This document shows positions 1 to 64,000 of a stretch of DNA of 64,000 nt, one piece after another. Under the pieces are notes generated by a model. It saw nothing but the letters and a program-made list of their open reading frames with translations, ran no database searches and was not told the DNA's origin. Each line of letters opens with the position of its first letter. Position 1 is the stretch's first letter. Source of the DNA: Taibaiella helva (lineage in GTDB: Bacteria > Bacteroidota > Bacteroidia > Chitinophagales > Chitinophagaceae); the NCBI RefSeq assembly GCF_003545695.1, contig NZ_QUZZ01000002.1, positions 186,001 through 250,000 on the forward strand. Reading direction: 5' to 3'. The position numbers and the translations under genes are program-made.

Positions 1-1877
1 CAGCAACATTTAACAGCACCAGCACCGGTGGCTGCGATTCGGTAACAACGCTCAACCTTACGGTTAAGCCCGTTTATACCGGCACACAAACGATCCATAT
101 CTGCAGCAGCCAGCTACCCTATACCTGGAATGGTGTCGTAGTGCCCGCCGGCGGCACGGCCGTGGCTACTTATACCGGTACGCAGGCCAATGGCTGTGAT
201 TCTACTGTAACCCTCAACCTCGTGGTGCATCCGCCTTACAGCGGTACAGTCAATGTAACCATCTGTGCCAGCCAGCTGCCGTATACCTGGAACGGTATCG
301 TAGTGCCTGCAGGAGGGACCTCGACAGCTGTTTATCATGGCACAACAACCTTCGGCTGCGACTCGGCAGTAAGCCTGAACCTTACCGTTAATCCCCTGTA
401 CAGCGGCACGGCCGATGTAACGATCTGCAGCAACCAGCTGCCTTATGTATGGAATGGTATTACCGTTGCTGCGGGAGGTACAGCGGTAGCCGTCTATCAT
501 GGCAGCACGGCGCTGGGCTGCGACTCGGCGGTGAGCCTGAACCTTACGGTAAAGCCGGTAAGCGCGGTTACTGTCAGCCGTACGGTATGCAGCAATCACC
601 TGCCTTATGCCTGGAATGGTATTAATGTCGCCACAGGTGGTCCGGCAGCAGCTACCTATACCGTTACCGGCAGCAATGGCTGCGATTCCGTAACGACGCT
701 CAATCTTACCGTGACGCCCGTAGTGCAGCATACGGAAAACCTGACCAAATGTGCGGCAGACATGCCTTTTACCTGGAACGGCATTACGGTAACGGCCGGC
801 GGCACCGCTGTGGCCACATTCACCGGCACTTCTGCGGCTCAGTGCGACAGCCTTGTTCAGCTTAACCTGGTGGTGCAGCAGCCCGCGGCGGCGACATTTG
901 CTGCGCAGGGCTGCAGTCAGGCTATATTTGAAGGGCATACCTACACGACCAGCCAGGTGCTGCACGACACTTTGCATTATACTACGGGTTGCGACAGCCT
1001 GTACCGCACGATCAATATTACGGTTTATCCCACCAACCCGGTAACGGTCAACCGGGATACTGCCGCCTGCGGTCAGCTGGTGTTCAACGGAGTAACCTAT
1101 ACCGCCAGCACTACGGTAACACAGACCTTCCAGAACGTGCACGGTTGCGACAGCTTGTACCTGGTTACGGCCATTACTATTCATTCCAACACACCGGGTA
1201 GCCTGGTGATCGATACGGCGGCTTGCGATGAAGTGATTTTTGAAGGCAGGACTTATACTGAAGAGACTACCCTGACCCGGATGTTCACCAACCGCTTCGG
1301 TTGTGACAGCCTGTTGCGTACGGTCAATGTAAGGCCGCAGCATTTCCGGTTGGCGCTGGCCGTCGATCCGCAGGCTATTGTTAATGGTGAGTATGTGCAG
1401 CTGAGCACATCAGGCAATGCCAGCTACCATCCGTATGCCTGGTATCCATCGGCTTACTTTCCCGATCAGCAGGCGCTGAACCAGAGGGCGAAGCCGCAGC
1501 ATGATGAAACATTTATGGTGGTGGCCGTTTCCGATCTGGGCTGCAAGGATTCCGCGCAGATAAAGGTGACCGTCGATACACTGGTGCCCGATGCCTTTAT
1601 GCCCAATGCTTTCAGCCCTAATGGCGATGGGCTCAACGATCGCTTTCTTCCCGGCTTCTTTAACCAGAGAGGCTATTCGGTCAAGATCTTCCGGATCTAT
1701 AACCGTTGGGGGCAGGAAGTCTACGACGGATCGGGCAAGAATAACCAGGGCTGGGACGGCACCTACTATAACCAGGGTAAGCCGGCCGACGGCGGTACTT
1801 ATTATTATGTATTGAAAGTAGTCTTCCTGAATGGAAAAGAAAAGATGATGAAAGGTGATGTACAATTGATCAGATAA
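1..1877 (+). CDS. T9SS type B sorting domain surface protein, 5' truncated
   Basis: The reading frame is open from position 3, so the gene starts upstream of the window. It is a tandem-repeat extracellular protein. About five units of roughly 55 residues each carry a C-x(4-6)-LPY-x-WNG core and end in GCDS-x(4)-LNLTV. Three shorter variant units follow (IFEG/VFNG, then GCDSL). The last ~90 residues match the gliding-motility-associated (CHU_C-like) C-terminal domain: it opens with NAFSPNGDGLND, has IYNRWGQ in the middle, and is followed by GWDG and GTYYYVL. In Bacteroidota this domain directs type IX secretion and surface attachment, so an adhesin or gliding-related role is plausible but inferred. 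A hairpin terminator follows the stop. The family call is confident; the substrate or partner is unknown. Confidence 0.9.
   Translation, partial: ATFNSTSTGGCDSVTTLNLTVKPVYTGTQTIHICSSQLPYTWNGVVVPAGGTAVATYTGTQANGCDSTVTLNLVVHPPYSGTVNVTICASQLPYTWNGIVVPAGGTSTAVYHGTTTFGCDSAVSLNLTVNPLYSGTADVTICSNQLPYVWNGITVAAGGTAVAVYHGSTALGCDSAVSLNLTVKPVSAVTVSRTVCSNHLPYAWNGINVATGGPAAATYTVTGSNGCDSVTTLNLTVTPVVQHTENLTKCAADMPFTWNGITVTAGGTAVATFTGTSAAQCDSLVQLNLVVQQPAAATFAAQGCSQAIFEGHTYTTSQVLHDTLHYTTGCDSLYRTINITVYPTNPVTVNRDTAACGQLVFNGVTYTASTTVTQTFQNVHGCDSLYLVTAITIHSNTPGSLVIDTAACDEVIFEGRTYTEETTLTRMFTNRFGCDSLLRTVNVRPQHFRLALAVDPQAIVNGEYVQLSTSGNASYHPYAWYPSAYFPDQQALNQRAKPQHDETFMVVAVSDLGCKDSAQIKVTVDTLVPDAFMPNAFSPNGDGLNDRFLPGFFNQRGYSVKIFRIYNRWGQEVYDGSGKNNQGWDGTYYNQGKPADGGTYYYVLKVVFLNGKEKMMKGDVQLIR
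3..1340 (+). repeat. Intragenic tandem repeats of the surface protein
   Basis: Coding repeats of about 165 bp recur with the protein core PYxWNG...GCDS...LNLTV. Successive units keep near-identical DNA around the LPYxWNG and CDSxxxLNL segments, which suggests expansion by unequal recombination. The final three units are shorter and more divergent. These repeats also create a long open frame on the opposite strand, which is an artefact. Confidence 0.85.
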
Positions 1878-1944
1878 GATATCCCGGCAGGTACTGGCCG
1901 GGAAGCAGGCAGGAATAAAGAATAACAGGCAGGAAAGTTGACCA

Positions 1945-1982
1945 GTTCCCGGGCCGGCGCATGCTGGTCCGGGGACTTTTTT
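1945..1982 (+). terminator. Terminator of the surface protein gene
   Basis: GTTCCCGG (1945-1952) pairs with CCGGGGAC (1969-1976) with one G-T wobble, and a run of six T follows. It lies between the stop of the surface protein and the convergent response regulator gene. Confidence 0.6.
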
Positions 1983-2022
1983 GTCCCGGGCAGAACGGAG
2001 CGATCACTGGCCAGGGCCAGCT

Positions 2023-2673
2023 TCAGACGACGATGCCGTTCTTTACGGCGTACATCACCAGGCCGGCCGTATTACGTACTCCTATTTTTTCCAATAAGGC
2101 GGAGCGGATACCTTCGACCGTGCGGGGGCTCAGGAATACTTTCCGGCCGATCTCCGAAGCCGTCAGCTCCTGGCAGATGAGCTGCAGCACCTGGGTTTCC
2201 CTTTCGTTGAGCCGTATCTCCTGCCGGAAGCGCGGCGGCTCTTTCTTCTGCTGGACCACTTTGCGCAGCAGGGTGGTGTTGACAAGGTCGTTGAAATAAT
2301 ACTCATTCTCGCACACCGAATGGATCGCCGTTTTGATCTCCTGCGGTTCCGCGTTCTTCAGCAGGTAGCCGTTGGCTCCCGCTTCCATCATGTGCAGGAT
2401 GAAATGCTCTTCTTCAAACATTGTGAGCACAACCACCTTAAGCACAGGATACTGTTCCCTGAGCTGTTTGAGTGTTTCCATGCCGTCCATCTCAGGCATT
2501 TTCAGATCAAGCAGCACCACATCGGCTTTGCGGGATTGCACCAGGGCCAGTAGTTCCAGCCCGTTACCGGCTTCTCCGGCACACTTGAGCTTATGGTCGT
2601 CGGCCAGGGTCATTTTAAGGCCTTGCCTGAAGATCTTGTGGTCGTCAGCTATAATGTAAGATATGATCGCCAT
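2023..2673 (-). CDS. NarL/LuxR-family response regulator
   Basis: This 216-residue protein has a receiver domain (residues ~1-125; acidic pocket D10/D11, phospho-acceptor D56 in LLDLKMPEMDG) and a C-terminal LuxR-type helix-turn-helix (residues ~150-212; RETQVLQLICQ, SPRTVEGIR). It would be phosphorylated by a HisKA_3-type kinase and bind DNA as a dimer. The gene immediately downstream of the histidine kinase on the same strand (12-bp gap) encodes it, so the two form a cognate pair. The target genes cannot be read from the sequence. Confidence 0.92.
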   Translation of the reverse strand: MAIISYIIADDHKIFRQGLKMTLADDHKLKCAGEAGNGLELLALVQSRKADVVLLDLKMPEMDGMETLKQLREQYPVLKVVVLTMFEEEHFILHMMEAGANGYLLKNAEPQEIKTAIHSVCENEYYFNDLVNTTLLRKVVQQKKEPPRFRQEIRLNERETQVLQLICQELTASEIGRKVFLSPRTVEGIRSALLEKIGVRNTAGLVMYAVKNGIVV

Positions 2674-2685
2674 GGTTACAGGTGA

Positions 2686-3471
2686 TTAAAAAACCTCCTT
2701 TATAGGTGCTTGGATAGTAATCGTAAACAAACTTACGGATACTTGCTCAAAATAAACAGAAGCGTCTATGCTTTTTAGCCTCGTGACGATATTTTTCAGA
2801 CCGATCGCACCTTTTTTGTAGAGCAGCTCGTCGAACAGGTGCTGGGTGATGCCGGTGCCGTCGTGGCTGACGACAAGCGTGACCTGGCCGGGAACGGCAG
2901 TGCTTTCGATTGTCAGCGACCGGGGATGGGCATGTTTCAGGATGTTGTGCGTGAGCTCCTGTACTACGCGGTAGAGCGACAGCTCGGTATTCTCAGGCAA
3001 GCGGGGAAGCCTGGCCAGGGAGATGTAAGCGGCATGCACGCTATCGGATTGCCCGATCATGTCGGCCAGCGCCTGCAGCGATACTTCCAGGCCGAGGTAG
3101 TACAAGGTGGATGGCTGTAGCTTGTGGGCGATATTGCGGATCTTTTGAAGGCTTTCGTCGAGGAGCGCTTTGGATTGCTGTATCAGCGGTGTGTCGGTCA
3201 TTTTCAGCGCGGCAGTAGACAGGTAAAGCTTGACGGAAGCCAGGGTAGGGGCAATATCATCATGCAGCTCGGCGGCAATGCGCATGCGTTCCTGCTCTTC
3301 GCTCCGGATGGAGGCGTTCAGCAGCTCCTGCTGCTTCTCCCGGTTGATCCGCTCGATCTCTATCTGCGATTGAATGACGCGGCGCTGGTAGAGGATCACG
3401 AATAAAATAACGCCCATAGCCATGAGTAGCATGGCCGATACTCCGAGAATCACAATGCCGGCGGTCTTCAA
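2686..3471 (-). CDS. Sensor histidine kinase, HisKA_3 (NarX/DegS) type
   Basis: The 261-residue protein has one N-terminal membrane helix (residues ~5-28), a coiled-coil stretch, and a dimerisation/phospho-acceptor segment AAELHDDIAP with H70 as the likely phosphorylated histidine. A HATPase_c domain follows (VQELTHNILKHA as N box, DGTGI as G box). There is no extracellular sensor domain of useful size. The upstream gene encodes a multi-spanning membrane protein whose stop overlaps this start by 4 bp, so sensing may be supplied by that partner. The response regulator follows directly. Confidence 0.9.
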   Translation of the reverse strand: MKTAGIVILGVSAMLLMAMGVILFVILYQRRVIQSQIEIERINREKQQELLNASIRSEEQERMRIAAELHDDIAPTLASVKLYLSTAALKMTDTPLIQQSKALLDESLQKIRNIAHKLQPSTLYYLGLEVSLQALADMIGQSDSVHAAYISLARLPRLPENTELSLYRVVQELTHNILKHAHPRSLTIESTAVPGQVTLVVSHDGTGITQHLFDELLYKKGAIGLKNIVTRLKSIDASVYFEQVSVSLFTITIQAPIKEVF

Positions 3472-4079
3472 GCGTCTTCTTTTTTAGATAAAGCTATAGC
3501 TAATAATATGTTTTTCAAAATGTTCAGAGAAAGAAAAAGGGTATTCCAAAGCTGGATCAAAGTAGCTTTATCCGCAGCAGTTTTGATATGAATAGTCAGC
3601 AAAAAAAGAAAGAAAGCTCCGGAAGAATAGATGAGGATCGCAATGTTGGACCAGAAGAAGGAAGATTGCTCGAGGAAGAGGATTTTTTGCTGCCGGAGGA
3701 TTGTGAAAAACCCCCATATACTAAGGCCAATGTATTCGATCAGGAAAACGCTTATCCCTAGCCGGTTCAGCCGAAACCAACCGGTATCAAAAGTAGTAAG
3801 TGTAATGAAAAAGGATAAACTGATACCCAGCCAAAAATAAAACAAGGTACCCTTAGGGAATACCTTGTTTTTATAGAACAGAAAGATAAGACAGCACTCA
3901 CAGAGTGCAAACAAATTGCTCGTAATTGCTACCTCTGCCTGAAAGCATCGCCTGACAACGGGAACCAGTCCCTCATTAAGAATACTGCATACCGCGTACC
4001 ACCATAAAAAATTATTGCGGCGCCTCAAGCCGGCAATGATGGGAAGCAGTGGGGAAAGGATCGATAGGAGCAGTAGCAT
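3468..4079 (-). CDS. Multi-spanning membrane protein upstream of the histidine kinase
   Basis: The 203-residue protein consists largely of hydrophobic helices (about six to seven), with short charged loops such as GLRRRNN and a C-terminal SKKEDA tail. I do not recognise a named family. The 4-bp overlap with the kinase gene implies translational coupling. Because the kinase has only one membrane helix, this protein is a candidate detached sensor or membrane input module (inference). Base composition is visibly more AT-rich than in neighbouring genes. Confidence 0.7.
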   Translation of the reverse strand: MLLLLSILSPLLPIIAGLRRRNNFLWWYAVCSILNEGLVPVVRRCFQAEVAITSNLFALCECCLIFLFYKNKVFPKGTLFYFWLGISLSFFITLTTFDTGWFRLNRLGISVFLIEYIGLSIWGFFTILRQQKILFLEQSSFFWSNIAILIYSSGAFFLFLLTIHIKTAADKATLIQLWNTLFLSLNILKNILLAIALSKKEDA

Positions 4080-4098
4080 TCAACGCGTTAATTGATGT

Positions 4099-4704
4099 TT
4101 ATTCTTGTGACAAATACTCCAGCAATGCTTTTATGAGATGTTTTGTAGGTGGATCCTGGCTATAGTTGTAATAGGCAGTTTGGCCTGTTGGAAGCATAAA
4201 CTTAAACAGGATGACTTCCTGCCAGGTGGTAAATGGATTAGTTGATTTTCCGATAGAAAAAAAGAATTCACTCACCGTAGGATACTCCCTGAATATTGCC
4301 TTGAACAAAGATAGAGAAAAGTAATGTTGGTTAGCCGGAGCAGAAGCTTGTTGGACAGCTGTAAACGTGATTTTAGTATTGTCAGCTGGATCTGTAATCT
4401 CTATTTGGTCGTCAACTTCGACAACGTATTCATTACACGGCTTATACCTTCCTTCAAACATGATCTGGGCTTCGATTTCGCCTCTTGTTATTCGTTTGAA
4501 TTGGATTTGTTGAATAGCGGTGGCGACTCCTTTAAACCTGAACAGAATCATTTTTTCAAAAGCACTTTGAGATATGGGATGTCTCTCATAAAGCAAGAAA
4601 TCTTCATAGTCTCTTTGTTCGCAATCTGCAATAGTCAATGCTTTATTCCATATTGGGGCAAAAGCATCAAGAGCATCAATTTCGAAATTGAGTTGGTCTG
4701 CCAT
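4099..4704 (-). CDS. Hypothetical cytoplasmic protein, first gene of the kinase cluster
   Basis: The 201-residue protein has no signal peptide or membrane segment. It is acidic and mixed alpha/beta in character (LNFEIDALDAFAPIW at the start, LIKALLEYLSQE at the end). I do not recognise the family. It lies 19 bp upstream of the multi-spanning membrane protein on the same strand, so it is probably co-transcribed with the two-component genes. The codon usage is clearly AT-richer than the window average, which hints at recent acquisition or weak selection. Confidence 0.6.
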   Translation of the reverse strand: MADQLNFEIDALDAFAPIWNKALTIADCEQRDYEDFLLYERHPISQSAFEKMILFRFKGVATAIQQIQFKRITRGEIEAQIMFEGRYKPCNEYVVEVDDQIEITDPADNTKITFTAVQQASAPANQHYFSLSLFKAIFREYPTVSEFFFSIGKSTNPFTTWQEVILFKFMLPTGQTAYYNYSQDPPTKHLIKALLEYLSQE

Positions 4705-4999
4705 AAAAAGTAGTGTTTAAATTTTAACGGAATAAAAATAGGGTAATCAAAGCTTCTTGCAATAGAGATGAGATGTGGCGTAAAAAAATCCAAATGTTGA
4801 TTTGGGCTAAAATCAACGTTTTATAATACTGCGATTGAGAAAATCCCGTATATCTATTTGAATTTTTCCGTATTTCTACGGTCTTAAGTGTGAGGATTCC
4901 CTTGTGTCACTTTCCGTTTTTCTACGTGTGGTTCAATTGCCCTCGTCGTTTTATTTTTGTTAGTAGCTAAGTAGCTTTACTAAGCGATTCGCAATTATC
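4705..4999. other. AT-rich intergenic region with an inverted repeat
   Basis: This divergent intergenic region has no convincing long ORF. It holds an 8-bp perfect inverted repeat GTTGATTT (4796-4803) and AAATCAAC (4810-4817), a possible operator or small hairpin, and two similar segments, CCGTATTTCTACGG and CCGTTTTTCTACG, near 4868-4925. The right end carries the promoter of the 48-codon ORF. Confidence 0.5.
4952..4959 (+). promoter_or_regulatory. Bacteroidota-type -7 box TATTTTTG
   Basis: This is an exact match to TAnnTTTG, about 40 bp before the ATG of the 48-codon ORF. No clean -33 TTG sits at the usual 19-21 bp spacing, so support rests on the -7 box and its position. Confidence 0.5.
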
Positions 5000-5146
5000 A
5001 TGGCCCTCATCCAAGTCGGATCTATCAACAGCTTTGCCGTAGCCCCTGCAGCAAAAGTGGCTGCTGCAGCAGCCCCGCCTGAGAAGCGTACGCAGCTTCT
5101 TCGAGCTGAAGGCAATGCCTCTGTACTGATCCTTAACCGTTATTAA
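5000..5146 (+). CDS. Small 48-residue protein upstream of the patatin gene
   Basis: The frame runs from ATG at 5000 to TAA at 5144-5146. It begins MALIQVGSINSF, has an Ala-rich centre (AAKVAAAAAPP), a basic middle (EKRTQLL) and ends in LILNRY. Codons are GC-rich like neighbouring real genes, in contrast to the AT-rich flanks, and a TATTTTTG box lies about 40 bp upstream. There is no cleavable signal peptide and no family I recognise. It lies 118 bp upstream of the patatin gene and may share its transcript. It could be a small regulatory peptide, a secreted or modified peptide precursor, or chance. Confidence 0.45.
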   Translation: MALIQVGSINSFAVAPAAKVAAAAAPPEKRTQLLRAEGNASVLILNRY

Positions 5147-5264
5147 CGAAAAGCAGGGTCTACGTTGTTCTACTGAAATTGCACCGGGTATTCTTTTTTA
5201 TCCGGGAATTTCTATTATTTTACCCTAACCGCATCGCCCTGATGCGCACCATAATACCAACACT

Positions 5265-7250
5265 ATGCCCCAGGTCAAAATGAATGTCTCCGACTTCAGC
5301 GATTCGGTAACACCGCTGCTGGAATTCCTCCGGCGTAAATTTCCCCAGGGACTGGGAATTTCAGATATCGTCGACAACCCCGATATCACAGAGCAGGTGC
5401 TTAAAGACAAAGGCGTTGCCGATACCGCACCCCGGCGCTATGTCGACCTGGTGCTCGAAGGAGGAGGAGTGCATGGCATTGCCCTGGCCGGCTATACTTA
5501 TATCCTGGAGAAGATGGGTAATTCCTTTATGAGCACTGCCGGCACCAGCGCAGGGGCCATCAACAGCATGCTGCTGCATTGCGTCTATACCAAGAGGGAG
5601 GCTGTGATCCTGGACCAGGACCCGGCCAAATATTACGAGACACGGTCGGAAAAGCTGCTGGAATACCTGTCCAATAAAGACCTGTCCGAGCTGGTGGATG
5701 GGCATAGATGGTGGCGCAGCCTTATTCTCAACGCCTTTACCGGCAAAGTACGGTTTTCCAACCTGAAGAAATACTTCAAAAAATTCCGTTTCTACGCAGT
5801 GCTGTTTGTTGTTAACCTGCTGTTGCTCCTGCTGTTCATGGCAGGAAATACTTTCCTGGAAGGCACGCAGTGCTTATCGCATACGATCAGCAGGTGGGGC
5901 GCTATTGTTTCCGGTATCCTGCTGTTTGCCGCAATTTGCTTCATTACTGCCCAGCTGCTCAGGGGCCGCATGCTGTATCTCTTCGCCGAAAGGCTGGGCA
6001 TCAATCCGGGCGATGATTTCGAAGGCTGGGTGTCGCGCTGTATGGCCGACAATGGTATTCAAAGCGTGACCGACCTGAAAAATAAGCTGGATAAGGAAGG
6101 CAAGCGGCTGCACTATCGCTATGATAAATGCAGCAAAGCTGGTCCTGATTATGCAGCGCAAGAGGACCAGCCATTGACCCGCTCGACCGCTGTAAGCGAT
6201 ACCTTGCAGGATAAGATCGAAGATCCCCGGTACAGTATCTCCGCCGTGAAGGAAGAGCTGAAGAACCGCGTGGAAGGTACTGTCCGTCTGAGGTCGGCAG
6301 CCCCTGCGCCGGAGAAAGCCTCGGCGCCGGAGCCGATGCAGGCGGTGCTGAGAAGCCTGGAACGGCGTGTGGAAAATTTCTATCATGAACAGCCGGTCAA
6401 GCAGCTGGTGATTGTGGCAGCCGACATTACCAACGAGACAAAAGTGGAGTTCCCCGCGATGCACCCTATGTACTGGGGCTCGGATTACTCCATTTCTCCC
6501 GCGCAGTATGTACGGGCGTCCATGTCGATCCCCTTTTTCTTTAAGCCGCTTAAAGTATCCTTTGCCGCTTCCCAGCTGAAGCTGATCCAGGAAGAATGGT
6601 ACAAGCGCATGGGCGTACGGAAGCAGTTTACAGAGGAGAATAACTATTCCCTGTTTGTTGACGGCGGCCTCATCTCCAATTTTCCTGTAAATGTTTTCTA
6701 CAATCCCGAAATACCCGTGCCGGCCAAACCTACGATAGGTGTCAAGCTTGAGTACGAGGACGATGGTGTGTACAAAAGCATCCGCTCAGAGCTGGGGCTG
6801 GTAGGTTCTATGGTATCTACCATGCGCTATTTCTATGACAGGGACTTTATCAACAAGCACAACATCTACCGCAAAACGGTGCGCAGTATCGATACCGGCA
6901 ATATCAACTGGCTTAACTTCAACCTTAGCTCCCGGGAAAAGATCGAGCTGTTTTTCCGTGGCGCGCTTACGGCCACTATCTTTCTCAGCCGGCATTGCAT
7001 GACCGGGCAGGAAGAGCAGGAGCTGCTGAGCTATGGCAAATCGGTGAAAGGAACGGAAGGTGTCTTCTCAATCTACGAAGGACAGGAAATGGTTTTTCAT
7101 ACCGAAGACTTTTCGCTGGACAATATCACCTTCGAATGGGAGCAGTACAAGTTCGATCGCATGCTGGCCGACGACTTCTTCAAGCAAAATCCCACCGAGC
7201 TATTGAAGAAGGATGCTGCGCTCGTTGACCCTAAAATCCAAAAGCCATGA
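5265..7250 (+). CDS. Patatin-like phospholipase with internal membrane segments
   Basis: The 661-residue protein carries the complete patatin catalytic set: oxyanion loop GGGVHG (66-71), nucleophile elbow GTSAG with S95, and the DGG motif with D466 (LFVDGGLISNFP). It would act as a Ser-Asp dyad lipid acyl hydrolase. Between the elbow and the Asp there is a long insertion with two strongly hydrophobic helices (residues ~180-200 and ~210-233) and a charged linker region, so the enzyme is probably membrane-anchored. This is much longer than minimal bacterial patatins (~300 residues). The downstream membrane protein gene overlaps by 4 bp, implying coupled translation. Substrate and physiological role are unknown. 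Confidence 0.88.
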   Translation: MPQVKMNVSDFSDSVTPLLEFLRRKFPQGLGISDIVDNPDITEQVLKDKGVADTAPRRYVDLVLEGGGVHGIALAGYTYILEKMGNSFMSTAGTSAGAINSMLLHCVYTKREAVILDQDPAKYYETRSEKLLEYLSNKDLSELVDGHRWWRSLILNAFTGKVRFSNLKKYFKKFRFYAVLFVVNLLLLLLFMAGNTFLEGTQCLSHTISRWGAIVSGILLFAAICFITAQLLRGRMLYLFAERLGINPGDDFEGWVSRCMADNGIQSVTDLKNKLDKEGKRLHYRYDKCSKAGPDYAAQEDQPLTRSTAVSDTLQDKIEDPRYSISAVKEELKNRVEGTVRLRSAAPAPEKASAPEPMQAVLRSLERRVENFYHEQPVKQLVIVAADITNETKVEFPAMHPMYWGSDYSISPAQYVRASMSIPFFFKPLKVSFAASQLKLIQEEWYKRMGVRKQFTEENNYSLFVDGGLISNFPVNVFYNPEIPVPAKPTIGVKLEYEDDGVYKSIRSELGLVGSMVSTMRYFYDRDFINKHNIYRKTVRSIDTGNINWLNFNLSSREKIELFFRGALTATIFLSRHCMTGQEEQELLSYGKSVKGTEGVFSIYEGQEMVFHTEDFSLDNITFEWEQYKFDRMLADDFFKQNPTELLKKDAALVDPKIQKP

Positions 7251-7813
7251 AAGCCGAACAATGGTGTCTCGACCTGGTATGCGCCGATCCTATGCTGCGC
7301 TGGCTGATCCTTTTCCTGGCCGCAGGCACGGTGTTCTGGTACACCATGCTGCATATTCTTTCAAAAGGTTTCCTGGTGCCACCGACAGCTGCTGCGCCCG
7401 AAGGGAAGCGCTTCTTGGTTTTCCGGCTGCAGCTGCCCTTTTCCCACAAGGCTTTCCGCCAATTCCTGGAACAGCTCCCTGACCGGACGGTCAAGCTGTT
7501 GAGATGGTCACTTTGGATCGACTTTGTTTTTATGGCATTCGTCTATCCCTTGCTGGCGCTAGTCGCCTGGTACCTGCTGCGGCACAGGGCTGGGGGCTGG
7601 GGATGGCAAGCCGCTGTGCTCTGCGCGGCCACCTGGCTGCCTTTCGTGGCCTGGGGCCTGGATATCCTGGAAAATATCCTCTCCTTTGCCTGCCTGAAGC
7701 AGCTCAGCCCGTTTAAGTCCAGGTTATTGCTGCTGACAGCTTTGCTGAAATGGGTGGCGGTGCTTGCTGTTGTCACAGGTCTGCTCTCCGCCGGTCTGAG
7801 TGGTTGCTGCTAA
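7247..7813 (+). CDS. Membrane protein coupled to the patatin gene
   Basis: The 188-residue protein has about four hydrophobic helices (residues ~17-37, ~82-104, ~118-135, ~164-184). The start ATG overlaps the patatin stop in an ATGA arrangement, so the two are probably made together. I do not recognise the family. It could be a membrane partner or modulator of the phospholipase (inference from coupling only). Confidence 0.7.
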   Translation: MKAEQWCLDLVCADPMLRWLILFLAAGTVFWYTMLHILSKGFLVPPTAAAPEGKRFLVFRLQLPFSHKAFRQFLEQLPDRTVKLLRWSLWIDFVFMAFVYPLLALVAWYLLRHRAGGWGWQAAVLCAATWLPFVAWGLDILENILSFACLKQLSPFKSRLLLLTALLKWVAVLAVVTGLLSAGLSGCC

Positions 7814-7968
7814 AGTTCAGGGGACGTGGCAGCTGCAAAGATCAGGGCGCGGCGGTATGCTTGAGGCTGATGAAAGTGCGGCCCGGGATGCCCTTGCGGA
7901 ATCGGCTATGATGCCAATTTTTTATGAAATATTTTTTTTCTGTAAGAATACAATCTCTGAACTTTCAT

Positions 7969-7976
7969 TAGGTTTG
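7969..7976 (+). promoter_or_regulatory. -7 box TAGGTTTG upstream of the macroglobulin gene
   Basis: This is an exact TAnnTTTG match 20 bp upstream of the ATG at 7997, which predicts a short leader of roughly 15 bases. Confidence 0.5.
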
Positions 7977-7996
7977 TAAGAGAAATAGCAAACCCT

Positions 7997-10900
7997 ATGA
8001 AGACGATTCACCTTGCTAACGAGCCGCGCAGCGCGAAAAGCCCTGCGGGGCTTGCGCTCCTTCTTTCGTTTTTCCTTCTTTCCTGCTTTTCTTCCTGCAG
8101 CAACCGCAACGAAGTGCAGGTGGTGGACAAGAACTTTGACGTTGAGGTAGAACAGCAGCAAAACCTGGTGTTCCGTTTCAACAAGGACCTGTACCCCGAT
8201 AGCCTGCTCAACCGCTGGGACACGACGAAGTACATCGAGTTTGAGCCCAAAGTAGCAGGCTCGTTCCGGTGGAACAGCTCCAGCGAATTGGTATTTTCGC
8301 CGGCCAGTGGCTTCCGTCCTGGCGTGGAGTATAAGGCAATGCTGACGCGGCATATCCTCAGCAAGGGGAAAAAAGAATACCGTTTTTCTAAAAGCCAGGT
8401 GCTGAGCTTCCACACGGCGCCGATGAAGGTACAGCAGGCGCATACCTCCTGGATGCGCGGAAGGGAATCGGGTAATGTGATGGTACAGCTCGACCTGGAA
8501 TTCAATTACGAGACCAATATCACAGAAGCGGCGGCAAAGCTTAAGCTGAGCGCCAACGGCAACCCGGTAAGCTATAATGTCGTGAACAGCGGTATAGGCA
8601 AAACCTTATCGGTACAGCTGCTGCCGCTCAACGACAAGGATGAGGAAGTAAAGCTGGATATAACCCTGGCCAAAGGCGTACCCATAGCGAACAGCAAGGT
8701 CAGCTCCATTGCCGATACCAGCTTCAGCACATCCATTGCCTCGCGCTTTACCCTGGCCGTAACCGACGTGCAGGCGCAGCATACCGGTGTGGAGGGCATT
8801 GTGAACATCAGCCTGTCGCAGCCGGTAGCCGAAGAAGGCCTTAAGGACAAGATCAAAATCGAGCCCGCCGTAGCCTTTGATGTAACCGCCAATGAAAGCG
8901 GCTTCATCCTGACCAGCGGCGAATTTGACCCTAAGAAGACCTACCAGGTAACGCTGAGCACCGCGCTGGAAGGCACTTTCGGCGGCAAGCTGAAAGAGGA
9001 AACCACTAAAGAGGTCATGTTCGGCGAGCTGGACCCCGCCATTAATTTTATCAACAGCAAAGGCCTTTACCTGTCTTCGAAAGGCTATCGCAACCTGGCG
9101 CTGAACATTGTGAACGTACCCAAGGTTGAGGTAACGGTGGTCAAAGTATATGAGAACAATATGCTGCAGCTGTTCCGTGGCGGCTCCAGCTATGGCTATT
9201 CCTACGATGAAGACGATGACTATCACAACTATGAATATTACAACACCCAGAACCTCGGCGATACCGTATTTACCACCAGCTACGATGTTTCCAAATTGCC
9301 TAAGAATAATGCCGCGCACCTGCTGCATCTCGACTTCAGCGATAAGCTCAAAGGATACAACGGCGTCTATGTGATCACGATCGCCTCTTCGGAGCAGAAA
9401 TGGCTGCAGCAGAGCAAAATCCTTTCCCTATCTGACATCGGGCTTATCCTCAAGCAGGAGCAAGACAAGATGTACGTTTTCGCCAATTCGATACGGAATG
9501 CCTCACCGCTGAAAAATGTAAAGGTCTCTTTCATCTCTACTACCAACCAGCAGGTGTACAGCACCGAGACCAATGGTGATGGCGAAGCGGTATTTGAGAA
9601 CATCAAAGAAAAGGCGCCGGGCTTCAATGTCGGTATGGTAACGGCGAAGATGGGAGAGGAATACAGCTTTATCTGGCTCGATCAGAGCAGGGTGGAAACC
9701 TCCCGCTTCGATGTGGGGGGCAGGAGCACGAATGCTACAGGGCTGAATGCCTGGATCTATGCCGAACGCAGCCTCTACCGGCCCGGAGAGACCATTCATG
9801 CCAGCGCTATCGTAAGGGATGAAAGCTGGGGACAGCCGGGCGAAATGCCGGTAAAGCTGCGTCTCCTGATGCCCAATGGTAAAGAGTTTGCTACCCGGAG
9901 AAAGATACTGGATGAGCAGGGCAGCACCGAAACCGATTTTGCCATACCGCATACGGCGCTTACCGGTACTTATGTACTGCAGGCTTTTACGGGCAACGAT
10001 GTGCTGCTGGCTACCTACAATTTCAGCATTGAAGATTTTATGCCCGACCGCATCAAAAGCGATCTGAAACTGAATAAGGAAGATTATGGGGTGGGCGAAG
10101 AGGTATCTGCTTCTCTGCAGGCCGATAACCTGTTCGGCACACCTGCAGCCGGCCGCAATTATGAATGGGAGCTGAACCTGGACAAGGTAGCCTTTGAACC
10201 TAAAGGCTATGAGGACTACAGCTTCGATGTGGTGAAGAAGTTCAGCTTCAGTACCGTGTTCCGTTCCGGGAAGACCGACGCCTCCGGTCATGTTTCGGAA
10301 GCCGTTACGCTGGATAAGGATCTTTCGGAGACCGGCTTGCTGCAAGGCAATATACGCGCTACCGTATTCGATGAGACCGGGCGACCGGTGCATCGCTATG
10401 CCCGTTTCCAGGTCTACACCCAGCCGGTCTTTGCCGGTATCCGCAATTTCAATTCCTATGTAGGCACCCGCGTGCCGCTGAAGATAGGCCTGATCGCGCT
10501 GGATCGCAGCGGCCGTCCGCAGGCGCAGCAGCTTACCGTTTCGGTGATCCGCAGGGAGTGGCAGAACGTGATCCAGGAGAACGGCGGGAAATATAAATAT
10601 GTAGCCCAGTGGACGGAAAAAGTGCTGCAGACGCAGCAGGTAAATTGCTCGGGCAGCAATACGGTATTCTCCTATGTGCCCGATGTGAGCGGCCAGTACG
10701 AAGTAAGAGTGGCCATAGCCGGCAGCAGCAGCTATGTGGCGCAATCTTTCTATGCCTATGGTCACGGCGATACGCAATATGCTTCCTTCGAGGTCAACAA
10801 CGAGGGTAATGTAACGATCAAGGCCGATAAGGAAAGCTATGCTCCCGGCGATGCCGTCAACCTGCTCTTCACCACACCTTTTGAAGGAAGGATGCTGGTC

Positions 10901-13435
10901 AGCATCGAACGCGATAAGGTGATCGAGCACGTGTTCCTGCAGACCGAAAATAAATCGGCTTCGCTTAAGCTCAAAGCTACGGATGCCTATTTACCCAATG
11001 TCTATGTATCGGCAACCCTGTTCCGCCCGATGGATGCCAGCGATATGCCGCTTACCGTGGCGCATGGTTTCCGGAACATCAAGGTAGAAGCCAGGCAGAA
11101 TAAGCTGCCCGTCGCGGTTTCCCTTACGGAGAAATCGCGTTCGAAGACGAAGCAGGTGATCACGGTGAAAACCGTTCCCAATGCCTTCGTGACGATCGCG
11201 GCAGTAGACGAAGGCATCCTGCAGGTGAAGAACTATAAAACACCCGATCCTTACGGCTATTTCTACCAGAAGGTAGCCCTGGCGGTGAACAGCTTCGATA
11301 TCTATCCTTTGCTGCTGCCCGAATATAAGGCAACCTTATCCAGCACGGGTGGCGATGGCGGCGACGATGGCCAGAACGCCCGTGTGAATCCCCTGTTCGT
11401 GAACCGGGTGAAGAATGTTTCTTTCTGGAGCGGCATCCGGAAAGCGGATGGTAGCGGCACCGTACGCTACGAGATTGATGTGCCGCAGTTCTCCGGCGAT
11501 ATAAGGGTCATGGCCGTCGCCTATAAGGACAAAGGCTTCGGCAGCTTCGACAATCATATGAAAGTGGCCGATCCTATTGTGATCAGCAGCGCCTTGCCCC
11601 GTTTCCTGAGCCCGAAAGATGTAGTAGTGATGCCGGTAACGATGAGCAATACGACCACAAAAGATGCGCGTGCCGAGGTAACGGTTACCGTGAAAGGTCC
11701 GTTGGGCGTATCCGGCAGCAGCAGCCAGTCGGTCGATATCAAGCCCAACAGCGAAGGCCGCGCCGTATTCAATATTGTCGCAGCAGCGCAGATCGGCGCC
11801 GGTACAGTAACGGTTACCGTAAAGGCTCTGAACGAAACCTTTACCAATGAAACGGAAATAGCCGTTCGTCCGGCAGCATCGCTGCAAAAGCAATACCAGA
11901 GCGGCACTGTAGCAGCAGGCGCTACTGTGGCCATCCCGCTCAACGCCAATTTCCTTCCGGGCACCCTTTCCGGCAGCCTACTGGTAGCGACATCGCCCCT
12001 GGCGCAGTTTACGAAGAACCTGTCTTACCTGGTCAACTATCCCTATGGCTGTGTAGAACAAACAACCTCCTCCGCTTTTCCACAGCTGTACTATACCGAC
12101 CTGGTCAAGGCCTTGGGCGCCAAAGACGATAGCGATCAGAGTCCGAACTACAATGTGCAGCAGGCCATATGGAAGCTGCAATCCATGCAGCTGCCCAACG
12201 GTGCGCTCAGCTACTGGCCCGGCGGCAATTACGAGAGCTGGTGGGGTAGCGTTTATGCGGCGCACTTCCTGCTGGAAGCGCAGAGGGCGGGCTTTGACGT
12301 GAATGCCAATACCCTCAGCCGTTTGCTGGAATATGTCAAATTCCGGCTGAAGAAAAAGGAAATGATCGAATACTATTTCAACGGCAAGGAAAGAAAGAGC
12401 ATTGCCGCCAAGGAAATTCCTTATTCGCTCTACGTGCTGGCCCTGGCCCGCCAGCCGCAGCAAAGCACCATGAATTATTATAAAGGCAACCTGTCTATGC
12501 TGAGCCTGGACGGCCGTTACCTGCTTTCCGCCGCTTATGCCCTGGCCGGCATGAAGGACCAGGCCCGGCAGGTAGTGCCGCCTGCCTTCACCGGGGAGAA
12601 AGCCAATACGGTTTTCGGGGGCAGCTTCTATTCCTATACCCGCGACCGTGCGCTGGCCCTGAATGCCTTGCTGGACGTGGATCCGGCCAACCCGCAGGTG
12701 GCCGAGCTGGCGCGCCAGCTCTCCGAAGAGCTGCGCAACAATATTTATCTCAATACACAGGAAAGTGTCTTCAGCCTGCTGGCGCTGGGCAAGATCGCCC
12801 GCCGGAGCGCCGGCACCGATGCGGAGGCGCAGGTGCTGGCCGGAGGTAAAAATATTGGCACGACAAAAGGCACGCCCTTAAAGATCGATCTAAAGCCTTA
12901 TTTCAACCAGCCGATGCAGCTTAAGGTTACCGGCAAAGGACAGTATTACTTCTTCCGCGAGCTGGCGGGCATTACCGCCGACGGCAGCATAACAGAAGAA
13001 GACAAGTATATGAAAGTGCGCCGGAGCTATTACCACCGTGAAGGCAAGCCGATTGCAGGTACTACTTTCCGGCAGAATGATCTTATCGTGGTGAAGCTGG
13101 TGATCGCAGCAGAATACAGCGGGGAGATCGAGAACGTGGTCATCACCGATATGCTGCCGGCAGGCCTGGAGATCGAGAATACCCGGCTCAATGCCATGCC
13201 CAATATGAAATGGATTACTGAAGCCAAAGACAAAGATGAGCCCGATTACATGGATGTGCGCGACGACCGTCTGAACCTCTTTACCTCGGTCAACAGTACA
13301 CCAAAGACTTTCTATTACATGGTACGCGCCGTATCGCCCGGTACATACCAGCTGGGTCCCGTACAGGCTGATGCCATGTACAACGGCATGTACCATTCCT
13401 ATAACGGCGCCGGTGTGGTGAAGATCACGGAATAG
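7997..13435 (+). CDS. Alpha-2-macroglobulin family lipoprotein
   Basis: The 1812-residue protein starts with a signal sequence and a lipobox candidate at C30 (FFLLSC) or C34, so it is probably a membrane-anchored periplasmic or surface lipoprotein. An Ig-like domain and several macroglobulin (MG) domains come first (for example YRPGETIHASAIVRDE typical of MG2). The A2M core follows (FWSGIRKADGSG, PQFSGDIRVMAVAY) and then the thioester region YPYGCVEQ with C1352 and Q1355. The alpha/alpha-toroid TED domain and a C-terminal domain (VVITDMLPAGLEIEN) complete it. In this family the Cys-Gln thioester traps attacking proteases covalently. The bacterial form is often next to penicillin-binding protein 1C, but here it stands alone. 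Confidence 0.92.
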   Translation: MKTIHLANEPRSAKSPAGLALLLSFFLLSCFSSCSNRNEVQVVDKNFDVEVEQQQNLVFRFNKDLYPDSLLNRWDTTKYIEFEPKVAGSFRWNSSSELVFSPASGFRPGVEYKAMLTRHILSKGKKEYRFSKSQVLSFHTAPMKVQQAHTSWMRGRESGNVMVQLDLEFNYETNITEAAAKLKLSANGNPVSYNVVNSGIGKTLSVQLLPLNDKDEEVKLDITLAKGVPIANSKVSSIADTSFSTSIASRFTLAVTDVQAQHTGVEGIVNISLSQPVAEEGLKDKIKIEPAVAFDVTANESGFILTSGEFDPKKTYQVTLSTALEGTFGGKLKEETTKEVMFGELDPAINFINSKGLYLSSKGYRNLALNIVNVPKVEVTVVKVYENNMLQLFRGGSSYGYSYDEDDDYHNYEYYNTQNLGDTVFTTSYDVSKLPKNNAAHLLHLDFSDKLKGYNGVYVITIASSEQKWLQQSKILSLSDIGLILKQEQDKMYVFANSIRNASPLKNVKVSFISTTNQQVYSTETNGDGEAVFENIKEKAPGFNVGMVTAKMGEEYSFIWLDQSRVETSRFDVGGRSTNATGLNAWIYAERSLYRPGETIHASAIVRDESWGQPGEMPVKLRLLMPNGKEFATRRKILDEQGSTETDFAIPHTALTGTYVLQAFTGNDVLLATYNFSIEDFMPDRIKSDLKLNKEDYGVGEEVSASLQADNLFGTPAAGRNYEWELNLDKVAFEPKGYEDYSFDVVKKFSFSTVFRSGKTDASGHVSEAVTLDKDLSETGLLQGNIRATVFDETGRPVHRYARFQVYTQPVFAGIRNFNSYVGTRVPLKIGLIALDRSGRPQAQQLTVSVIRREWQNVIQENGGKYKYVAQWTEKVLQTQQVNCSGSNTVFSYVPDVSGQYEVRVAIAGSSSYVAQSFYAYGHGDTQYASFEVNNEGNVTIKADKESYAPGDAVNLLFTTPFEGRMLVSIERDKVIEHVFLQTENKSASLKLKATDAYLPNVYVSATLFRPMDASDMPLTVAHGFRNIKVEARQNKLPVAVSLTEKSRSKTKQVITVKTVPNAFVTIAAVDEGILQVKNYKTPDPYGYFYQKVALAVNSFDIYPLLLPEYKATLSSTGGDGGDDGQNARVNPLFVNRVKNVSFWSGIRKADGSGTVRYEIDVPQFSGDIRVMAVAYKDKGFGSFDNHMKVADPIVISSALPRFLSPKDVVVMPVTMSNTTTKDARAEVTVTVKGPLGVSGSSSQSVDIKPNSEGRAVFNIVAAAQIGAGTVTVTVKALNETFTNETEIAVRPAASLQKQYQSGTVAAGATVAIPLNANFLPGTLSGSLLVATSPLAQFTKNLSYLVNYPYGCVEQTTSSAFPQLYYTDLVKALGAKDDSDQSPNYNVQQAIWKLQSMQLPNGALSYWPGGNYESWWGSVYAAHFLLEAQRAGFDVNANTLSRLLEYVKFRLKKKEMIEYYFNGKERKSIAAKEIPYSLYVLALARQPQQSTMNYYKGNLSMLSLDGRYLLSAAYALAGMKDQARQVVPPAFTGEKANTVFGGSFYSYTRDRALALNALLDVDPANPQVAELARQLSEELRNNIYLNTQESVFSLLALGKIARRSAGTDAEAQVLAGGKNIGTTKGTPLKIDLKPYFNQPMQLKVTGKGQYYFFRELAGITADGSITEEDKYMKVRRSYYHREGKPIAGTTFRQNDLIVVKLVIAAEYSGEIENVVITDMLPAGLEIENTRLNAMPNMKWITEAKDKDEPDYMDVRDDRLNLFTSVNSTPKTFYYMVRAVSPGTYQLGPVQADAMYNGMYHSYNGAGVVKITE

Positions 13436-13542
13436 CCATATTGATGATGCAGGCAAGCGACACAGGGTTATGCCAGCGGGCCTGCTGCAAACATACCAGC
13501 AGGCTTATCCCTTACCTGCTCTGAAAAGACAGCAGCATCCCT

Positions 13543-15012
13543 CTATTGGAAAAGCTGTTTGACCTCCTTCTTCAGCAGCTTGCCCATGGCATTACGGGGC
13601 AGCGAGTCCGTATGTAGAAAATGCCGTGGTATTTTGTAGGGTGCGAGGCGTTCTTTCAGCCAGTCTTTTAGCAAGGCCGTGTCGGCATCGCCGGTAATGG
13701 CTGCTGCAATGGTCTCGCCCCATTCTTCGCTGGGCAGCGCTACTACAGCGCATTCCTTTACACCGGGGTGTTCCAGCAAAGCGTTTTCTATCTCCAGCGC
13801 CGAGATCTTGTAGCCTCCCGATTTGATGATATCGCTGGAGCTGCGGCCGAGTATGCGGTAGGTTCCTTCCTCATCGCGCTCTGCAATATCACCGGTACGG
13901 AACCAGTCGCCGTCAAATGATTTTGCCGTCTCTTCCGGCCGGTTCCAATAACGCCGGAACACGGTGTCGCCTTTTACCTGCAGTTCGCCCGGGCTGCGCG
14001 GCGCTTCGATGATTCTGTTCTGCTCGTCCGTCAGCCTTACTGCAACATAGGGCAGGGGAGTGCCTACATAGCCTGGTTTCCGTATGCCGTTCAGCGGATT
14101 GGAAAGCGCCATACCGATCTCGGTCATACCGTAACGCTCAAGCAAAGTATGGCCGCTGATCTGCCGCCATTGTTCCAGCACGGTTACCGGTAGCGCCGCA
14201 GAGCCGCTCACCATCAGCCGCATGCTGCGCATACCCGCCTGCCAGGCTTCCTGCGTGCGGGCATCGAGCTGTTGAAAATGCTGGATCAGCTTATGATAGA
14301 TGGTCGGTACCGCCATGAATAAAGTCAGCTCGCCCGATGTCATTCTTTCCGCCACATACGCCGGATCGAAAGCCGGCTGCATTTCCAGCATCGCCCCGTT
14401 ATACAAGGCACAGCAGGTAATGTTGACCACGCCATGTACATGATGCATGGGCAGCACATTGAGTATGCGATCGCTGCTATGCCAGGCCCAGGCTTCCGAG
14501 AGCGAACGTAGCTGCGTATCCAATTGCAGGTGGCTGATCACTACACCCTTGGGCTTTCCGGTGGTGCCGCTGGTATAGATCATCATGGCGTCGTCCGTTT
14601 GTCTCACTTCCGGGAGGCTGATGGCGGCAGGGCCATCCAGCTCTGTCAATGCGATGGTAACAGAAGGATCTGCGCAGGCCTCCTGCGCTTTCTCTGCAAA
14701 TGATGTTTCATAAAGGAAAAGCCTGGCGCCCGTGTCCTGTACCAGATAAGCGATCTCCTCTGCAGGGTGCGCGGTATGCACCGGTATAGCAATGCCTCCG
14801 GCCAGCCAGATGCCCCATTGCGTCGCCACATAGGAAAAGCCTGAAGGCACCAGGAACAATACGGGACCGGGGAAAGGGCCGTTACGATGTACAATGGCCG
14901 CAGCGATCCGCCGGGCCTCCAGCAGTAGCTGCGCATAGCTATAGCTTCCAGTGTTGTCCGTTATGGCAATACGGCTTCCGCGGCCTTTGCTTTTCTCAAT
15001 AATGGATATCAT
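13543..15012 (-). CDS. ACSF3-like malonyl-CoA synthetase (acyl-CoA synthetase)
   Basis: This is a class I adenylate-forming enzyme of 489 residues from the chosen start. It has the ATP-binding P-loop YTSGTTGKPKG, the motif ERYGMTE, the hinge region GRSSSDIIKSGGYKIS and the C-terminal catalytic lysine in PRNAMGKLLKK. Segments LPMHHVHGVVN, FMAVPTIYHKL and SGSAALP resemble the ACSF3/MatB malonyl-CoA synthetase group, so malonate activation is the best guess. Another short-chain acid is possible. The ATG at 15012 is preferred over one at 15066 because a TATCTTTG promoter box lies at 15053-15060, inside the longer frame. The gene is convergent with the macroglobulin gene. Confidence 0.85.
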   Translation of the reverse strand: MISIIEKSKGRGSRIAITDNTGSYSYAQLLLEARRIAAAIVHRNGPFPGPVLFLVPSGFSYVATQWGIWLAGGIAIPVHTAHPAEEIAYLVQDTGARLFLYETSFAEKAQEACADPSVTIALTELDGPAAISLPEVRQTDDAMMIYTSGTTGKPKGVVISHLQLDTQLRSLSEAWAWHSSDRILNVLPMHHVHGVVNITCCALYNGAMLEMQPAFDPAYVAERMTSGELTLFMAVPTIYHKLIQHFQQLDARTQEAWQAGMRSMRLMVSGSAALPVTVLEQWRQISGHTLLERYGMTEIGMALSNPLNGIRKPGYVGTPLPYVAVRLTDEQNRIIEAPRSPGELQVKGDTVFRRYWNRPEETAKSFDGDWFRTGDIAERDEEGTYRILGRSSSDIIKSGGYKISALEIENALLEHPGVKECAVVALPSEEWGETIAAAITGDADTALLKDWLKERLAPYKIPRHFLHTDSLPRNAMGKLLKKEVKQLFQ

Positions 15013-15052
15013 ATGTTGCAGCAGCCGGCGCTTTGAAAGCCTTGCCCCGCCA

Positions 15053-15060
15053 CAAAGATA
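15053..15060 (-). promoter_or_regulatory. -7 box TATCTTTG of the acyl-CoA synthetase gene
   Basis: On the minus strand this is an exact TAnnTTTG match about 40 bases before the ATG at 15012. It argues against the longer in-frame start at 15066. Confidence 0.5.
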
Positions 15061-15154
15061 GCGCATAGCTTATCCGTTTGTTAAACATGTACATATGGTT
15101 ATTTTAACCTATAACCTTAACCTGCGATTAACAGGCCTAAATAGCCCCCCGGTA

Positions 15155-15162
15155 TAACTTTG
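15155..15162 (+). promoter_or_regulatory. -7 box TAACTTTG of the first DUF1573 gene
   Basis: This is an exact TAnnTTTG match 31 bp upstream of the ATG at 15194, in an otherwise AT-rich divergent intergenic region. Confidence 0.5.
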
Positions 15163-15193
15163 TAGACAACAAAAAATAAAAACAACATCTGTT

Positions 15194-15703
15194 ATGAAAA
15201 AGACTTTCCTTGCCGTTGCAGTCGTTACGCTTGCCGCCACCGGTGCTTTTGCACAGGGTAAAAAATTGCAGCCGGTAAAAGCTACTGCTACTGAGAAGGC
15301 TGCCGTTGCTACTCAGCCTGCTGCTGTTGCTGCTACTCCGGCCGAGCCTACCACCACGATTAAATTTAAAACAGAAACACACGATTTCGGTACTTTACAG
15401 GAAGGCGATCCTGCTGAAGCTGAATTTGTGTTTACCAATACCGGCAGCAAGCCCCTGATCATCCAGAACGTTCAGCCCGGTTGCGGTTGTACTACGCCTT
15501 TCTGGTCTAAAGATCCTGTAGCGCCCGGCAAAACCGGCGTGATCAAAGCTGCTTACGGTACCAAAGGTCGCGTGGGTGCTTTCAACAAGAACATCACCGT
15601 TACCTCTACTGCCGGTACCAATGTGATCTACATCAAAGGCACTGTGGAAAAAGCGCCCGAAGGCTCCGTTCCCCAGAACAGCTCTATGATGAAGACCAAC
15701 TAA
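15194..15703 (+). CDS. DUF1573 domain secreted protein
   Basis: The 169-residue protein has a clear signal peptide (MKKTFLAVAV...GAFAQG), an Ala/Thr-rich linker and a DUF1573 Ig-like (ASH/MSP-type) domain. The domain starts HDFGTLQEGDPAE and contains the hallmark PGCGCTTP and a C-terminal strand FNKNITVTS. The family is abundant in Bacteroidota and its biochemical role is not established. A second, shorter DUF1573 gene follows after a strong terminator, so the pair is probably an old tandem duplication with separate transcription. Confidence 0.9.
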   Translation: MKKTFLAVAVVTLAATGAFAQGKKLQPVKATATEKAAVATQPAAVAATPAEPTTTIKFKTETHDFGTLQEGDPAEAEFVFTNTGSKPLIIQNVQPGCGCTTPFWSKDPVAPGKTGVIKAAYGTKGRVGAFNKNITVTSTAGTNVIYIKGTVEKAPEGSVPQNSSMMKTN

Positions 15704-15741
15704 GATCATTTCAACAGGCATGAGGTCCTGAAAGAATAGCT

Positions 15742-15791
15742 CAACACCGGGAATACAGGGCCGCTATGCCTTCCCGGTGTTGGGTTTTTTT
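15742..15791 (+). terminator. Strong terminator between the two DUF1573 genes
   Basis: CAACACCGGGAA (15742-15753) pairs perfectly with TTCCCGGTGTTG (15771-15782), followed by GGTTTTTTT. This places the start of the next gene at 15813, not at the in-frame ATG at 15777, which lies inside the terminator. Confidence 0.9.
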
Positions 15792-15812
15792 AACCCCAAA
15801 TCGAACGGACGA

Positions 15813-16214
15813 ATGAAAAGAATACTGACTGCCTTTATGCTGGTTGCCGCTTCTACTGTGGCTGTGTATGCGCAAAAAGGCGCTAAGTTTGAGTTTAAAG
15901 ATAAGAACGACACTTACGACTTCGGCACGGTAAAAGAAGGGGAGAAAGTCGTGCACGTATTTGAATTCAAGAACAGTGGCGACCAGCCCTTGCAGATACT
16001 GAAGATAGATGCCGGTTGCGGCTGCACTACACCCGAATGGCCCAAAACGCCGATCATGCCCGGCAAAAGCAGCTCGATCAAAGTCACCTTCAATACGGCC
16101 GGTAAAGTAGGCCCGGCCTATAAGGATGTCACCATCAAGTCCAATGCCGTGCTTGACGACAAATCCAAAGAGCGCTATACGCTTATCCTGAAGGGAAGCG
16201 TCGTCGCCAAATAA
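15813..16214 (+). CDS. DUF1573 domain secreted protein, second copy
   Basis: The 133-residue protein has a signal peptide (MKRILTAFMLVAASTVAVYAQ) and a single DUF1573 domain with YDFGTVKEGEKV and the same AGCGCTTPEWP signature as its upstream paralogue. It lacks the Ala/Thr-rich linker of that protein. An upstream in-frame ATG at 15777 is rejected because it sits in the preceding terminator. Function is unknown beyond probable periplasmic or surface location. Confidence 0.9.
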   Translation: MKRILTAFMLVAASTVAVYAQKGAKFEFKDKNDTYDFGTVKEGEKVVHVFEFKNSGDQPLQILKIDAGCGCTTPEWPKTPIMPGKSSSIKVTFNTAGKVGPAYKDVTIKSNAVLDDKSKERYTLILKGSVVAK

Positions 16215-16232
16215 GACTTTATTCAAAAAACA

Positions 16233-16262
16233 GAACGCTCCGGGGATCCCTCCGGAGCGTTC
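16233..16262. terminator. Hairpin after the second DUF1573 gene
   Basis: GAACGCTCCGG (16233-16243) pairs with CCGGAGCGTTC (16252-16262). A run of A precedes it on the plus strand, so the T-rich tail exists mainly for minus-strand transcription. It may work in both directions. Confidence 0.6.
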
Positions 16263-16398
16263 TTGCTGGGTATGGCAATGGAGGCAACACGCCTGTCGGA
16301 ATGCAATAGCGGTCTGAACGGCGAAAGATTTTTTCTCGCAACGCCGCAACGAATGCTGCTTTTCCCACGAACACAACATGCCGGTCGGATAGTGGTAG

Positions 16399-17790
<1,392 letters not shown>

Positions 17791-17808
17791 GCTCCCGGAA
17801 AATAATTG

Positions 17809-17844
17809 AACGAGGCTGACCTTCCAGGCAGCCTCGTTTGTCTA
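17809..17844 (+). terminator. Terminator of enolase
   Basis: AACGAGGCTG (17809-17818) pairs perfectly with CAGCCTCGTT (17829-17838), followed by a TTGTCT tail. Confidence 0.75.
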
Positions 17845-17863
17845 ATATCCTATTTTTTACAGC

Positions 17864-18733
17864 ATGAACAGAATATCGATCTGCTGCCTCATGGCTTTGC
17901 TGTTTAGTCTTGGTCATACAACCCTGTGGGGACAGCGGGAAAACAATATAGAATTTAATCTTTGGTATGCCAAGCCGGGCGATACCTTCAGGGTCTATGG
18001 CAAAACAGCCAATGTCCGCGCACAGCCCGGTAAAATGGAGACCATTACCGATTCCCTTCCCTGCGGTACACTTGTGGTGGTCCGGGAACAGGCGGGCCAT
18101 ATGGAGCAGCTGAAAGGTATTTACGCCCCCTGGGTCAGGATCCGTTACGGCGCCGGTAAAGAAGGATATATCTGGCTGGGCATGCTGGCCCTGGGCAGCC
18201 GTACCGATAAGGCGCAGCAGACTTTCCTGTACGGATTGGACTGGATCAGTCCTTCCCGGGCAAAAGATGACGACTACCAGCCTGCCATCTGGCATGTAAA
18301 GGCCAAAGCGCTTGATCCCGCGCTGCAGCTGCTGGATGAAAAGGAATTTGTGGTCAAGGCGCTGGAGACCTCGGTGACCGAAGCGAAGCTATTGGGCGAC
18401 ATGGGGCTGGAAGGGACCAGCGATATCTGGCGTATTCAGTTTGGCGGCGAAGCCTGCGGCATTCCTACCGATTACTTTTATTTCGGCTGGACGGGCCGCC
18501 AGCTCTTAGCCCTGCCCGGTAAATCGGAAGTGGGCGATGCCGGCGTCTTCTATCATTCCGAGACCCTGCTCTTTCCCAAAGAGCCCGGCGGGCAGCCCGG
18601 CCGTATCATCCGCCTGGCGGAAGAAGGCGAAGCTGACGAAGAAAAAACGGACCCCAACGGAGAAACCGTCTTCAAAGTCAAAAAGACCCGGGAAGTCTAT
18701 GCCTGGGATGGGCACCAGGCAAAGAAGCTGTAA
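17864..18733 (+). CDS. Secreted protein with an SH3-like domain
   Basis: The 289-residue protein has an N-terminal signal peptide (LMALLFSLGHTTLWG) followed by a bacterial SH3-like segment (residues ~45-105: GKTANVRAQPGK, LPCGTLVVVRE, WVRIRYGAGKEGYIWLG). Such domains usually bind peptidoglycan or peptide ligands. The C-terminal ~180 residues, with acidic stretches (EEGEADEEKTD), match nothing I recognise. It sits after the enolase terminator and has no obvious operon partner. Confidence 0.7.
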   Translation: MNRISICCLMALLFSLGHTTLWGQRENNIEFNLWYAKPGDTFRVYGKTANVRAQPGKMETITDSLPCGTLVVVREQAGHMEQLKGIYAPWVRIRYGAGKEGYIWLGMLALGSRTDKAQQTFLYGLDWISPSRAKDDDYQPAIWHVKAKALDPALQLLDEKEFVVKALETSVTEAKLLGDMGLEGTSDIWRIQFGGEACGIPTDYFYFGWTGRQLLALPGKSEVGDAGVFYHSETLLFPKEPGGQPGRIIRLAEEGEADEEKTDPNGETVFKVKKTREVYAWDGHQAKKL

Positions 18734-18852
18734 TTTCCCGCAATTTTTCCCTGCAATGCGCTACAGTGCTGTGCTGCAATTCAACCTGCCATAAAGGCGC
18801 CAAGGCGCGGTAAGGCAAAGTATCCCGCAGCGGTGCGGTGGCGCAGAGAGAA

Positions 18853-18874
18853 AATAGGAAAGTACTTTCCTATT
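18853..18874 (-). terminator. Perfect 22-bp palindrome, possible terminator of the GT117 gene
   Basis: AATAGGAAAGT is followed directly by its reverse complement. As RNA it gives a 9-bp stem with a GTAC loop. On the minus strand it is followed by TTTTCTC and lies 46 bases past the GT117 stop. It could equally be a dyad protein-binding site. Confidence 0.45.
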
Positions 18875-18919
18875 CTATATAAAAAAGATTCCGCGCCGCG
18901 CCGCCGCCGCGAGTATTCA

Positions 18920-21900
18920 TTACCGTTGCGTATCAGGGGTGCCCGGTTGGTAATGAAGCTGTGGCAGTGGTTCCGCTGCACCGCCCTGCAGGCGCCTGGC
19001 AGTATCTTCATCACCGGAAGCGCGCGCCGCTGCAGCCAGGCGTTGCAGCAACGCATGATCCCGCTGCAGATCGTAAGCCATGCTTTCCTGTCGTTCGCTA
19101 TCCATATTGTTGATCCAGACCATGTCCTGCCGAAGCTGGGTAGCCAGCAATAAGGCCAGCTGTGCGGCTTTCGTCCTGGCCCCTGCACGATAGTAAGCTT
19201 CGGCCATGAAAACGGAAAGCTCGTCGTGAGGGTAGGCTGCCGCAGTGATGTTGTGTTCCATCTTGTCCAGCAGCTTTATTGCGTCTTCTCTGCGATTCAT
19301 GGCCGTGAGCCTTTCGGCCAGCTCCACACTGTTGATGCGGTAGGCCATCAGCATTACCCGGTTCTTTTCATCAAAATAAACATCATTCCTTTCTGCGCCG
19401 CCGTAACGGTACAGGGAGCTGAAGCAATACAGGCTTTTCTCCACATCGATATTGCTGACTTGCCGCGCCGTAGCATTGTAATCGGCGGCTGTAAAGGGCG
19501 CCAGGCGATACACGATGCCTTCCATGCGCAGGTAAGGCATAAGGCCCAGCACGTCCTCCTTATTGGGATAGCTGCCGTTGAAGTAGACAGGCCGCTTCCA
19601 GCCCGCGTGTGCATTGGCCGCCAGGATATTCATGACCGCCAGCTCTTTCTTTTGTACACCATTACCACTGATGCTGAAATAAAGCCGGTCGCTGCTGCCG
19701 GGCAATACCGGGGGGACCTGTTTTGTACCGGGTGGCAGCGGAAGGGAAAAGTTCTTGGAAGGCAGGTAGCTCGTCGGCGCTCCGGTCTGGTTGCGGAGCT
19801 TGTTCTCCGGCTTGCCGATAAAGCTGCAGACTTCGTAGAGATCGAAAAAGCGTTCTTCGGGCAGCTGCGGGTGACGATAGTAGGGTATATAGTTGCCGGC
19901 ATCGCCCATATAGTCTTCCCGCCGCCATACCATGGGCAGCGCATCGGCTTCGTTCAGCTTGTACCTCAGCTGGTCGATATACCAGTCGGCATTGAGCAGC
20001 TCCATGATCACTACCCGCACATCGGGGCGCACCCCTTCCACTTCCTGCAGGTACCATAGCGGATAAGTATCATTATCGCCCTGTGTGAACAGGATGGCGT
20101 TGGGGGCGCAGGACAGTAAAGTATTGCGGGCGGTAGCTTGCGCCAGGCTTTTGCCCGACCGGTTATGATCGTCCCATTCTTCGTTCAGCATCAGCAGAGG
20201 AACGGTCAGCAGGCAAAGCGTAAAGGCCAGGGGAAGGCTGAACCGCGGCAGCGCTTTGCCGGTAAGCTGCGCCAGGGCCAGGGTACCCATGCCGATCCAG
20301 ATAGCGAAGGCATAGGTGCAGCCGGCAAAAGCATAGTCCCGTTCCCTGGGCTGCAGGGGCGACATGTTAAGATAGAGGGCAATGGCGATACCAGTAAAGA
20401 AGAACAAAAGAAGCACAATGAAAGCATCTTTGCCCTGCCGGCGAAAGTGCCATATCATGCCGGCGAGGCCCAGCAGCAAAGGCAGGCAATAGAGCTCATT
20501 GCGGGCAGCGTTATGCTTCCAGGGATCGCTCATCAGGTCTATATTACCGGTGCGCGGGTAATCGAGGAAAGGAATGCCGCTGATCCAGTTGCCGTTGCGT
20601 GCCTCTCCTTGACCCTCGGCATCGTTTTGCCGCCCGGCATAGTTCCACATAAAATAACGCCACCACATCCAGTTCATCTGGTAGCCGAAGAAAAAAGATA
20701 GATTGTCTTTTGCTGTGGGCGCTTCTTCCTTGTCCAGCCCCAGGTAACGGCGGTAAAAAGCCTGGTGCCCCGGCTCGAAATTATCCCATATCCTGGGAAA
20801 GAACCGTTGTGTACCTTCTTCGTAGGTATAGGTATTGCGGGCGCCGGCCGGTACATAACGGTGTCCCTGCGCATCCTGCTGTGCATAATAAAAAGGCTTT
20901 CCTTCTTTTACCCCCGTAACAGGGCTGTCGAAGTCCTGGCCGTAGAGCAGTGGCGGATGCACGTACTGCTCCCGCTGCACATAAGGTACCAGGCTGATAA
21001 CGTTGTCCGGATTATTCACATCCACAGGCGTATTGGCTGAAGAACGGATAATGGGTACGATATAGGAGGAGAAGCCGATGAGGATAAAGACAAGGCAGAG
21101 TACGGCTATATGCAGCAGGTACCAGCCCTTCTTCCGGAAATAAAACAGGGCCGCGACCAAAGCGGCTGTGAGCAGCAGGACGAAGAAAAGCGCACCCGAA
21201 TGAAAAGGCAGGCCCAGGCTGTTGACAAAGAAAAGCTCGCAGGAAGATGCTAAGATCGGCAGGTACTGGATCACGCCGAACTGAACGATGCCCAGCAGCA
21301 GGCATCCGCCCGCCAGGGCCAGCAGCAGGCCCCGGCGGCTGGTCTTTTTCCGGCGGAAATACCAGACCATTGCAATAGCGGGTATTGTAAGCAGGTTGAG
21401 CAGGTGCACGCCAATGGAAATGCCTACCAGGTAGGCGATCAGCAACAGCCAGCGATCGGCATGCGGCTCGTCGGCGATCGCTTCCCATTTCAGCGCCGCC
21501 CAGAATACCAGCGCGGTAAAGAAAGATGAGGTGGCATACACTTCCGCCTCCACAGCAGAGAACCAGAAGGTGTCGGAGAAGGTATAGGCGAGCGCGCCGA
21601 TGATCCCGGCGGCCAGGATCATCGGCGTCTGCCTGCGGTCCGGCGTCGCCGCAGGACTAATGATCTTGCGGCAGAGGCGGGTAATGCTCCAGAACAGGAA
21701 AAGGATGGTAAGGGCGCTGGCGAGCACCGAAAGCGTATTGATAGCAAAGGCAGCGCGGGTGGAGGGCTTTCCCAGCCAGGCTTCCGGCCCGGCCAGCAGG
21801 GCAAACAGCCGCTGCAGCAGCATGAACAGGGGCGCGCCCGGCGAATGTCCCACTTCGAGCTTATAAGCACAGGCCAGGAACTCGCCGCAATCCCAGAAGC

Positions 21901-21991
21901 TGGCAGTACGTTCCATCGAACGGAAATAAATAACAAAAGCCAGCAGGGCGAGCAGCCAGCCAGTAAGGTTGTTGTATTTGCGGTAAGTCAT
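18920..21991 (-). CDS. DUF2723 / GT117 family membrane glycosyltransferase-like protein
   Basis: The 1023-residue protein has an N-terminal multi-spanning half (about 12 helices) with the DUF2723 hallmarks: an early WDCGEFLA acidic motif in the first periplasmic loop and GHSPGAPLF. A central soluble domain follows (FTQGDNDTYPLWY, RPDVRVVIMELLN), then a C-terminal helical region with TPR-like character. DUF2723 proteins are GT-C-fold relatives of protein O-mannosyltransferases and are typical of Bacteroidota, where O-glycosylation of secreted proteins is common. Donor and acceptor cannot be read here. A TAGCTTTG box lies upstream and the gene is divergent from the sensor kinase. Confidence 0.9.
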   Translation of the reverse strand: MTYRKYNNLTGWLLALLAFVIYFRSMERTASFWDCGEFLACAYKLEVGHSPGAPLFMLLQRLFALLAGPEAWLGKPSTRAAFAINTLSVLASALTILFLFWSITRLCRKIISPAATPDRRQTPMILAAGIIGALAYTFSDTFWFSAVEAEVYATSSFFTALVFWAALKWEAIADEPHADRWLLLIAYLVGISIGVHLLNLLTIPAIAMVWYFRRKKTSRRGLLLALAGGCLLLGIVQFGVIQYLPILASSCELFFVNSLGLPFHSGALFFVLLLTAALVAALFYFRKKGWYLLHIAVLCLVFILIGFSSYIVPIIRSSANTPVDVNNPDNVISLVPYVQREQYVHPPLLYGQDFDSPVTGVKEGKPFYYAQQDAQGHRYVPAGARNTYTYEEGTQRFFPRIWDNFEPGHQAFYRRYLGLDKEEAPTAKDNLSFFFGYQMNWMWWRYFMWNYAGRQNDAEGQGEARNGNWISGIPFLDYPRTGNIDLMSDPWKHNAARNELYCLPLLLGLAGMIWHFRRQGKDAFIVLLLFFFTGIAIALYLNMSPLQPRERDYAFAGCTYAFAIWIGMGTLALAQLTGKALPRFSLPLAFTLCLLTVPLLMLNEEWDDHNRSGKSLAQATARNTLLSCAPNAILFTQGDNDTYPLWYLQEVEGVRPDVRVVIMELLNADWYIDQLRYKLNEADALPMVWRREDYMGDAGNYIPYYRHPQLPEERFFDLYEVCSFIGKPENKLRNQTGAPTSYLPSKNFSLPLPPGTKQVPPVLPGSSDRLYFSISGNGVQKKELAVMNILAANAHAGWKRPVYFNGSYPNKEDVLGLMPYLRMEGIVYRLAPFTAADYNATARQVSNIDVEKSLYCFSSLYRYGGAERNDVYFDEKNRVMLMAYRINSVELAERLTAMNRREDAIKLLDKMEHNITAAAYPHDELSVFMAEAYYRAGARTKAAQLALLLATQLRQDMVWINNMDSERQESMAYDLQRDHALLQRLAAAARASGDEDTARRLQGGAAEPLPQLHYQPGTPDTQR

Positions 21992-22010
21992 AGCATCGGA
22001 TTGACAGGAG

Positions 22011-22018
22011 CAAAGCTA
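22011..22018 (-). promoter_or_regulatory. -7 box TAGCTTTG of the GT117 gene
   Basis: On the minus strand this is an exact TAnnTTTG match 19 bases before the ATG at 21991. Confidence 0.5.
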
Positions 22019-22119
22019 GGCGCAGACCCCAGGGGACAGGGTTAATCCAAAGGGAACTAAGGTTAATTAAAGTTAATGGGTGGATGCTTCGCCGCGAATG
22101 TTGTAATTTGCTTGTTCTT

Positions 22120-23484
22120 ATGCGATCCACAAGCGGAACATATAAGCTGCGTCGTACCCGTGTCCTTATGGCGATCGGGTACCTGCTGCTGATGGGCTTT
22201 GCCATCCAGTGGCTGTATACCCAGTACGAAAAAGAAGAGAACGGCCTCCAGAAAGAGCTGAGCAAGCTCTTCGACAATGTACAGCAAGGCATTACCGATT
22301 CGCTGCTGCTGGTCTCGGTGGTCGACCCGCAGATACGCGAGCTGCCGGCGGCAGCCAGCACAGACCCGAAAGCGGCTCCGGCCTTGAGCGATGACACTTT
22401 GAGAAAATTATCCTCGCTGCTGTTCCGCGACAGTGGAAAGGATATTTCTCTGCAGGGATTGAAAATGGCCGTCCGTCGCGTCCGCCAGCTGAGCCCGACG
22501 GAAAAGCAATACCTCTTCCATATCGATACCTCCGTGTTCAATAATGAATTTACCGACAGGATGCGGCGTATGGGCTGGCAGTTCCCGGTACAATGGATCG
22601 CTACCGCTGCTAAGCCGGGCGCCGGAGAAGCGATCTTTATTCCCAACCGTTATTTACAGACGGGTCACGGTATCCTCATCACCCGGTACCGTGGCTACCT
22701 GCTGCAAAGGCTCTGGCCGCAGGCTGTGTTTGTGGTGGTGCTGCTGGGTGTGATCCTGATGGCCTTTTATACCACCTATAGAAGCCTGCTGCGCCAGATC
22801 CAGCTGAGCGCAATGAAAGATGACTTTGTCAGCAATATGTCGCATGAGCTCAAGACACCTATTGCCACGATGAAAGTTGCCCTCGAAGCCATCCAGCATT
22901 TCGATGCTGCCGATCAGAAGGCACTGACTTCCGAGTATATGGAAATGGCTTCCCTGGAGCTGGAACGGCTGGAGCTGTTGGTGAACCGCTCTTTGCATAC
23001 CTCATTGCTTGAATCGGGTAAGCTGGTGATACAGCCCGAGCTGTGTGATCTGAAAGACATCATTGAAGAAGTATTGCAAGCCTATCAGGTCAAGATGCTG
23101 ACCTACGATGCTGAAGTCCGTTTTGAAGCCAGGGGCCGGCAGTTCAATACTATGGCGGATAAGCTTCACTTCCAGGGCGTGCTCATTAACCTGCTCGACA
23201 ACAGCCTGAAATACGGTCGCGGGCAGATCCTTATCCAGGTCCTGCTGGAACAGAGCGGCGATCAGCTGAATGTATCCGTAACCGATAACGGCCCCGGCAT
23301 CCCTGAAGATTATCACCGTAAAGTGTTTGAGAAGTTTTTCCGTGTGCCTTCGGAAGCCGGCCACCAGGTCAAAGGCTATGGGCTGGGCCTGAGCTATGCC
23401 CGGCAGGTGATGCAGCAGCACCAGGGCAGCATTGCTGTAACCAATATGCCTGAGGGCGGCTGCCGCTTCACGCTTTGCCTATAG
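22120..23484 (+). CDS. Membrane sensor histidine kinase (HisKA type)
   Basis: The 454-residue protein (chosen start) has two membrane helices (residues ~16-35 and ~200-220) flanking an unrecognised periplasmic sensor domain. A HisKA segment NMSHELKTPIATM with H242 and a HATPase_c domain follow (NLLDNSLKYG, DNGPGIP, GYGLGLSYA). There is no HAMP domain. The ATG at 22120 (MRSTSG) is preferred over 22084 because it starts just before the first helix. The response regulator gene follows after 12 bp, so they form a cognate PhoR/PhoB-like pair. Confidence 0.92.
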   Translation: MRSTSGTYKLRRTRVLMAIGYLLLMGFAIQWLYTQYEKEENGLQKELSKLFDNVQQGITDSLLLVSVVDPQIRELPAAASTDPKAAPALSDDTLRKLSSLLFRDSGKDISLQGLKMAVRRVRQLSPTEKQYLFHIDTSVFNNEFTDRMRRMGWQFPVQWIATAAKPGAGEAIFIPNRYLQTGHGILITRYRGYLLQRLWPQAVFVVVLLGVILMAFYTTYRSLLRQIQLSAMKDDFVSNMSHELKTPIATMKVALEAIQHFDAADQKALTSEYMEMASLELERLELLVNRSLHTSLLESGKLVIQPELCDLKDIIEEVLQAYQVKMLTYDAEVRFEARGRQFNTMADKLHFQGVLINLLDNSLKYGRGQILIQVLLEQSGDQLNVSVTDNGPGIPEDYHRKVFEKFFRVPSEAGHQVKGYGLGLSYARQVMQQHQGSIAVTNMPEGGCRFTLCL

Positions 23485-23496
23485 TGTGCACTTATC

Positions 23497-24189
23497 ATGA
23501 AGAAAAAGATACTTTACATTGAAGACGAACCTTATCTGGGGCGTATCGTCCGGGAAACCCTGATGCTGAAAGGCTATGAAGTGCTGCATAAAAAAGAAGG
23601 TACCCGTCTTGCCGATGTGATCCGCCAGTTCAATCCCGATATCTGCGTGCTGGATGTGATGCTGCCCCATGTTGACGGCTTTACTTTGGGCAACCTTATC
23701 CGTAACCTTTTCCCGCAATTGCCCGTGATCTTTCTGACTGCCAAAAGCCAAACGGAAGACCTGGTGCAGGGATTTGCCAGCGGTGGCACCGATTATATCC
23801 GTAAGCCGTTCAGCATGGACGAGCTGATGGCGCGTATAGAGAACCAGCTGCGGCTGCAGCAGCAAAAGAACGGTAACCAGCCCGAGCTGCCCGAAGAGGT
23901 GCAGCTGAATGCCTGGCGTTTTTATCCCGGCAAGCTGGAGCTACACCTGGATAAGGAAGTCAGGCGGCTGTCGCAGCGGGAAAGCCAGATCCTCAGCATG
24001 CTGTGCCTGCATAAGGGTAAGGCCCTGGATCGCCGGTTGCTGCTGCAAACCGTATGGGGCGACGATTCCTTTTTTAATTCCCGTAACCTTGATGTGTATA
24101 TCCGCAAGCTGCGCGCTTTCTTTGCCGGTGACGACAACATACAGATCATTACACTGAAAGGCCAGGGTTATCTTTTCGTCTGCGGATAG
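23497..24189 (+). CDS. OmpR/PhoB-family response regulator
   Basis: The 230-residue protein has a receiver domain (EDEP acidic pair at 9-11, phospho-acceptor D53 in VLDVMLPHVDG, K in YIRKPFSMDEL) and a C-terminal winged helix (residues ~135-228: LSQRESQILSML, RNLDVYIRKLRAFF). It is the partner of the histidine kinase immediately upstream. A dispersed repeat copy and the convergent DinB gene follow. The regulon is unknown. Confidence 0.94.
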   Translation: MKKKILYIEDEPYLGRIVRETLMLKGYEVLHKKEGTRLADVIRQFNPDICVLDVMLPHVDGFTLGNLIRNLFPQLPVIFLTAKSQTEDLVQGFASGGTDYIRKPFSMDELMARIENQLRLQQQKNGNQPELPEEVQLNAWRFYPGKLELHLDKEVRRLSQRESQILSMLCLHKGKALDRRLLLQTVWGDDSFFNSRNLDVYIRKLRAFFAGDDNIQIITLKGQGYLFVCG

Positions 24190-24198
24190 CCGGCCGAG

Positions 24199-24230
24199 GC
24201 CGGTCGGGGCGCGTAGCGACCTGAATGGCC
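24199..24230 (-). repeat. Dispersed repeat (CAGGCC-CCGACCGGC type), inverted copy
   Basis: The minus-strand reading GGCCATTCAGGTCGCTACGC followed by GCCCCGACCGGC matches the copies at 28373, 28701, 55624 and 56992. It lies between convergent genes. Confidence 0.7.
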
Positions 24231-24237
24231 ACCAGAG

Positions 24238-24714
24238 TCAGCTCCAGCAACCGAGCAAGCGCCGCAGTACCAGGATCTGCCCTATATGATAGGCCGTATG
24301 GTCAGCGATCAGCAGGGCTTCCCGCAGGAGATTCTGCCCGTTGCCATGTGCAAAAGGCGTGTAGAGATCCGCCTCTTTTTGCTGCAATAAGGCGATGAAC
24401 CGATCGCGATCTTCCTTTACCTGCTTCAGTACCTCTTCCCAATCTTTATTGCTGACTTTATCATGCGCGCCGGGCCAGTATTCCTCCGGCCATTCAGGCG
24501 ACTTGTGTTTTGCCGACAGACAGAATTCGACAATATCCCATTGGGTGATCCGGATATGTTCTGCCAGCTCCCAGATGCTGTAAGGCAGGCCATCGGGTCT
24601 CATTGCCCGTAGCTCCGCCGGCACATCGGCAACAGCGTCTTCAAATGAGGCATGGGCATTGCCTTTTTCGAGCAGGAAGACCAGCTCCGCGATCAGCGTG
24701 TTTTTTTGTTCCAT
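24238..24714 (-). CDS. DinB-like metal-binding protein
   Basis: The 158-residue protein has the DinB/YfiT four-helix bundle pattern. Likely metal ligands are three histidines: H in WELAEHIRITQWDIV and the pair in IADHTAYHIGQI near the C terminus. Members of this family include thiol-dependent hydrolases and transferases, and the reaction here is unknown. The start at 24714 (MEQKNTLIAEL) is chosen because an upstream in-frame ATG at 24879 would run through the divergent Nudix gene. Confidence 0.82.
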   Translation of the reverse strand: MEQKNTLIAELVFLLEKGNAHASFEDAVADVPAELRAMRPDGLPYSIWELAEHIRITQWDIVEFCLSAKHKSPEWPEEYWPGAHDKVSNKDWEEVLKQVKEDRDRFIALLQQKEADLYTPFAHGNGQNLLREALLIADHTAYHIGQILVLRRLLGCWS

Positions 24715-24771
24715 GATTGAATAACTATTTGGCGTCCCGATTGTTCTTATTGCCGGTAAACAAAAGATGAA

Positions 24772-25350
24772 ATGCTTATGGACAACCACCGGGTAACGAT
24801 CGAAGGAACAGAGATCCTTTCCGACAAAAAATACACCCTGAAGCAGGTCCGCTTCCGGCTCGACGGCCGGGAACAGCAAAAGGAAGTCTACGTGCGGCCC
24901 AACAGCGCTGTGGTGCTACCTTACGATCCGGTGCGGCAAACCCTGTTGCTGATCCGGCAATTCCGGCTGCCCACCTTCCTGAACGGCAATGGCAACGGCT
25001 ATCTTACCGAATGCTGTGCCGGTGTGCTGGAGGAAGGAGAGACGGCCGAAGCCTGCATCCGGCGGGAAGCGATCGAAGAGCTGGGCTATTGCCTGGAAGC
25101 AGTGGAAAAAGTAATGGAAACCTATATGTCGCCGGCATCGGTTACGGAGCTGGTCTATTACTTTATCGCGCCCTACGACAGCAGTATGAAGGTGGGCGAG
25201 GGGGGAGGACTTGCTGCTGAGAATGAGTTTATCGAAGTGCTGGAGCTGAGCCTGGAAGAGGTGTTGGATCAGGTAAGCGCCGGAACCATCCGCGATGCCA
25301 AAACGATCCTTTTGCTGCAGTACCTGTGGGCAAAGCAGGCATTGCCTTAA
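24772..25350 (+). CDS. Nudix hydrolase, NudK/ADP-ribose pyrophosphatase-like
   Basis: The 192-residue protein has a complete Nudix box, from GVLEEGE to REAIEELGY (G-x5-E-x7-REUxEExGU). N-terminal strands with VLPYDPVRQTLLLIRQFRLP and the post-box MSPASVTEL segment resemble the NudK (GDP-mannose) / ADP-sugar pyrophosphatase group. It would hydrolyse a nucleoside diphosphate linked to a sugar or similar group using Mg. A second ATG at 24778 is equally possible. It is divergent from the DinB gene; the VOC protein gene follows. Confidence 0.88.
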   Translation: MLMDNHRVTIEGTEILSDKKYTLKQVRFRLDGREQQKEVYVRPNSAVVLPYDPVRQTLLLIRQFRLPTFLNGNGNGYLTECCAGVLEEGETAEACIRREAIEELGYCLEAVEKVMETYMSPASVTELVYYFIAPYDSSMKVGEGGGLAAENEFIEVLELSLEEVLDQVSAGTIRDAKTILLLQYLWAKQALP

Positions 25351-25377
25351 CTTGCGTACCTAATTGCGCTATGCTTT

Positions 25378-25752
25378 ATGAACCTGAACCAGGTAACTCT
25401 GCCTTCACCTGACCTGCAACGTTCGGTTGCTTTCTATCGGCAGTTGGGGCTGACGCTGATTGTCGATGCCCTGCCGCGCTATGCCCGTTTCGTGTGTCCC
25501 GACGGTAGCAGCACGCTGTCCCTCCACCTGTCAGATCGCCTGGCGGAGGGACCGGCAATAGCGATTTATTTTAAATGTGAAGACCTGGACGATCGTGTTG
25601 CAATGCTGCAGGCCACCGGCATTAAAATGGAGACCTTACCCGAAGATCAGCCCTGGCTCTGGCGGGAAGCACGGCTCCGCGATCCTGATGGGAACCAACT
25701 GGTGCTCTACTATGCCGGGGAAAATCGTCTGAACCCGCCCTGGCGTATCTGA
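25378..25752 (+). CDS. VOC (glyoxalase/bleomycin resistance-like) protein
   Basis: The 124-residue protein is one glyoxalase-fold unit: it begins VTLPSPDLQRSVAFYRQLGL, and a second beta-alpha-beta-beta-beta module ends RLRDPDGNQLVLYYAGENR. This fold binds a divalent metal in many members. The superfamily is functionally broad (lyases, dioxygenases, antibiotic binding), so no substrate is assigned. It is 27 bp after the Nudix gene and may be co-transcribed with it and with the membrane protein downstream. Confidence 0.85.
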   Translation: MNLNQVTLPSPDLQRSVAFYRQLGLTLIVDALPRYARFVCPDGSSTLSLHLSDRLAEGPAIAIYFKCEDLDDRVAMLQATGIKMETLPEDQPWLWREARLRDPDGNQLVLYYAGENRLNPPWRI

Positions 25753-25772
25753 TTTTTAGCTATTTTTAGTTC

Positions 25773-26609
25773 ATGCAGGATATACGATCTACACGCTGTA
25801 AACGCCTCTTGTTTAACCCCTGGCTGTTGCTGAGCCTGGCAGTATTGCTGCTCAACGATCATTACGGGAAAGCCCGGTACCACAATGTGCTGACGGGGAA
25901 GCTCTCCGATATAGCAGGGCTGGTGCTGCTACCGCTGCTCCTGGCCTATCTTTTTCCCCGCCTGAAGCATTATGCCGTTTTGCCGGCTGCCCTTTTCTTT
26001 ATATGCTGGAAGCTGCCGCTATCGGAGCGTTTTATCGCGGCATACAACCGGGTAGCGCTGATCCCTATCGAAAGGATAGTGGATTACACCGACCTGTGGG
26101 CCTTGCTGGTGCTGCCTTTTGTCTTTATGCTTATCGCTCGCATTCAAAAAAAAGCGGAGCAACAGGATGCAACAATAAAGCCGGCCGCTGCCTGGATACT
26201 CTTGCCCTGTATGCTGGCCCTGATGGCGACCTCGCCGCCCAAATCGTATTACTTCTCAAAGGAAAAAGGATTGACCATCGGCAAATACTACAAGATCAGG
26301 ATGAGCAATGAACAATTGCTCGATACCTTACGGCAACGGGGCTTCCAGGTCTATTCCGATAGTGGCTATGACAGAGGTAACCCCTGGCATGTCCGCAACT
26401 ATGAGATACGGAATGTAGTGCTGGGTGCAAAAGATACCCTCCGGCTGATCCGCTTTGCGCTGGAGCCCCAGGGGAGCAACACCCGGCTTTACCTTAACAA
26501 TGTGGTGCCGGCAAACCTGGACCTGGACGATGAGGCGGCGCTGAAGCGCTACCGGGGGTATTATAAAAAGCTGCTCCGATCCGATTGGGTAAAAAGGATC
26601 GCGCACTGA
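25773..26609 (+). CDS. Membrane protein of unknown function
   Basis: The 278-residue protein starts with about four hydrophobic helices containing the motif LLNDHYGK and TGKLSDIAGLVLLPLL, followed by a fifth helix (AWILLPCMLALMA). The C-terminal soluble domain of ~110 residues probably faces the periplasm (NEQLLDTLRQRGFQVY, LEPQGSNTRLYLNNV). I do not recognise a characterised family. It lies 20 bp after the VOC gene on the same strand. Confidence 0.7.
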   Translation: MQDIRSTRCKRLLFNPWLLLSLAVLLLNDHYGKARYHNVLTGKLSDIAGLVLLPLLLAYLFPRLKHYAVLPAALFFICWKLPLSERFIAAYNRVALIPIERIVDYTDLWALLVLPFVFMLIARIQKKAEQQDATIKPAAAWILLPCMLALMATSPPKSYYFSKEKGLTIGKYYKIRMSNEQLLDTLRQRGFQVYSDSGYDRGNPWHVRNYEIRNVVLGAKDTLRLIRFALEPQGSNTRLYLNNVVPANLDLDDEAALKRYRGYYKKLLRSDWVKRIAH

Positions 26610-26666
26610 ACGCATCAACTTTTACCCGCACCATTTGTTCTTAACCCGAAAATCAACGTTTGCCTT

Positions 26667-27575
26667 ATGGCCTTTATCGATTATTACGAAGTGCTGGGGA
26701 TTAAAAAGGATGCGAGCTCCGATGAGGTGAAAAAAGCCTACCGGAAGCTGGCCCGAAAATATCATCCCGACCTTAATCCCGATGACCAGGAAGCGAAAGC
26801 CAAGTTCCAGCAATTGAATGAAGCGCAGGAAGTGCTCACCGATCCGGAAAAGCGCAAGCAGTATGATAAATACGGCGAAAACTGGAAGCATGCGGAACAA
26901 TACGAACAGGCGCAGCGGGCGCAAAGCCAATACCAGCAAAGCAGCGGTTATGGCGGCGGTGGCGGAAGCAATTGGCAGGACTATTCGGGCAACTTCGATG
27001 AGGGGCAGTTCTCCGACTTCTTCGAATCGTTGTTCGGTAGCCGCAGCGGCGGCGGAAGACAATCCGTGTTCAAGGGGCAGGACTACAATGCCGAACTGAG
27101 CCTGTCTTTACGCGAGGCCTATACCACCCATCAGCAGACCTTTACCGTGAATGGCAAGCATGTACGGATCACCGTTAATGCAGGCATTGCACAGGGGCAG
27201 AAGATCAAGCTGAAGGGCTATGGTGGTCCGGGAACGAATGGTGGCCCTGCAGGCGACCTCTACCTCACCTTTCACATTAATGAAGATCCGGTGTTCCGGC
27301 GTGAAGGAGATAACCTGTACCTGAAACAGGATATTGACCTCTATACGGCGGTATTGGGTGGAGAGGTAACCCTGGAAACTCTCTCGGGGCAGGTAAAGCT
27401 GAAGGTGAAGCCCGGTACCCAGAATGGCACCACTGTCCGGCTGAAGGGCAAAGGTTTCCCGGTGTATAAAAAAGAAGGGGAATTCGGCAATCTCTATGTG
27501 AGCTTCAATGTGAAACTGCCGACGGGGCTCAGCGACAAGCAAAAAGAACTGTTTGAACAACTCGCAAAATCCTAA
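26667..27575 (+). CDS. cbpA: DnaJ-class co-chaperone CbpA
   Basis: The 302-residue protein has an N-terminal J domain (residues ~4-70) with the HPD motif in [10 protein letters not shown], then a Gly/Ser-rich linker ([21 protein letters not shown]) and two DnaJ C-terminal substrate-binding domains without the Cys-rich zinc finger. This is the CbpA architecture. It stimulates DnaK ATPase and holds client proteins. The cbpM-like modulator gene follows after 11 bp, as in other cbpAM pairs, which strengthens the call. Confidence 0.93.
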
Positions 27576-27586
27576 AACAAATTTCT

Positions 27587-27883
27587 ATGGCTACTGAGCT
27601 GATCACGATAACAGAATACTGTATTCACCATCATACCGAGCTGTCTTTTATCGACGCGCTGGAGCAAAGCGGACTCATCCATACCATACAGCGCGAAGAA
27701 GAACGCTTTATCGACTACGACCAGCTGGAGCAGCTGGAAAGCTATACGCGCTGGTACCATGAGCTGGATATCAATGTGGCCGGCATTGAAACGGTACATT
27801 ACCTGTTGGAAAGGATCGGCAGCCTGCAGGCACGGGTGCGCGCGCTGGAAGCAAAGCTGGCGCGGTACGAAGCCGGGGCTTAG
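27587..27883 (+). CDS. cbpM: CbpM-like chaperone modulator
   Basis: The 98-residue protein has a MerR-like helical start (ITITEYCIHHHTELSFIDALEQSGLI) and a C-terminal coiled coil (LERIGSLQARVRALEAKLARYE). CbpM binds the J domain of CbpA and inhibits it. Position directly downstream of cbpA and size support the call. Its stop codon overlaps that of the convergent TfoX-N gene by a few bases (TTAG). Confidence 0.88.
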   Translation: MATELITITEYCIHHHTELSFIDALEQSGLIHTIQREEERFIDYDQLEQLESYTRWYHELDINVAGIETVHYLLERIGSLQARVRALEAKLARYEAGA

Positions 27884-28224
27884 GCCTGCTTCTTCGAAGC
27901 CTTCGCTTCCTTATTGAAGGCCATGGCTGCGGCAATCCAGCCGTCGAAATCTTTCCGGCTTTTATAGCCTTTGGGCGCTACATATACGTAGTCCTTTAAG
28001 GTTCGCCCGCTGTGGATCATAGGCCGGCAATCGTCCCGCTCCAGGGCTGCAGCAGTGGCCTCGGGGCCTATGCGGCACATCAGCTCATCCCTGCTGACAC
28101 AGACACACATTTTTCCCTTCACCATAAAGCAGAGGCCGCTGAACATTCTTTTCTCTTCGATTTCGGTGGTGTACGCCAGCAGCGCTTCCCGTACGCGGTC
28201 GGCCAGCTTTTCATCATAAGGCAT
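27880..28224 (-). CDS. TfoX/Sxy N-terminal domain protein
   Basis: The 114-residue protein matches the stand-alone TfoX N-terminal domain: it begins MPYDEKLADRVREALL, has KRMFSGLCFMVKGKMCVCVS in the middle and YVYVAPKGYKSRKDFDGWI late. It ends in a Lys-rich tail. In gammaproteobacteria TfoX/Sxy activates competence genes, but single-domain forms like this are widespread with unknown roles. No competence genes are nearby. Confidence 0.85.
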   Translation of the reverse strand: MPYDEKLADRVREALLAYTTEIEEKRMFSGLCFMVKGKMCVCVSRDELMCRIGPEATAAALERDDCRPMIHSGRTLKDYVYVAPKGYKSRKDFDGWIAAAMAFNKEAKASKKQA

Positions 28225-28759
28225 ATCAGGTGCGGTTTTTTATAAAGATAGCGTATTTATTTTCCCTTAAAGACGAAGGGGCCGAGGATAGACGCACCTT
28301 CTTCCCGCCGCGGGACTTTTTTTAATCACGCTTCGTCTCTTGTTGCTTGTTAGCTACATAAAAGCCCGGTCGCCGTTCAGGCCGCTATGCGTCCCGACCG
28401 GCTAAGCATATGTGTGTGCCAGCAAATGGTCTCTTTTTCTCGCCGCGACACTGCAAGCCTTCTTTAATCATGCTTCGTGTCGCTTAGCTTTTGTGAGAAA
28501 TACAACGCCCGGCTGCCGTGCAGGCAGCCTTTGCCCCGTAGGGGCAAAAGGTTTGTACCATAAAAGGCCATCCATAAAATGCTCCGTAGGAGCAAAAGGT
28601 TTGTAGCAAACAAGCATCCATAGTTGTCCCGTAGGAGTAAAACCTGCAAAGGCAAGTAACAGTGGATACGGACACACGCGAAGTCGCGCGCCAGTGATGA
28701 CCGTTCAGACCGCCATGTATCCTGACCGGCTTTGCCGAACTGGCCTGGTGCTCCTTTGA
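28225..28759. repeat. Repeat-rich intergenic island
   Basis: No credible gene lies here; open frames exist only because they run through repeats. Three copies of a palindromic element of the form tgCTCCgtaGGAGcaaaaggtttgta occur at 28531-28557, 28580-28605 and 28625-28647. Two copies of CCGTTCAGgCCGCtATG followed by CCcGACCGGC flank them at 28373-28402 and 28701-28730. Two degenerate direct repeats with TTTAATCAcGCTTCGT are at ~28321 and ~28465. Related copies occur near 24199, 55523-55652 and 56992. Confidence 0.75.
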
Positions 28760-29263
28760 TCAGCCGGCTACAAGCGGTATCTCGCAAAGCCGCTGCCAGC
28801 GACCCCGCTCAAAGCACAGCAGCCAATAGCTGTCTACCGTAAAGAAGGCCTCAAAATACCTGTCTTTAAAAGCGTTCCAGGCTTTCGGAAAGGCAAAGCG
28901 GTCGCGGTTCTTATACCCTATGGTCATATGTGGCTGCGCGTTACTGCGGTTCAGACGGGTCAATAATTTTGCTAATGCTTCATTTTGGTCCACATCGGCG
29001 TAAATGGTATGCGATCCGAAATGTTGAAAGCCATTTAAACGAAGGGCAAAACGCCGGCAATCGCTGCTGAGCACCGTAAGGTCATGCGCCAGGAACCCGG
29101 CCCGGCTGCTGTCTTCCCGGAACGGCGGTACCAGGGTGATGTGCGGCAATACCTTTGTGCTTTTGAAGCTGGGAAAGCTTTCGGCGAACTCCTGCTTGAG
29201 CTGCCATATGGATTCATCCACGGGGCCGGGTGGTAATATGGCTACCAGGTACAGTGCTTCCAT
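28760..29263 (-). CDS. 2H phosphoesterase (2'-5' RNA ligase family)
   Basis: The 167-residue protein carries the two H-x-T/S motifs that define the 2H superfamily: HITLVPPF (H61 area) and HMTIGY (around residue 115). The fold cleaves or joins 2',3'-cyclic or 2'-5' phosphodiesters in RNA and nucleotides. Specific substrate is unknown. It starts MEALYLVAILPP and lies downstream of folE on the same strand, separated by the folE terminator. Confidence 0.85.
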   Translation of the reverse strand: MEALYLVAILPPGPVDESIWQLKQEFAESFPSFKSTKVLPHITLVPPFREDSSRAGFLAHDLTVLSSDCRRFALRLNGFQHFGSHTIYADVDQNEALAKLLTRLNRSNAQPHMTIGYKNRDRFAFPKAWNAFKDRYFEAFFTVDSYWLLCFERGRWQRLCEIPLVAG

Positions 29264-29289
29264 AGGCTTTGGTTTGGACTTCCCTAAAG

Positions 29290-29342
29290 ATACGAAAAAG
29301 GAGCGTGCCTCCCCGCCGGGAAACCGCTCCTTAAAATGATTC
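29290..29342 (-). terminator. Terminator of folE
   Basis: On the minus strand AAGGAGCG (29335-29342 complement) pairs with CGCTCCTT, with a GC-rich inner part CCCGGCGGGG, followed by TTTTTCG. Confidence 0.75.
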
Positions 29343-29360
29343 GTTTTAAATGCCGTTGTC

Positions 29361-29957
29361 TTAGCTCAGATCGGAAGAGATCAGCTTCAGGAACTCGGTG
29401 CGGGTCTCGTTTACCTGGAACTGCCCGCTGAAAGCCGAAGTAGTGGTGACGCTGTTCTGCTTGCCTACACCACGCATCATCATACACATATGCTTGGCTT
29501 CGATCACTACTGCTACACCCTGGGGCTGCAGCGAATCCTGGATGGCATGCAATATCTGCTCGGTCAGCCTTTCCTGCACCTGCAGGCGGCGCGAAAAGCA
29601 ATCAACCACGCGGGCCAGCTTGCTGAGGCCGGTAATATAACCATCGGGAATATAGGCGATATGCGCCTTTCCGATGAAGGGCAGCATATGATGCTCGCAA
29701 AGGGAATACAGCTCGATATCCTTAACGATCACCATCTCGCTGTAGCTCTCCTTGAACTTGGCCGAGTTCAGGATCTCGGCGGCATCCATCTGGTAGCCCT
29801 GGGTGAGGTATTGCATGGCCTTGGCTACGCGCTCGGGAGTTTTCTCCAGCCCATCGCGGTGCATGTCTTCGCCCAACAGGTTGATCACCGAAGTATAGTG
29901 ATCTTTCAGGGACGTGGTGATGTCTTCGTCGTAATGCTCTGTTTTTTTGTACGCCAT
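29361..29957 (-). CDS. folE: GTP cyclohydrolase I
   Basis: The 198-residue protein matches type I GTP cyclohydrolase, which makes dihydroneopterin triphosphate from GTP for folate, tetrahydropterin or queuosine pathways. The zinc-site Cys/His cluster is visible in [10 protein letters not shown] and, further on, in the second Cys of the MCMMMRGV segment. The motifs [14 protein letters not shown] and [15 protein letters not shown] are characteristic. The 6-pyruvoyl-tetrahydropterin synthase/QueD homologue lies 34 bp upstream on the same strand, so the two act consecutively on the same pathway. Confidence 0.96.
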
Positions 29958-29991
29958 TAAATGCTTGAAATTGATCGTTTGAACGGAAATT

Positions 29992-30402
29992 CTAGCCGAA
30001 ATACTCTACGTAGATCTTAGGGGTTTCGTAGAGGCGGATGCCATGCAGGATGGCGCCTTCCCGGGCAATATGCGGTTCCAGTTCGTTCCAGATGCCTATG
30101 GCCAGGTTTTCGGCGCTGGTAAACTTTCCTTTCATGAAGTCCACGTCCAGGTTCAGGTTCTTGTGATCTATTTTTTCAATAATAATATCTTTAACCAGGG
30201 TGCCCAGGGTTTTTGCATTGAAGATAAACCCGGTCTCGGGATGGGGTTCCCCTTTTACGGTTACATGCAGCTCATAATTGTGGCCATGCCAGTTGGCATT
30301 GGAACATTTGCCGAAGATCTCGCGGTTCTGCTCTTCGTTCCAATGCGGGTTATACAATTTGTGCGCAGCATTAAAATGCTCGACACGTGTAAGGTATACC
30401 AT
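29992..30402 (-). CDS. queD: 6-carboxytetrahydropterin synthase / PTPS family (QueD)
   Basis: The 136-residue protein has the zinc-binding histidines (H in [12 protein letters not shown], then HGHNYELHV) and the catalytic Cys in [11 protein letters not shown]. The C-terminal [14 protein letters not shown] is typical. It uses dihydroneopterin triphosphate from FolE to make 6-carboxytetrahydropterin (queuosine) or a pyruvoyl pterin. QueD is favoured because the size and the CxxxNxHGH motif fit. Other queuosine genes are not in the window. Confidence 0.88.
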
Positions 30403-30421
30403 AAAATTTTAATGATTTCTG

Positions 30422-30429
30422 CAAAGGTA
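30422..30429 (-). promoter_or_regulatory. -7 box TACCTTTG of queD-folE
   Basis: On the minus strand this is an exact TAnnTTTG match 19 bases before the queD ATG at 30402. It probably drives the queD-folE pair. Confidence 0.5.
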
Positions 30430-30481
30430 CTACCTTAGCGAGGTTTGGCAAAAAACATTACCCATAAAGCTATAAACAGAT

Positions 30482-30489
30482 TAAATTTG
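30482..30489 (+). promoter_or_regulatory. -7 box TAAATTTG of mqnB
   Basis: This is an exact TAnnTTTG match 18 bp before ATG 30508. It supports that ATG over an in-frame start at 30445, which lies upstream of the box. Confidence 0.5.
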
Positions 30490-30507
30490 CCGGAACAAAA
30501 ACAGGCT

Positions 30508-31197
30508 ATGAGATTACTGGTTGCAGCGGCAACTACATTTGAGCTGGAACCCTTGCAGCAATTCCTGGCGCAGCGCTTTCAACAAACAGGAGGGAACCAT
30601 TATCGCCGGGAAAGCCTGGAAATCAGCATTTGTATCACTGGTATCGGGAGTATGCAGACGGCCTTCAACCTTGCAGAAAGCATCGCCGCCTTTGACCCGC
30701 ATTTCTGCCTGCAGGCGGGTGTAGCGGGCGCTTTCGACCGCAATCTTCTCCTGGGCGAGCTGGTTATTGTACAGGAAGAAGTGCTGGGCGATCTCGGTGT
30801 GGAAGACAACGGGCGGTTCCGCGATATGTTTGATATAGGGCTGATGGATGCCCAGGAACGGCCGTTCATCAACAAAAAGCTGATCAACACCTTCAGCGAT
30901 TTTCCTTTGCGGCTAAACCTGCCTTTCGTATCGGCGCTCACGGTCAACACAGTCAGTGGTACAGAATCGACGATCAGCAGCCGCACAGAGCATTACGCCT
31001 GTGCCCTGGAAAGCATGGAGGGCGCGGCTTTTCATTATGTATGCCTGACGAAAAAAATTCCCTTCCTCCAGGTACGGAGCATTTCCAACTATGTGGAGCC
31101 CCGCGATAAAAGCCGCTGGAAAATGAAGGAAGCGATCGAAAAGCTCAACAGTTGGCTGATCGCCAATATATCGCAAACCCTGCAGAAGAGCGTTTAA
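30508..31197 (+). CDS. mqnB: Futalosine hydrolase
   Basis: The 229-residue protein belongs to the nucleoside phosphorylase-like (PNP/MTAN) fold and matches MqnB, which cleaves futalosine to dehypoxanthine futalosine in the futalosine pathway of menaquinone synthesis. Visible motifs are RLLVAAATTFELEP at the start, CITGIGSMQTAFNL, QAGVAGAFD and the nucleoside-binding SMEGAAFHYVC, followed by the catalytic-loop RSISNYVEPRDKSRW. No other mqn gene is in the window. The DUF2007 gene starts 1 bp after the stop, so the two are co-transcribed. Confidence 0.92.
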   Translation: MRLLVAAATTFELEPLQQFLAQRFQQTGGNHYRRESLEISICITGIGSMQTAFNLAESIAAFDPHFCLQAGVAGAFDRNLLLGELVIVQEEVLGDLGVEDNGRFRDMFDIGLMDAQERPFINKKLINTFSDFPLRLNLPFVSALTVNTVSGTESTISSRTEHYACALESMEGAAFHYVCLTKKIPFLQVRSISNYVEPRDKSRWKMKEAIEKLNSWLIANISQTLQKSV

Positions 31198-31198
31198 T

Positions 31199-31621
31199 AT
31201 GGCAAAACTGATTACCCTGCGCACTTTCGACAACTATGTACACGCCCATATCGTCAAGTCGAGGCTGGAAGCGGAAGGCCTGGCCTGTGTGCTGCAAAAT
31301 GAGCATACGATAGCTATGCAATGGCATATCGCCGAAGCCAATGGCCTGATACGGTTGCAGGTAGCGGAATGCGACAAGGCCATGGCCGAGCACGTGCTCG
31401 AAGTGATCGAGCAGGAGGCGCTGGCGGTACAATCGACTATCGGTTTCTGGGATGAGGAAGATATCGATCAGCTCGATCCCAATAACCGTATCTGTATCCA
31501 TTGCGGCAGCAAAAATACCAGGAAGGAAGACTACAGCAAACGGCCCGCTATGCTGCGCTGGCTCCTGCAGGGCTTTACCTCCGATAAATGGCATTGCTTT
31601 CACTGCGGCGCCGATTTCTGA
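31199..31621 (+). CDS. DUF2007 protein with C-terminal zinc-ribbon cysteines
   Basis: The 140-residue protein begins with the DUF2007 (putative signal-transducing) domain: ITLRTFDNYVHAHIVKSRLE and the LQNEHTI segment. It ends in a Cys-rich module, CIHCGS and, ~30 residues later, WHCFHCGADF, which would bind zinc. Function is unknown. It abuts mqnB with a 1-bp gap. The intergenic sequence after it consists of 7-bp repeats leading into trmD. Confidence 0.82.
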   Translation: MAKLITLRTFDNYVHAHIVKSRLEAEGLACVLQNEHTIAMQWHIAEANGLIRLQVAECDKAMAEHVLEVIEQEALAVQSTIGFWDEEDIDQLDPNNRICIHCGSKNTRKEDYSKRPAMLRWLLQGFTSDKWHCFHCGADF

Positions 31622-31623
31622 AG

Positions 31624-31702
31624 CGAATTCCAATGTTCAAATTCCACATACCAAGTACCAAATTCCAATTTTCAATTTCCAATTTCCAAAATTCAATTCC
31701 AG
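31624..31702 (+). repeat. AATTTCC-type 7-bp degenerate tandem array
   Basis: The tract consists of degenerate heptamers such as AATTTCC, AATTTTC and AAATTCC in tandem, immediately after the DUF2007 stop. It is noncoding on both strands. Confidence 0.75.
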
Positions 31703-31742
31703 TATCTAAATACTTACAATCGCTTACATCTAAAGCCTGACC

Positions 31743-31777
31743 TCTAATATCTAATATCTAACATCTAACATCTAAAA
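31743..31777 (+). repeat. TCTAAYA heptamer array abutting the trmD start
   Basis: There are five tandem 7-bp units: TCTAATA twice, TCTAACA twice and TCTAAAA once. The last base is immediately before the trmD ATG at 31778, so the array forms the end of its 5' untranslated region. Confidence 0.85.
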
Positions 31778-32455
31778 ATGCGCATCGATATCATTACTGT
31801 AGTTCCTTATTTGCTTGAAAGCCCGTTTGCACACTCTATTATGAAAAGAGCGCAGCAGAAAGGCTTGCTGGAAATACAGGTGCACAACCTGCGCGACTAC
31901 ACGCCTTATGCGCATGCACAGGTGGATGACTACCAGTTTGGCGGCGGCGCCGGCATGGTGATGATGCCCGAGCCCCTGGTTAGAGCCATTGAAAGCCTGC
32001 AGGCCGAACGCAGCTACGATGACATCATTTTTATGACACCGGACGGAGAAAGGTTTGAGCAGAAAACGGCCAATCGCCTTTCGATGAAGGAGAACCTGAT
32101 GATCCTCTGCGGCCACTACAAGGGCATCGACGAAAGAATAAGAGAACACTTCATTACACTGGAATTGTCGATAGGCGATTATGTGCTAAGCGGCGGCGAG
32201 CTGGCCGCTGCCGTGGTAGTCGATGCGGTAGGAAGACTGATACCGGGTGTGCTCAGCGATGAGACTTCGGCCCTGTTCGACTCTTTCCAGGACGATCTGC
32301 TGGCGCCTCCCGTATATACCCGACCCGCCGATTTCAGGGGCTGGAAAGTGCCGCAGGAGCTGCTGAGCGGCGATCCTAAAATTATCGACGCCTGGCGCTA
32401 TGAGAAGGCGCTTGAACGCACGCAGCAAAGAAGACCCGACCTGCTGAAGGATTAA
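31778..32455 (+). CDS. trmD: tRNA (guanine-N1-)-methyltransferase TrmD
   Basis: The 225-residue protein is a SPOUT-class methyltransferase that methylates G37 in tRNAs and prevents frameshifting. The N terminus [17 protein letters not shown], the AdoMet knot region ([14 protein letters not shown]-like: [13 protein letters not shown], then [14 protein letters not shown]) and the C-terminal [10 protein letters not shown] are diagnostic. The usual ribosomal neighbours (rpsP, rimM, rplS) are absent here. Its 5' region is an unusual 7-bp repeat array. Essentiality in other bacteria suggests the repeats are tolerated or functional. Confidence 0.96.
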
Positions 32456-32512
32456 GCTGATTGCGGGCCAGGGGCCATATTACCTTAAGGTAGCGCTGTA
32501 TCAATTACACGA

Positions 32513-32520
32513 TATTTTTG
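32513..32520 (+). promoter_or_regulatory. -7 box TATTTTTG of the protease lipoprotein gene
   Basis: This is an exact TAnnTTTG match about 41 bp upstream of the ATG at 32562. Confidence 0.45.
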
Positions 32521-32561
32521 CATCTTTACGCCAGAAACCTAATCCTATCCTTGCTGAAAAC

Positions 32562-33662
32562 ATGAACACCAAGAAAAAGATGCCGGTCCTGATCTGCTGC
32601 GCCGGCTTATGGCTGCTCGCTGCCTGCGGCAACCCTGAAGACAAAGAACGGAAGAAAATGCTGGACGAGCTGGAAGCCCAGCGGAAAGAGCTGAGCGCCC
32701 TGCGCGAGAACAACAGCAAAGTAAAAGAGACGCTGGCCGATAAATTCGATCATGTACATAAGTCTGTCGTGATGATCATGGCGGAAGGGGAGATGGAGCA
32801 AAGCCAGGGCTCGGGCATCATCATCAACGAAGAAGGCGATGCGATCAGTAATTTCCATGTCTTCCAGAACAGTAAAAAAGCCTATGCCATCGATGCCGAC
32901 GGCCACAAATACCCCATCACTAAAATATATCGTTTCAGCGAAGACGATGACTATATCTTCTTCAGAATCGGTAACGGTAGCCATAGATTTCAGCCGGCAA
33001 CGATTGCCACTTCATTGCCTAAAATAGGGATGGAATGTTTCACGGTGTCCAATCCCAGGGGCCTGGAGCAAACCTTGTCCAATGGTATTATTTCTGCTTT
33101 CCGCGAGGATGGCCGCATCATCCAGAACACCGCCAATATAACCCATGGCAGCAGCGGCGGCGCCTTGTTCAACGACCAGGGCGAAGTGATCGGCATCACC
33201 ACCAAAGGCGTGATCGAGGATAATCTTTTCTTTGCGATCAATATTGAAAAGCTTCCCCTCCAAAGCTATAAGAACGACTTCGATCTTACGGCAGAAGCAT
33301 CGGCAGCCAGTGTCGACGAAGGACGCCAGGTGGAAGTGATCAAAGCTTTCCTGCTGGCTGAGGAACACCGTGACCTGCAGGAGATCTTATCCTATTTCTC
33401 CCCGGATATGTACCGCTACTGGGACTTGCAGCCGCCCAACGAAGCGCAGCTGGCCAGCCGCTACCGGCACTCCTGGACCATAACGGAAAATGCGGTGAAC
33501 GACCTGAAGGATATACGCAAGATCGACGAGCATACCTATGTATACACGGTCGATTTCACTTATTTCAGCATCAAGGATCAGGCCTACAAAACGGTGAACA
33601 ATGCCCGGGTGAAAGTGATCCTTGACGATAGCTACAAAATCGTAGCGATCTTCGGCGTATAA
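32562..33662 (+). CDS. Trypsin-like serine protease lipoprotein (S1C/HtrA-like core)
   Basis: The 366-residue protein starts with a lipoprotein signal (WLLAAC, C22) and a coiled-coil stretch (DKERKKMLDELEAQRKEL). The protease domain follows: it has SNFH with H99, EDDDY with D130 or a neighbour, and THGSSGGAL with S198 as the likely nucleophile, giving a complete His-Asp-Ser triad. No PDZ domain follows. Instead there is a C-terminal ~110-residue domain with an NTF2-like look (DLQEILSYFSPDMY, YTVDFTYFS). It would act on the periplasmic or outer surface. Targets are unknown. Confidence 0.86.
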   Translation: MNTKKKMPVLICCAGLWLLAACGNPEDKERKKMLDELEAQRKELSALRENNSKVKETLADKFDHVHKSVVMIMAEGEMEQSQGSGIIINEEGDAISNFHVFQNSKKAYAIDADGHKYPITKIYRFSEDDDYIFFRIGNGSHRFQPATIATSLPKIGMECFTVSNPRGLEQTLSNGIISAFREDGRIIQNTANITHGSSGGALFNDQGEVIGITTKGVIEDNLFFAINIEKLPLQSYKNDFDLTAEASAASVDEGRQVEVIKAFLLAEEHRDLQEILSYFSPDMYRYWDLQPPNEAQLASRYRHSWTITENAVNDLKDIRKIDEHTYVYTVDFTYFSIKDQAYKTVNNARVKVILDDSYKIVAIFGV

Positions 33663-33771
33663 ACAATTGATAATAATTCTTCTTTGCCGGCGCATGAATT
33701 CGTGCGTGCCTCAATCATACAGACCTTTTCCCACACACAGGCACGTGTGCCAGCATCACGTGCTGTAAGCG

Positions 33772-34410
33772 TTACAGCAGCCCTTCCCAGGGGCCCGCGC
33801 CTTCTCTTACCAGCTCGGGTTCGGGGCCGGTGCAATCGATCACGGTAGAGGCAAGCATGCTGCCTATGCCGCTGTCGATCACCATGTCCACCTGCTTTTC
33901 AAAGATATCATGGATCAGCTCAGGATCGGTATAATATTCAACATCGCCGTCCATAGGCAATGAGGCGCTCATGATGGGATGTCCCAGCTCCTGTACGACG
34001 GTCTGGCAGATGATGTGGTCCGGTACCCTGATGCCCACGGTGTCCCTTTTGGTCTTCAGCAGTTTGGGTACTTCCCTTGTGGCTTCCAGGATGAAGGTAT
34101 AAGGTCCTGGCAGCGCCCTCTTCAGCAGGCGGAAAACAGGCGTATCAATATTGCGGGCATAATCGCTGAGGTGGCTCAGGTCGCGGCAGATAAAAGAAAA
34201 ATGTGCATTCTTGGGCTGTATATCCTTGATCCGGCAAATGCGCTCGATGGCTTGCGGGTTGTAGATATCGCAGCCGATGCCGTAAATAGTATCGGTAGGG
34301 TAGACGATCACGCCGCCGGAACGCAGGCAGTCCACTACTGTCTTTACGTTGCGGGGCTGAGGATTCTCGGGATGCAGATGGATCAGCATAGTATCATGGT
34401 TTTGGGGCAT
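33772..34410 (-). CDS. tsaC: Threonylcarbamoyl-AMP synthase (YrdC/Sua5 family)
   Basis: The 212-residue protein has the YrdC fold: GGVIVYPTDTIYGIGCDIYN, FSFICRDLSHLSDYA, PGPYTFILEAT, VGIRVPDH and SASLP are visible. It forms threonylcarbamoyl-AMP for the t6A modification at position 37 of ANN-decoding tRNAs. It lacks the C-terminal Sua5 domain. It lies downstream of and convergent with the protease gene. The next upstream gene on its strand is NDH-2, with a 68-bp gap. Confidence 0.92.
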   Translation of the reverse strand: MPQNHDTMLIHLHPENPQPRNVKTVVDCLRSGGVIVYPTDTIYGIGCDIYNPQAIERICRIKDIQPKNAHFSFICRDLSHLSDYARNIDTPVFRLLKRALPGPYTFILEATREVPKLLKTKRDTVGIRVPDHIICQTVVQELGHPIMSASLPMDGDVEYYTDPELIHDIFEKQVDMVIDSGIGSMLASTVIDCTGPEPELVREGAGPWEGLL

Positions 34411-34478
34411 ACCGGAACAAACATTCCGCCGATTGGCAGTTGATCACCAAAAGCGACCGTTGCGTCTCAGTCGTTTCC

Positions 34479-35780
34479 TTATCCGCGCGCGTTCTCCATT
34501 TCCGGCTCCAGTACCATTTCCACTTGTTTCTTTGTCGGCAGCAGGATCAGGCGCAGGGTGGTGTCGTTGGTAAAATAGCTGATTGCCCAGTTGATGAAGA
34601 TAAATAATTTATTGCGAACACTGAGGATCAGCATCAGGTGCAGGAACATCCAGGTAAACCAGGCCAGCCTCCCCTGGAAGCTGAATTTGGGAAGGTCAAC
34701 CACTGCTTTGCGTTTACCTACTGTTGCCATGGAACCCGGATCTTTATATTCATATTCTTTCCAGGCATTGCCGGGCAGCGAGGCTTTCAGGTTTTTGCCG
34801 AGCAGCTTGGCCTGGTTGATGGCCACATTGGCGACCTGCGGATGTCCCTTGGGATACTTAGGCGTTTCCATATAGGCAATATCGCCCAAGGCATAAATGT
34901 TATCGAAACCTTCGACCAGGTTGTAGCGGTCCACCTTGAGCCGGTTGCCTCTTTGCACCAGGTCTTTGGGCAGGCCGCCGGGAATATTGCCGGTGACACC
35001 CGCAGCCCAGATCAGGTTATGGGTTTTAATATTGCGGCCGTCTTTCAGGTACACCGTTGTGCCGTCGTAGCGTTCCACTACCGAATTGGTCCACACCTGT
35101 ACGCCCAGCTGTTCTAGGTATTGCTGCGATTTTTGCTGAGATGCCTTCGACATGGGTCCCAAAGTGGCCGGGCCGCCTTCGAGCAGGTACACCTGCAGCT
35201 TGCTGAAGTCCATATCAGGGTAATCCTTGGGCAGCACATTGCGTTTCATTTCGGCAAGGGCGCCGGACAATTCTACGCCGGTAGGGCCTCCGCCGACCAC
35301 TACAATATTCATGATCGCCTTCAGGTCTTCGCCGCGGGCCCGCAGCGCTTCTTCGAAATTCATCAGGATACGGTTGCGCAGGGCCATTGCCTCAGTGGTG
35401 CTTTTCATGGGAAAGGCCTTGGCGGCGATTTCCTGGTTACCGAAGAAATTAGTAGTGCAGCCGGTAGCGATCACCAGCCGGTCGTAGCTGAAAACGCCGA
35501 TATCGGTTATCACTTTGTTTTCGCCGCTCCTGATCTCTTTCACTTCTGCAATACGGACATGGATGTTCTTCTTACGCTGGAAGATCTTTCGCAGGGGAAA
35601 GGAGATACTGCTGGGTTCGATACGCGCTGTGGCGACCTGGTAAAACAGTGGCTGGAACTGGTGGTAATTGTAACGGTCGATGAGGGTAATGTCGAAAGAA
35701 GTGTTGCTTAGCTGGCGCGCCAGCTGCAATCCTGCAAAGCCCGCACCAAGGATAACGATCCTTTTATTTTGTTGGGACAT
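34479..35780 (-). CDS. ndh: Type II NADH dehydrogenase (NDH-2)
   Basis: The 433-residue protein has the two dinucleotide-binding motifs expected of NDH-2: the FAD site VILGAGFAGLQLAR at the N terminus and an NADH site VVVGGGPTGVELSGAL. The AQPLFYQVAT-like quinone region (FQPLFYQVATARIEP) and the second FAD contact IYALGDIAYME are present. A C-terminal amphipathic/hydrophobic stretch (WFTWMFLHLMLILSV) would attach it to the inner membrane, where it passes electrons from NADH to quinone without pumping protons. The neighbouring mqnB points to menaquinone as the acceptor. Confidence 0.93.
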   Translation of the reverse strand: MSQQNKRIVILGAGFAGLQLARQLSNTSFDITLIDRYNYHQFQPLFYQVATARIEPSSISFPLRKIFQRKKNIHVRIAEVKEIRSGENKVITDIGVFSYDRLVIATGCTTNFFGNQEIAAKAFPMKSTTEAMALRNRILMNFEEALRARGEDLKAIMNIVVVGGGPTGVELSGALAEMKRNVLPKDYPDMDFSKLQVYLLEGGPATLGPMSKASQQKSQQYLEQLGVQVWTNSVVERYDGTTVYLKDGRNIKTHNLIWAAGVTGNIPGGLPKDLVQRGNRLKVDRYNLVEGFDNIYALGDIAYMETPKYPKGHPQVANVAINQAKLLGKNLKASLPGNAWKEYEYKDPGSMATVGKRKAVVDLPKFSFQGRLAWFTWMFLHLMLILSVRNKLFIFINWAISYFTNDTTLRLILLPTKKQVEMVLEPEMENARG

Positions 35781-35793
35781 AGCAATTTATTTA

Positions 35794-35801
35794 CAAAATT
35801 A
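35794..35801 (-). promoter_or_regulatory. -7 box TAATTTTG of ndh
   Basis: On the minus strand this is an exact TAnnTTTG match 13 bases before the ATG at 35780, which predicts a very short leader. Confidence 0.45.
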
Positions 35802-35976
35802 GGTGGCTTAATTGGTTCCCCGAAATAATTACACGTATATAGTTATATTGTTTTGTCGCCCCTGTTAATTTATACACCCCGATAGCTGCAAGGCTTTCAT
35901 AAACAGCGGTTAATTATATTTTTTGTTGCCTGAATTTATTTCTACCTTGTTGTACCGATCGTAACTTCGCATTAAG

Positions 35977-37437
35977 ATGAGAAACCTAATTTTCAGCACG
36001 GCATTGCTGCTGGGCCTTTATTTCGGGCCGGCAAAAGCACAGGATATTTTTTATTCAAGGGAACAGAAATTTACGTTCCAGAACAGCGACTTCAGCGTCG
36101 TAGGCTGGTCGGGCGACCGCCTGTACACCTATCGTGCGTCGAAAGAAGGCTATTATCTCGATGCCTACAACGATTCCATGCGCCTGCTGGCGACCATAGC
36201 GCTCGATTTCTTTCCCCAGAAGATCTATGCCACGCGCTTTTATACCACCGAAGACCAGATCATTGTGCTGTACCAGGCAGTGCAAAGCAACCAGGTGGTG
36301 CAATATGCCGCCAAGCTGGACAGCAGGGCCCGCATGCTGCAGAAGCCGGTAGCCCTGGATTCGGTCAAAATGGGCTGGCTTTCTACCGAAAGGCAATACT
36401 ATTCGTCGGTAATGAGCAGTGACAAAAGCAAGCTGATGGTGTTCAGCCTGGGCAAGCGAAAGAACGGCCGCCAGGAATTCAGCACCATATTGCTCGACAA
36501 TGCGCTGAATATCCTGGCCAAAGAACATCCCTTTGTCATCAGCGAGGATGACTTTAACCTGGGACAGTCGCTATTGACCAAAGATGGCAGCCTGTACCTT
36601 TCGGGCTATAACGGATCGAGCGAAAGAGCGTTCAGCGGCGATGCCTGGCTGTTCCATCTGTCACCGGATGGTAAGGAGTTCCGGCATATCCCCCTGCCGC
36701 TCGGCGACGATTATATGTCGGGTATGTTCATGCGGGCCAATGACAACAAAGATGAGATCTATATCGGCGCCTTCTTCTCCGGCAAAAAATCGGGCAATAT
36801 GGACGGCATCGTCTACGGCATGTACGAGATGTCGAAAGATACCTTCAGCATTTTTAAAAAGATACCCTTCGACGATCAGTTGCGTAATGCTACCGACGAT
36901 CGCAATAAGAAAAAAGCGTTCAACGATTTTGTAGTGCGCGATCTCGTTGTAAAAAACGACGGCGGCTTTATCCTGGTCGGTGAAAATTATTATGTAACCA
37001 CACGCACCTCGGTTTACGGGCCGGGTTACGGTTATTATTCGTGGTACAACAACGGTTATCCCACCTCTTCTACCAGGGAATATCATTACGGCGATATCAT
37101 GGTGCTGGACTATGATGCGAACGGAGAGCGGAAATGGCACAATTTCATCCGCAAGGAACAGTACTCGCAGGAGGATGATGGTATGTTTTCTTCCTATGCT
37201 ATGCTGAATTCGGGCGCCAGTCTGGTATTCCTTTACAACGATTTCTCCAGCAATAAATCCTCGCTCAGCCTGGCGGCGCTCGACCTGTCGGGTACCCTGC
37301 AGATGAAGAAGATGAACCCGGGCCGCTCTGCCGGCGCCGACTGGCTGCCGCGCTCGGGCAAGCAAACGGATATACGGGAGCTGATGATCCCCGTCCTTCG
37401 TCGGAACAGTATCGGGTTTGCCCGCGTGGTTTTCTGA
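35977..37437 (+). CDS. Secreted protein of unknown function
   Basis: The 486-residue protein has a signal peptide (NLIFSTALLLGLYFGPAKAQD) and repeated beta-strand motifs of the kind seen in beta-propeller proteins (LTKDGSLYLSGYNGSS, VVKNDGGFILVGENYY, YHYGDIMVLDYDANGE). A YGYYSWYNNG low-complexity loop is present. There is no T9SS C-terminal domain and no membrane segment. I do not recognise a characterised family. A TAACTTCG box, one mismatch from the consensus, lies 8 bp before the start. Confidence 0.65.
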   Translation: MRNLIFSTALLLGLYFGPAKAQDIFYSREQKFTFQNSDFSVVGWSGDRLYTYRASKEGYYLDAYNDSMRLLATIALDFFPQKIYATRFYTTEDQIIVLYQAVQSNQVVQYAAKLDSRARMLQKPVALDSVKMGWLSTERQYYSSVMSSDKSKLMVFSLGKRKNGRQEFSTILLDNALNILAKEHPFVISEDDFNLGQSLLTKDGSLYLSGYNGSSERAFSGDAWLFHLSPDGKEFRHIPLPLGDDYMSGMFMRANDNKDEIYIGAFFSGKKSGNMDGIVYGMYEMSKDTFSIFKKIPFDDQLRNATDDRNKKKAFNDFVVRDLVVKNDGGFILVGENYYVTTRTSVYGPGYGYYSWYNNGYPTSSTREYHYGDIMVLDYDANGERKWHNFIRKEQYSQEDDGMFSSYAMLNSGASLVFLYNDFSSNKSSLSLAALDLSGTLQMKKMNPGRSAGADWLPRSGKQTDIRELMIPVLRRNSIGFARVVF

Positions 37438-37569
37438 TCAATTCATGCTCGTTAATACAAAGCGGAGTCGTTCGGACAGAGCGGCCCGTTTTGGTGAAGA
37501 GGAGGCAAAGCCACTGAAATTTTTTTGCAGTACCCGTAACGAACTTTGAGTGTCTAAACCAGCTGAAGT

Positions 37570-37818
37570 ATGAAAAAGAAAAAACTCGCATTACATAAGC
37601 TTCATCTCAATAAGGAAACCATATCATTATTGAGTGAGGTGCACCAGGTGCAGATCAATGGCGGTGGCCCTATATCGGCCGGTAAAGAATGGTGCCCCGG
37701 CGGCCCGACCCGTAACCAGAGCGAAGACTCGGCTGCCCCGGGCTGCGCCTGCTGCGTGCGGTACTCGGAAGTGCCGGTATGCAATACCCTTGTGGGACCG
37801 GGGGGAGATTGTAACTGA
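37570..37818 (+). CDS. Class I lanthipeptide-like precursor peptide
   Basis: The 82-residue peptide begins with a basic leader, MKKKKLALHKLHLNKETISL, whose LxLNKETIxxL motif is the signature of Bacteroidota class I lanthipeptide precursors. A Gly run (INGGG, around residues 29-33) follows, a possible leader-core junction. The core then has six Cys (WCPGG, GCACC, VCN, DCN) and six Ser/Thr, as needed for (methyl)lanthionine rings. No LanB, LanC, protease or transporter gene lies nearby, so maturation would have to occur in trans. The ring topology and activity are unknown. The alternative is a small Cys-rich protein with a coincidental leader-like start. Confidence 0.78.
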   Translation: MKKKKLALHKLHLNKETISLLSEVHQVQINGGGPISAGKEWCPGGPTRNQSEDSAAPGCACCVRYSEVPVCNTLVGPGGDCN

Positions 37819-37890
37819 TACGGAAACATCCTGCGCAATGGATTGCGCGGGCATAGGAATAAAACGAGAGGCTGTTGTGTTTGAAGAAAG

Positions 37891-37917
37891 CCCCTGCAGA
37901 ACCGGCTTCTGCAGGGG
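37891..37917. terminator. Hairpin between the precursor peptide gene and recN
   Basis: CCCCTGCAGAA pairs perfectly with TTCTGCAGGGG around a 5-base loop. It lies between convergent genes. T-tails are short on both sides, so it may be a bidirectional terminator. Confidence 0.65.
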
Positions 37918-37940
37918 TTCGTGTTATGTACGACCGTCGG

Positions 37941-39599
37941 TTATCCTACCAGCTCGCGTGCATTTTCTATAGCAGCCTCTGAGGGCTTCTCCCCGCCGAT
38001 CATCTGGGCTATGGCCCTGATGCGTTCCTCGCTGCTGAGCAGACGGATACGCGTCTTCACCTGCCCCTGATCGGTTGTGGTTTTGTATACGTAGAAATGT
38101 TGTGTGCCTTTGCCGGCCACCTGCGGCTGATGCGTAATGCACAGCACCTGGTGATAATCGCTGAGCGAGCGCAGCAGCAGGCCTACCTGTTTGGCAGCTT
38201 CGCCCGAAATGCCCGCATCCACTTCGTCGAAGATGAGCGTGGGCAGCTCCAGGGCCTTGGCAGTAAGGGCCTTAATGCACAGCATGATCCGGCTCATCTC
38301 CCCGCCGGATGCGGCTTTCTGTACCGGACTGAATTTGCCGCTCTTGTTGGCGTCAAACAGGAAGCTTACCTGGTCGCTGCCATACTCCTGGAGCGTGGCA
38401 GAAGGTTGTACTTCGATCTTAAGCAGCGCATTGGGCATACCTACCAGTGCCAGCAGCTCATTGACCTGCGCAGCGAAGCCCGGCGCTGTAGCCAGCCTTT
38501 TCTCATGTAGCTGCGCTGCTAGTACAATCAGCTCCTGCTCCGCCGTATTTAGCTGCTCCTGCAGCGCCTGTAAGGCTTGTCCTGCATGGCTTTGCTCCTG
38601 CAGCTCGGTGGAGAGCTGCAGGTGAATCGCGATCAGCTCTCCGGTTTGCTGTACACTATGCTTTTTGAGCAGCCGGTAACCCAGGTCCAGCCGCTCCTGG
38701 AGGTTTTGCAGCTGTTCGGGATCAAGGTCCACAGCTCGTTGCAGGCTGTCCAGCTCCCCGGCAATATCTTTCAGCTCCAGCAGTGCGCTTTCCATGCGTT
38801 GGGCGAGAATTTCGGCTTCGGGCTGCACAGCAGCTATCGTTTGCAGCTGCTGGCGCAGCCGTTTCAGCTCGTTGTTCAGGGGCTGCTCGCCTTCTTCCAG
38901 GGTGCCGTATACCAGCTGCAGCACCGATCTGATCTGCTCCGCATGGCTCAGCTGTTTCAGTTGCAGCTCTGCAGTTTCGATCTCTTCCTCTTTGAACGCA
39001 GCCTGCTCCAGCTCATCGAACAGGAATTGCTTGTAGTCGGCCTCCTTCTGCCACTGGCTCTGGCTGTCCGACAACTTGCGATACTCGGCCTGGAGCTGCC
39101 TGTACCGGCTATATTGCGACCGGTAGCCGGCCAGCAGGCTTTGGTTCTCGGCTACGGCATCGATCACTTCATACAGAAATGTATGCTCTTCCAGCGCACG
39201 ATTGTCGAACTGCCGGTGCAGGTCGACCAGGGCGGAGGTCAGCTCGTTAAGCTGGCTCAGTGTTACCGGGGTATCATTGATGAAAGCGCGGCTTTTGCCG
39301 CTGGCGCTGATCTCCCTGCGGATAAGGGTATGCGGTTCTATGTCCAGCTCTTCCCTTTGCAACAAGCTGTTGAAATAAGTATTGTGCCCGGTATGGAAAG
39401 TGGCTTCCACCACACTTTTTTCTTCCCTGTTGATCAATACCGAAGTATCGGCCCGGTCGCCCAGGATCAGGGACAGGGCGCCCAGGATAATGGACTTTCC
39501 AGCGCCGGTCTCCCCGGTAATGACATTCAGATGGCGGTCGAACAGGATCTCCAGCTCGTCTATGATCACATAGTTACGGATGTATAATTTTTGTAGCAT
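37941..39599 (-). CDS. recN: DNA repair protein RecN
   Basis: The 552-residue protein is an SMC-like ATPase in double-strand break repair. The N-terminal Walker A is GETGAGKSI, coiled-coil arms follow, and the C-terminal half has the signature GGEMSRIMLCI and Walker B LIFDEVDAGISG. The MLQKLYIRNYVIIDELE start at 39599 matches the family N terminus. An upstream in-frame ATG at 39713 would add 38 atypical residues and overlap the promoter region of the divergent thioredoxin-fold gene. Confidence 0.95.
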   Translation of the reverse strand: MLQKLYIRNYVIIDELEILFDRHLNVITGETGAGKSIILGALSLILGDRADTSVLINREEKSVVEATFHTGHNTYFNSLLQREELDIEPHTLIRREISASGKSRAFINDTPVTLSQLNELTSALVDLHRQFDNRALEEHTFLYEVIDAVAENQSLLAGYRSQYSRYRQLQAEYRKLSDSQSQWQKEADYKQFLFDELEQAAFKEEEIETAELQLKQLSHAEQIRSVLQLVYGTLEEGEQPLNNELKRLRQQLQTIAAVQPEAEILAQRMESALLELKDIAGELDSLQRAVDLDPEQLQNLQERLDLGYRLLKKHSVQQTGELIAIHLQLSTELQEQSHAGQALQALQEQLNTAEQELIVLAAQLHEKRLATAPGFAAQVNELLALVGMPNALLKIEVQPSATLQEYGSDQVSFLFDANKSGKFSPVQKAASGGEMSRIMLCIKALTAKALELPTLIFDEVDAGISGEAAKQVGLLLRSLSDYHQVLCITHQPQVAGKGTQHFYVYKTTTDQGQVKTRIRLLSSEERIRAIAQMIGGEKPSEAAIENARELVG

Positions 39600-39718
39600 A
39601 GCTAAGGCAATGTGCAAATTTAAACGAATGGCCAATGTTTTAGGATGTCCTGCGGTTAATTTTTGATTTTGATCGCCGGACAAGCAAATTGAAGTATCTT
39701 GTGCAAAAATCATAAATT

Positions 39719-41098
39719 ATGAATAGGATCGGTTTGCTGCTGTTGTGCAGCGTTGCGACGCTCTGGGCACAGGCTCAGGGCATCAACTTCGAGCAGGGCG
39801 CCTGGAAGGACGTGCTGGCCAGGGCAAAGAAGGAGAAGAAGATGATCTACATGGATATTTACACCACCTGGTGCGGTCCCTGTAAGATCATGGCCAAAAA
39901 TATCTTCCCCATGGAAGCTGCAGGTAAAAAATACAATGCAGCATTTGTCAATTATAAGATCGACGCGGAGAAAGGCGAGGGGATAGCGCTGGCCAAGCAA
40001 TATAAAGTGGAAGGTTATCCCACCAACCTGTTTATCGATCCCAATACGCAGGAAGTGGTATACCGCGTAATGGGCTCCTGTGAGATCGATGAGTTCCTGA
40101 ACAGGGCCGACATAGCTGTGACGGAGCAGAAAGATCCTATGAAATGGACCGATTATGAAGCGCAGCTGGCCAAAGGCAAGAAGGATAAGGCTTTCCTGGT
40201 GGCTTATATGAAGAAGGCCAGGCGCCTGGACCACAACAATGATAAAGCGCTCGATCTCTATGTAGCGCAATATGTACCCACCCAGCCGGATGATGAGGCC
40301 CTGAAATTCCTTACGGAGCATACAGTTACCCTGAATAATAAAGCTGTTCCCGTAGTCTACGCCAATAAGGAAAAAGTGATCTCGCTCTATCCCGATATCG
40401 ACGATTACTTCTATTACTTCGGGCCGCGCCTGGCCTACAATACGTTGGGCTATGCCGTGGAGACCAAAAATGAAGGCCTGCTGAAGCTGATCGAACAAGG
40501 TATGCGCCGCTACGATATCAGCGCCGGAGGCCTTTCCGGTATGCACTATTTCTACAAGGAGTATTATAGCAGGACCGGTGATGAGAAAAAAGCCTGGGAA
40601 GCGACGATCAGCGAAGCCAATCACCTGCTGGAGCTGCCCGCTGCTACTTATGCGGAGCAGGATAAAGCTGAGCTGCAACGGGCGAAGAGCTCGCTGCTCT
40701 ACCAGCTCAAGGCCATGAAGGTACCGGAAGAAAAGTACGAATCGTCGATCGAAGCCACCCTGGCCCAGAACCCGGATATGCGCCATTCGGCCACATTGAG
40801 CGCTGCTCAATCCCTGAATGAATCGGCCTGGAAAGTGGTGGAAAATAAAAAAGACGATCCTGCAGCGATAGCCATGGCCATACAATGGTCGGACAAAGCC
40901 GCAACGCTGGCGGGGAAAGAAAACCAGAGCTGGCCTATGTTTGCCGATACCCATGCTAACCTGCTGTACCTGGGTGGTGAGAAAGAAAAGGCGATAGCCC
41001 TGGAAGAAGAGGCTGTAGCCAGGACGGCGGGCATGCCGGAAGACGTTGCCGCTTCTATGAAAGAAACGCTTGAGAAAATGAAAGCCGGTAACCTGTGA
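39719..41098 (+). CDS. Thioredoxin-fold protein with a C-terminal helical domain
   Basis: The 459-residue protein has a signal peptide (LLLLCSVATLWAQAQG) and a thioredoxin domain with a redox-active WCGPC motif (C52, C55), so it is an exported thiol-disulfide or disulfide-handling protein. The remaining ~330 residues are mainly helical with TPR-like character (AIALEEEAVARTAG). The specific partner is unknown. Its stop overlaps the GTG start of prmC, so the two are translationally coupled. Confidence 0.85.
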   Translation: MNRIGLLLLCSVATLWAQAQGINFEQGAWKDVLARAKKEKKMIYMDIYTTWCGPCKIMAKNIFPMEAAGKKYNAAFVNYKIDAEKGEGIALAKQYKVEGYPTNLFIDPNTQEVVYRVMGSCEIDEFLNRADIAVTEQKDPMKWTDYEAQLAKGKKDKAFLVAYMKKARRLDHNNDKALDLYVAQYVPTQPDDEALKFLTEHTVTLNNKAVPVVYANKEKVISLYPDIDDYFYYFGPRLAYNTLGYAVETKNEGLLKLIEQGMRRYDISAGGLSGMHYFYKEYYSRTGDEKKAWEATISEANHLLELPAATYAEQDKAELQRAKSSLLYQLKAMKVPEEKYESSIEATLAQNPDMRHSATLSAAQSLNESAWKVVENKKDDPAAIAMAIQWSDKAATLAGKENQSWPMFADTHANLLYLGGEKEKAIALEEEAVARTAGMPEDVAASMKETLEKMKAGNL

Positions 41099-41955
41099 GC
41101 CTGGAGACCGCGACTGCATTTAATGACCTGAAGCAACGGCTGGGCGCCATTTACGATGAAGCCGAATCCGCCAACATTGCCGAATGGGTGATCGAAGCTG
41201 TTACCGGGTATCGACGCAATGCCTGGTTGCGGCAGCCGGAGGCCGCGCTCAGTCCGGCGCAGCAAGCGCAGCTGGAAGCCTATACCCGGTCGCTGGTGGC
41301 GCAGCGGCCGGTGCAATACGTTTTGGGTGAATGTTATTTTCTCGACATGAAGCTCTATGTCGATGAACGGGTGCTGATCCCCAGGCCCGAAACGGAAGAG
41401 CTGGCTGACTGGATCATAAAGGAATGGAAGGGAAAGCCGGGTGCGATAGCCCTGGATATCGGTACGGGCAGCGGCTGCCTGGCATTGGCTTTGAAAAAGC
41501 ACCTGGACCGTGCTACAGTATATGCAGCCGATCTGTCAGAAGACGCTCTGGCCGTAGCAGCACGCAATGCGGCTACGTTGGGCTTGTCCCTTGAATGGTT
41601 GCAGTCCGATATTTTGCAGTCCGGGAACGAAGACCAATGGCCTGATGCCGATATTATCGTCAGCAACCCGCCTTATATCACCTTGCCCGAGCAGCACGGC
41701 ATGGCGACGCATGTGCTGGACTATGAGCCACATATGGCCTTGTTCGTTACAGATAATGATCCCCTGCAGTTTTATAAGGCTATTGCTGCGTTTGCTTCAA
41801 AGAAGCTGCGGCCGGGCGGTTCGGTATTCCTTGAGCTGCATATGGATCATGCCCGGGCAACGAAGGAATACTATGAAGCGCAGGGCTGGCATACAGTGCT
41901 GAGGAAAGACATGCAGGGCAGGGACCGCATGCTGCAGGCACGCAGGGAAGATTAA
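41095..41955 (+). CDS. prmC: Release factor glutamine methyltransferase PrmC
   Basis: The 286-residue AdoMet methyltransferase modifies the GGQ glutamine of peptide chain release factors. It has the AdoMet-binding LDIGTGSGCLALAL and the catalytic NPPY motif in IVSNPPYITLP. The N-terminal helical release-factor-binding part precedes these. Translation starts at GTG (41095), which overlaps the TGA of the preceding gene (GTGA). prfA is not adjacent here; the frr gene follows under its own promoter. Confidence 0.94.
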   Translation: MSLETATAFNDLKQRLGAIYDEAESANIAEWVIEAVTGYRRNAWLRQPEAALSPAQQAQLEAYTRSLVAQRPVQYVLGECYFLDMKLYVDERVLIPRPETEELADWIIKEWKGKPGAIALDIGTGSGCLALALKKHLDRATVYAADLSEDALAVAARNAATLGLSLEWLQSDILQSGNEDQWPDADIIVSNPPYITLPEQHGMATHVLDYEPHMALFVTDNDPLQFYKAIAAFASKKLRPGGSVFLELHMDHARATKEYYEAQGWHTVLRKDMQGRDRMLQARRED

Positions 41956-41973
41956 CCGTTTGTATCATAAAAT

Positions 41974-42004
41974 TTGGCATTTGCAAAGGGGTTTGCTACT
42001 TTTG
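41974..42004 (+). promoter_or_regulatory. Promoter of frr, TTG-N20-TACTTTTG
   Basis: A -33 TTG at 41974-41976 and a -7 box TACTTTTG at 41997-42004 are separated by 20 bp, the spacing expected for the Bacteroidota housekeeping sigma factor. The start at ATG 42029 follows after a ~20-base leader. Confidence 0.7.
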
Positions 42005-42028
42005 CTACCCTCGAAAAGCGATCTAAAT

Positions 42029-42592
42029 ATGTCAGAACAAGTAGATAATATCATAAAGAATACGAGCAGCCTGATGCAGAAAGCCATCAGCCATCTTGAG
42101 AGCGAGCTCCTGAAGGTAAGGGCGGGCAAGGCCAACCCGCAGATGATCGACGGTGTAATGGTTGATTACTACGGCAACCCCACACCGCTGAACCAGGTAG
42201 CCAATATCACCGTAACCGATGCCCGTACCTTATCGATACAACCCTGGGAAAAGCCGATGATCGCGCCCATAGAGCGTGCTATTATGCAGGCCAACCTGGG
42301 CGTGACGCCGCAGAACGATGGCCAGGTGATCCGCCTCTTCCTGCCGCCGCTGACCGAAGAACGCCGTAAAGAGCTGGTGAAGAAAGTGAACGCAGAAGGG
42401 GAGCAAGGGAAGGTTTCTATCCGCAATATTCGCCGCGATATGATTGAGCAGATCAAGAAAGCACAAAAGGATGGCCTCAGCGAAGACGAGTCCAAGCAGG
42501 CGGAAGGAAACATCCAGGGCATCACCGACAAGCACATCGCGCTGATCGACCAGCATTGCAAAGACAAAGAGAAAGAGATCATGACAATCTGA
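42029..42592 (+). CDS. frr: Ribosome recycling factor
   Basis: The 187-residue protein is full-length RRF, which with EF-G splits post-termination ribosomes. Visible motifs are KVRAGKANPQMIDGVMVDYYG, PWEKPMIAPIERAI, NDGQVIRLFLPPLTEERRKEL and the C-terminal EKEIMTI. The start at 42029 (MSEQVDN) is supported by the promoter at 41974-42004, which lies inside the longer in-frame extension from 41960. Confidence 0.97.
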   Translation: MSEQVDNIIKNTSSLMQKAISHLESELLKVRAGKANPQMIDGVMVDYYGNPTPLNQVANITVTDARTLSIQPWEKPMIAPIERAIMQANLGVTPQNDGQVIRLFLPPLTEERRKELVKKVNAEGEQGKVSIRNIRRDMIEQIKKAQKDGLSEDESKQAEGNIQGITDKHIALIDQHCKDKEKEIMTI

Positions 42593-42610
42593 TCCCTATA
42601 AATGATACCA

Positions 42611-42640
42611 ACACAGGCTGCCTGAAAGGGCAGCCTGTGT
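42611..42640 (+). terminator. Hairpin downstream of frr
   Basis: ACACAGGCTGCC (42611-42622) pairs perfectly with GGCAGCCTGTGT (42629-42640). The following sequence is only moderately T-rich. Confidence 0.6.
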
Positions 42641-42689
42641 TGCTTATGCCGGACCTGTCTCGTTAAGGCCTTGTTTTCCCCTGCCGGCC

Positions 42690-42722
42690 TTGCTCTTCTT
42701 CCTTTTCCCCTTCCTATCTTTG
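42690..42722 (+). promoter_or_regulatory. Promoter of the C45-type hydrolase gene
   Basis: TTG at 42690-42692 and TATCTTTG at 42715-42722 are spaced by 22 bp. The start codon at 42730 lies only 8 bases past the -7 box, so the transcript should be leaderless or nearly so. Confidence 0.55.
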
Positions 42723-42729
42723 CATTTCC

Positions 42730-44409
42730 ATGCGTATCCTCAAAAAAATCCTTAAAGGCTTTGCCTGGTTCCTGGGCATCCTGATCGTACTGTTGCTGGC
42801 TTTTGGTATTTATATCTGGAAAGTTTCGGAGTTTAAGCCGCCCGCCGTATCCGACCCGCAGACGGAAGCTTTGCAGCGCCGGCAGTTGGACAGCGCTGCT
42901 TTCACGCTGGGCGACAACTGGATAAGGAAAAGCCGTTACGGGCTGTACGAAATGTATACTTCTGGCAAGCCTTATGAACGTGGGCTCATTAACGGTAAGC
43001 TGTCGCAGGAGCTGATTGTATCGCAGGAGGTGGCTTTCACACACCAGATACGGAAAATGATCCCTTCGCCTTCCTATCTGAAATTTCTGAAGTACATCAT
43101 CGGCTTCATGAACCGGGACCTGCCGGGGCATGTTACCGAAGAATACAAAGAAGAGATCTATGGCGTATCCCGGGCAGCTTCCGACAGCTTCCAGTGGATC
43201 GGCAGCAATTATTCCCGGCAGCTTAACTACCATGCCGCGCACGATATCGGGCATGCGCTGCAGAACCTGATGCTGGTGGGCTGTACTTCTTTCGGCGCCT
43301 GGGATAGCCGTACCGAGAACGGTGCGATGATCCTGGGAAGGAACTTCGATTTCTGGGTTGGTGATGAGTTTGCCCAAAATAAGATCGTTTCTTTCGTAGC
43401 GCCCGATAAGGGGCATAAGTTTGCCTTCATTACCTGGGGCGGCTTTATCGGTGTGGTTTCCGGGATGAACGACAGGGGATTGACCGTGACGATCAATGCG
43501 GCCAAATCATCGATACCCCGCGGCGCGGCAACGCCGGTATCGCTGGTGGCCAGGGAAGTGCTGCAATATGCCGGTAATATTGGAGAGGCTATCGCCATTG
43601 CCCGCCGCCGCAAGATGTTTGTGAGCGAAAGCTTTCTCATAGGTTCCGCCGCCGACCATCGTTCGGTAGTGATCGAGAAGACGCCGGATATGCTGGGGGT
43701 TTACGATCCGCATTCCGATAACATAGAATGCGCTAACCATTACCAGAGCGATGCGCTTAAAGGGCAGGAGCTGAACCGCGAGCAGATGGCCGGCAGTGCT
43801 TCGGTATACCGCTACCAGCGGCTGCAGGAGCTGCTGCAAAAGAATTATCCGCTCAACCCGGCCAAAGTGGCTGCTATATTGCGCGACTATAAAGGGCTGC
43901 ATGACGCCAATATCGGTGTGGGCAATGAAAAGGCGCTGAACCAGTTCGTGGCGCATCATTCGGTGATCTTTATGCCCGACAGCCTGCGGATGTGGGTGAG
44001 CACTTCACCCTGGCAAATGGGCGCCTATGTGTGCTACGACCTGCGGAAAATATTTGCGATGAAAGGGTTGCGCCAAGATGAAGAGGTGGCCGATACCAGC
44101 CTGAATATTGCACCGGATCCTTTCCTGGCTACCGATACCTATGCCCGCTTCCTTCGCTTCAGGCAGGCCAAAATGAGCTGGCTCGATAAGCTGCAAGCCG
44201 ATCCCGGCGACCTGGCGCCTAACAATCCCGAATATTACGATGCTTACCGTATTGCCGGCGATATTTACGAGCAGCGGCATAAATATCCCGAAGCGATTGC
44301 CGCCTACCGCACAGCGCTCACCAAGGTGATCGCAACGGAAGCGGAACGGCAGGCCATACAGGAAAAAATAAAGAAAGCAGAAAAGGAGATCAGGAAAAGC
44401 AGGCAATAA
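42730..44409 (+). CDS. C45-like (acyl-CoA:6-APA acyltransferase-like) Ntn hydrolase
   Basis: The 559-residue protein has an N-terminal membrane helix (FLGILIVLLLAFGIYIW) and an Ntn-hydrolase core with GCTSFGAW, in which C185 is the expected nucleophile, followed by MILGRNFDFWVG and NDRGLTVTINAA. The C-terminal ~100 residues resemble a TPR (YRIAGDIYEQRHKYPEAIAAYRTAL). Family members hydrolyse or exchange amide-linked acyl groups, for example isopenicillin N-type or bile salt amides, so the substrate here is unknown. It stands alone between two hairpin terminators. Confidence 0.85.
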   Translation: MRILKKILKGFAWFLGILIVLLLAFGIYIWKVSEFKPPAVSDPQTEALQRRQLDSAAFTLGDNWIRKSRYGLYEMYTSGKPYERGLINGKLSQELIVSQEVAFTHQIRKMIPSPSYLKFLKYIIGFMNRDLPGHVTEEYKEEIYGVSRAASDSFQWIGSNYSRQLNYHAAHDIGHALQNLMLVGCTSFGAWDSRTENGAMILGRNFDFWVGDEFAQNKIVSFVAPDKGHKFAFITWGGFIGVVSGMNDRGLTVTINAAKSSIPRGAATPVSLVAREVLQYAGNIGEAIAIARRRKMFVSESFLIGSAADHRSVVIEKTPDMLGVYDPHSDNIECANHYQSDALKGQELNREQMAGSASVYRYQRLQELLQKNYPLNPAKVAAILRDYKGLHDANIGVGNEKALNQFVAHHSVIFMPDSLRMWVSTSPWQMGAYVCYDLRKIFAMKGLRQDEEVADTSLNIAPDPFLATDTYARFLRFRQAKMSWLDKLQADPGDLAPNNPEYYDAYRIAGDIYEQRHKYPEAIAAYRTALTKVIATEAERQAIQEKIKKAEKEIRKSRQ

Positions 44410-44467
44410 GCCAAGACCGCCGGCAGAGATACATAACATAGGCTACTTCAGGGTTTCCTCGAGCCCG

Positions 44468-44503
44468 AAAAAAACGTCCTCCAGGAATGGGGGACGTTTT
44501 TTT
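44468..44503. terminator. Bidirectional terminator
   Basis: AAAAAAACGTCC (44468-44479) pairs with GGACGTTTTTTT (44492-44503). The A and T runs are part of the stem, which gives T-tails in both directions. Confidence 0.85.
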
Positions 44504-44663
44504 AAACCAATAACCGCGTACTATGGAAAGATAAACTATGTACATCAAATATTGTGCCAGGTTTCTGCGTGTCTTTTTTGTTGAGCTTAATTTCGCTACA
44601 TAAGTAGGTAGCAAGTCTTTATTCTTTAATGTCGTGATTATTTTTAATGCTGGCGTATGATCA

Positions 44664-44704
44664 TAAAAAAACACCTGGCCTTACTAAAGGCCTGGTGTTT
44701 TTGA
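44664..44704 (-). terminator. Terminator of the arginase-fold gene
   Basis: ACACC-T-GGCCTT pairs with AAGGCC-T-GGTGT with a T-T internal mismatch. The plus strand has AAAAAA before it, so on the minus strand the hairpin ends in T6. Confidence 0.7.
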
Positions 44705-44719
44705 TCAGGGTGGATTAGC

Positions 44720-45859
44720 TTAAACAATCCTTTCCTGCTCGCGGAACCAGCGTTCCGGTATTTCATTGTTGCCCGCGGTAAGGTAGTCGTTGTAGCTGCA
44801 GGGGATAAAGGTACCTTCGGGCAGCTGCATCCACCAGCGGTTGGTTTTCCTGCTTTTCAGGAAAAGGGTATCGTTACCCGTAAGCGCAACATTGTATTCG
44901 ATAAACTCTTCGCGGTTGCTGAGATCGGCTTCGTTCTTACGTACCAGGTAGCCATCTACGAAATACCACAGCATTTGTGCAATCAGGCGCGCGCCCTGCC
45001 TGTTGTTGTCCGATCCGGACTGGTAGCCATAGATGCCGAAGGAAGACAGGTTACTGCTCATGCCTGCGTAACGGGCCAGCTGGCAGATCTCATCGCCGAA
45101 GAAACCATTGGGCGAACCTCTCTCCAGGAAAGGAGCATCGCACAGCCGCACAGCATTCATATCGATGCTCAGCAGATCACATTGGCGCAGCACCGGTTCC
45201 ATTTCTTCCATATCTTCTCTTACCCTGCCCAGGCGAAAGCAGTCGAAGCGCAGCTTGTCCAGGGTTTCCAGCATATTCGGATTGACATAATAGCTCTGAA
45301 AGCCCATATGGCTGAAGTGCCGCACAAAATTGGGCTGTTCCGTCAGCATATCCATCAGGAAGCCTTCGTCGCTGATCCCTTCGGTCTCTCCAAGATCGAT
45401 CAGCATATCCACCACAGCGGCATTGATTGTCTTACCCAGCTTTTTGAACACATCATATTGCTGCAGGGTAAGATCATGCGATCCACCGATCACTACAGCG
45501 ATCTTTCCGGCTTCTTCTATTTCCTGGAGCACTGTACGCAGAGCAGCACGGGTGTCGCCGGGCGTTGCGCCCTCCCTGATGTTACCCATATCGGCCACCT
45601 TTACAGACGTGTGCCAGTCATACATACGGTACAGCTCTTCTCTTACAGCATCGGGACTATGGCTCCAGGGCGCATCGAGGCCGGCGCCCCTTTGCTCGCC
45701 GCAGCCGACCAGCACGATATCGGCTTCGCTCCAGTCGCTGTTGTATTCGGTAATAGGTATAATGCGTTTCCCGATCTGCAAGGCATGCCGGGCATCATTC
45801 TGGGGTAATTCAGCAAAGTGTTTTGCTGCAAAAAAAGAGTGTAGATCGCTCATGTACAT
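44720..45859 (-). CDS. Arginase/formimidoylglutamase-fold protein, incomplete metal site
   Basis: The 379-residue protein has the ureohydrolase fold, but the metal motifs are altered. The first motif keeps H128 (VVIGGSHDL). In place of DAHxD it reads D151-M-L-I-D155, lacking the central His. In place of SxDxD it reads S231-I-D233-M-N235. By comparison with arginase I, the ligands of the first Mn (H128, D151, D155, D233) are retained, while those unique to the second Mn (His and Asp) are replaced by Leu and Asn. A catalytically changed or inactive protein is likely. The gene is next to the his operon in the same direction, yet the family usually degrades rather than makes histidine. Confidence 0.82.
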   Translation of the reverse strand: MYMSDLHSFFAAKHFAELPQNDARHALQIGKRIIPITEYNSDWSEADIVLVGCGEQRGAGLDAPWSHSPDAVREELYRMYDWHTSVKVADMGNIREGATPGDTRAALRTVLQEIEEAGKIAVVIGGSHDLTLQQYDVFKKLGKTINAAVVDMLIDLGETEGISDEGFLMDMLTEQPNFVRHFSHMGFQSYYVNPNMLETLDKLRFDCFRLGRVREDMEEMEPVLRQCDLLSIDMNAVRLCDAPFLERGSPNGFFGDEICQLARYAGMSSNLSSFGIYGYQSGSDNNRQGARLIAQMLWYFVDGYLVRKNEADLSNREEFIEYNVALTGNDTLFLKSRKTNRWWMQLPEGTFIPCSYNDYLTAGNNEIPERWFREQERIV

Positions 45860-45966
45860 CCTGTAGTTTAATACGGCCGTAAAGATACCATACCCCTCTC
45901 AATGAAAGGGAAATTTTATTCCACCATCTGCGGACGTCAGGGTTGTACAGGATACAGGAGGCTTGC

Positions 45967-46557
45967 TTACTGTTTGCTGCGTGCCAGCAGGACCTGCTCA
46001 ACACGTTCCAGGTTCTGCCCTTTGGCCTGCAGCAGCAACAGGAAGTGGAACAGCAGGTCGGCGGCTTCGTTGCAGAAGCGCTTTTCATCGTCATCCTTGG
46101 CCTCGATCACCAGCTCTACTGCTTCTTCCCCTACCTTCTGCGCTATTTTGTTGATGCCTTTCCGGTACAGGCTATTGGTATAGGAATGGGGATTATCGCC
46201 GGCAATACGGTTGCCAATAGTAGCTTCAAGCTGGTAAAGGAAGCCTCTGGCATCTTCTGTACCGAAGCAGGACCGGGCGCCGGTATGGCAGGCCGGTCCC
46301 TGCGGGTCTACACGGACCAGCAAAGTGTCCTGGTCGCAATCGGTACGGATGTCCACAACATGCATGGTATTGCCTGAAGTAGCACCTTTGGTCCATAAGG
46401 TCTGCCTGCTGCGGCTGTAAAAAGTGACCTTGCCTTCTGTGCGGGTCCTTTCCAGAGCCTCGGCATTCATATAGCCGAGCATCAGCACTTCCATGCTGAG
46501 GTGGTGTTGTACGACTGCCGGTACCAACCCGCCGGCCTTGTCAAAATCGATTGTCAT
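45967..46557 (-). CDS. hisIE: Bifunctional HisIE
   Basis: The 196-residue protein fuses phosphoribosyl-AMP cyclohydrolase (residues ~1-108: [44 protein letters not shown]) and phosphoribosyl-ATP pyrophosphatase (C-terminal ~85 residues: [29 protein letters not shown]). These are steps 2 and 3 of histidine synthesis. It is the last gene of the operon. Its start overlaps the hisF stop by 4 bp. Confidence 0.96.
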
Positions 46558-47306
46558 CTTACAGGAATATTAGCGGTTTTTAAATAAGCTTTCAATTGGG
46601 GCAGGCTCAGCCGGCCGAAGTGGAAGATACCTGCCGCCAGCGCTGCTGCTGTGTCTGTTGCTTCGAAAAGCGTCTTGAAGTGCTCCTCACTGCCGGCCCC
46701 CCCGGAAGCGATTACTGGCAGCGATACAGCCTGGCTTACTTCTTGTGTTACGGCCAGGTCAAAGCCGCTGCCCGTGCCGTCCTTATTCATAGAGGTGAGT
46801 AATATTTCACCGGCACCGTAAGCTTCGGCTTGTCGCGCCCAATCTACCGTAACGAGGGGCGTGGCTTGGCGCCCGCCCTGGATGAAGACATGGTCGATAC
46901 CTTCAATCTTACGTGTATCGATCGCCACGACAACACACTGGCTGCCCAGGCGGGCGGCCAGTTCCGTGATCAGCTCCGGCCGCAGCACTGCGGCAGAATT
47001 GATGCTGATTTTATCGGCGCCCGACCGGATCAGCTGCAAAGCATCTTCCACGCTGCTGATGCCGCCACCCACGGTAAAAGGGATATCGATCGCCCGGGCT
47101 GCACGGCTCACAAGGCTGCACAGGGTCTTTCTTTTTTCTACAGTAGCCGTTATGTCAAGAAAGACGAGCTCGTCGGCGCCTTGCTCCACATATAGTTGCG
47201 CCAGGGCCACAGGGTCGCCGGCATCGCGCAACTGCTCGAAGTGTATGCCTTTAACGGTTCTGCCGTCGCGGATGTCCAGGCAGGGAATGATCCTTTTCTT
47301 CAGCAT
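46554..47306 (-). CDS. hisF: Imidazole glycerol phosphate synthase subunit HisF
   Basis: The 250-residue TIM-barrel cyclase subunit works with HisH to make IGP and AICAR. Motifs: [20 protein letters not shown] (catalytic Asp in CLDI), [29 protein letters not shown] (second catalytic Asp) and IASGGAGS. The start at 47306 is chosen from the family N terminus; it overlaps the hisA stop by 7 bases. Confidence 0.97.
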
Positions 47307-48013
47307 AGCGATTCCAGCTCTTTTAAGGTGATGTTGCCTTCGTATATAGCTTTGCCAATGATCGCGCCGCTGCAACCTGCGGCTTCAAGCGCCTGCAGCT
47401 CTTCAACCGAAGCGATGCCACCGCTGGCGACCAGGTTTATAGCAGTATGCTTCATGATATCCTGGTAGAGCTTCAGCGCCGGACCGCTCAACATACCGTC
47501 TTTGCTAATATCGGTGCAGATAGCCGTGCGGATGCCTTTTTCATAATAGGTAGAAAGGAAGCCGATGACATCCAGCTCCGTGTGCTCCAGCCAGCCCTGC
47601 GTTGCGATCCTGCGCTGCCGGCAATCAGCGCTGAGCCAGATCTTATCTGCGCCATATTGTGCCAGCCATTCCAGGAAGCGCTCCGGGTCTTGCGCAGCAA
47701 TGCTGCCGATCACCACATGTGCTGCACCGCACCCGAAGGCGGTCTGCAGGGACGCTTCTGTTTTCAGGCCACCGCTGAAATCGACTTCCAGGCAGGTATA
47801 GCGGGCGATCTGTTCCAGCACTTTATAGTTCACTGTTTCCCTGGAGCGGGCGCCGTCAAGATCGACCAGGTGCAGGCGTTTCAGGCCATGGGCTTCGAAA
47901 GATTTAGCGACTTCGAGCGGTTCGGCGGCGTATATGTTCTGCCGGGCATAGTCGCCCTGCGCAAGCCGTACGCAACGGCCGCCGAGGATGTCCATAGCAG
48001 GGATGATCGTCAT
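47300..48013 (-). CDS. hisA: ProFAR isomerase HisA
   Basis: The 237-residue TIM-barrel isomerase converts ProFAR to PRFAR. Motifs: [21 protein letters not shown] (catalytic Asp in AMDI), HLVDLDGARSRE, EVDFSGGLKT and TDISKDGMLSGP (second catalytic Asp). Its start overlaps the hisH stop by 4 bp, so expression is coupled. Confidence 0.97.
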   Translation of the reverse strand: MTIIPAMDILGGRCVRLAQGDYARQNIYAAEPLEVAKSFEAHGLKRLHLVDLDGARSRETVNYKVLEQIARYTCLEVDFSGGLKTEASLQTAFGCGAAHVVIGSIAAQDPERFLEWLAQYGADKIWLSADCRQRRIATQGWLEHTELDVIGFLSTYYEKGIRTAICTDISKDGMLSGPALKLYQDIMKHTAINLVASGGIASVEELQALEAAGCSGAIIGKAIYEGNITLKELESLC

Positions 48014-48588
48014 AAGGTCAAAAAGTTTTTAAGGATTTCAGCCCCGGTTCCCGCCGATTTCTCGGGGTGGAACTGGACTGCGTAAAAATTGTTGTGCTGC
48101 AAGGCCGCGCTGAAAGGCAGCAGGTAGTCGCTGCGAGCCACAGTATGCGCGCAGCAGGCCGCATAATAGCTATGCACGAAATAGACATCGGCGTCCGGAT
48201 CGATACCAGCGAACAAGGCGCCGGATACTTGCCGGAGGTTATTCCAGCCCATATGTGGCACCCGGCCGCCGGGAGGAAAACGCTTCACCTCCGTATTGAA
48301 GATGGCCATGCCGGACGTGTCGCCTTCTTCCGAGTAACGGCACATCAGCTGCAGGCCCAGGCAGATGCCGAGCACCGGTTGATCAAGTGCAGGCAGCAGC
48401 CGGTCGAGTCCCTTCTCTTTCAGGTAATGCATGGCGGATGCGGCCTCACCCACACCGGGGAGAATCACCTTTTCGGCCTGTTGTATCTGTGCCGGATCAT
48501 CGGTGACCCTGGCTTCATAGCCCAGCCGTTCCAGGGCATTGGTCACCGATCGGGTATTGCCGGCATTGTAGTGTACGATTGCGATCAT
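48010..48588 (-). CDS. hisH: Imidazole glycerol phosphate synthase glutaminase HisH
   Basis: The 192-residue class I glutamine amidotransferase feeds ammonia to HisF. Motifs: [11 protein letters not shown], the oxyanion/nucleophile segment [10 protein letters not shown] (catalytic Cys), and the His-x-Glu pair near the C terminus, [11 protein letters not shown]. It overlaps hisB by 4 bp. Confidence 0.97.
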
Positions 48589-49673
48589 AAACTGCCTTTT
48601 GTGCTGGGAATAAGATAAGTATCGTTGCGGTGTACAGCGGCTTTCAGCGCACGGGCAAAGGCTTTGAAGATCGCTTCTATTTTATGATGCTCATTGCTGC
48701 CTTCAGCTCTGATATTGAGGTTGCAGGCGGCATGGTCGCAGAAGGAACGAAAAAAATGACAGAACATTTCCGTAGGCAGATCGCCTATCTTTTCCCTGCG
48801 GAAATCCGCTTCCCATACCAGCCAGGGGCGGCCGCTGAAGTCGATGGCGACTTGCGCCAGGCAATCGTCCATCGGCAGCAGGAAGCCATAGCGCTCTATG
48901 CCTTTCTTGCTGCCGAGCGCTTCGCGGAAAGCGCTGCCCAGCACTATGGCCACATCTTCAGTTGTGTGATGTTCATCAACATGCAGGTCGCCGCTGGCCT
49001 GTATCTCGAGGTCGAAGCCGCCATGGCGTGCTACCTGCTCCAACATATGATCCAGGAAGCCGATGCCGGTATGCATATTGCTTTTGCCCCTGCCGTCGAG
49101 GTTAAGCGTGACCTTAATATCGGTTTCCCGCGTTTGGCGTTTCACTGTAGCGCTGCGGGGCTGCTGCTTCAGGAAGGCATAGATATCGGCCCAGGAAGAA
49201 GTGGACAGCGCCGCCCCTTCCTGCTGCGTTGCGCCCAGGTAAATGGCTTTGCAGCCCAGGTTCTCCGCCAGCTGTATATCGGTAAGCCGGTCCCCGATCA
49301 CATAAGAAGCCTCCATCTGGTAGGAGCCTTTGATGTAGTGCGTGAGCATGGCCGTGCCGGGTTTGCGGCCGGGATGTCCGTCCGTCGGGAAGGAACGGTC
49401 GATAAGGATCTCGCTGAAAACGATGCCTTCGTTTTCAAGTGCGCTGAGGATCTTGTTCTGTACAGGCCAGAAGGTTTCTTCAGGGAAAGACACTGTACCT
49501 AGTCCATCCTGGTTGCTGACCATGACCAGCTCATAGTCGAGCTCGGCAGCAATACGGGACAGGTAGCGGAAGACGCCAGGATAAAAGGTAAGCTTCTCCA
49601 GGCTGTCGACCTGGAAATCGGGCGGCTCTACAACGAGTGTGCCGTCGCGGTCGAGGAACAATACTTTTTTCAT
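48585..49673 (-). CDS. hisB: Bifunctional histidinol-phosphatase / IGP dehydratase HisB
   Basis: The 362-residue protein is a fusion. The N-terminal HAD phosphatase (residues ~1-165: [10 protein letters not shown] with D8 and D10, [17 protein letters not shown]) removes phosphate from histidinol phosphate. The C-terminal IGP dehydratase ([56 protein letters not shown]) uses Mn. The fused form is known from enterobacteria and many Bacteroidota. Confidence 0.97.
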
Positions 49674-49684
49674 TTTGCTTCTTG

Positions 49685-50722
49685 TTAAAAAGATGGAGAT
49701 AAAGCCATTTGCTGCAGGGCATCGATCAGTTGCGCGTTTTCGGATGGGCTGCCTATCGTGATCCGCAGGCAGCCGGGGATCTGGCTATGGCGGTTGCGTA
49801 CGATGAGGCCTTGCTGCACCAGCCGGGTGTATACCGCTTCCGCAGCTTCGACTTCGGCCAACAGGAAATTAGCGTCGGAAGGGTAGACCCGTTTCACTTG
49901 CGGCAACTGCAGCAAGGCTGTTTCCAGCCATCGGCGCTGTTCCAGGATGATAGCTCTGCGCTGCTCGTAAGTAACGGGATCGGATAGTGCTTCCAGGGCG
50001 GCTTCCTGGTTCAGGGTGCTGATGTTGTAAGGCGGCTTTACCTTATGGAACAAGGCAATGATCTCCGCGGAGGCATAGCCGATCCCGATCCTGGCGCCGG
50101 CCAGGCTCCAGGCCTTGCTCATGGTTTGCAGCACAATAAGATTAGGGTAGCGGTCCAGCCGTTCCAGCAGGGAGGCTTGCTCTGCGAAATCAATATAAGC
50201 TTCGTCTACCACAACGATACCGTCGAAGGTTTCCAGTACCTGCAAAAGCTCGTCCAGGCAATTGCCCGTAGGGTTATTGGGCGAGCAGAGGAAAGCCAGC
50301 TTCAGGTTTTCGTCGTTCAGCACCTCCAGGTAAGCTTGCACATCGATCTGGAAGTCTTCGCTCAGAGGTAGCCTGACCAGCGCTACATCGTTTAGCTGCG
50401 CCGATACTTCATACATGCCGTAGGTAGGCGTAAAGACAAGCGCTTTATCCTGTCCGGGGCGGCAGAAAATACGGAAGGCCAGATCGATCATTTCGTCGCT
50501 GCCGTTGCCGATGAAGATGTTGGCCGGGTTCAGCTGCCGGTAGCGGGCCAGCTGCTGTTTCAGCTGCAGCTGTCCGGGATCGGGATAGCGGTTATTATTG
50601 CCCCAGGGATTCTCATTGGCATCGAGCAGGACGCCGGCCTGTCCTTTGTATTCGGAACGGGCGCTGGTATAGGGCCGGAGGTCCAGGATGTTTTTCCTGA
50701 CCAGCTGTTGAAGGGTTCGCAT
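49685..50722 (-). CDS. hisC: Histidinol-phosphate aminotransferase HisC
   Basis: The 345-residue class II aminotransferase makes histidinol phosphate with PLP. Motifs: [42 protein letters not shown] (PLP-contact Asp), [14 protein letters not shown] (catalytic Lys) and the C-terminal [11 protein letters not shown]. The hisD stop lies 1 bp upstream of its start. Confidence 0.97.
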
Positions 50723-50723
50723 G

Positions 50724-52004
50724 TCAGAGGGAGTTTAGTCTGATGGTTACTGCTTGTTTGTGCGCATACAATTGTTCTGCTTCAGCCATAAGCGCGATGG
50801 CGGGCCCGATAAGGTCCAATCCTTCGGGGCTGATCTCCTGGAAGCTGATCTTTTTGAGAAAGCTGTCCAGGGATACGCCGCTGTAGCTGCGGGCGAAGCC
50901 GTTGGTCGGCAAAGTATGATTGGTGCCGCTGGCATAGTCGCCTGCGCTCTCGCAGCTGTAATGCCCCAGAAACACCGATCCGGCGTGGCGAATCTTGTTT
51001 GTACAGGCCGGTGCGTTGTCCATTGCCAGGATGAGGTGTTCCGGCGCATAGCAATTGCTGAAGTGGAAGCAGTCGTCAGGGTTTTTCAGCAGTATGGCTT
51101 TGCTGTGCAGCAAGGCTTGTGCGGCAATGTTTTCCCGGGGCAGCTGTTTTAGCTGTATAGTTATCTCCGAAAGCACGAGATCGATCGTGGCTTCATCATC
51201 GGAGACCAGCAGCACCTGGCTGTCGGGTCCGTGCTCGGCCTGCGATAGCAGGTCTGCGGCGACAAAAGCAGGATTGCAGGTATTGTCGGCGATAACCAGC
51301 ACTTCGCTGGGACCGGCAGGCATATCGATGGCTGTTCCGCTGAGCTGCGCCACCTGCTTGGCTGCGGTGACGTAGGCATTACCCGGCCCGAAAAGCTTAT
51401 CGACTTTCGGAACGGTTGCCGTGCCGATGGCCATAGCGCCGATGGCTTGTATGCCGCCGATACCGAAAATGCGGTCGATACCCACCAGGTTTGCCGTATA
51501 CAGGATCGCCGGGTCTATTGCTCCTTTAGCATCCGATGGTGTGCACAGCACAATGTTGGGACAGCCTGCCAGCTTTGCGGGTATGCCCAGCATCAGCACA
51601 GTAGAGAACAGCGGCGCCGATCCGCCGGGAATATACAATCCGACCGTTTCCAGTGGCCTGCTTTCCCAACGGCAGGCAATGCCGGGCATGGTAACGACAG
51701 ATAGCGGCCCGCAACGCTGGGCTTCGTGAAACCGGGTAATGTTGGCGGCGGCCAGCTGTATAGCCTGTTTCAGCGCTTCGGATAGCCGGTCGCCCGCCGC
51801 AGCGATGATGTCGGGAGCTACCGGTTGTATCGCTTGCTCTGCTTGATCATACAAGCGGCAATACGAGGCTACGGCTTCATCTCCTTGTAGGCGTATATCG
51901 GCGAAGATGCGGTTGACCAGGGGAAAGAGGTCTTCACCTCCGGCAGCAGGCCGCCGGATCAATTCTGTCCACAGATCCGAAGGTGGATGCAATATTTTCT
52001 GCAT
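50724..52004 (-). CDS. hisD: Histidinol dehydrogenase HisD
   Basis: The 426-residue enzyme oxidises histidinol to histidine in two NAD-dependent steps and uses zinc. Motifs: CRWESRPLETVGLYIPGG, FGPGNAYVTAAKQ, DMPAGPSEVLVIAD, DLLSQAEHGPDSQV (zinc ligands in the region), APEHL and the C-terminal SAGDYASGTNHTLPT. It lies 19 bp downstream of hisG. Confidence 0.97.
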   Translation of the reverse strand: MQKILHPPSDLWTELIRRPAAGGEDLFPLVNRIFADIRLQGDEAVASYCRLYDQAEQAIQPVAPDIIAAAGDRLSEALKQAIQLAAANITRFHEAQRCGPLSVVTMPGIACRWESRPLETVGLYIPGGSAPLFSTVLMLGIPAKLAGCPNIVLCTPSDAKGAIDPAILYTANLVGIDRIFGIGGIQAIGAMAIGTATVPKVDKLFGPGNAYVTAAKQVAQLSGTAIDMPAGPSEVLVIADNTCNPAFVAADLLSQAEHGPDSQVLLVSDDEATIDLVLSEITIQLKQLPRENIAAQALLHSKAILLKNPDDCFHFSNCYAPEHLILAMDNAPACTNKIRHAGSVFLGHYSCESAGDYASGTNHTLPTNGFARSYSGVSLDSFLKKISFQEISPEGLDLIGPAIALMAEAEQLYAHKQAVTIRLNSL

Positions 52005-52023
52005 GAAAATCGAGGATAAAGAT

Positions 52024-52881
52024 TTAAAGGATCATTTTTTCAATGGGCACAACGAGGATGCCTTCGGCGCCGGCCCTTTTCAGCTGCCCGGTTACCTCCC
52101 AGAACACATCTTCGCCCACAACGGAATGGATGCTGCTCCAGCCTTCGCGGGCCAGCGGTAAAATGGTGGGGCTCTTCATGCCGGGGATCAGGCTGCAGAT
52201 CTCTTCCAGCGCGGTATCCGGCGCGTTGAGGAGGATGTATTTGTGTATGACGGCATTCTGCGCGGCGCGGATGCGGAAACGCAGCTGCTCCAGCAAGGCC
52301 AGGGGTTCAGAAGCAATGCCCGGTGTGGCAATCAGCACGGCTTCGCTGCACAGCACGGTCTCTACTTCCTTAAGCCCGTTCATTAGCAAAGTGCTGCCGG
52401 TGCTAACGATATCGAAGATGCCATCGGCAAGGCCTATGCCCGGCGCTATTTCCACGCTGCCGCCGATCTCTTCGATCTCGGCTTCGATCTGCTGTTCGGC
52501 GAAGAAGCGCTGCAGGATGCGCGGGTAGCTGGTGGCCACCCTTTTGCCGTTGAAATAAGCAGGCCCGGCATAGCTTTCTTCGCGGGGAATGGCCAGCGAC
52601 AGCCGGCAGGCAGCAAAGCCCAGCTGGTCGAGCATTTCCACCTTTCGCGCTTTTTCCAGCACTTCGTTCTTTCCCAGAATGCCGATATCGGCTACACCTT
52701 GCTCTACGTATTGCGGTATATCGTCGTCGCGGAGGAAGAGCACTTCCAGGGGAAAATTGGTGGAAGCCGCTCGCAGTTTGCGGTCGCCGTTGGAGAGCCG
52801 TATACCGCAGGTGCGCAGCAGCTCTAACGATTGTTCACTCAGTCGGCCGTTCTTTTGTATGGCCAGTTTTAACATACGCAT
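52024..52881 (-). CDS. hisG: ATP phosphoribosyltransferase HisG, long form
   Basis: The 285-residue enzyme catalyses the first step of histidine synthesis and is normally feedback-inhibited by histidine. The length and a C-terminal ~75-residue ACT-like regulatory domain (ICSLIPGMKSPTILPL, WEVTGQLKRAGAEGILVVPIEKM) mark it as HisG-L, which needs no HisZ. Catalytic-domain motifs are LAIQKNGRLSEQSLELL, GVADIGILGKNEV and the PRPP-binding loop DIVSTGSTLLMNGL. It is the first structural gene after the leader attenuator. Confidence 0.97.
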   Translation of the reverse strand: MRMLKLAIQKNGRLSEQSLELLRTCGIRLSNGDRKLRAASTNFPLEVLFLRDDDIPQYVEQGVADIGILGKNEVLEKARKVEMLDQLGFAACRLSLAIPREESYAGPAYFNGKRVATSYPRILQRFFAEQQIEAEIEEIGGSVEIAPGIGLADGIFDIVSTGSTLLMNGLKEVETVLCSEAVLIATPGIASEPLALLEQLRFRIRAAQNAVIHKYILLNAPDTALEEICSLIPGMKSPTILPLAREGWSSIHSVVGEDVFWEVTGQLKRAGAEGILVVPIEKMIL

Positions 52882-52910
52882 GGAAGGAAAAATGTGCCTG
52901 GCAAACCGAG

Positions 52911-52952
52911 GGAGACAAAAAGAAAACCCGTCTGATCTGCTCAGACGGGTTT
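52911..52952 (-). terminator. his attenuator terminator
   Basis: On the minus strand AAACCCGTCTGA and TCAGACGGGTTT form a perfect 12-bp stem around a GCAGA loop, followed by TTTTCTTTTT-type tail (TCTTTTTG). It lies between the His-rich leader peptide (stop 52972-52974) and the hisG start (52881). This is the arrangement of a translation-coupled attenuator. Confidence 0.9.
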
Positions 52953-52971
52953 CAGAAAATATGGTCGTTAG

Positions 52972-53043
52972 TTACACCAAATCATTTCCACCTGGCTGAG
53001 GGCCGGTATGAAAATGATGATGATGCAATTGTGTAAAGGACAT
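52972..53043 (-). CDS. hisL: his operon leader peptide
   Basis: The 23-residue peptide reads MSFTQLHHHHFHTGPQPGGN then DLV and a TAA stop. Five of six consecutive residues (7-12) are histidine, encoded by CAT codons. It lies 90 bp upstream of hisG, followed by the strong intrinsic terminator. By analogy with proteobacterial hisL, ribosome stalling at the His run when charged tRNA-His is scarce would favour an antiterminator structure and read-through into the operon. The segment CCTCAG inside the leader could pair with CTGAG in the terminator's left arm, a possible antiterminator contact (inference). A TACTTTCG box (53064-53071, one mismatch from consensus) lies just upstream. Confidence 0.9.
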   Translation of the reverse strand: MSFTQLHHHHFHTGPQPGGNDLV

Positions 53044-53063
53044 GTTTATGCGCGTTTCAGAAG

Positions 53064-53071
53064 CGAAAGTA
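53064..53071 (-). promoter_or_regulatory. Candidate -7 box TACTTTCG of the his operon
   Basis: This has one mismatch to TAnnTTTG on the minus strand, 20 bases before the leader ATG at 53043. It is the best promoter candidate in the gap between the leader and the metalloprotease gene. Confidence 0.4.
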
Positions 53072-53130
53072 GGAAACTATTTTGATTTATCGGAAAAAAA
53101 TCCGGGATAAACAATAATTAACAGGCTTTC

Positions 53131-55254
53131 TTATTCCAGAACGAACCTGGCTTTATAAACAGAACCGCTTTCAGAGGACAGCTGCAGGTAATAGATGCCG
53201 GGGGCCTGCACTGCCGAACGGAGGTCTATGAGCAACGGCTGGTTATGTTGAAGATTCAGGTTGCGGCGGATAACGAGGGACTGGCCAAGGGTATTGAACA
53301 CTTGGTAGCTGTACGTGCCGGATATCGGTGCAATAACCGTTATCTGCCGTTCACTGGCAGGATTGGGAAATATAGCGAAGGTTGATGCCGGCGAGGGGAA
53401 TAGGGCTGTACGTACGGGGCTGTACGCGTAGCGACCGTCTCTATCCACCATTTTCAGCCGGTAATAATTAGTTGCCGCCAGGGGAAAGCGGTCCTCGAAA
53501 TAGTAAAGCGTGTGGCTTCCTTTCGCGGTTGTATGGCCAATCGTAGTAAAAGCGCTGCCATCGTTGCTTCGTTCAACCTCGTAATGGCTGAAGGCAATCT
53601 CTTCTCCCGCCTCCCATTGCAGATGTACTTGTGTCTGCACTGTCTTTGCGGTAAAGCTCTTCAGCCTGACGGGAAGAACAACCTCGTTGATGATAGCGGC
53701 AAAATCCTCGGCTTGTCCGTATTGCAAAGTGGTGCAGGGTTGCGGATTGGCGGCAACATCGGAAACGACACGGACGCGCACATAGGTGTTTTCCACTACA
53801 TAGGACTGGTTCGGCACGGTGAAGGTTCCGCTGTGCGTATAAAAGCTTTGACCTGAAGGCCCGTCGCTGGAAAATACCAGTTCTCCGGTCCCAGTAAAGA
53901 CGCCATCGTTGTTGTAGTCGATATAGACCCTCACGTTCTCCGGATTGTTACCGGCGCCCACGGATATGGCATAGCTCTGGCCTTTCTGAAAGTGGGCAGG
54001 AGCTACGGCGCTCTGCTGGCAGCTGGACAGGGTACGGTTGATATAGGAAAGATTCCCGTCATTGGTATATCCCTGGGAGAAGGATTGCAGATCACCTATT
54101 ATGATATTTCTTGGCCCTACATCGAAAGCGTTGTTGGTATTGACGACACCGGGCCCGGGACAAGCTGTAACTGCGGGTCCGGGCTGCACCGGCTGCGCTC
54201 CCGGCGCCGTAGCGCCCAGCGATTGGATCAGGCTGCTCCGCATATTGAATAACGCGAGCATTACCCTGTCGGATTGTCCCTGGGTAAAGCGGTCTGGACA
54301 GCTTGAATAGCCCATAATGTTATTGATCACCGGGACCCAGGAAGTACCCGTACAAGGGTTGTTGCCCGTAGGACAATCGAATACGGCCGCCGCCTGAGGG
54401 TCAGTGTCACAGATTTTATCGCCTGTTGTGGCGCAGTTCCCGGTAACACAGCCGCCCTCGAAGGGATGACGTAGGTTGAAAGCATGTCCCATTTCATGCG
54501 ATATCGTGGTCGCACCCGGCGCCAGCTGGCTGGCGGTAATGACCAGGCCATCCAGGCTTGCCTGGGCCGGTGGAAGGAAAGCATAACCCTGTACTCCCGA
54601 TCCGGCGCTATAGCCGTCCCAGTTATCAATCTCTGAAACGATCCATATATTATAGTAGTTGGTGTTGGGCCACCAGATAAGTCCCTTCAATGTTGCGTCC
54701 GATATGCCGCCCGTACTTTGTATATTCACACCGTTGCTGTCATAAGCAGTGCCATTGGCGCCGCCTAATGCGGTGACTCCATTGATGCGGTTGATGCCCG
54801 TAGTCGGGTTACAGGAAGAATCACGTTGGGCGAACGCAAACCGTATCCGGATATTAACGCCACCCGCACCTGCCGCCGGATGCCCTGGAAAGGTCGCCGC
54901 AAAATTCTGGTTCAGCTCTGTAATGGCATTTTGTATAGTGGCATCGCTGGGGTTGTAGATAGTGCCGATGGCGCCTCCTTTATGGATCACATGTACAACC
55001 ACCGGAATCTCGTAGAGGGTATCGTTGCCGCTGACGACTACTTTCCGGGCCGGGCTGCCAGGGCCGTGCACCTGCTGCCATAATTGTTCAAAAGCAGCCT
55101 GACGGCGGTTGAATTCAGGGTTTGTCTGCATCATTTTTTCACGTACCGCATCGGCTCCGCAAAAGGCCCGGTTTTGTCCGGCCGCCAGATGGTTATATAA
55201 AATGCATGATAAAAAAAGTAAAGAGACAGCGGCTTGTTTTGTAAATTTGCTCAT
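53131..55254 (-). CDS. Secreted M43-like metalloprotease with GEVED and T9SS type A domains
   Basis: The 707-residue protein has a signal peptide (KQAAVSLLFLSCILYNHLAAGQ). The catalytic domain contains the zincin signature HExxHxxxxxH: H253-E254-M-G-H257 and H263 in SHEMGHAFNLRH, consistent with the pappalysin (M43) family. A GEVED domain follows (VYIDYNNDGVF and YGQAEDFAAI), then an Ig-like region (LKSFTAKTVQTQVHLQWE), and the T9SS type A C-terminal domain (FAIFPNPASE at its start, then IYYLQL near the end). It would be exported by the type IX system and act on extracellular proteins. It is terminal on its strand, downstream of a 780-bp gap. Confidence 0.93.
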   Translation of the reverse strand: MSKFTKQAAVSLLFLSCILYNHLAAGQNRAFCGADAVREKMMQTNPEFNRRQAAFEQLWQQVHGPGSPARKVVVSGNDTLYEIPVVVHVIHKGGAIGTIYNPSDATIQNAITELNQNFAATFPGHPAAGAGGVNIRIRFAFAQRDSSCNPTTGINRINGVTALGGANGTAYDSNGVNIQSTGGISDATLKGLIWWPNTNYYNIWIVSEIDNWDGYSAGSGVQGYAFLPPAQASLDGLVITASQLAPGATTISHEMGHAFNLRHPFEGGCVTGNCATTGDKICDTDPQAAAVFDCPTGNNPCTGTSWVPVINNIMGYSSCPDRFTQGQSDRVMLALFNMRSSLIQSLGATAPGAQPVQPGPAVTACPGPGVVNTNNAFDVGPRNIIIGDLQSFSQGYTNDGNLSYINRTLSSCQQSAVAPAHFQKGQSYAISVGAGNNPENVRVYIDYNNDGVFTGTGELVFSSDGPSGQSFYTHSGTFTVPNQSYVVENTYVRVRVVSDVAANPQPCTTLQYGQAEDFAAIINEVVLPVRLKSFTAKTVQTQVHLQWEAGEEIAFSHYEVERSNDGSAFTTIGHTTAKGSHTLYYFEDRFPLAATNYYRLKMVDRDGRYAYSPVRTALFPSPASTFAIFPNPASERQITVIAPISGTYSYQVFNTLGQSLVIRRNLNLQHNQPLLIDLRSAVQAPGIYYLQLSSESGSVYKARFVLE

Positions 55255-55522
55255 AAGACCAATTTTTGCTTAAAATAATATCGTTTCAATGTTTTATTTG
55301 TTAATTTATGCAAACGCAAAGCCGGTTGTGGGGCAAATAAAGGATCAAGCGGAACCGTGTGTGGATTACAGGAGATATATGCAATGATATTATGAGAAAC
55401 TTCGATCATTATGAAGTGGCAGAATAGCACAGTCAGGTCCGCACTGTTGCTACTCCGGCTTTTCCGGTTCTGCAGGACAGCGAAGATTGGCAGATGATCT
55501 TATAGCTATCCCATACTACAGG

Positions 55523-55600
55523 ACTCCTCAGGAGCCGAGCTTTGTAGCATCAGCATGAACACACATAAATTGCTCTGTGGAAGCAAAAGAGGGTTGCTAA
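55523..55600 (+). repeat. Two degenerate GGAGC...TTTGTAGCA repeats
   Basis: GGACTCCTCAGGAGCCGAGC then TTTGTAGCATCAGCAT (55523-55555), and TGCTCTGTGGAAGCAAAAGA then GGGTTGCTAA (55571-55600), align with the 28580-28605 copy of the dispersed repeat with several substitutions. Confidence 0.6.
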
Positions 55601-55623
55601 CGAAAGATATGGATCCAGCCGTC

Positions 55624-55652
55624 GGTCAGGCCGTTACACCTCTCTGTCGGAC
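55624..55652 (+). repeat. Degenerate GGTCAGGCCG...GTCGGAC repeat
   Basis: The segment GGTCAGGCCGTTACACCTCT then CTGTCGGAC resembles the 28373-28402 copy. It follows the two GGAGC-type copies, in the same order as in the 28225-28759 island. Confidence 0.5.
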
Positions 55653-55795
55653 TATATCCGCGCAGGTGCGGCGCAAGCTCACTCATAAGCATTGGAGCAT
55701 TCCACCGGTATTGAGCCGATGTTCCGGATTTCCTCAGGACGTACTTAAATTGTATCCGGCTTGGTCCTTGATAAGGTTGTGAGAAGTGCATTAAC

Positions 55796-55837
55796 AGGCA
55801 AAAAAGCCATGGCTGGCAGGGGCCTGCCGCCATGGCT
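55796..55837 (-). terminator. Strong minus-strand hairpin terminator in the gap
   Basis: AGCCATGGC (55805-55813) pairs with GCCATGGCT (55829-55837), with inner GGCAGG/CCTGCC pairs and one bulge. The minus-strand transcript then ends in TTTTTT. It may end transcription from the DUF2752 gene ~200 bp upstream, or belong to a separate short transcript. Confidence 0.7.
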
Positions 55838-56033
55838 GCTAACAAAAAACAAAAACAAAAACCAGGGTAAGTAGGTCATCGTTGCAGCGGCGCCTGGCGT
55901 CACTTCGCGATGAATGATCTAAATTACAGCATTCCTTTTGTAACAAAATTCATTTTTCGGTGAAAGGAAGCTGGCTTCAGGTAAACGGCTAAAGGTTGAT
56001 CGCAGCATCTTATTTTAGGGCAATAGCGCATGC

Positions 56034-56441
56034 TCAGCCTTCTTTGTAAATATTCCATACCCAGTTGGCCAGAACAAGGATGACCGCAATGATCGCTACG
56101 AATGGCTTGCGCAGTATAGTTTCCGCACGGCGGTACTCTTTGTAAAAGCTCTGGCGGCGCAGTATAAGGTCGGTGAGGATCCATACCGGCGTCACCAAAA
56201 GGAACAACAACGCAGGAAATCCAAGCGGGTTAAGCAATAGCGCGCCGCGTATATCGCCGTCCAGGATGGCTACCGCAGAGCGGGTCATGCCGCAGGAAGG
56301 GCAGGGTAGCCCGGTTATTGCGTACCACAGGCACATCCTGAAGCTATGCTGCTCATGGATCACCTTACCCGAAAAGGCCAGCCAGGCATATCCCGCAGTG
56401 CAGGCCGCCAGCAGAAAAGCATATAGCTTGTTCCTGTTCAC
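56034..56441 (-). CDS. DUF2752 membrane protein
   Basis: From a GTG start at 56441 the protein is 135 residues. It has the DUF2752 core: GLPCPSCGMTRSAVAILDGDIRGA and LNPLGFPALLFLL, with about three membrane helices. An ATG at 56534 would add 31 residues and overlap the TM2 gene by 82 bp, so the GTG start, 12 bp after the TM2 stop, is preferred. Function is unknown. In other Bacteroidota, DUF2752 often accompanies TM2 genes, as here. Confidence 0.8.
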   Translation of the reverse strand: MNRNKLYAFLLAACTAGYAWLAFSGKVIHEQHSFRMCLWYAITGLPCPSCGMTRSAVAILDGDIRGALLLNPLGFPALLFLLVTPVWILTDLILRRQSFYKEYRRAETILRKPFVAIIAVILVLANWVWNIYKEG

Positions 56442-56452
56442 TGTCTGCCGGA

Positions 56453-56791
56453 TTAATAAAGCACCTGCTGCAGCTTGGTCAGGTTCTTTTCCCGGGTCGC
56501 TCCCATAATGAGGAACCAGTCGACGATAGCCCATACACCCAGGCCGCCGCAGGTGAGCAGCTTTCCTACGCCCAGGCCCACATCGCCGATGAGGAAGCGG
56601 TCGATACCCAGGCTGCCAGCCAGCAGCGAAACGATCAATATGGTGGTAGGATCATGAAATTCCAGCGTTTGAATAGCCATCCAGCGGGATTCGTCTACCT
56701 GCAGCATCCGGTCGCGGATGGCGGTAAGCTGATAGCTTTCAAAATACTTGCCCTTAGTCATAAGGAACATTTCTACTTTCTGGTTATCCAT
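56453..56791 (-). CDS. TM2 domain protein
   Basis: The 112-residue protein has an N-terminal soluble part and a TM2 domain: two helices joined by a short turn with the hallmark LAGSLGIDRFLIGDVGLGVGK and VWAIVDWFLI. TM2 proteins are small membrane proteins of uncertain function, sometimes found with transport or secretion genes. It is followed by DUF2752 in the same direction. Confidence 0.87.
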   Translation of the reverse strand: MDNQKVEMFLMTKGKYFESYQLTAIRDRMLQVDESRWMAIQTLEFHDPTTILIVSLLAGSLGIDRFLIGDVGLGVGKLLTCGGLGVWAIVDWFLIMGATREKNLTKLQQVLY

Positions 56792-56991
56792 CGGGATTTT
56801 TGTTTGACGGTGTGTAAAGTTGTTTCGGGCGCAAAAATAGCCATTTATACTTTATGGTTACGGGGATGTTGCGGATCAAGCTTAAATGTTGGAGGGATAC
56901 AATATAGTATGTCCTGAGGAAAATCCGGAGCGTCGGTTCAGAACCCGGAGGATGGAATGCTTCAGCGCTTGTATTGCATCTGCATGGCCAG

Positions 56992-57019
56992 GCCGGTCGG
57001 GACGTGTAATGGCCTGACC
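56992..57019 (-). repeat. Dispersed repeat (CAGGCC-CCGACCGGC type), inverted copy
   Basis: On the minus strand it reads GGTCAGGCCATTACACGTCC followed by CGACCGGC, matching the 28373-28402 copy at most positions. Confidence 0.65.
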
Positions 57020-57055
57020 ATGGCGCATCCATGGCGCTGGTTACAGGTTGCGGTT

Positions 57056-57092
57056 GAAACAAAAACCGGTAAAGCACGCTGCTCTACCGGTT
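57056..57092 (-). terminator. Terminator of accC
   Basis: On the minus strand AACCGGTAGAGCA pairs with TGCTTTACCGGTT through one G-T wobble, followed by TTTTG. It lies 39 bases after the accC stop. Confidence 0.75.
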
Positions 57093-57130
57093 CCCGATTT
57101 ACAATATCAAATGGTTTTAAATTACCTGCC

Positions 57131-58468
57131 TTACTTCAGCTCGAAGGTTTCAGTAAACTTGGTCGTGAAGTTGCCTTCCCTGAACTGCTCGTTCCGCATC
57201 AGCTGGATGTGGAAAGGAATGGTTGTCTTTACGCCTTCGATCACATACTCGCTCAGGGCGCGCTCCATAGTAGAGATCGCTTCTTCGCGGGTTTGCGCGA
57301 TCGCGATTACCTTGGCGATCATGGAATCGTAATAAGGCGGGATGGTGTAGCCGGCATAGATATGCGAGTCGACACGGATACCGTGCCCTCCGGGTGTATG
57401 GAGCACGGTAATGGTACCGGGGCTCGGACGGAAATCGTTATAGGGATCTTCGGCGTTGATGCGGCATTCGATGGCGTGCATCTTCGGCTCGTAGTTCTTA
57501 CCGCTGATGGGTACGCCCGCCGCGATTTTGATCTGCTCCTTGATGAGGTCGAAGCTGATCACTTCTTCCGTTACTCCGTGCTCCACCTGGATACGGGTAT
57601 TCATCTCCATGAAGTAGAAGTTGCGGTGCTTATCGACGAGAAATTCGATGGTACCTACGCTCTCATAATTGATCGCGGAAGCCGCTTTGATCGCCGCTTC
57701 ACCCATTCTCTGGCGCAGCTCCGGTGTAATGAAGGGAGAGGGAGACTCCTCTACCAGCTTCTGGTGCCGGCGCTGGATCGAGCAATCGCGTTCGCTCATA
57801 TGGCATACCGTACCGTATTGGTCGCCGGCGACCTGGATCTCGATATGCCGGGGCTCTTCCACGAATTTCTCCATGTAGATACCGTCATTCTTGAAGGAAG
57901 CGCCAGCTTCCGCTTTAGCTGTATTGTAGGCTTTTTCGATCTCCTCTTCGTTCCATACCACGCGCATACCCTTTCCGCCGCCGCCGGCGGTCGCTTTCAG
58001 GATGACAGGATAGCCCATTTCGGCGGCCAGCTTTTTGGTCTCTTCAACGCTTTGCAGCAAACCGTCGGAACCGGGGATTACCGGTACGCCGGCCCTGATC
58101 ATCGTTTCTTTGGCTGTCATCTTATCACCCATCGAACGGATCATCTCAGGGGTGGGGCCGATGAACTTGATATTGTACTGGGCGCAGATTTCCGCAAAGC
58201 CGGCATTCTCGGCCAGGAACCCATAGCCCGGGTGGATGGCGTCGGCATTGGTGATCTCGGCCGCAGCCATAATGTGCGGTATATTGAGGTAAGAGTCGGC
58301 GCTCTGTGCTTTACCGATACATACTGCTTCATCGGCGAAACGCACGTGAAGGCTATCCTTGTCGGCGGTAGAATAGATCGCGACAGTCTGGATGCCCATT
58401 TCCCGGCAGGTGCGGATGATACGCAGGGCGATCTCGCCACGGTTGGCAATCAGTATTTTTTTGAACAT
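57131..58468 (-). CDS. accC: Biotin carboxylase subunit of acetyl-CoA carboxylase
   Basis: The 445-residue enzyme carboxylates biotin on AccB with ATP and bicarbonate, the first step of malonyl-CoA synthesis. It is an ATP-grasp protein: [20 protein letters not shown] at the start, the glycine-rich ATP loop [45 protein letters not shown], and the C-terminal [18 protein letters not shown]. It is full-length. accB lies 211 bp upstream and efp beyond it, an arrangement common to many bacteria. Confidence 0.97.
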
Positions 58469-58679
58469 GAACTTTGAATTAGCTTGCCGGATCTTATCCG
58501 GAACAGGTGAATTTCCCTGGTCCGGTATTTCCCGGTATTGAATGTTAATGACCGGCCCGGTAGTGCCTGCTGACAGCTATACTACCAGGGCACTTTGTAC
58601 TGGACCTTATCATGCCCGTGACAACCGGCCCGATCCGCTGTCGTGGCTCCGCCACCAGCTATAAGGCCGGGGCTTCCGG

Positions 58680-59168
58680 TTAAGGTTCAACCAGGAATAA
58701 GGGTTGATCGTATTCTACCGGGGTAGCGTCGTCGATCAGCACTTTTACGATACGGCCGCTTACTTCGCTCTCGATCTCGTTGAACAGCTTCATGGCTTCA
58801 ACAATGCAGATCACCTGGCCGGGCCTGATCTCGTCGCCTACATTCACAAAAGAAGGCTTATCGGGGCCGGGGCTGCGGTAGAAAGTACCGATCATGGGAG
58901 ACTTGATGGTGATGGCGTTGCTGGCCTCAGCGGCAGGCGCTGCCGGTGTGGCAGGGGCCTGGGGCGCTGCTGCCGGGGGGGCAGCCTGGGGAAGTGCGGG
59001 CATAGCCATAGGCTGAGGCAAAGCGGTGGTGGCCTGTACCGCTACAAACTGGGTCTCAGTAGCTGCCTGTTTGATCGTAATTTCAAAATCGCCGTCCTTG
59101 ATCGATACTTCGCTGATATTGGATTTGTTTACCGCTTTAAGCAGTTCCTGGATTTGTTTGAATTCCAT
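58680..59168 (-). CDS. accB: Biotin carboxyl carrier protein
   Basis: The 162-residue protein (start 59168, [10 protein letters not shown]) has an N-terminal helix, a Pro/Ala-rich flexible linker ([20 protein letters not shown]) and the biotinyl domain with the biotin-accepting Lys in [10 protein letters not shown]. The preceding in-frame ATG at 59186 would add six residues not seen in the family. It carries the carboxyl group from AccC to the carboxyltransferase. The 211 bp between accB and accC contain several short hairpins but no ORF. Confidence 0.96.
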
Positions 59169-59230
59169 AATTGCTGATTTAATCACTCCGCCTGCCGGGA
59201 GGCAGGAAGAGCATGCTCTGAATTTGCTTT

Positions 59231-59266
59231 AAAAAAAATCAGAAGCTGTTCCTCGGGACAGCTTCT
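59231..59266 (-). terminator. Terminator of efp
   Basis: On the minus strand AGAAGCTGT pairs with ACAGCTTCT (59241-59249 and 59258-59266), followed by TTTTTTTT. It lies between efp and accB, so efp can be transcribed separately. Confidence 0.85.
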
Positions 59267-59279
59267 GGACCAAATGATA

Positions 59280-59846
59280 TTATCCTTTTACGCGTTCGAC
59301 GTATTCGCCGGTTACAGTATTGATCTTGATCAGCTCGTCGTTGTCTACGAACAAGGGTACGTTCACGGTAGCGCCGGTTTCCAGCGTAGCCGGTTTCAGG
59401 GTGCGGGTAGCGGTATCGCCTTTCAGGCCGGGTTCGGTATAGGTAACACGCAGCACGATAGAAGCGGGGAGCTCTACGCCCATGGGCATTTCCGTTTCGG
59501 TATTGATCATCACCTGGCATTCCTGGCCATCTTTGTACAGATCGGGGCGGTCAACCATATTCTCTGCAACGACGATCTGCTCGAAAGTGCTGTTGTCCAT
59601 CAGGTTGAAGCCGCTGTCGTCCTTGTACAGGAACTGGTAGCTGCGACGTTCCACACGCACCGGGTAAATGGTATCGCCGGAGTTCCAGGTATGCTCGATG
59701 CTCCTGTTATTGTCCACACCTTTCAGCTTGGCCCATACTTTGGCTGCAGCCCTGGCGGTTTTGTTCTGGCCGAATTCTACTACGCTGTACAGTGCGCCGT
59801 CCAGTTTCAGGATAAGACCATTGCGAATATCTGCTGTGTTTGCCAT
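59280..59846 (-). CDS. efp: Translation elongation factor P
   Basis: The 188-residue, three-domain protein relieves ribosome stalling at polyproline. The N-terminal KOW-like domain has ADIRNGLILKLDG. The loop that normally carries the modified Lys in PGKG reads EFGQNKTARAAA here (K29), so the Pro-Gly flanks are missing while a Lys remains. The middle domain has ERRSYQFLYKDDSGFN and the C-terminal domain ends LKPATLETGATVNVPLF. Whether K29 is modified, and how, cannot be told from the sequence. A TACTTTTG box lies about 80 bases upstream. Confidence 0.95.
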   Translation of the reverse strand: MANTADIRNGLILKLDGALYSVVEFGQNKTARAAAKVWAKLKGVDNNRSIEHTWNSGDTIYPVRVERRSYQFLYKDDSGFNLMDNSTFEQIVVAENMVDRPDLYKDGQECQVMINTETEMPMGVELPASIVLRVTYTEPGLKGDTATRTLKPATLETGATVNVPLFVDNDELIKINTVTGEYVERVKG

Positions 59847-59926
59847 GAAATTGTTTTTACCTTCCCCAAAGGTTGTTTTATCAGCAGGAAGGATTTGTGA
59901 TTAATTACTTTAATAAGAACAGGCTG

Positions 59927-59934
59927 CAAAAGTA
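59927..59934 (-). promoter_or_regulatory. -7 box TACTTTTG of efp
   Basis: On the minus strand this is an exact TAnnTTTG match, predicting a ~75-base leader before the ATG at 59846. Confidence 0.5.
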
Positions 59935-60037
59935 AATATTTAGTTCTTTTCCCGAAATTATAGGACACTTATTTCTGCTTTTTGTGGAAAAAAGATTGGT
60001 TTTTGATCAAAATTTATCTGAAATGGGTTAAAAATGT

Positions 60038-60067
60038 AAAAATCCTGCCATTTTGGGCAGGATTTTT
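60038..60067. terminator. Bidirectional terminator between efp and the 2OG oxygenase
   Basis: AAAAATCCTGCC (60038-60049) pairs perfectly with GGCAGGATTTTT (60056-60067). It lies just past the oxygenase stop on the minus strand, before the efp promoter region, so it ends the oxygenase transcript. Confidence 0.85.
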
Positions 60068-60088
60068 ACAAAAGGTAGAAAAGGCCGG

Positions 60089-60958
60089 CTATTTCTTTTT
60101 GCCGCCGAATTTATTCAGGATTTTGCTGATGAAGGCGTCGTTAATGCCCAGCGCCCGCTTGATGCGGGTATAGCCGGCGACCATTTTTTTATCAAGGTAG
60201 ATCAGGATGGATTTCGCACCGTCCTGGGGCCGCGATTTATAATTGGTCGACCGCAGCGTCGGCTTTACTTCCTCTTCGGTAAAGTAGTAGAGCGCGATCG
60301 ATTTGCGGGTCATATCTTCAGGGCAAAGAATCGTTTCGGGTACGCCATGGTAGGAGTCCTCATCGGTATTAAAGATCACGCAGCGGTTGAACAGCGGCGC
60401 GATCTTCTGCTGTACCCCGGTCATTTTACGGTCCCAGAGCTCAAGGTCGCCGTTGTATTCCGGTTTCCAATCCTTATTGAGATAGATCAGGATATTGACC
60501 CGTCTGCGCCAGTTGCGTTTATGTGGATGTACCGTAAAATCGGCATGCACATTGAGGAAGCCGTTGCGCTGCGATTGATGCAGACCACCGCCCTCCAGCA
60601 TATCGTCGGCCAGCAGGTTGGGAATGCCGGTCAGCCTGCTCAGGTAGGAAACGAACGCCGGAGAGTTCATTTCTTTGATCACTTCCTGTATAAAAGGGGG
60701 CAGCAGCTCCAGCTTATTGAGGCCGTGCTTTTTTTCATTAATATGCACATAGTGGATCCATCCCTCATCCTTTACCGAGGGGAACTCGGCCAGCGCCTGC
60801 TCTGCGGCCCAGGGCTCCAGGAAGTCTTCCAGCTGAATGTGAGGGTAGGGGCCGGCCTGCTGGTACTTCCCCGCATTGGCAGCCAGCTGCTCTTCCCAAT
60901 GCTTATAGTCAAAGATCTTCTTACTGTCTTTGTCCGCACTGATCGTCGATGTATTCAT
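60089..60958 (-). CDS. 2-oxoglutarate/Fe(II)-dependent oxygenase
   Basis: The 289-residue protein fits the prolyl 4-hydroxylase-like 2OG-Fe(II) oxygenase family. The iron-binding H-x-D is in NVHADFTVHP, the distal His in EDSYHGVPE, and a likely 2-oxoglutarate-binding Arg in TRKSIALYYF. Strand-rich NILIYLNKDWKPEYNGDLELWD lies between. It would hydroxylate a protein or small-molecule substrate that cannot be deduced. A TACCTTTG box lies 47 bases upstream of the start. Confidence 0.88.
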   Translation of the reverse strand: MNTSTISADKDSKKIFDYKHWEEQLAANAGKYQQAGPYPHIQLEDFLEPWAAEQALAEFPSVKDEGWIHYVHINEKKHGLNKLELLPPFIQEVIKEMNSPAFVSYLSRLTGIPNLLADDMLEGGGLHQSQRNGFLNVHADFTVHPHKRNWRRRVNILIYLNKDWKPEYNGDLELWDRKMTGVQQKIAPLFNRCVIFNTDEDSYHGVPETILCPEDMTRKSIALYYFTEEEVKPTLRSTNYKSRPQDGAKSILIYLDKKMVAGYTRIKRALGINDAFISKILNKFGGKKK

Positions 60959-61004
60959 CAGATAAAATTAACGGGTTAAAGTTTGCTGTCTGGCTTGGGG
61001 CAAG

Positions 61005-61012
61005 CAAAGGTA
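61005..61012 (-). promoter_or_regulatory. -7 box TACCTTTG of the 2OG oxygenase gene
   Basis: On the minus strand this is an exact TAnnTTTG match 46 bases before the ATG at 60958. Confidence 0.45.
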
Positions 61013-61028
61013 AATGAAAGCTGCGTAT

Positions 61029-62639
61029 TTATGGTGTAATAGAAAACACTTTTAACCCCGGCACCCGGTTTTGGGTGAGATCGGGCAGGGCCTGGCCATC
61101 GGGCGTTGTCAGCTGGTAATCGTCGCCGGCGCCTTCATAAAAATAAAAATAGTAGCGCACACCGTAGCGCCGGGCATCTGCCAGCAAGGCGCCGGTATTT
61201 GCTGTATTGAGCGGCTGGCAATACCAGGGATTTTGCGAAAACCAGGAGAGCTGCGCCATGGAAATGGAGGCGTCGGCATAGCTGCGGTTGCTGACAAACG
61301 CACCCCGGATACCGAGGCGTTTCAGCTCCCCCGCCAGCCGATATTCTGCCTCTCCTTTGCCCCACATCTTTTTGAGGTCCGACACCGGCGTTACCAGGAA
61401 AGAAAGGAAGAATACGGCCGTAAATGCTTTTCTGCCCCAAGAGGAAAACAAAGGGAGCAGCCGTTCCCCGGCATAAACCAGGAACAGGATCGCCGCTGCC
61501 GGCATGATGAACCAGGTATAGCGGCCACCTTCAAAAGTGAACAGCCAGAAAGGCAGCGGGTAGACCAGGTATACCAGCAGCAGGATCTTCAGCGGCAGCT
61601 TCAATCCGCGGAACCAGCCCTTGGTGGCCAGCAGCACCAGGGTAATGAGCCAGGTAAGAAAAAAGAAGGGGGAGATCCGGTTGCCGGTGCCGACCCAGCC
61701 GAGCGCATTATAGCCGATACGCGCCAGCTGCCGCAGCAGGAGGCCGGGAGAATCATAAAAATGGACGATACGACCCTGGGCGAAATACGGATCTTCAAAA
61801 TAGAACAGCGAGCCTTCATAAGGCGGCGGTACCACCACCCGGATGCCCGGCCTGAATTCCTGCGTGCCCACCAGGAACCAGGAGGCGTTCAGTTTCCCGG
61901 CGGTAGAGGAGGTCCATATCCCGTATTTTTCATGCAGCAGGTACAGCCAGGGGGCATCCAGCGCCAGCATCACCACACCCGCAACCAGGCAAATGGTAAT
62001 CAGCCGTTGCCAGGGGAAGGGCCTCAGGCTGCGCAAATGCATTACGGCAGCCATAAAGATCATCAGGGGAAAAAAGAAAAAGGAATAGGCCTTGCTGAAA
62101 TAGGCCAGGGAGCTCAGCAGGCCAAGCAGCAGCCATATCCATACCTTTTTGGTAAAGTCGCTGCGGAGCAGCAACAATAGCCCGAGGCTGAGAAAGAAAT
62201 ATTGCCAGAAATCGGTAAAGGACTGGAAGTAAAGTGCGTACAGCCAGAAGCCGGCCGACATCAGCCCGAAGCACCAGCGTTCGAAGGTGGATGTCCTGAA
62301 ACGGTTGAACAAGCGCTGTGTGCTGACCATAAGGCCGATCACCGAGACTGTATTGACCACGATGGCCGCGGTAAACAGCTCCAGGCCGCTTGCCTTTACC
62401 AGCAAGGCCGTGAGCCAGCAGCCCATGGGGCTCCAGAAGGCATTAACGGCATGGTTGAAATTTCCTTCCAGGTATTGCTTCGCAATGTTGAGGTAGCACA
62501 GGGCGTCGCTGTCCACATAATAGCGCATATGCGGCCAGGTCGCCCATACCAGCAGTACCAGCAGCAGCGGGGGAAAAAGGTAAACCGGCCATTGCGGTCC
62601 GGATGAGGTCTGTGACCGGGATACAAGATGATCGCTCAT
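61029..62639 (-). CDS. Polytopic GT-C-like membrane glycosyltransferase candidate
   Basis: The 536-residue protein has about 11 membrane helices and an early acidic motif in the first periplasmic loop (YYVDSDALCYLN), followed by a C-terminal soluble domain of ~100 residues. The layout matches GT-C (ArnT/PMT-like) lipid-linked sugar transferases, though no family-specific motif is clear, so the call is structural. The start at 62639 (MSDHLVSRS) is chosen over 62660, which adds seven residues. It is upstream of the 2OG oxygenase on the same strand with a 70-bp gap. Confidence 0.7.
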   Translation of the reverse strand: MSDHLVSRSQTSSGPQWPVYLFPPLLLVLLVWATWPHMRYYVDSDALCYLNIAKQYLEGNFNHAVNAFWSPMGCWLTALLVKASGLELFTAAIVVNTVSVIGLMVSTQRLFNRFRTSTFERWCFGLMSAGFWLYALYFQSFTDFWQYFFLSLGLLLLLRSDFTKKVWIWLLLGLLSSLAYFSKAYSFFFFPLMIFMAAVMHLRSLRPFPWQRLITICLVAGVVMLALDAPWLYLLHEKYGIWTSSTAGKLNASWFLVGTQEFRPGIRVVVPPPYEGSLFYFEDPYFAQGRIVHFYDSPGLLLRQLARIGYNALGWVGTGNRISPFFFLTWLITLVLLATKGWFRGLKLPLKILLLVYLVYPLPFWLFTFEGGRYTWFIMPAAAILFLVYAGERLLPLFSSWGRKAFTAVFFLSFLVTPVSDLKKMWGKGEAEYRLAGELKRLGIRGAFVSNRSYADASISMAQLSWFSQNPWYCQPLNTANTGALLADARRYGVRYYFYFYEGAGDDYQLTTPDGQALPDLTQNRVPGLKVFSITP

Positions 62640-62815
62640 GGGCAGCAGGTACCGGAACAACGGAAGATGGTTTCCGGCAAGCCGTAAAATTAAGGCAATC
62701 AGCGATAGGAAGCGGTGAGCCGGAAGAAAACTGCTGCTGTGTGGAAATTTTCTAAATTGGCATCTTTATTCCAGAGGATTTGTTGTGAAGATAGGTCATT
62801 TATTAAAGGCAGTCA

Positions 62816-63367
62816 TTGTCCAGGGATCACTTACATATCGCCGATGAAGAGTTGCTCGCCCGTTTCAGGGCCGATGGCAACAGCGATTGGCTCGGCATTT
62901 TGCTGGAGCGTTATACCATGCTGCTTTTCGGCGTATGCATGAAATACCTGCGGCAGCAGGATGCTGCCCGTGATGCTGTGCAGCAGGTCTTCCTGAAGGC
63001 CTTGTCGGAGATACCCAAGTACCCGATCGACAATATAGGCGGCTGGCTCTACCAGGTAGCCCGCAACCTTTGCCTGAGCCAGCTTCGTGGCAAAAAGGAA
63101 TACGCAGATGAAGCGCCGCTGCAATTTATGGCGCAGCCGGAGGAAGTACCCTTATCTTTGCTGATCGAAAAGGAAAGGGATATTGACCGGCTGAAAGCAG
63201 AGCTGGCCACCCTGAAAGAAGAGCAGCGGGTATGCGTGGCGGCCTTTTACCTGGAAAAGAAAAGTTACCAGCAGATCGCCGGCCAGACAGGCTATAGCGT
63301 GAAGCAGGTAAAAAGCCATATTCAGAACGGAAAACGGAACCTGAGGATTAAAATGGAATCTCATTGA
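62816..63367 (+). CDS. ECF-family sigma factor
   Basis: The 183-residue protein has sigma region 2 (YTMLLFGVCMKYLRQQDAAR, AVQQVFLKAL, WLYQVARNLCLSQLRGK) and region 4 (LKEEQRVCVAAFYLEKKSYQ, YSVKQVKSHIQNGKRNL), without regions 1.1 and 3. No ATG precedes region 2 in frame: an in-frame TAA stands at 62804-62806, so the start must be TTG at 62816 or a later codon. A TTG start may reduce expression. A small membrane protein gene follows within 60 bp and may encode its anti-sigma partner. Confidence 0.92.
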   Translation: MSRDHLHIADEELLARFRADGNSDWLGILLERYTMLLFGVCMKYLRQQDAARDAVQQVFLKALSEIPKYPIDNIGGWLYQVARNLCLSQLRGKKEYADEAPLQFMAQPEEVPLSLLIEKERDIDRLKAELATLKEEQRVCVAAFYLEKKSYQQIAGQTGYSVKQVKSHIQNGKRNLRIKMESH

Positions 63368-63424
63368 CCCGGAAGCCTGTATTTAAATCTTTGTATCGTG
63401 CCGAAAAGAAACAGAACAGAGGGA

Positions 63425-63757
63425 ATGCATCACAGCGATATAGACGAAGCGCAGCTGCTCGCCTATATCGAAGGCAGCCTGACGCCCGAAGAGCAGTTCC
63501 GGCTCGAAACCTTGCTGGACCAGGACCCTTTTCTGAGCGATGCGATAGACGGCCTGTCGGCGATAGAAGATAAAGCCCAGTTGAGAATGATCGCCGGGCA
63601 GATCAACGCCCAGCTTCGCAGGCAGATACAAAGTCGCAGAAAGCACCGCCGGCGCCGGCCCCGGCTGGACAATCATTGGGGCTGGATTTTTGTGCTGGTG
63701 CTGCTGTTGCTGGTGCTGTTGAGCTGGTGGGTCATCAGGCAAATGCCCACCCGCTGA
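63425..63757 (+). CDS. Small membrane protein after the ECF sigma factor
   Basis: The 110-residue protein has an acidic N-terminal half resembling the start of short anti-sigma proteins (DIDEAQLLAYIEGSLTPEEQFRLE), a very basic stretch (RRKHRRRRPR) and one C-terminal membrane helix (GWIFVLVLLLLVLLSWWVI). Position after the sigma factor suggests an anti-sigma or membrane-tether role (inference). A GTG start at 63398 is an alternative and would add nine residues. Confidence 0.7.
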   Translation: MHHSDIDEAQLLAYIEGSLTPEEQFRLETLLDQDPFLSDAIDGLSAIEDKAQLRMIAGQINAQLRRQIQSRRKHRRRRPRLDNHWGWIFVLVLLLLVLLSWWVIRQMPTR

Positions 63758-63760
63758 TGC

Positions 63761-64000
63761 TCAGCCGCTGAAGGCCTGTAACAGCGCAGCTTTCCTTCGG
63801 GCCGACACTTCCAGCACTTCCCTTCCCTGCAGGGTAATATACCCGCCTCCATTCTTTCCTTTATGGTATTCGATCACCTGGCTGGGATTGACCAGGTGCT
63901 TGTGATGAATACGCAAAAAACCATAACGTTTCAATTCTGATTCATAATCGCCCAGGGACCTTGATGCGACAATACTGCTATGGTCGGTAAACAGGATCAG
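63761..64000 (-). CDS. LytTR-domain response regulator, C-terminal part
   Basis: The minus-strand frame is open from the window edge at 64000 to a stop at 63761-63763, giving 79 residues. It contains a LytTR DNA-binding domain with SRSLGDYESELKRYGFLRIH, then HHKHLVNPSQVIEY and a C-terminal ITLQGREVLEVSARRKAALL. In full-length proteins this domain follows a receiver domain, so the gene is probably an AlgR/LytR-type regulator that continues past the window. It is convergent with the sigma factor pair. Confidence 0.9.
   Translation of the reverse strand: MILFTDHSSIVASRSLGDYESELKRYGFLRIHHKHLVNPSQVIEYHKGKNGGGYITLQGREVLEVSARRKAALLQAFSG

Follow-up and report, generated by a model that had tools for sequence, protein, structure and literature searches.

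The his operon and its leader region

The window, i.e., the whole stretch of 64,000 nucleotides of Taibaiella helva that we analysed, encodes the his operon on its minus strand. The initial annotation had described an eight-gene operon 3' of a short leader, and the gene calls confirm it (hisG-D-C-B-H-A-F-IE, Table 1). It had also described the leader ORF as 23 codons long, with five His in six codons, 90 bp 5' of hisG, all of which is present in the sequence: the peptide contains HHHHFH, encoded with five CAT codons on the minus strand, and the ATG of hisG (52881) follows the leader stop after 90 nt. We shuffled the 400 nt 5' of hisG 20,000 times, preserving dinucleotides; an ORF in which five of eight codons are His arose twice, and one with at least four His 69 times.

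A perfect 12-bp terminator had been reported between the leader stop and hisG, and we recovered its 12 Watson-Crick pairs and its U-tract. It reads GAAACCCGTCTGA-gcaga-TCAGACGGGTTTT, with a 5-nt loop and an outer G-U pair, and is followed by CTTTTTG (52953-52916). The gene upstream (53131-55254) is on the same strand as the leader and ends 87 nt before it. At the other end of the operon, 3' of hisIE, a minus-strand gene (44720-45859) has a weak likeness to formimidoylglutamase (58 bits, for a cut-off of 229).

Table 1. Features of the his leader region and operon in the window, in the order of transcription of the minus strand.
Feature	Positions	Strand	Basis or description
Candidate Bacteroidota-type -7 promoter element, TACTTTCG	53064..53071	minus	sequence, 5' of the leader ORF
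Leader peptide ORF	52972..53043	minus	ATG...TAA, 23 codons and stop; peptide MSFTQLHHHHFHTGPQPGGNDLV
Predicted protector hairpin (1:2), 53028-53002 with 52996-52972	52972..53028	minus	ribosome-free nascent fold; covariation of the core helix in type A
His codons CAT CAT CAT CAT TTT CAT, proposed stall site	53008..53025	minus	sequence and codon scan
Predicted antiterminator element (2), CTCAG and next bases, pairing with 52958-52940	52985..53000	minus	stalled-ribosome fold; covariation in type A
Terminator 5' arm (3)	52941..52953	minus	terminator finder and covariation
Terminator 3' arm (4)	52923..52935	minus	terminator finder and covariation
U-tract 3' of the terminator	52916..52922	minus	sequence
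hisG	52881-52024	minus	first gene of the operon
his operon, hisG-hisD-hisC-hisB-hisH-hisA-hisF-hisIE	45967..52881	minus	gene calls and annotation

Conservation of the leader upstream of hisG

The sample comprised 228 hisG loci, taken from the window, from the 80 contigs with the most similar HisG among the matches listed, and from genomes of the window's family, in which hisG is present in 212 of 294 genomes (part of these were sampled). One locus gave no gene start, leaving 227 usable regions. ORFs were counted as His-rich when they had at least three His in eight codons and lay within 400 nt upstream of hisG. Such an ORF was found in 205 of the 227 regions. Once second copies were removed, it was found in 201 of 219 regions, versus four of the 219 reverse strands and 660 of 10,950 shuffles. 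L001 and L113, second copies of the window and of L002, are counted in the 227 regions and were left out of the 219-region set, the type-A alignment, and the duplex, shuffle and ribosome-position analyses.

A second leader finder was applied to 225 regions, after leaving out the two with less than 150 nt upstream. It identified a leader in 212, one of which (L163) is a false ORF whose true counterpart is likely at -637. Five of the 13 missed regions carry a leader further upstream. Of the rest, one is masked (N), another extends over only 150 nt, and a third has a degenerate leader with two His; in the other five we found no leader in the available upstream sequence. The terminator is found 3' of the leader in 208 of the 212 leaders. 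In T. koreensis, leader and terminator are nearly identical to those of the window. The comparison with relatives that had been suggested for these two elements therefore found them kept, both in T. koreensis and across the sample (205/227 for the ORF, 208/212 for the terminator).

In one locus (L110:894-1334) a gene of the GxxExxY family lies between the his leader and hisG, and would thus fall under the attenuator. By eye, a similar intervening gene is found in L116, L122, L158 and L163.

The motif TAnnTTYG, which we take to be the consensus of the Bacteroidota-type -7 promoter element, is present in the 60 nt 5' of the leader ORF for 193 of the 205 leaders, versus 5% of shuffles of the same 60 nt that preserve single-base content only. 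It begins 12-28 nt 5' of the start codon in 175 of the 193. This position is consistent with transcription starting shortly 5' of the leader ORF.

Two leader architectures

The leaders fall into two main architectures. In type A, a CTCAGGCG-like element 3' of the His run faces CGTCTGAG of the terminator; this architecture is found in the window, in T. koreensis, in L196 and in 70 of the 73 typed leaders of other named contigs, and the other three are similar to it. In type B, to which 126 leaders from the window's family belong, GGTAAGCC or GGTAGGCC faces GGCTTACC. Seven further leaders were set apart as type C, of which three are A-like (L059, L069 and L075, left out of alignment A1) and four B-like (included in alignment A2). 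The shuffle, duplex and ribosome-position analyses were made on the 73 type-A and 126 type-B leaders.

The types also differ in where the leader ends. In 80 of the 126 type-B leaders (alignment A2), the antiterminator arm contains the leader stop codon, so that a ribosome finishing the peptide would cover the antiterminator. In type A, the distance from the element to the stop is 9-17 nt in 63 of 73 leaders and 21 nt in three, and five values are pattern mismatches. The leader of the window extends beyond this usual position, with its stop 24 nt past the CAG of the antiterminator element, and the same holds for T. koreensis.

Alternative folds and covariation

Structure prediction, which had been proposed as a check for mutually exclusive folds, did return such folds, namely a protector, an antiterminator and the terminator. 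When the leader RNA of the window has been transcribed as far as the terminator loop and is free of ribosomes, it is predicted to adopt the protector fold (-23.5 kcal/mol), the His codons being paired with 52989-52972. This hairpin between the His codons and a segment 3' of them was missed by the initial annotation. Placing a ribosome on the second His codon makes the antiterminator, 53000-52985 with 52958-52940, the best predicted fold (-15.2). The pairing of CTCAG (53000-52996) with CTGAG (52944-52940) that had been put forward as the antiterminator is possible, but the predicted helix is longer, reaching 52985 and 52958.

We then measured covariation in alignment A1 (the 73 type-A leaders), using shuffles as a control. 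The protector has 82.1% of cells paired versus 75.5% in shuffles, with 61 two-sided changes for a shuffled mean of 23. The antiterminator has 91.3% versus 88.7%, with 15 two-sided changes for a shuffled mean of 5, confined to two pairs. The terminator has 94.1% versus 89.8%, with 26 two-sided changes for a shuffled mean of 5. Kindred sequences enter these counts many times, and the covariation of the type-A helices supports the switch, short of proof. One position of the terminator 5' arm is predicted to pair in both alternatives: column 127 of A1 changes from C to U in eight leaders, where its partner is A (seven) or G (one) in the antiterminator, and A (five) or G (three) in the terminator. 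Since all these partners are A or G, pairing is kept in both helices.

In type B, the terminator is 98.4% paired. The antiterminator (96.2% paired versus 95.3% in shuffles) is hardly above the control because its sequence scarcely varies. The putative type-B protector is poorly supported: it is 62.2% paired, for up to 54.1% in a control slid along the alignment, and two slid versions score higher in covariation.

When the duplex between the leader and the terminator 5' arm is compared with shuffles, it beats 95% of them in 61 of the 73 leaders of type A and in 84 of the 126 of type B. For the window itself, the z-score of this duplex is -0.8 and 17% of shuffles are equally good; in the stalled state, 20% of shuffled leaders pair as well. 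By these measures the predicted antiterminator of the window, considered in isolation, is weak and does not surpass shuffles.

Ribosome position and antiterminator pairing

We modelled the probability that the leader holds the terminator 5' arm as a function of ribosome position. Without a ribosome the mean probability is 0.31 in type A and 0.34 in type B. It is 0.72 in both types with a ribosome on the second His, and 0.15 in both with the ribosome at the stop and everything upstream masked. Shuffled leaders average 0.44-0.48 in predicted 5'-arm pairing. Over all leaders, ribosomes positioned 5' of the His codons leave an average of 0.52-0.59, a value that the window does not show. A codon-by-codon scan peaks within the His stretch in 64 of the 73 leaders of type A (20.5 expected from its length) and in 79 of the 126 of type B (45.8 expected).

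In the window, antiterminator pairing rises from 0.10 in free RNA to 0.46-0.60 with the ribosome on codons 7-12. Elsewhere it is 0.04-0.11 (codons 1-6), 0.40 (codon 13), 0.10-0.19 (codons 14-19) and 0.49-0.57 (codons 20-22). With the ribosome at the leader stop it is 0.27, or 0.41 with a slightly larger footprint, which means that the model does not completely prevent antiterminator release there. In the window, either the re-forming of the protector after ribosome release would do this work, or basal read-through would be higher. The completed terminator wins at equilibrium in the predicted folds, and the attenuation model therefore needs kinetics.

The second rise in the scan could have a meaning of its own. 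The leader of the window and T. koreensis might read His plus a second signal, e.g., leucine, through codons 20-22 (Asn-Asp-Leu), a reading of the modelled profile that we regard as unlikely. If it were true, termination at ample histidine would hinge on ribosome release and the protector, and not on cover by the terminating ribosome. In the genus (g1), none of the four genomes has a match to the ilvD family, an absence that hints at branched-chain amino acid auxotrophy.

Proposed mechanism and alternative explanations

That leader peptides attenuate his operons is textbook knowledge. In our view the leader of the window is, with high probability, a ribosome-mediated transcription attenuator of the his operon, as the initial annotation had proposed; the conservation of leader and terminator, the covariation and the mutually exclusive predicted folds all support this reading. 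Under it, the his genes would very probably be switched on only when histidine is scarce. We infer the translation of the leader, stalling, termination and the response to histidine as follows. Transcription would begin shortly 5' of the leader ORF. When histidine is ample, the ribosome would clear the His codons, and either the ribosome would cover the antiterminator element or the protector would sequester it. With the antiterminator blocked, the terminator would form and the RNA polymerase would halt before hisG. When charged His-tRNA is scarce, the ribosome would stall on the CAU codons and open the protector hairpin. The freed CUCAG and the bases next to it would then capture the terminator 5' arm before the 3' arm is made, allowing read-through into hisG-IE.

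The leader might instead control the translation of hisG, or its coupling by reinitiation, rather than transcription. Leader ORFs can indeed boost translation through reinitiation at short spacing, according to the accessible part of PMC4833913, but the 90 nt between the leader stop and hisG are far over the peak of 11-14 bp given there for Bacteroidetes, and the structure that alternates, present in 208 of 212 leaders, is a terminator followed by a U-tract, which makes this explanation very unlikely. The terminator might also serve the upstream gene (53131-55254), with the His-rich ORF being a chance peptide. The orientation of that gene and its end 87 nt 5' of the leader fit such a role; yet a chance peptide would not recur before hisG in 205 of 227 regions with its own promoter-like motif in 193 of 205 leaders, and a terminator of the upstream gene leaves the antiterminator covariation unexplained, so we find this scarcely credible. 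A histidine-binding riboswitch or a tRNA-sensing T-box beside an incidental His-rich ORF would likewise be a folded leader with a terminator, but deserves virtually no weight given the lack of an Rfam match and the fact that the His codons themselves are the conserved part. Rfam, which holds T-box models, gave no match at gathering score within the window, His_leader and T-box included, and no His_leader or T-box match up to an E-value of 10 on 52860-53130.

Comparison with known attenuators

The enterobacterial hisL has a run of His codons, alternative protector, antiterminator and terminator helices, and a position directly before hisG. The attenuator that we propose resembles it (Rfam His_leader) in its leader ORF of His codons, its three predicted alternative helices and its place adjoining hisG. 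It differs from hisL in having no Rfam match, in its five His in six codons and Bacteroidota-like promoter motif and, among the type-B relatives, in the leader stop lying within the antiterminator arm (80/126).

Similar systems have been proposed elsewhere. The accessible part of PMC9413887, which cites Vitreschak 2004, reports his attenuators predicted by comparison in Firmicutes (the B. cereus group, C. difficile and relatives), with 3-5 consecutive His codons, a terminator and an antiterminator before his operons. The switch predicted in the window shares this layout, on which the likeness rests, but belongs to another phylum. From what is accessible of PMC2965389 (2010), such systems were then known only from Proteobacteria and Actinobacteria, to which that study added Firmicutes. 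Within the phylum of the window, the transcriptome of Flavobacterium psychrophilum gave strong clues of leader-peptide attenuation before amino-acid biosynthesis operons (PMC9723704), whose accessible passages treat these operons in general and do not name his. Short ORFs recalling such attenuator leaders are mentioned for B. thetaiotaomicron in the accessible part of PMC7366714. In the literature that we searched, which lacks most subscription journals, we found no description of a Bacteroidota his leader and no direct experiment on one. The abstract of Vitreschak 2004 reportedly already names Bacteroidetes/Chlorobi. The kind of attenuator is thus already known, and there are published hints of cases in Bacteroidota; what we add is a new instance with a broad comparative case.

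Distribution across the phylum

An even draw across the phylum contained 128 genomes with hisG among 148. We looked at 89 loci, of which five without a BLAST match to the window's HisG were not counted. The remaining 84 hisG regions included 60 with a His-rich ORF: 31 of 31 in the window's class, 12 of 12 in family f16, 13 of 13 in family f23, and four of 28 in other families, which is near or slightly above chance (about 6% per 400 nt). The His-rich leaders of f16 (L280, L282, L338) and f23 (L286, L344, L345), which are outside the window's class, are worded very differently, e.g., VKNLRVHTAHHTHHGSHHGHHIVH. Their sequences suggest that they are perhaps independent designs.

The covariance model R1, built from the type-A leaders, had one strong match in its own genome, the his leader itself (E-value 1.1e-17). 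The next match (E-value 0.036) was directly before trpE. Over 296 genomes of the phylum, R1 had a match at an E-value of at most 0.01 in 108, and under 1e-8 in 34. Several of the weaker matches overlap a second match on the opposite strand, and these may simply be terminators.

The region before trpE (L229, G000:C32) encodes a Trp-rich leader (MASLHATANQYWWLSRWQHVNSTDMR, in the window's own genome) followed by a strong terminator, and a similar peptide is kept in two genomes of the same genus (L234, L232). To judge by these sequences, the genome probably also has a trp attenuator. Regions upstream of homoserine dehydrogenase, examined by eye, had no Thr/Ile-rich leader.

Origin and significance

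The HisG of the window and T. koreensis group with those of loci with type-A leaders. In another genome of the genus, G174, the leader is type-B-like (AAAGGGCTTATC arm) and HisG is placed among the rest of the family. In approximately unbiased (AU) tests, the grouping of window, T. koreensis and G174 HisG was rejected (p 0.0003, on 63 randomly drawn rows), but a single clade joining the HisG of the window and T. koreensis to the Chitinophagaceae sampled was not (p 0.26). Identities between the window and G174 are 61% for HisG, 57% for HisD, 58% for TrpE and 83% for homoserine dehydrogenase, and leave horizontal transfer undecided. A fourth genome of the genus, G101, had no hisG match. Horizontal replacement of the operon together with its leader in the window and T. 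koreensis seems the likelier history, because of the rejection at p 0.0003 and the change of leader type.

These bacteria mostly initiate translation without Shine-Dalgarno signals. The attenuator would imply that in them a ribosome closely trails the RNA polymerase. It predicts histidine control over the whole his operon in Bacteroidota, and our alignments supply a model of the sequence and structure of a leader without a match in Rfam. The switch would be very common in the window's class (31 of the 31 examined genomes with hisG), and is perhaps mobile with the operon.
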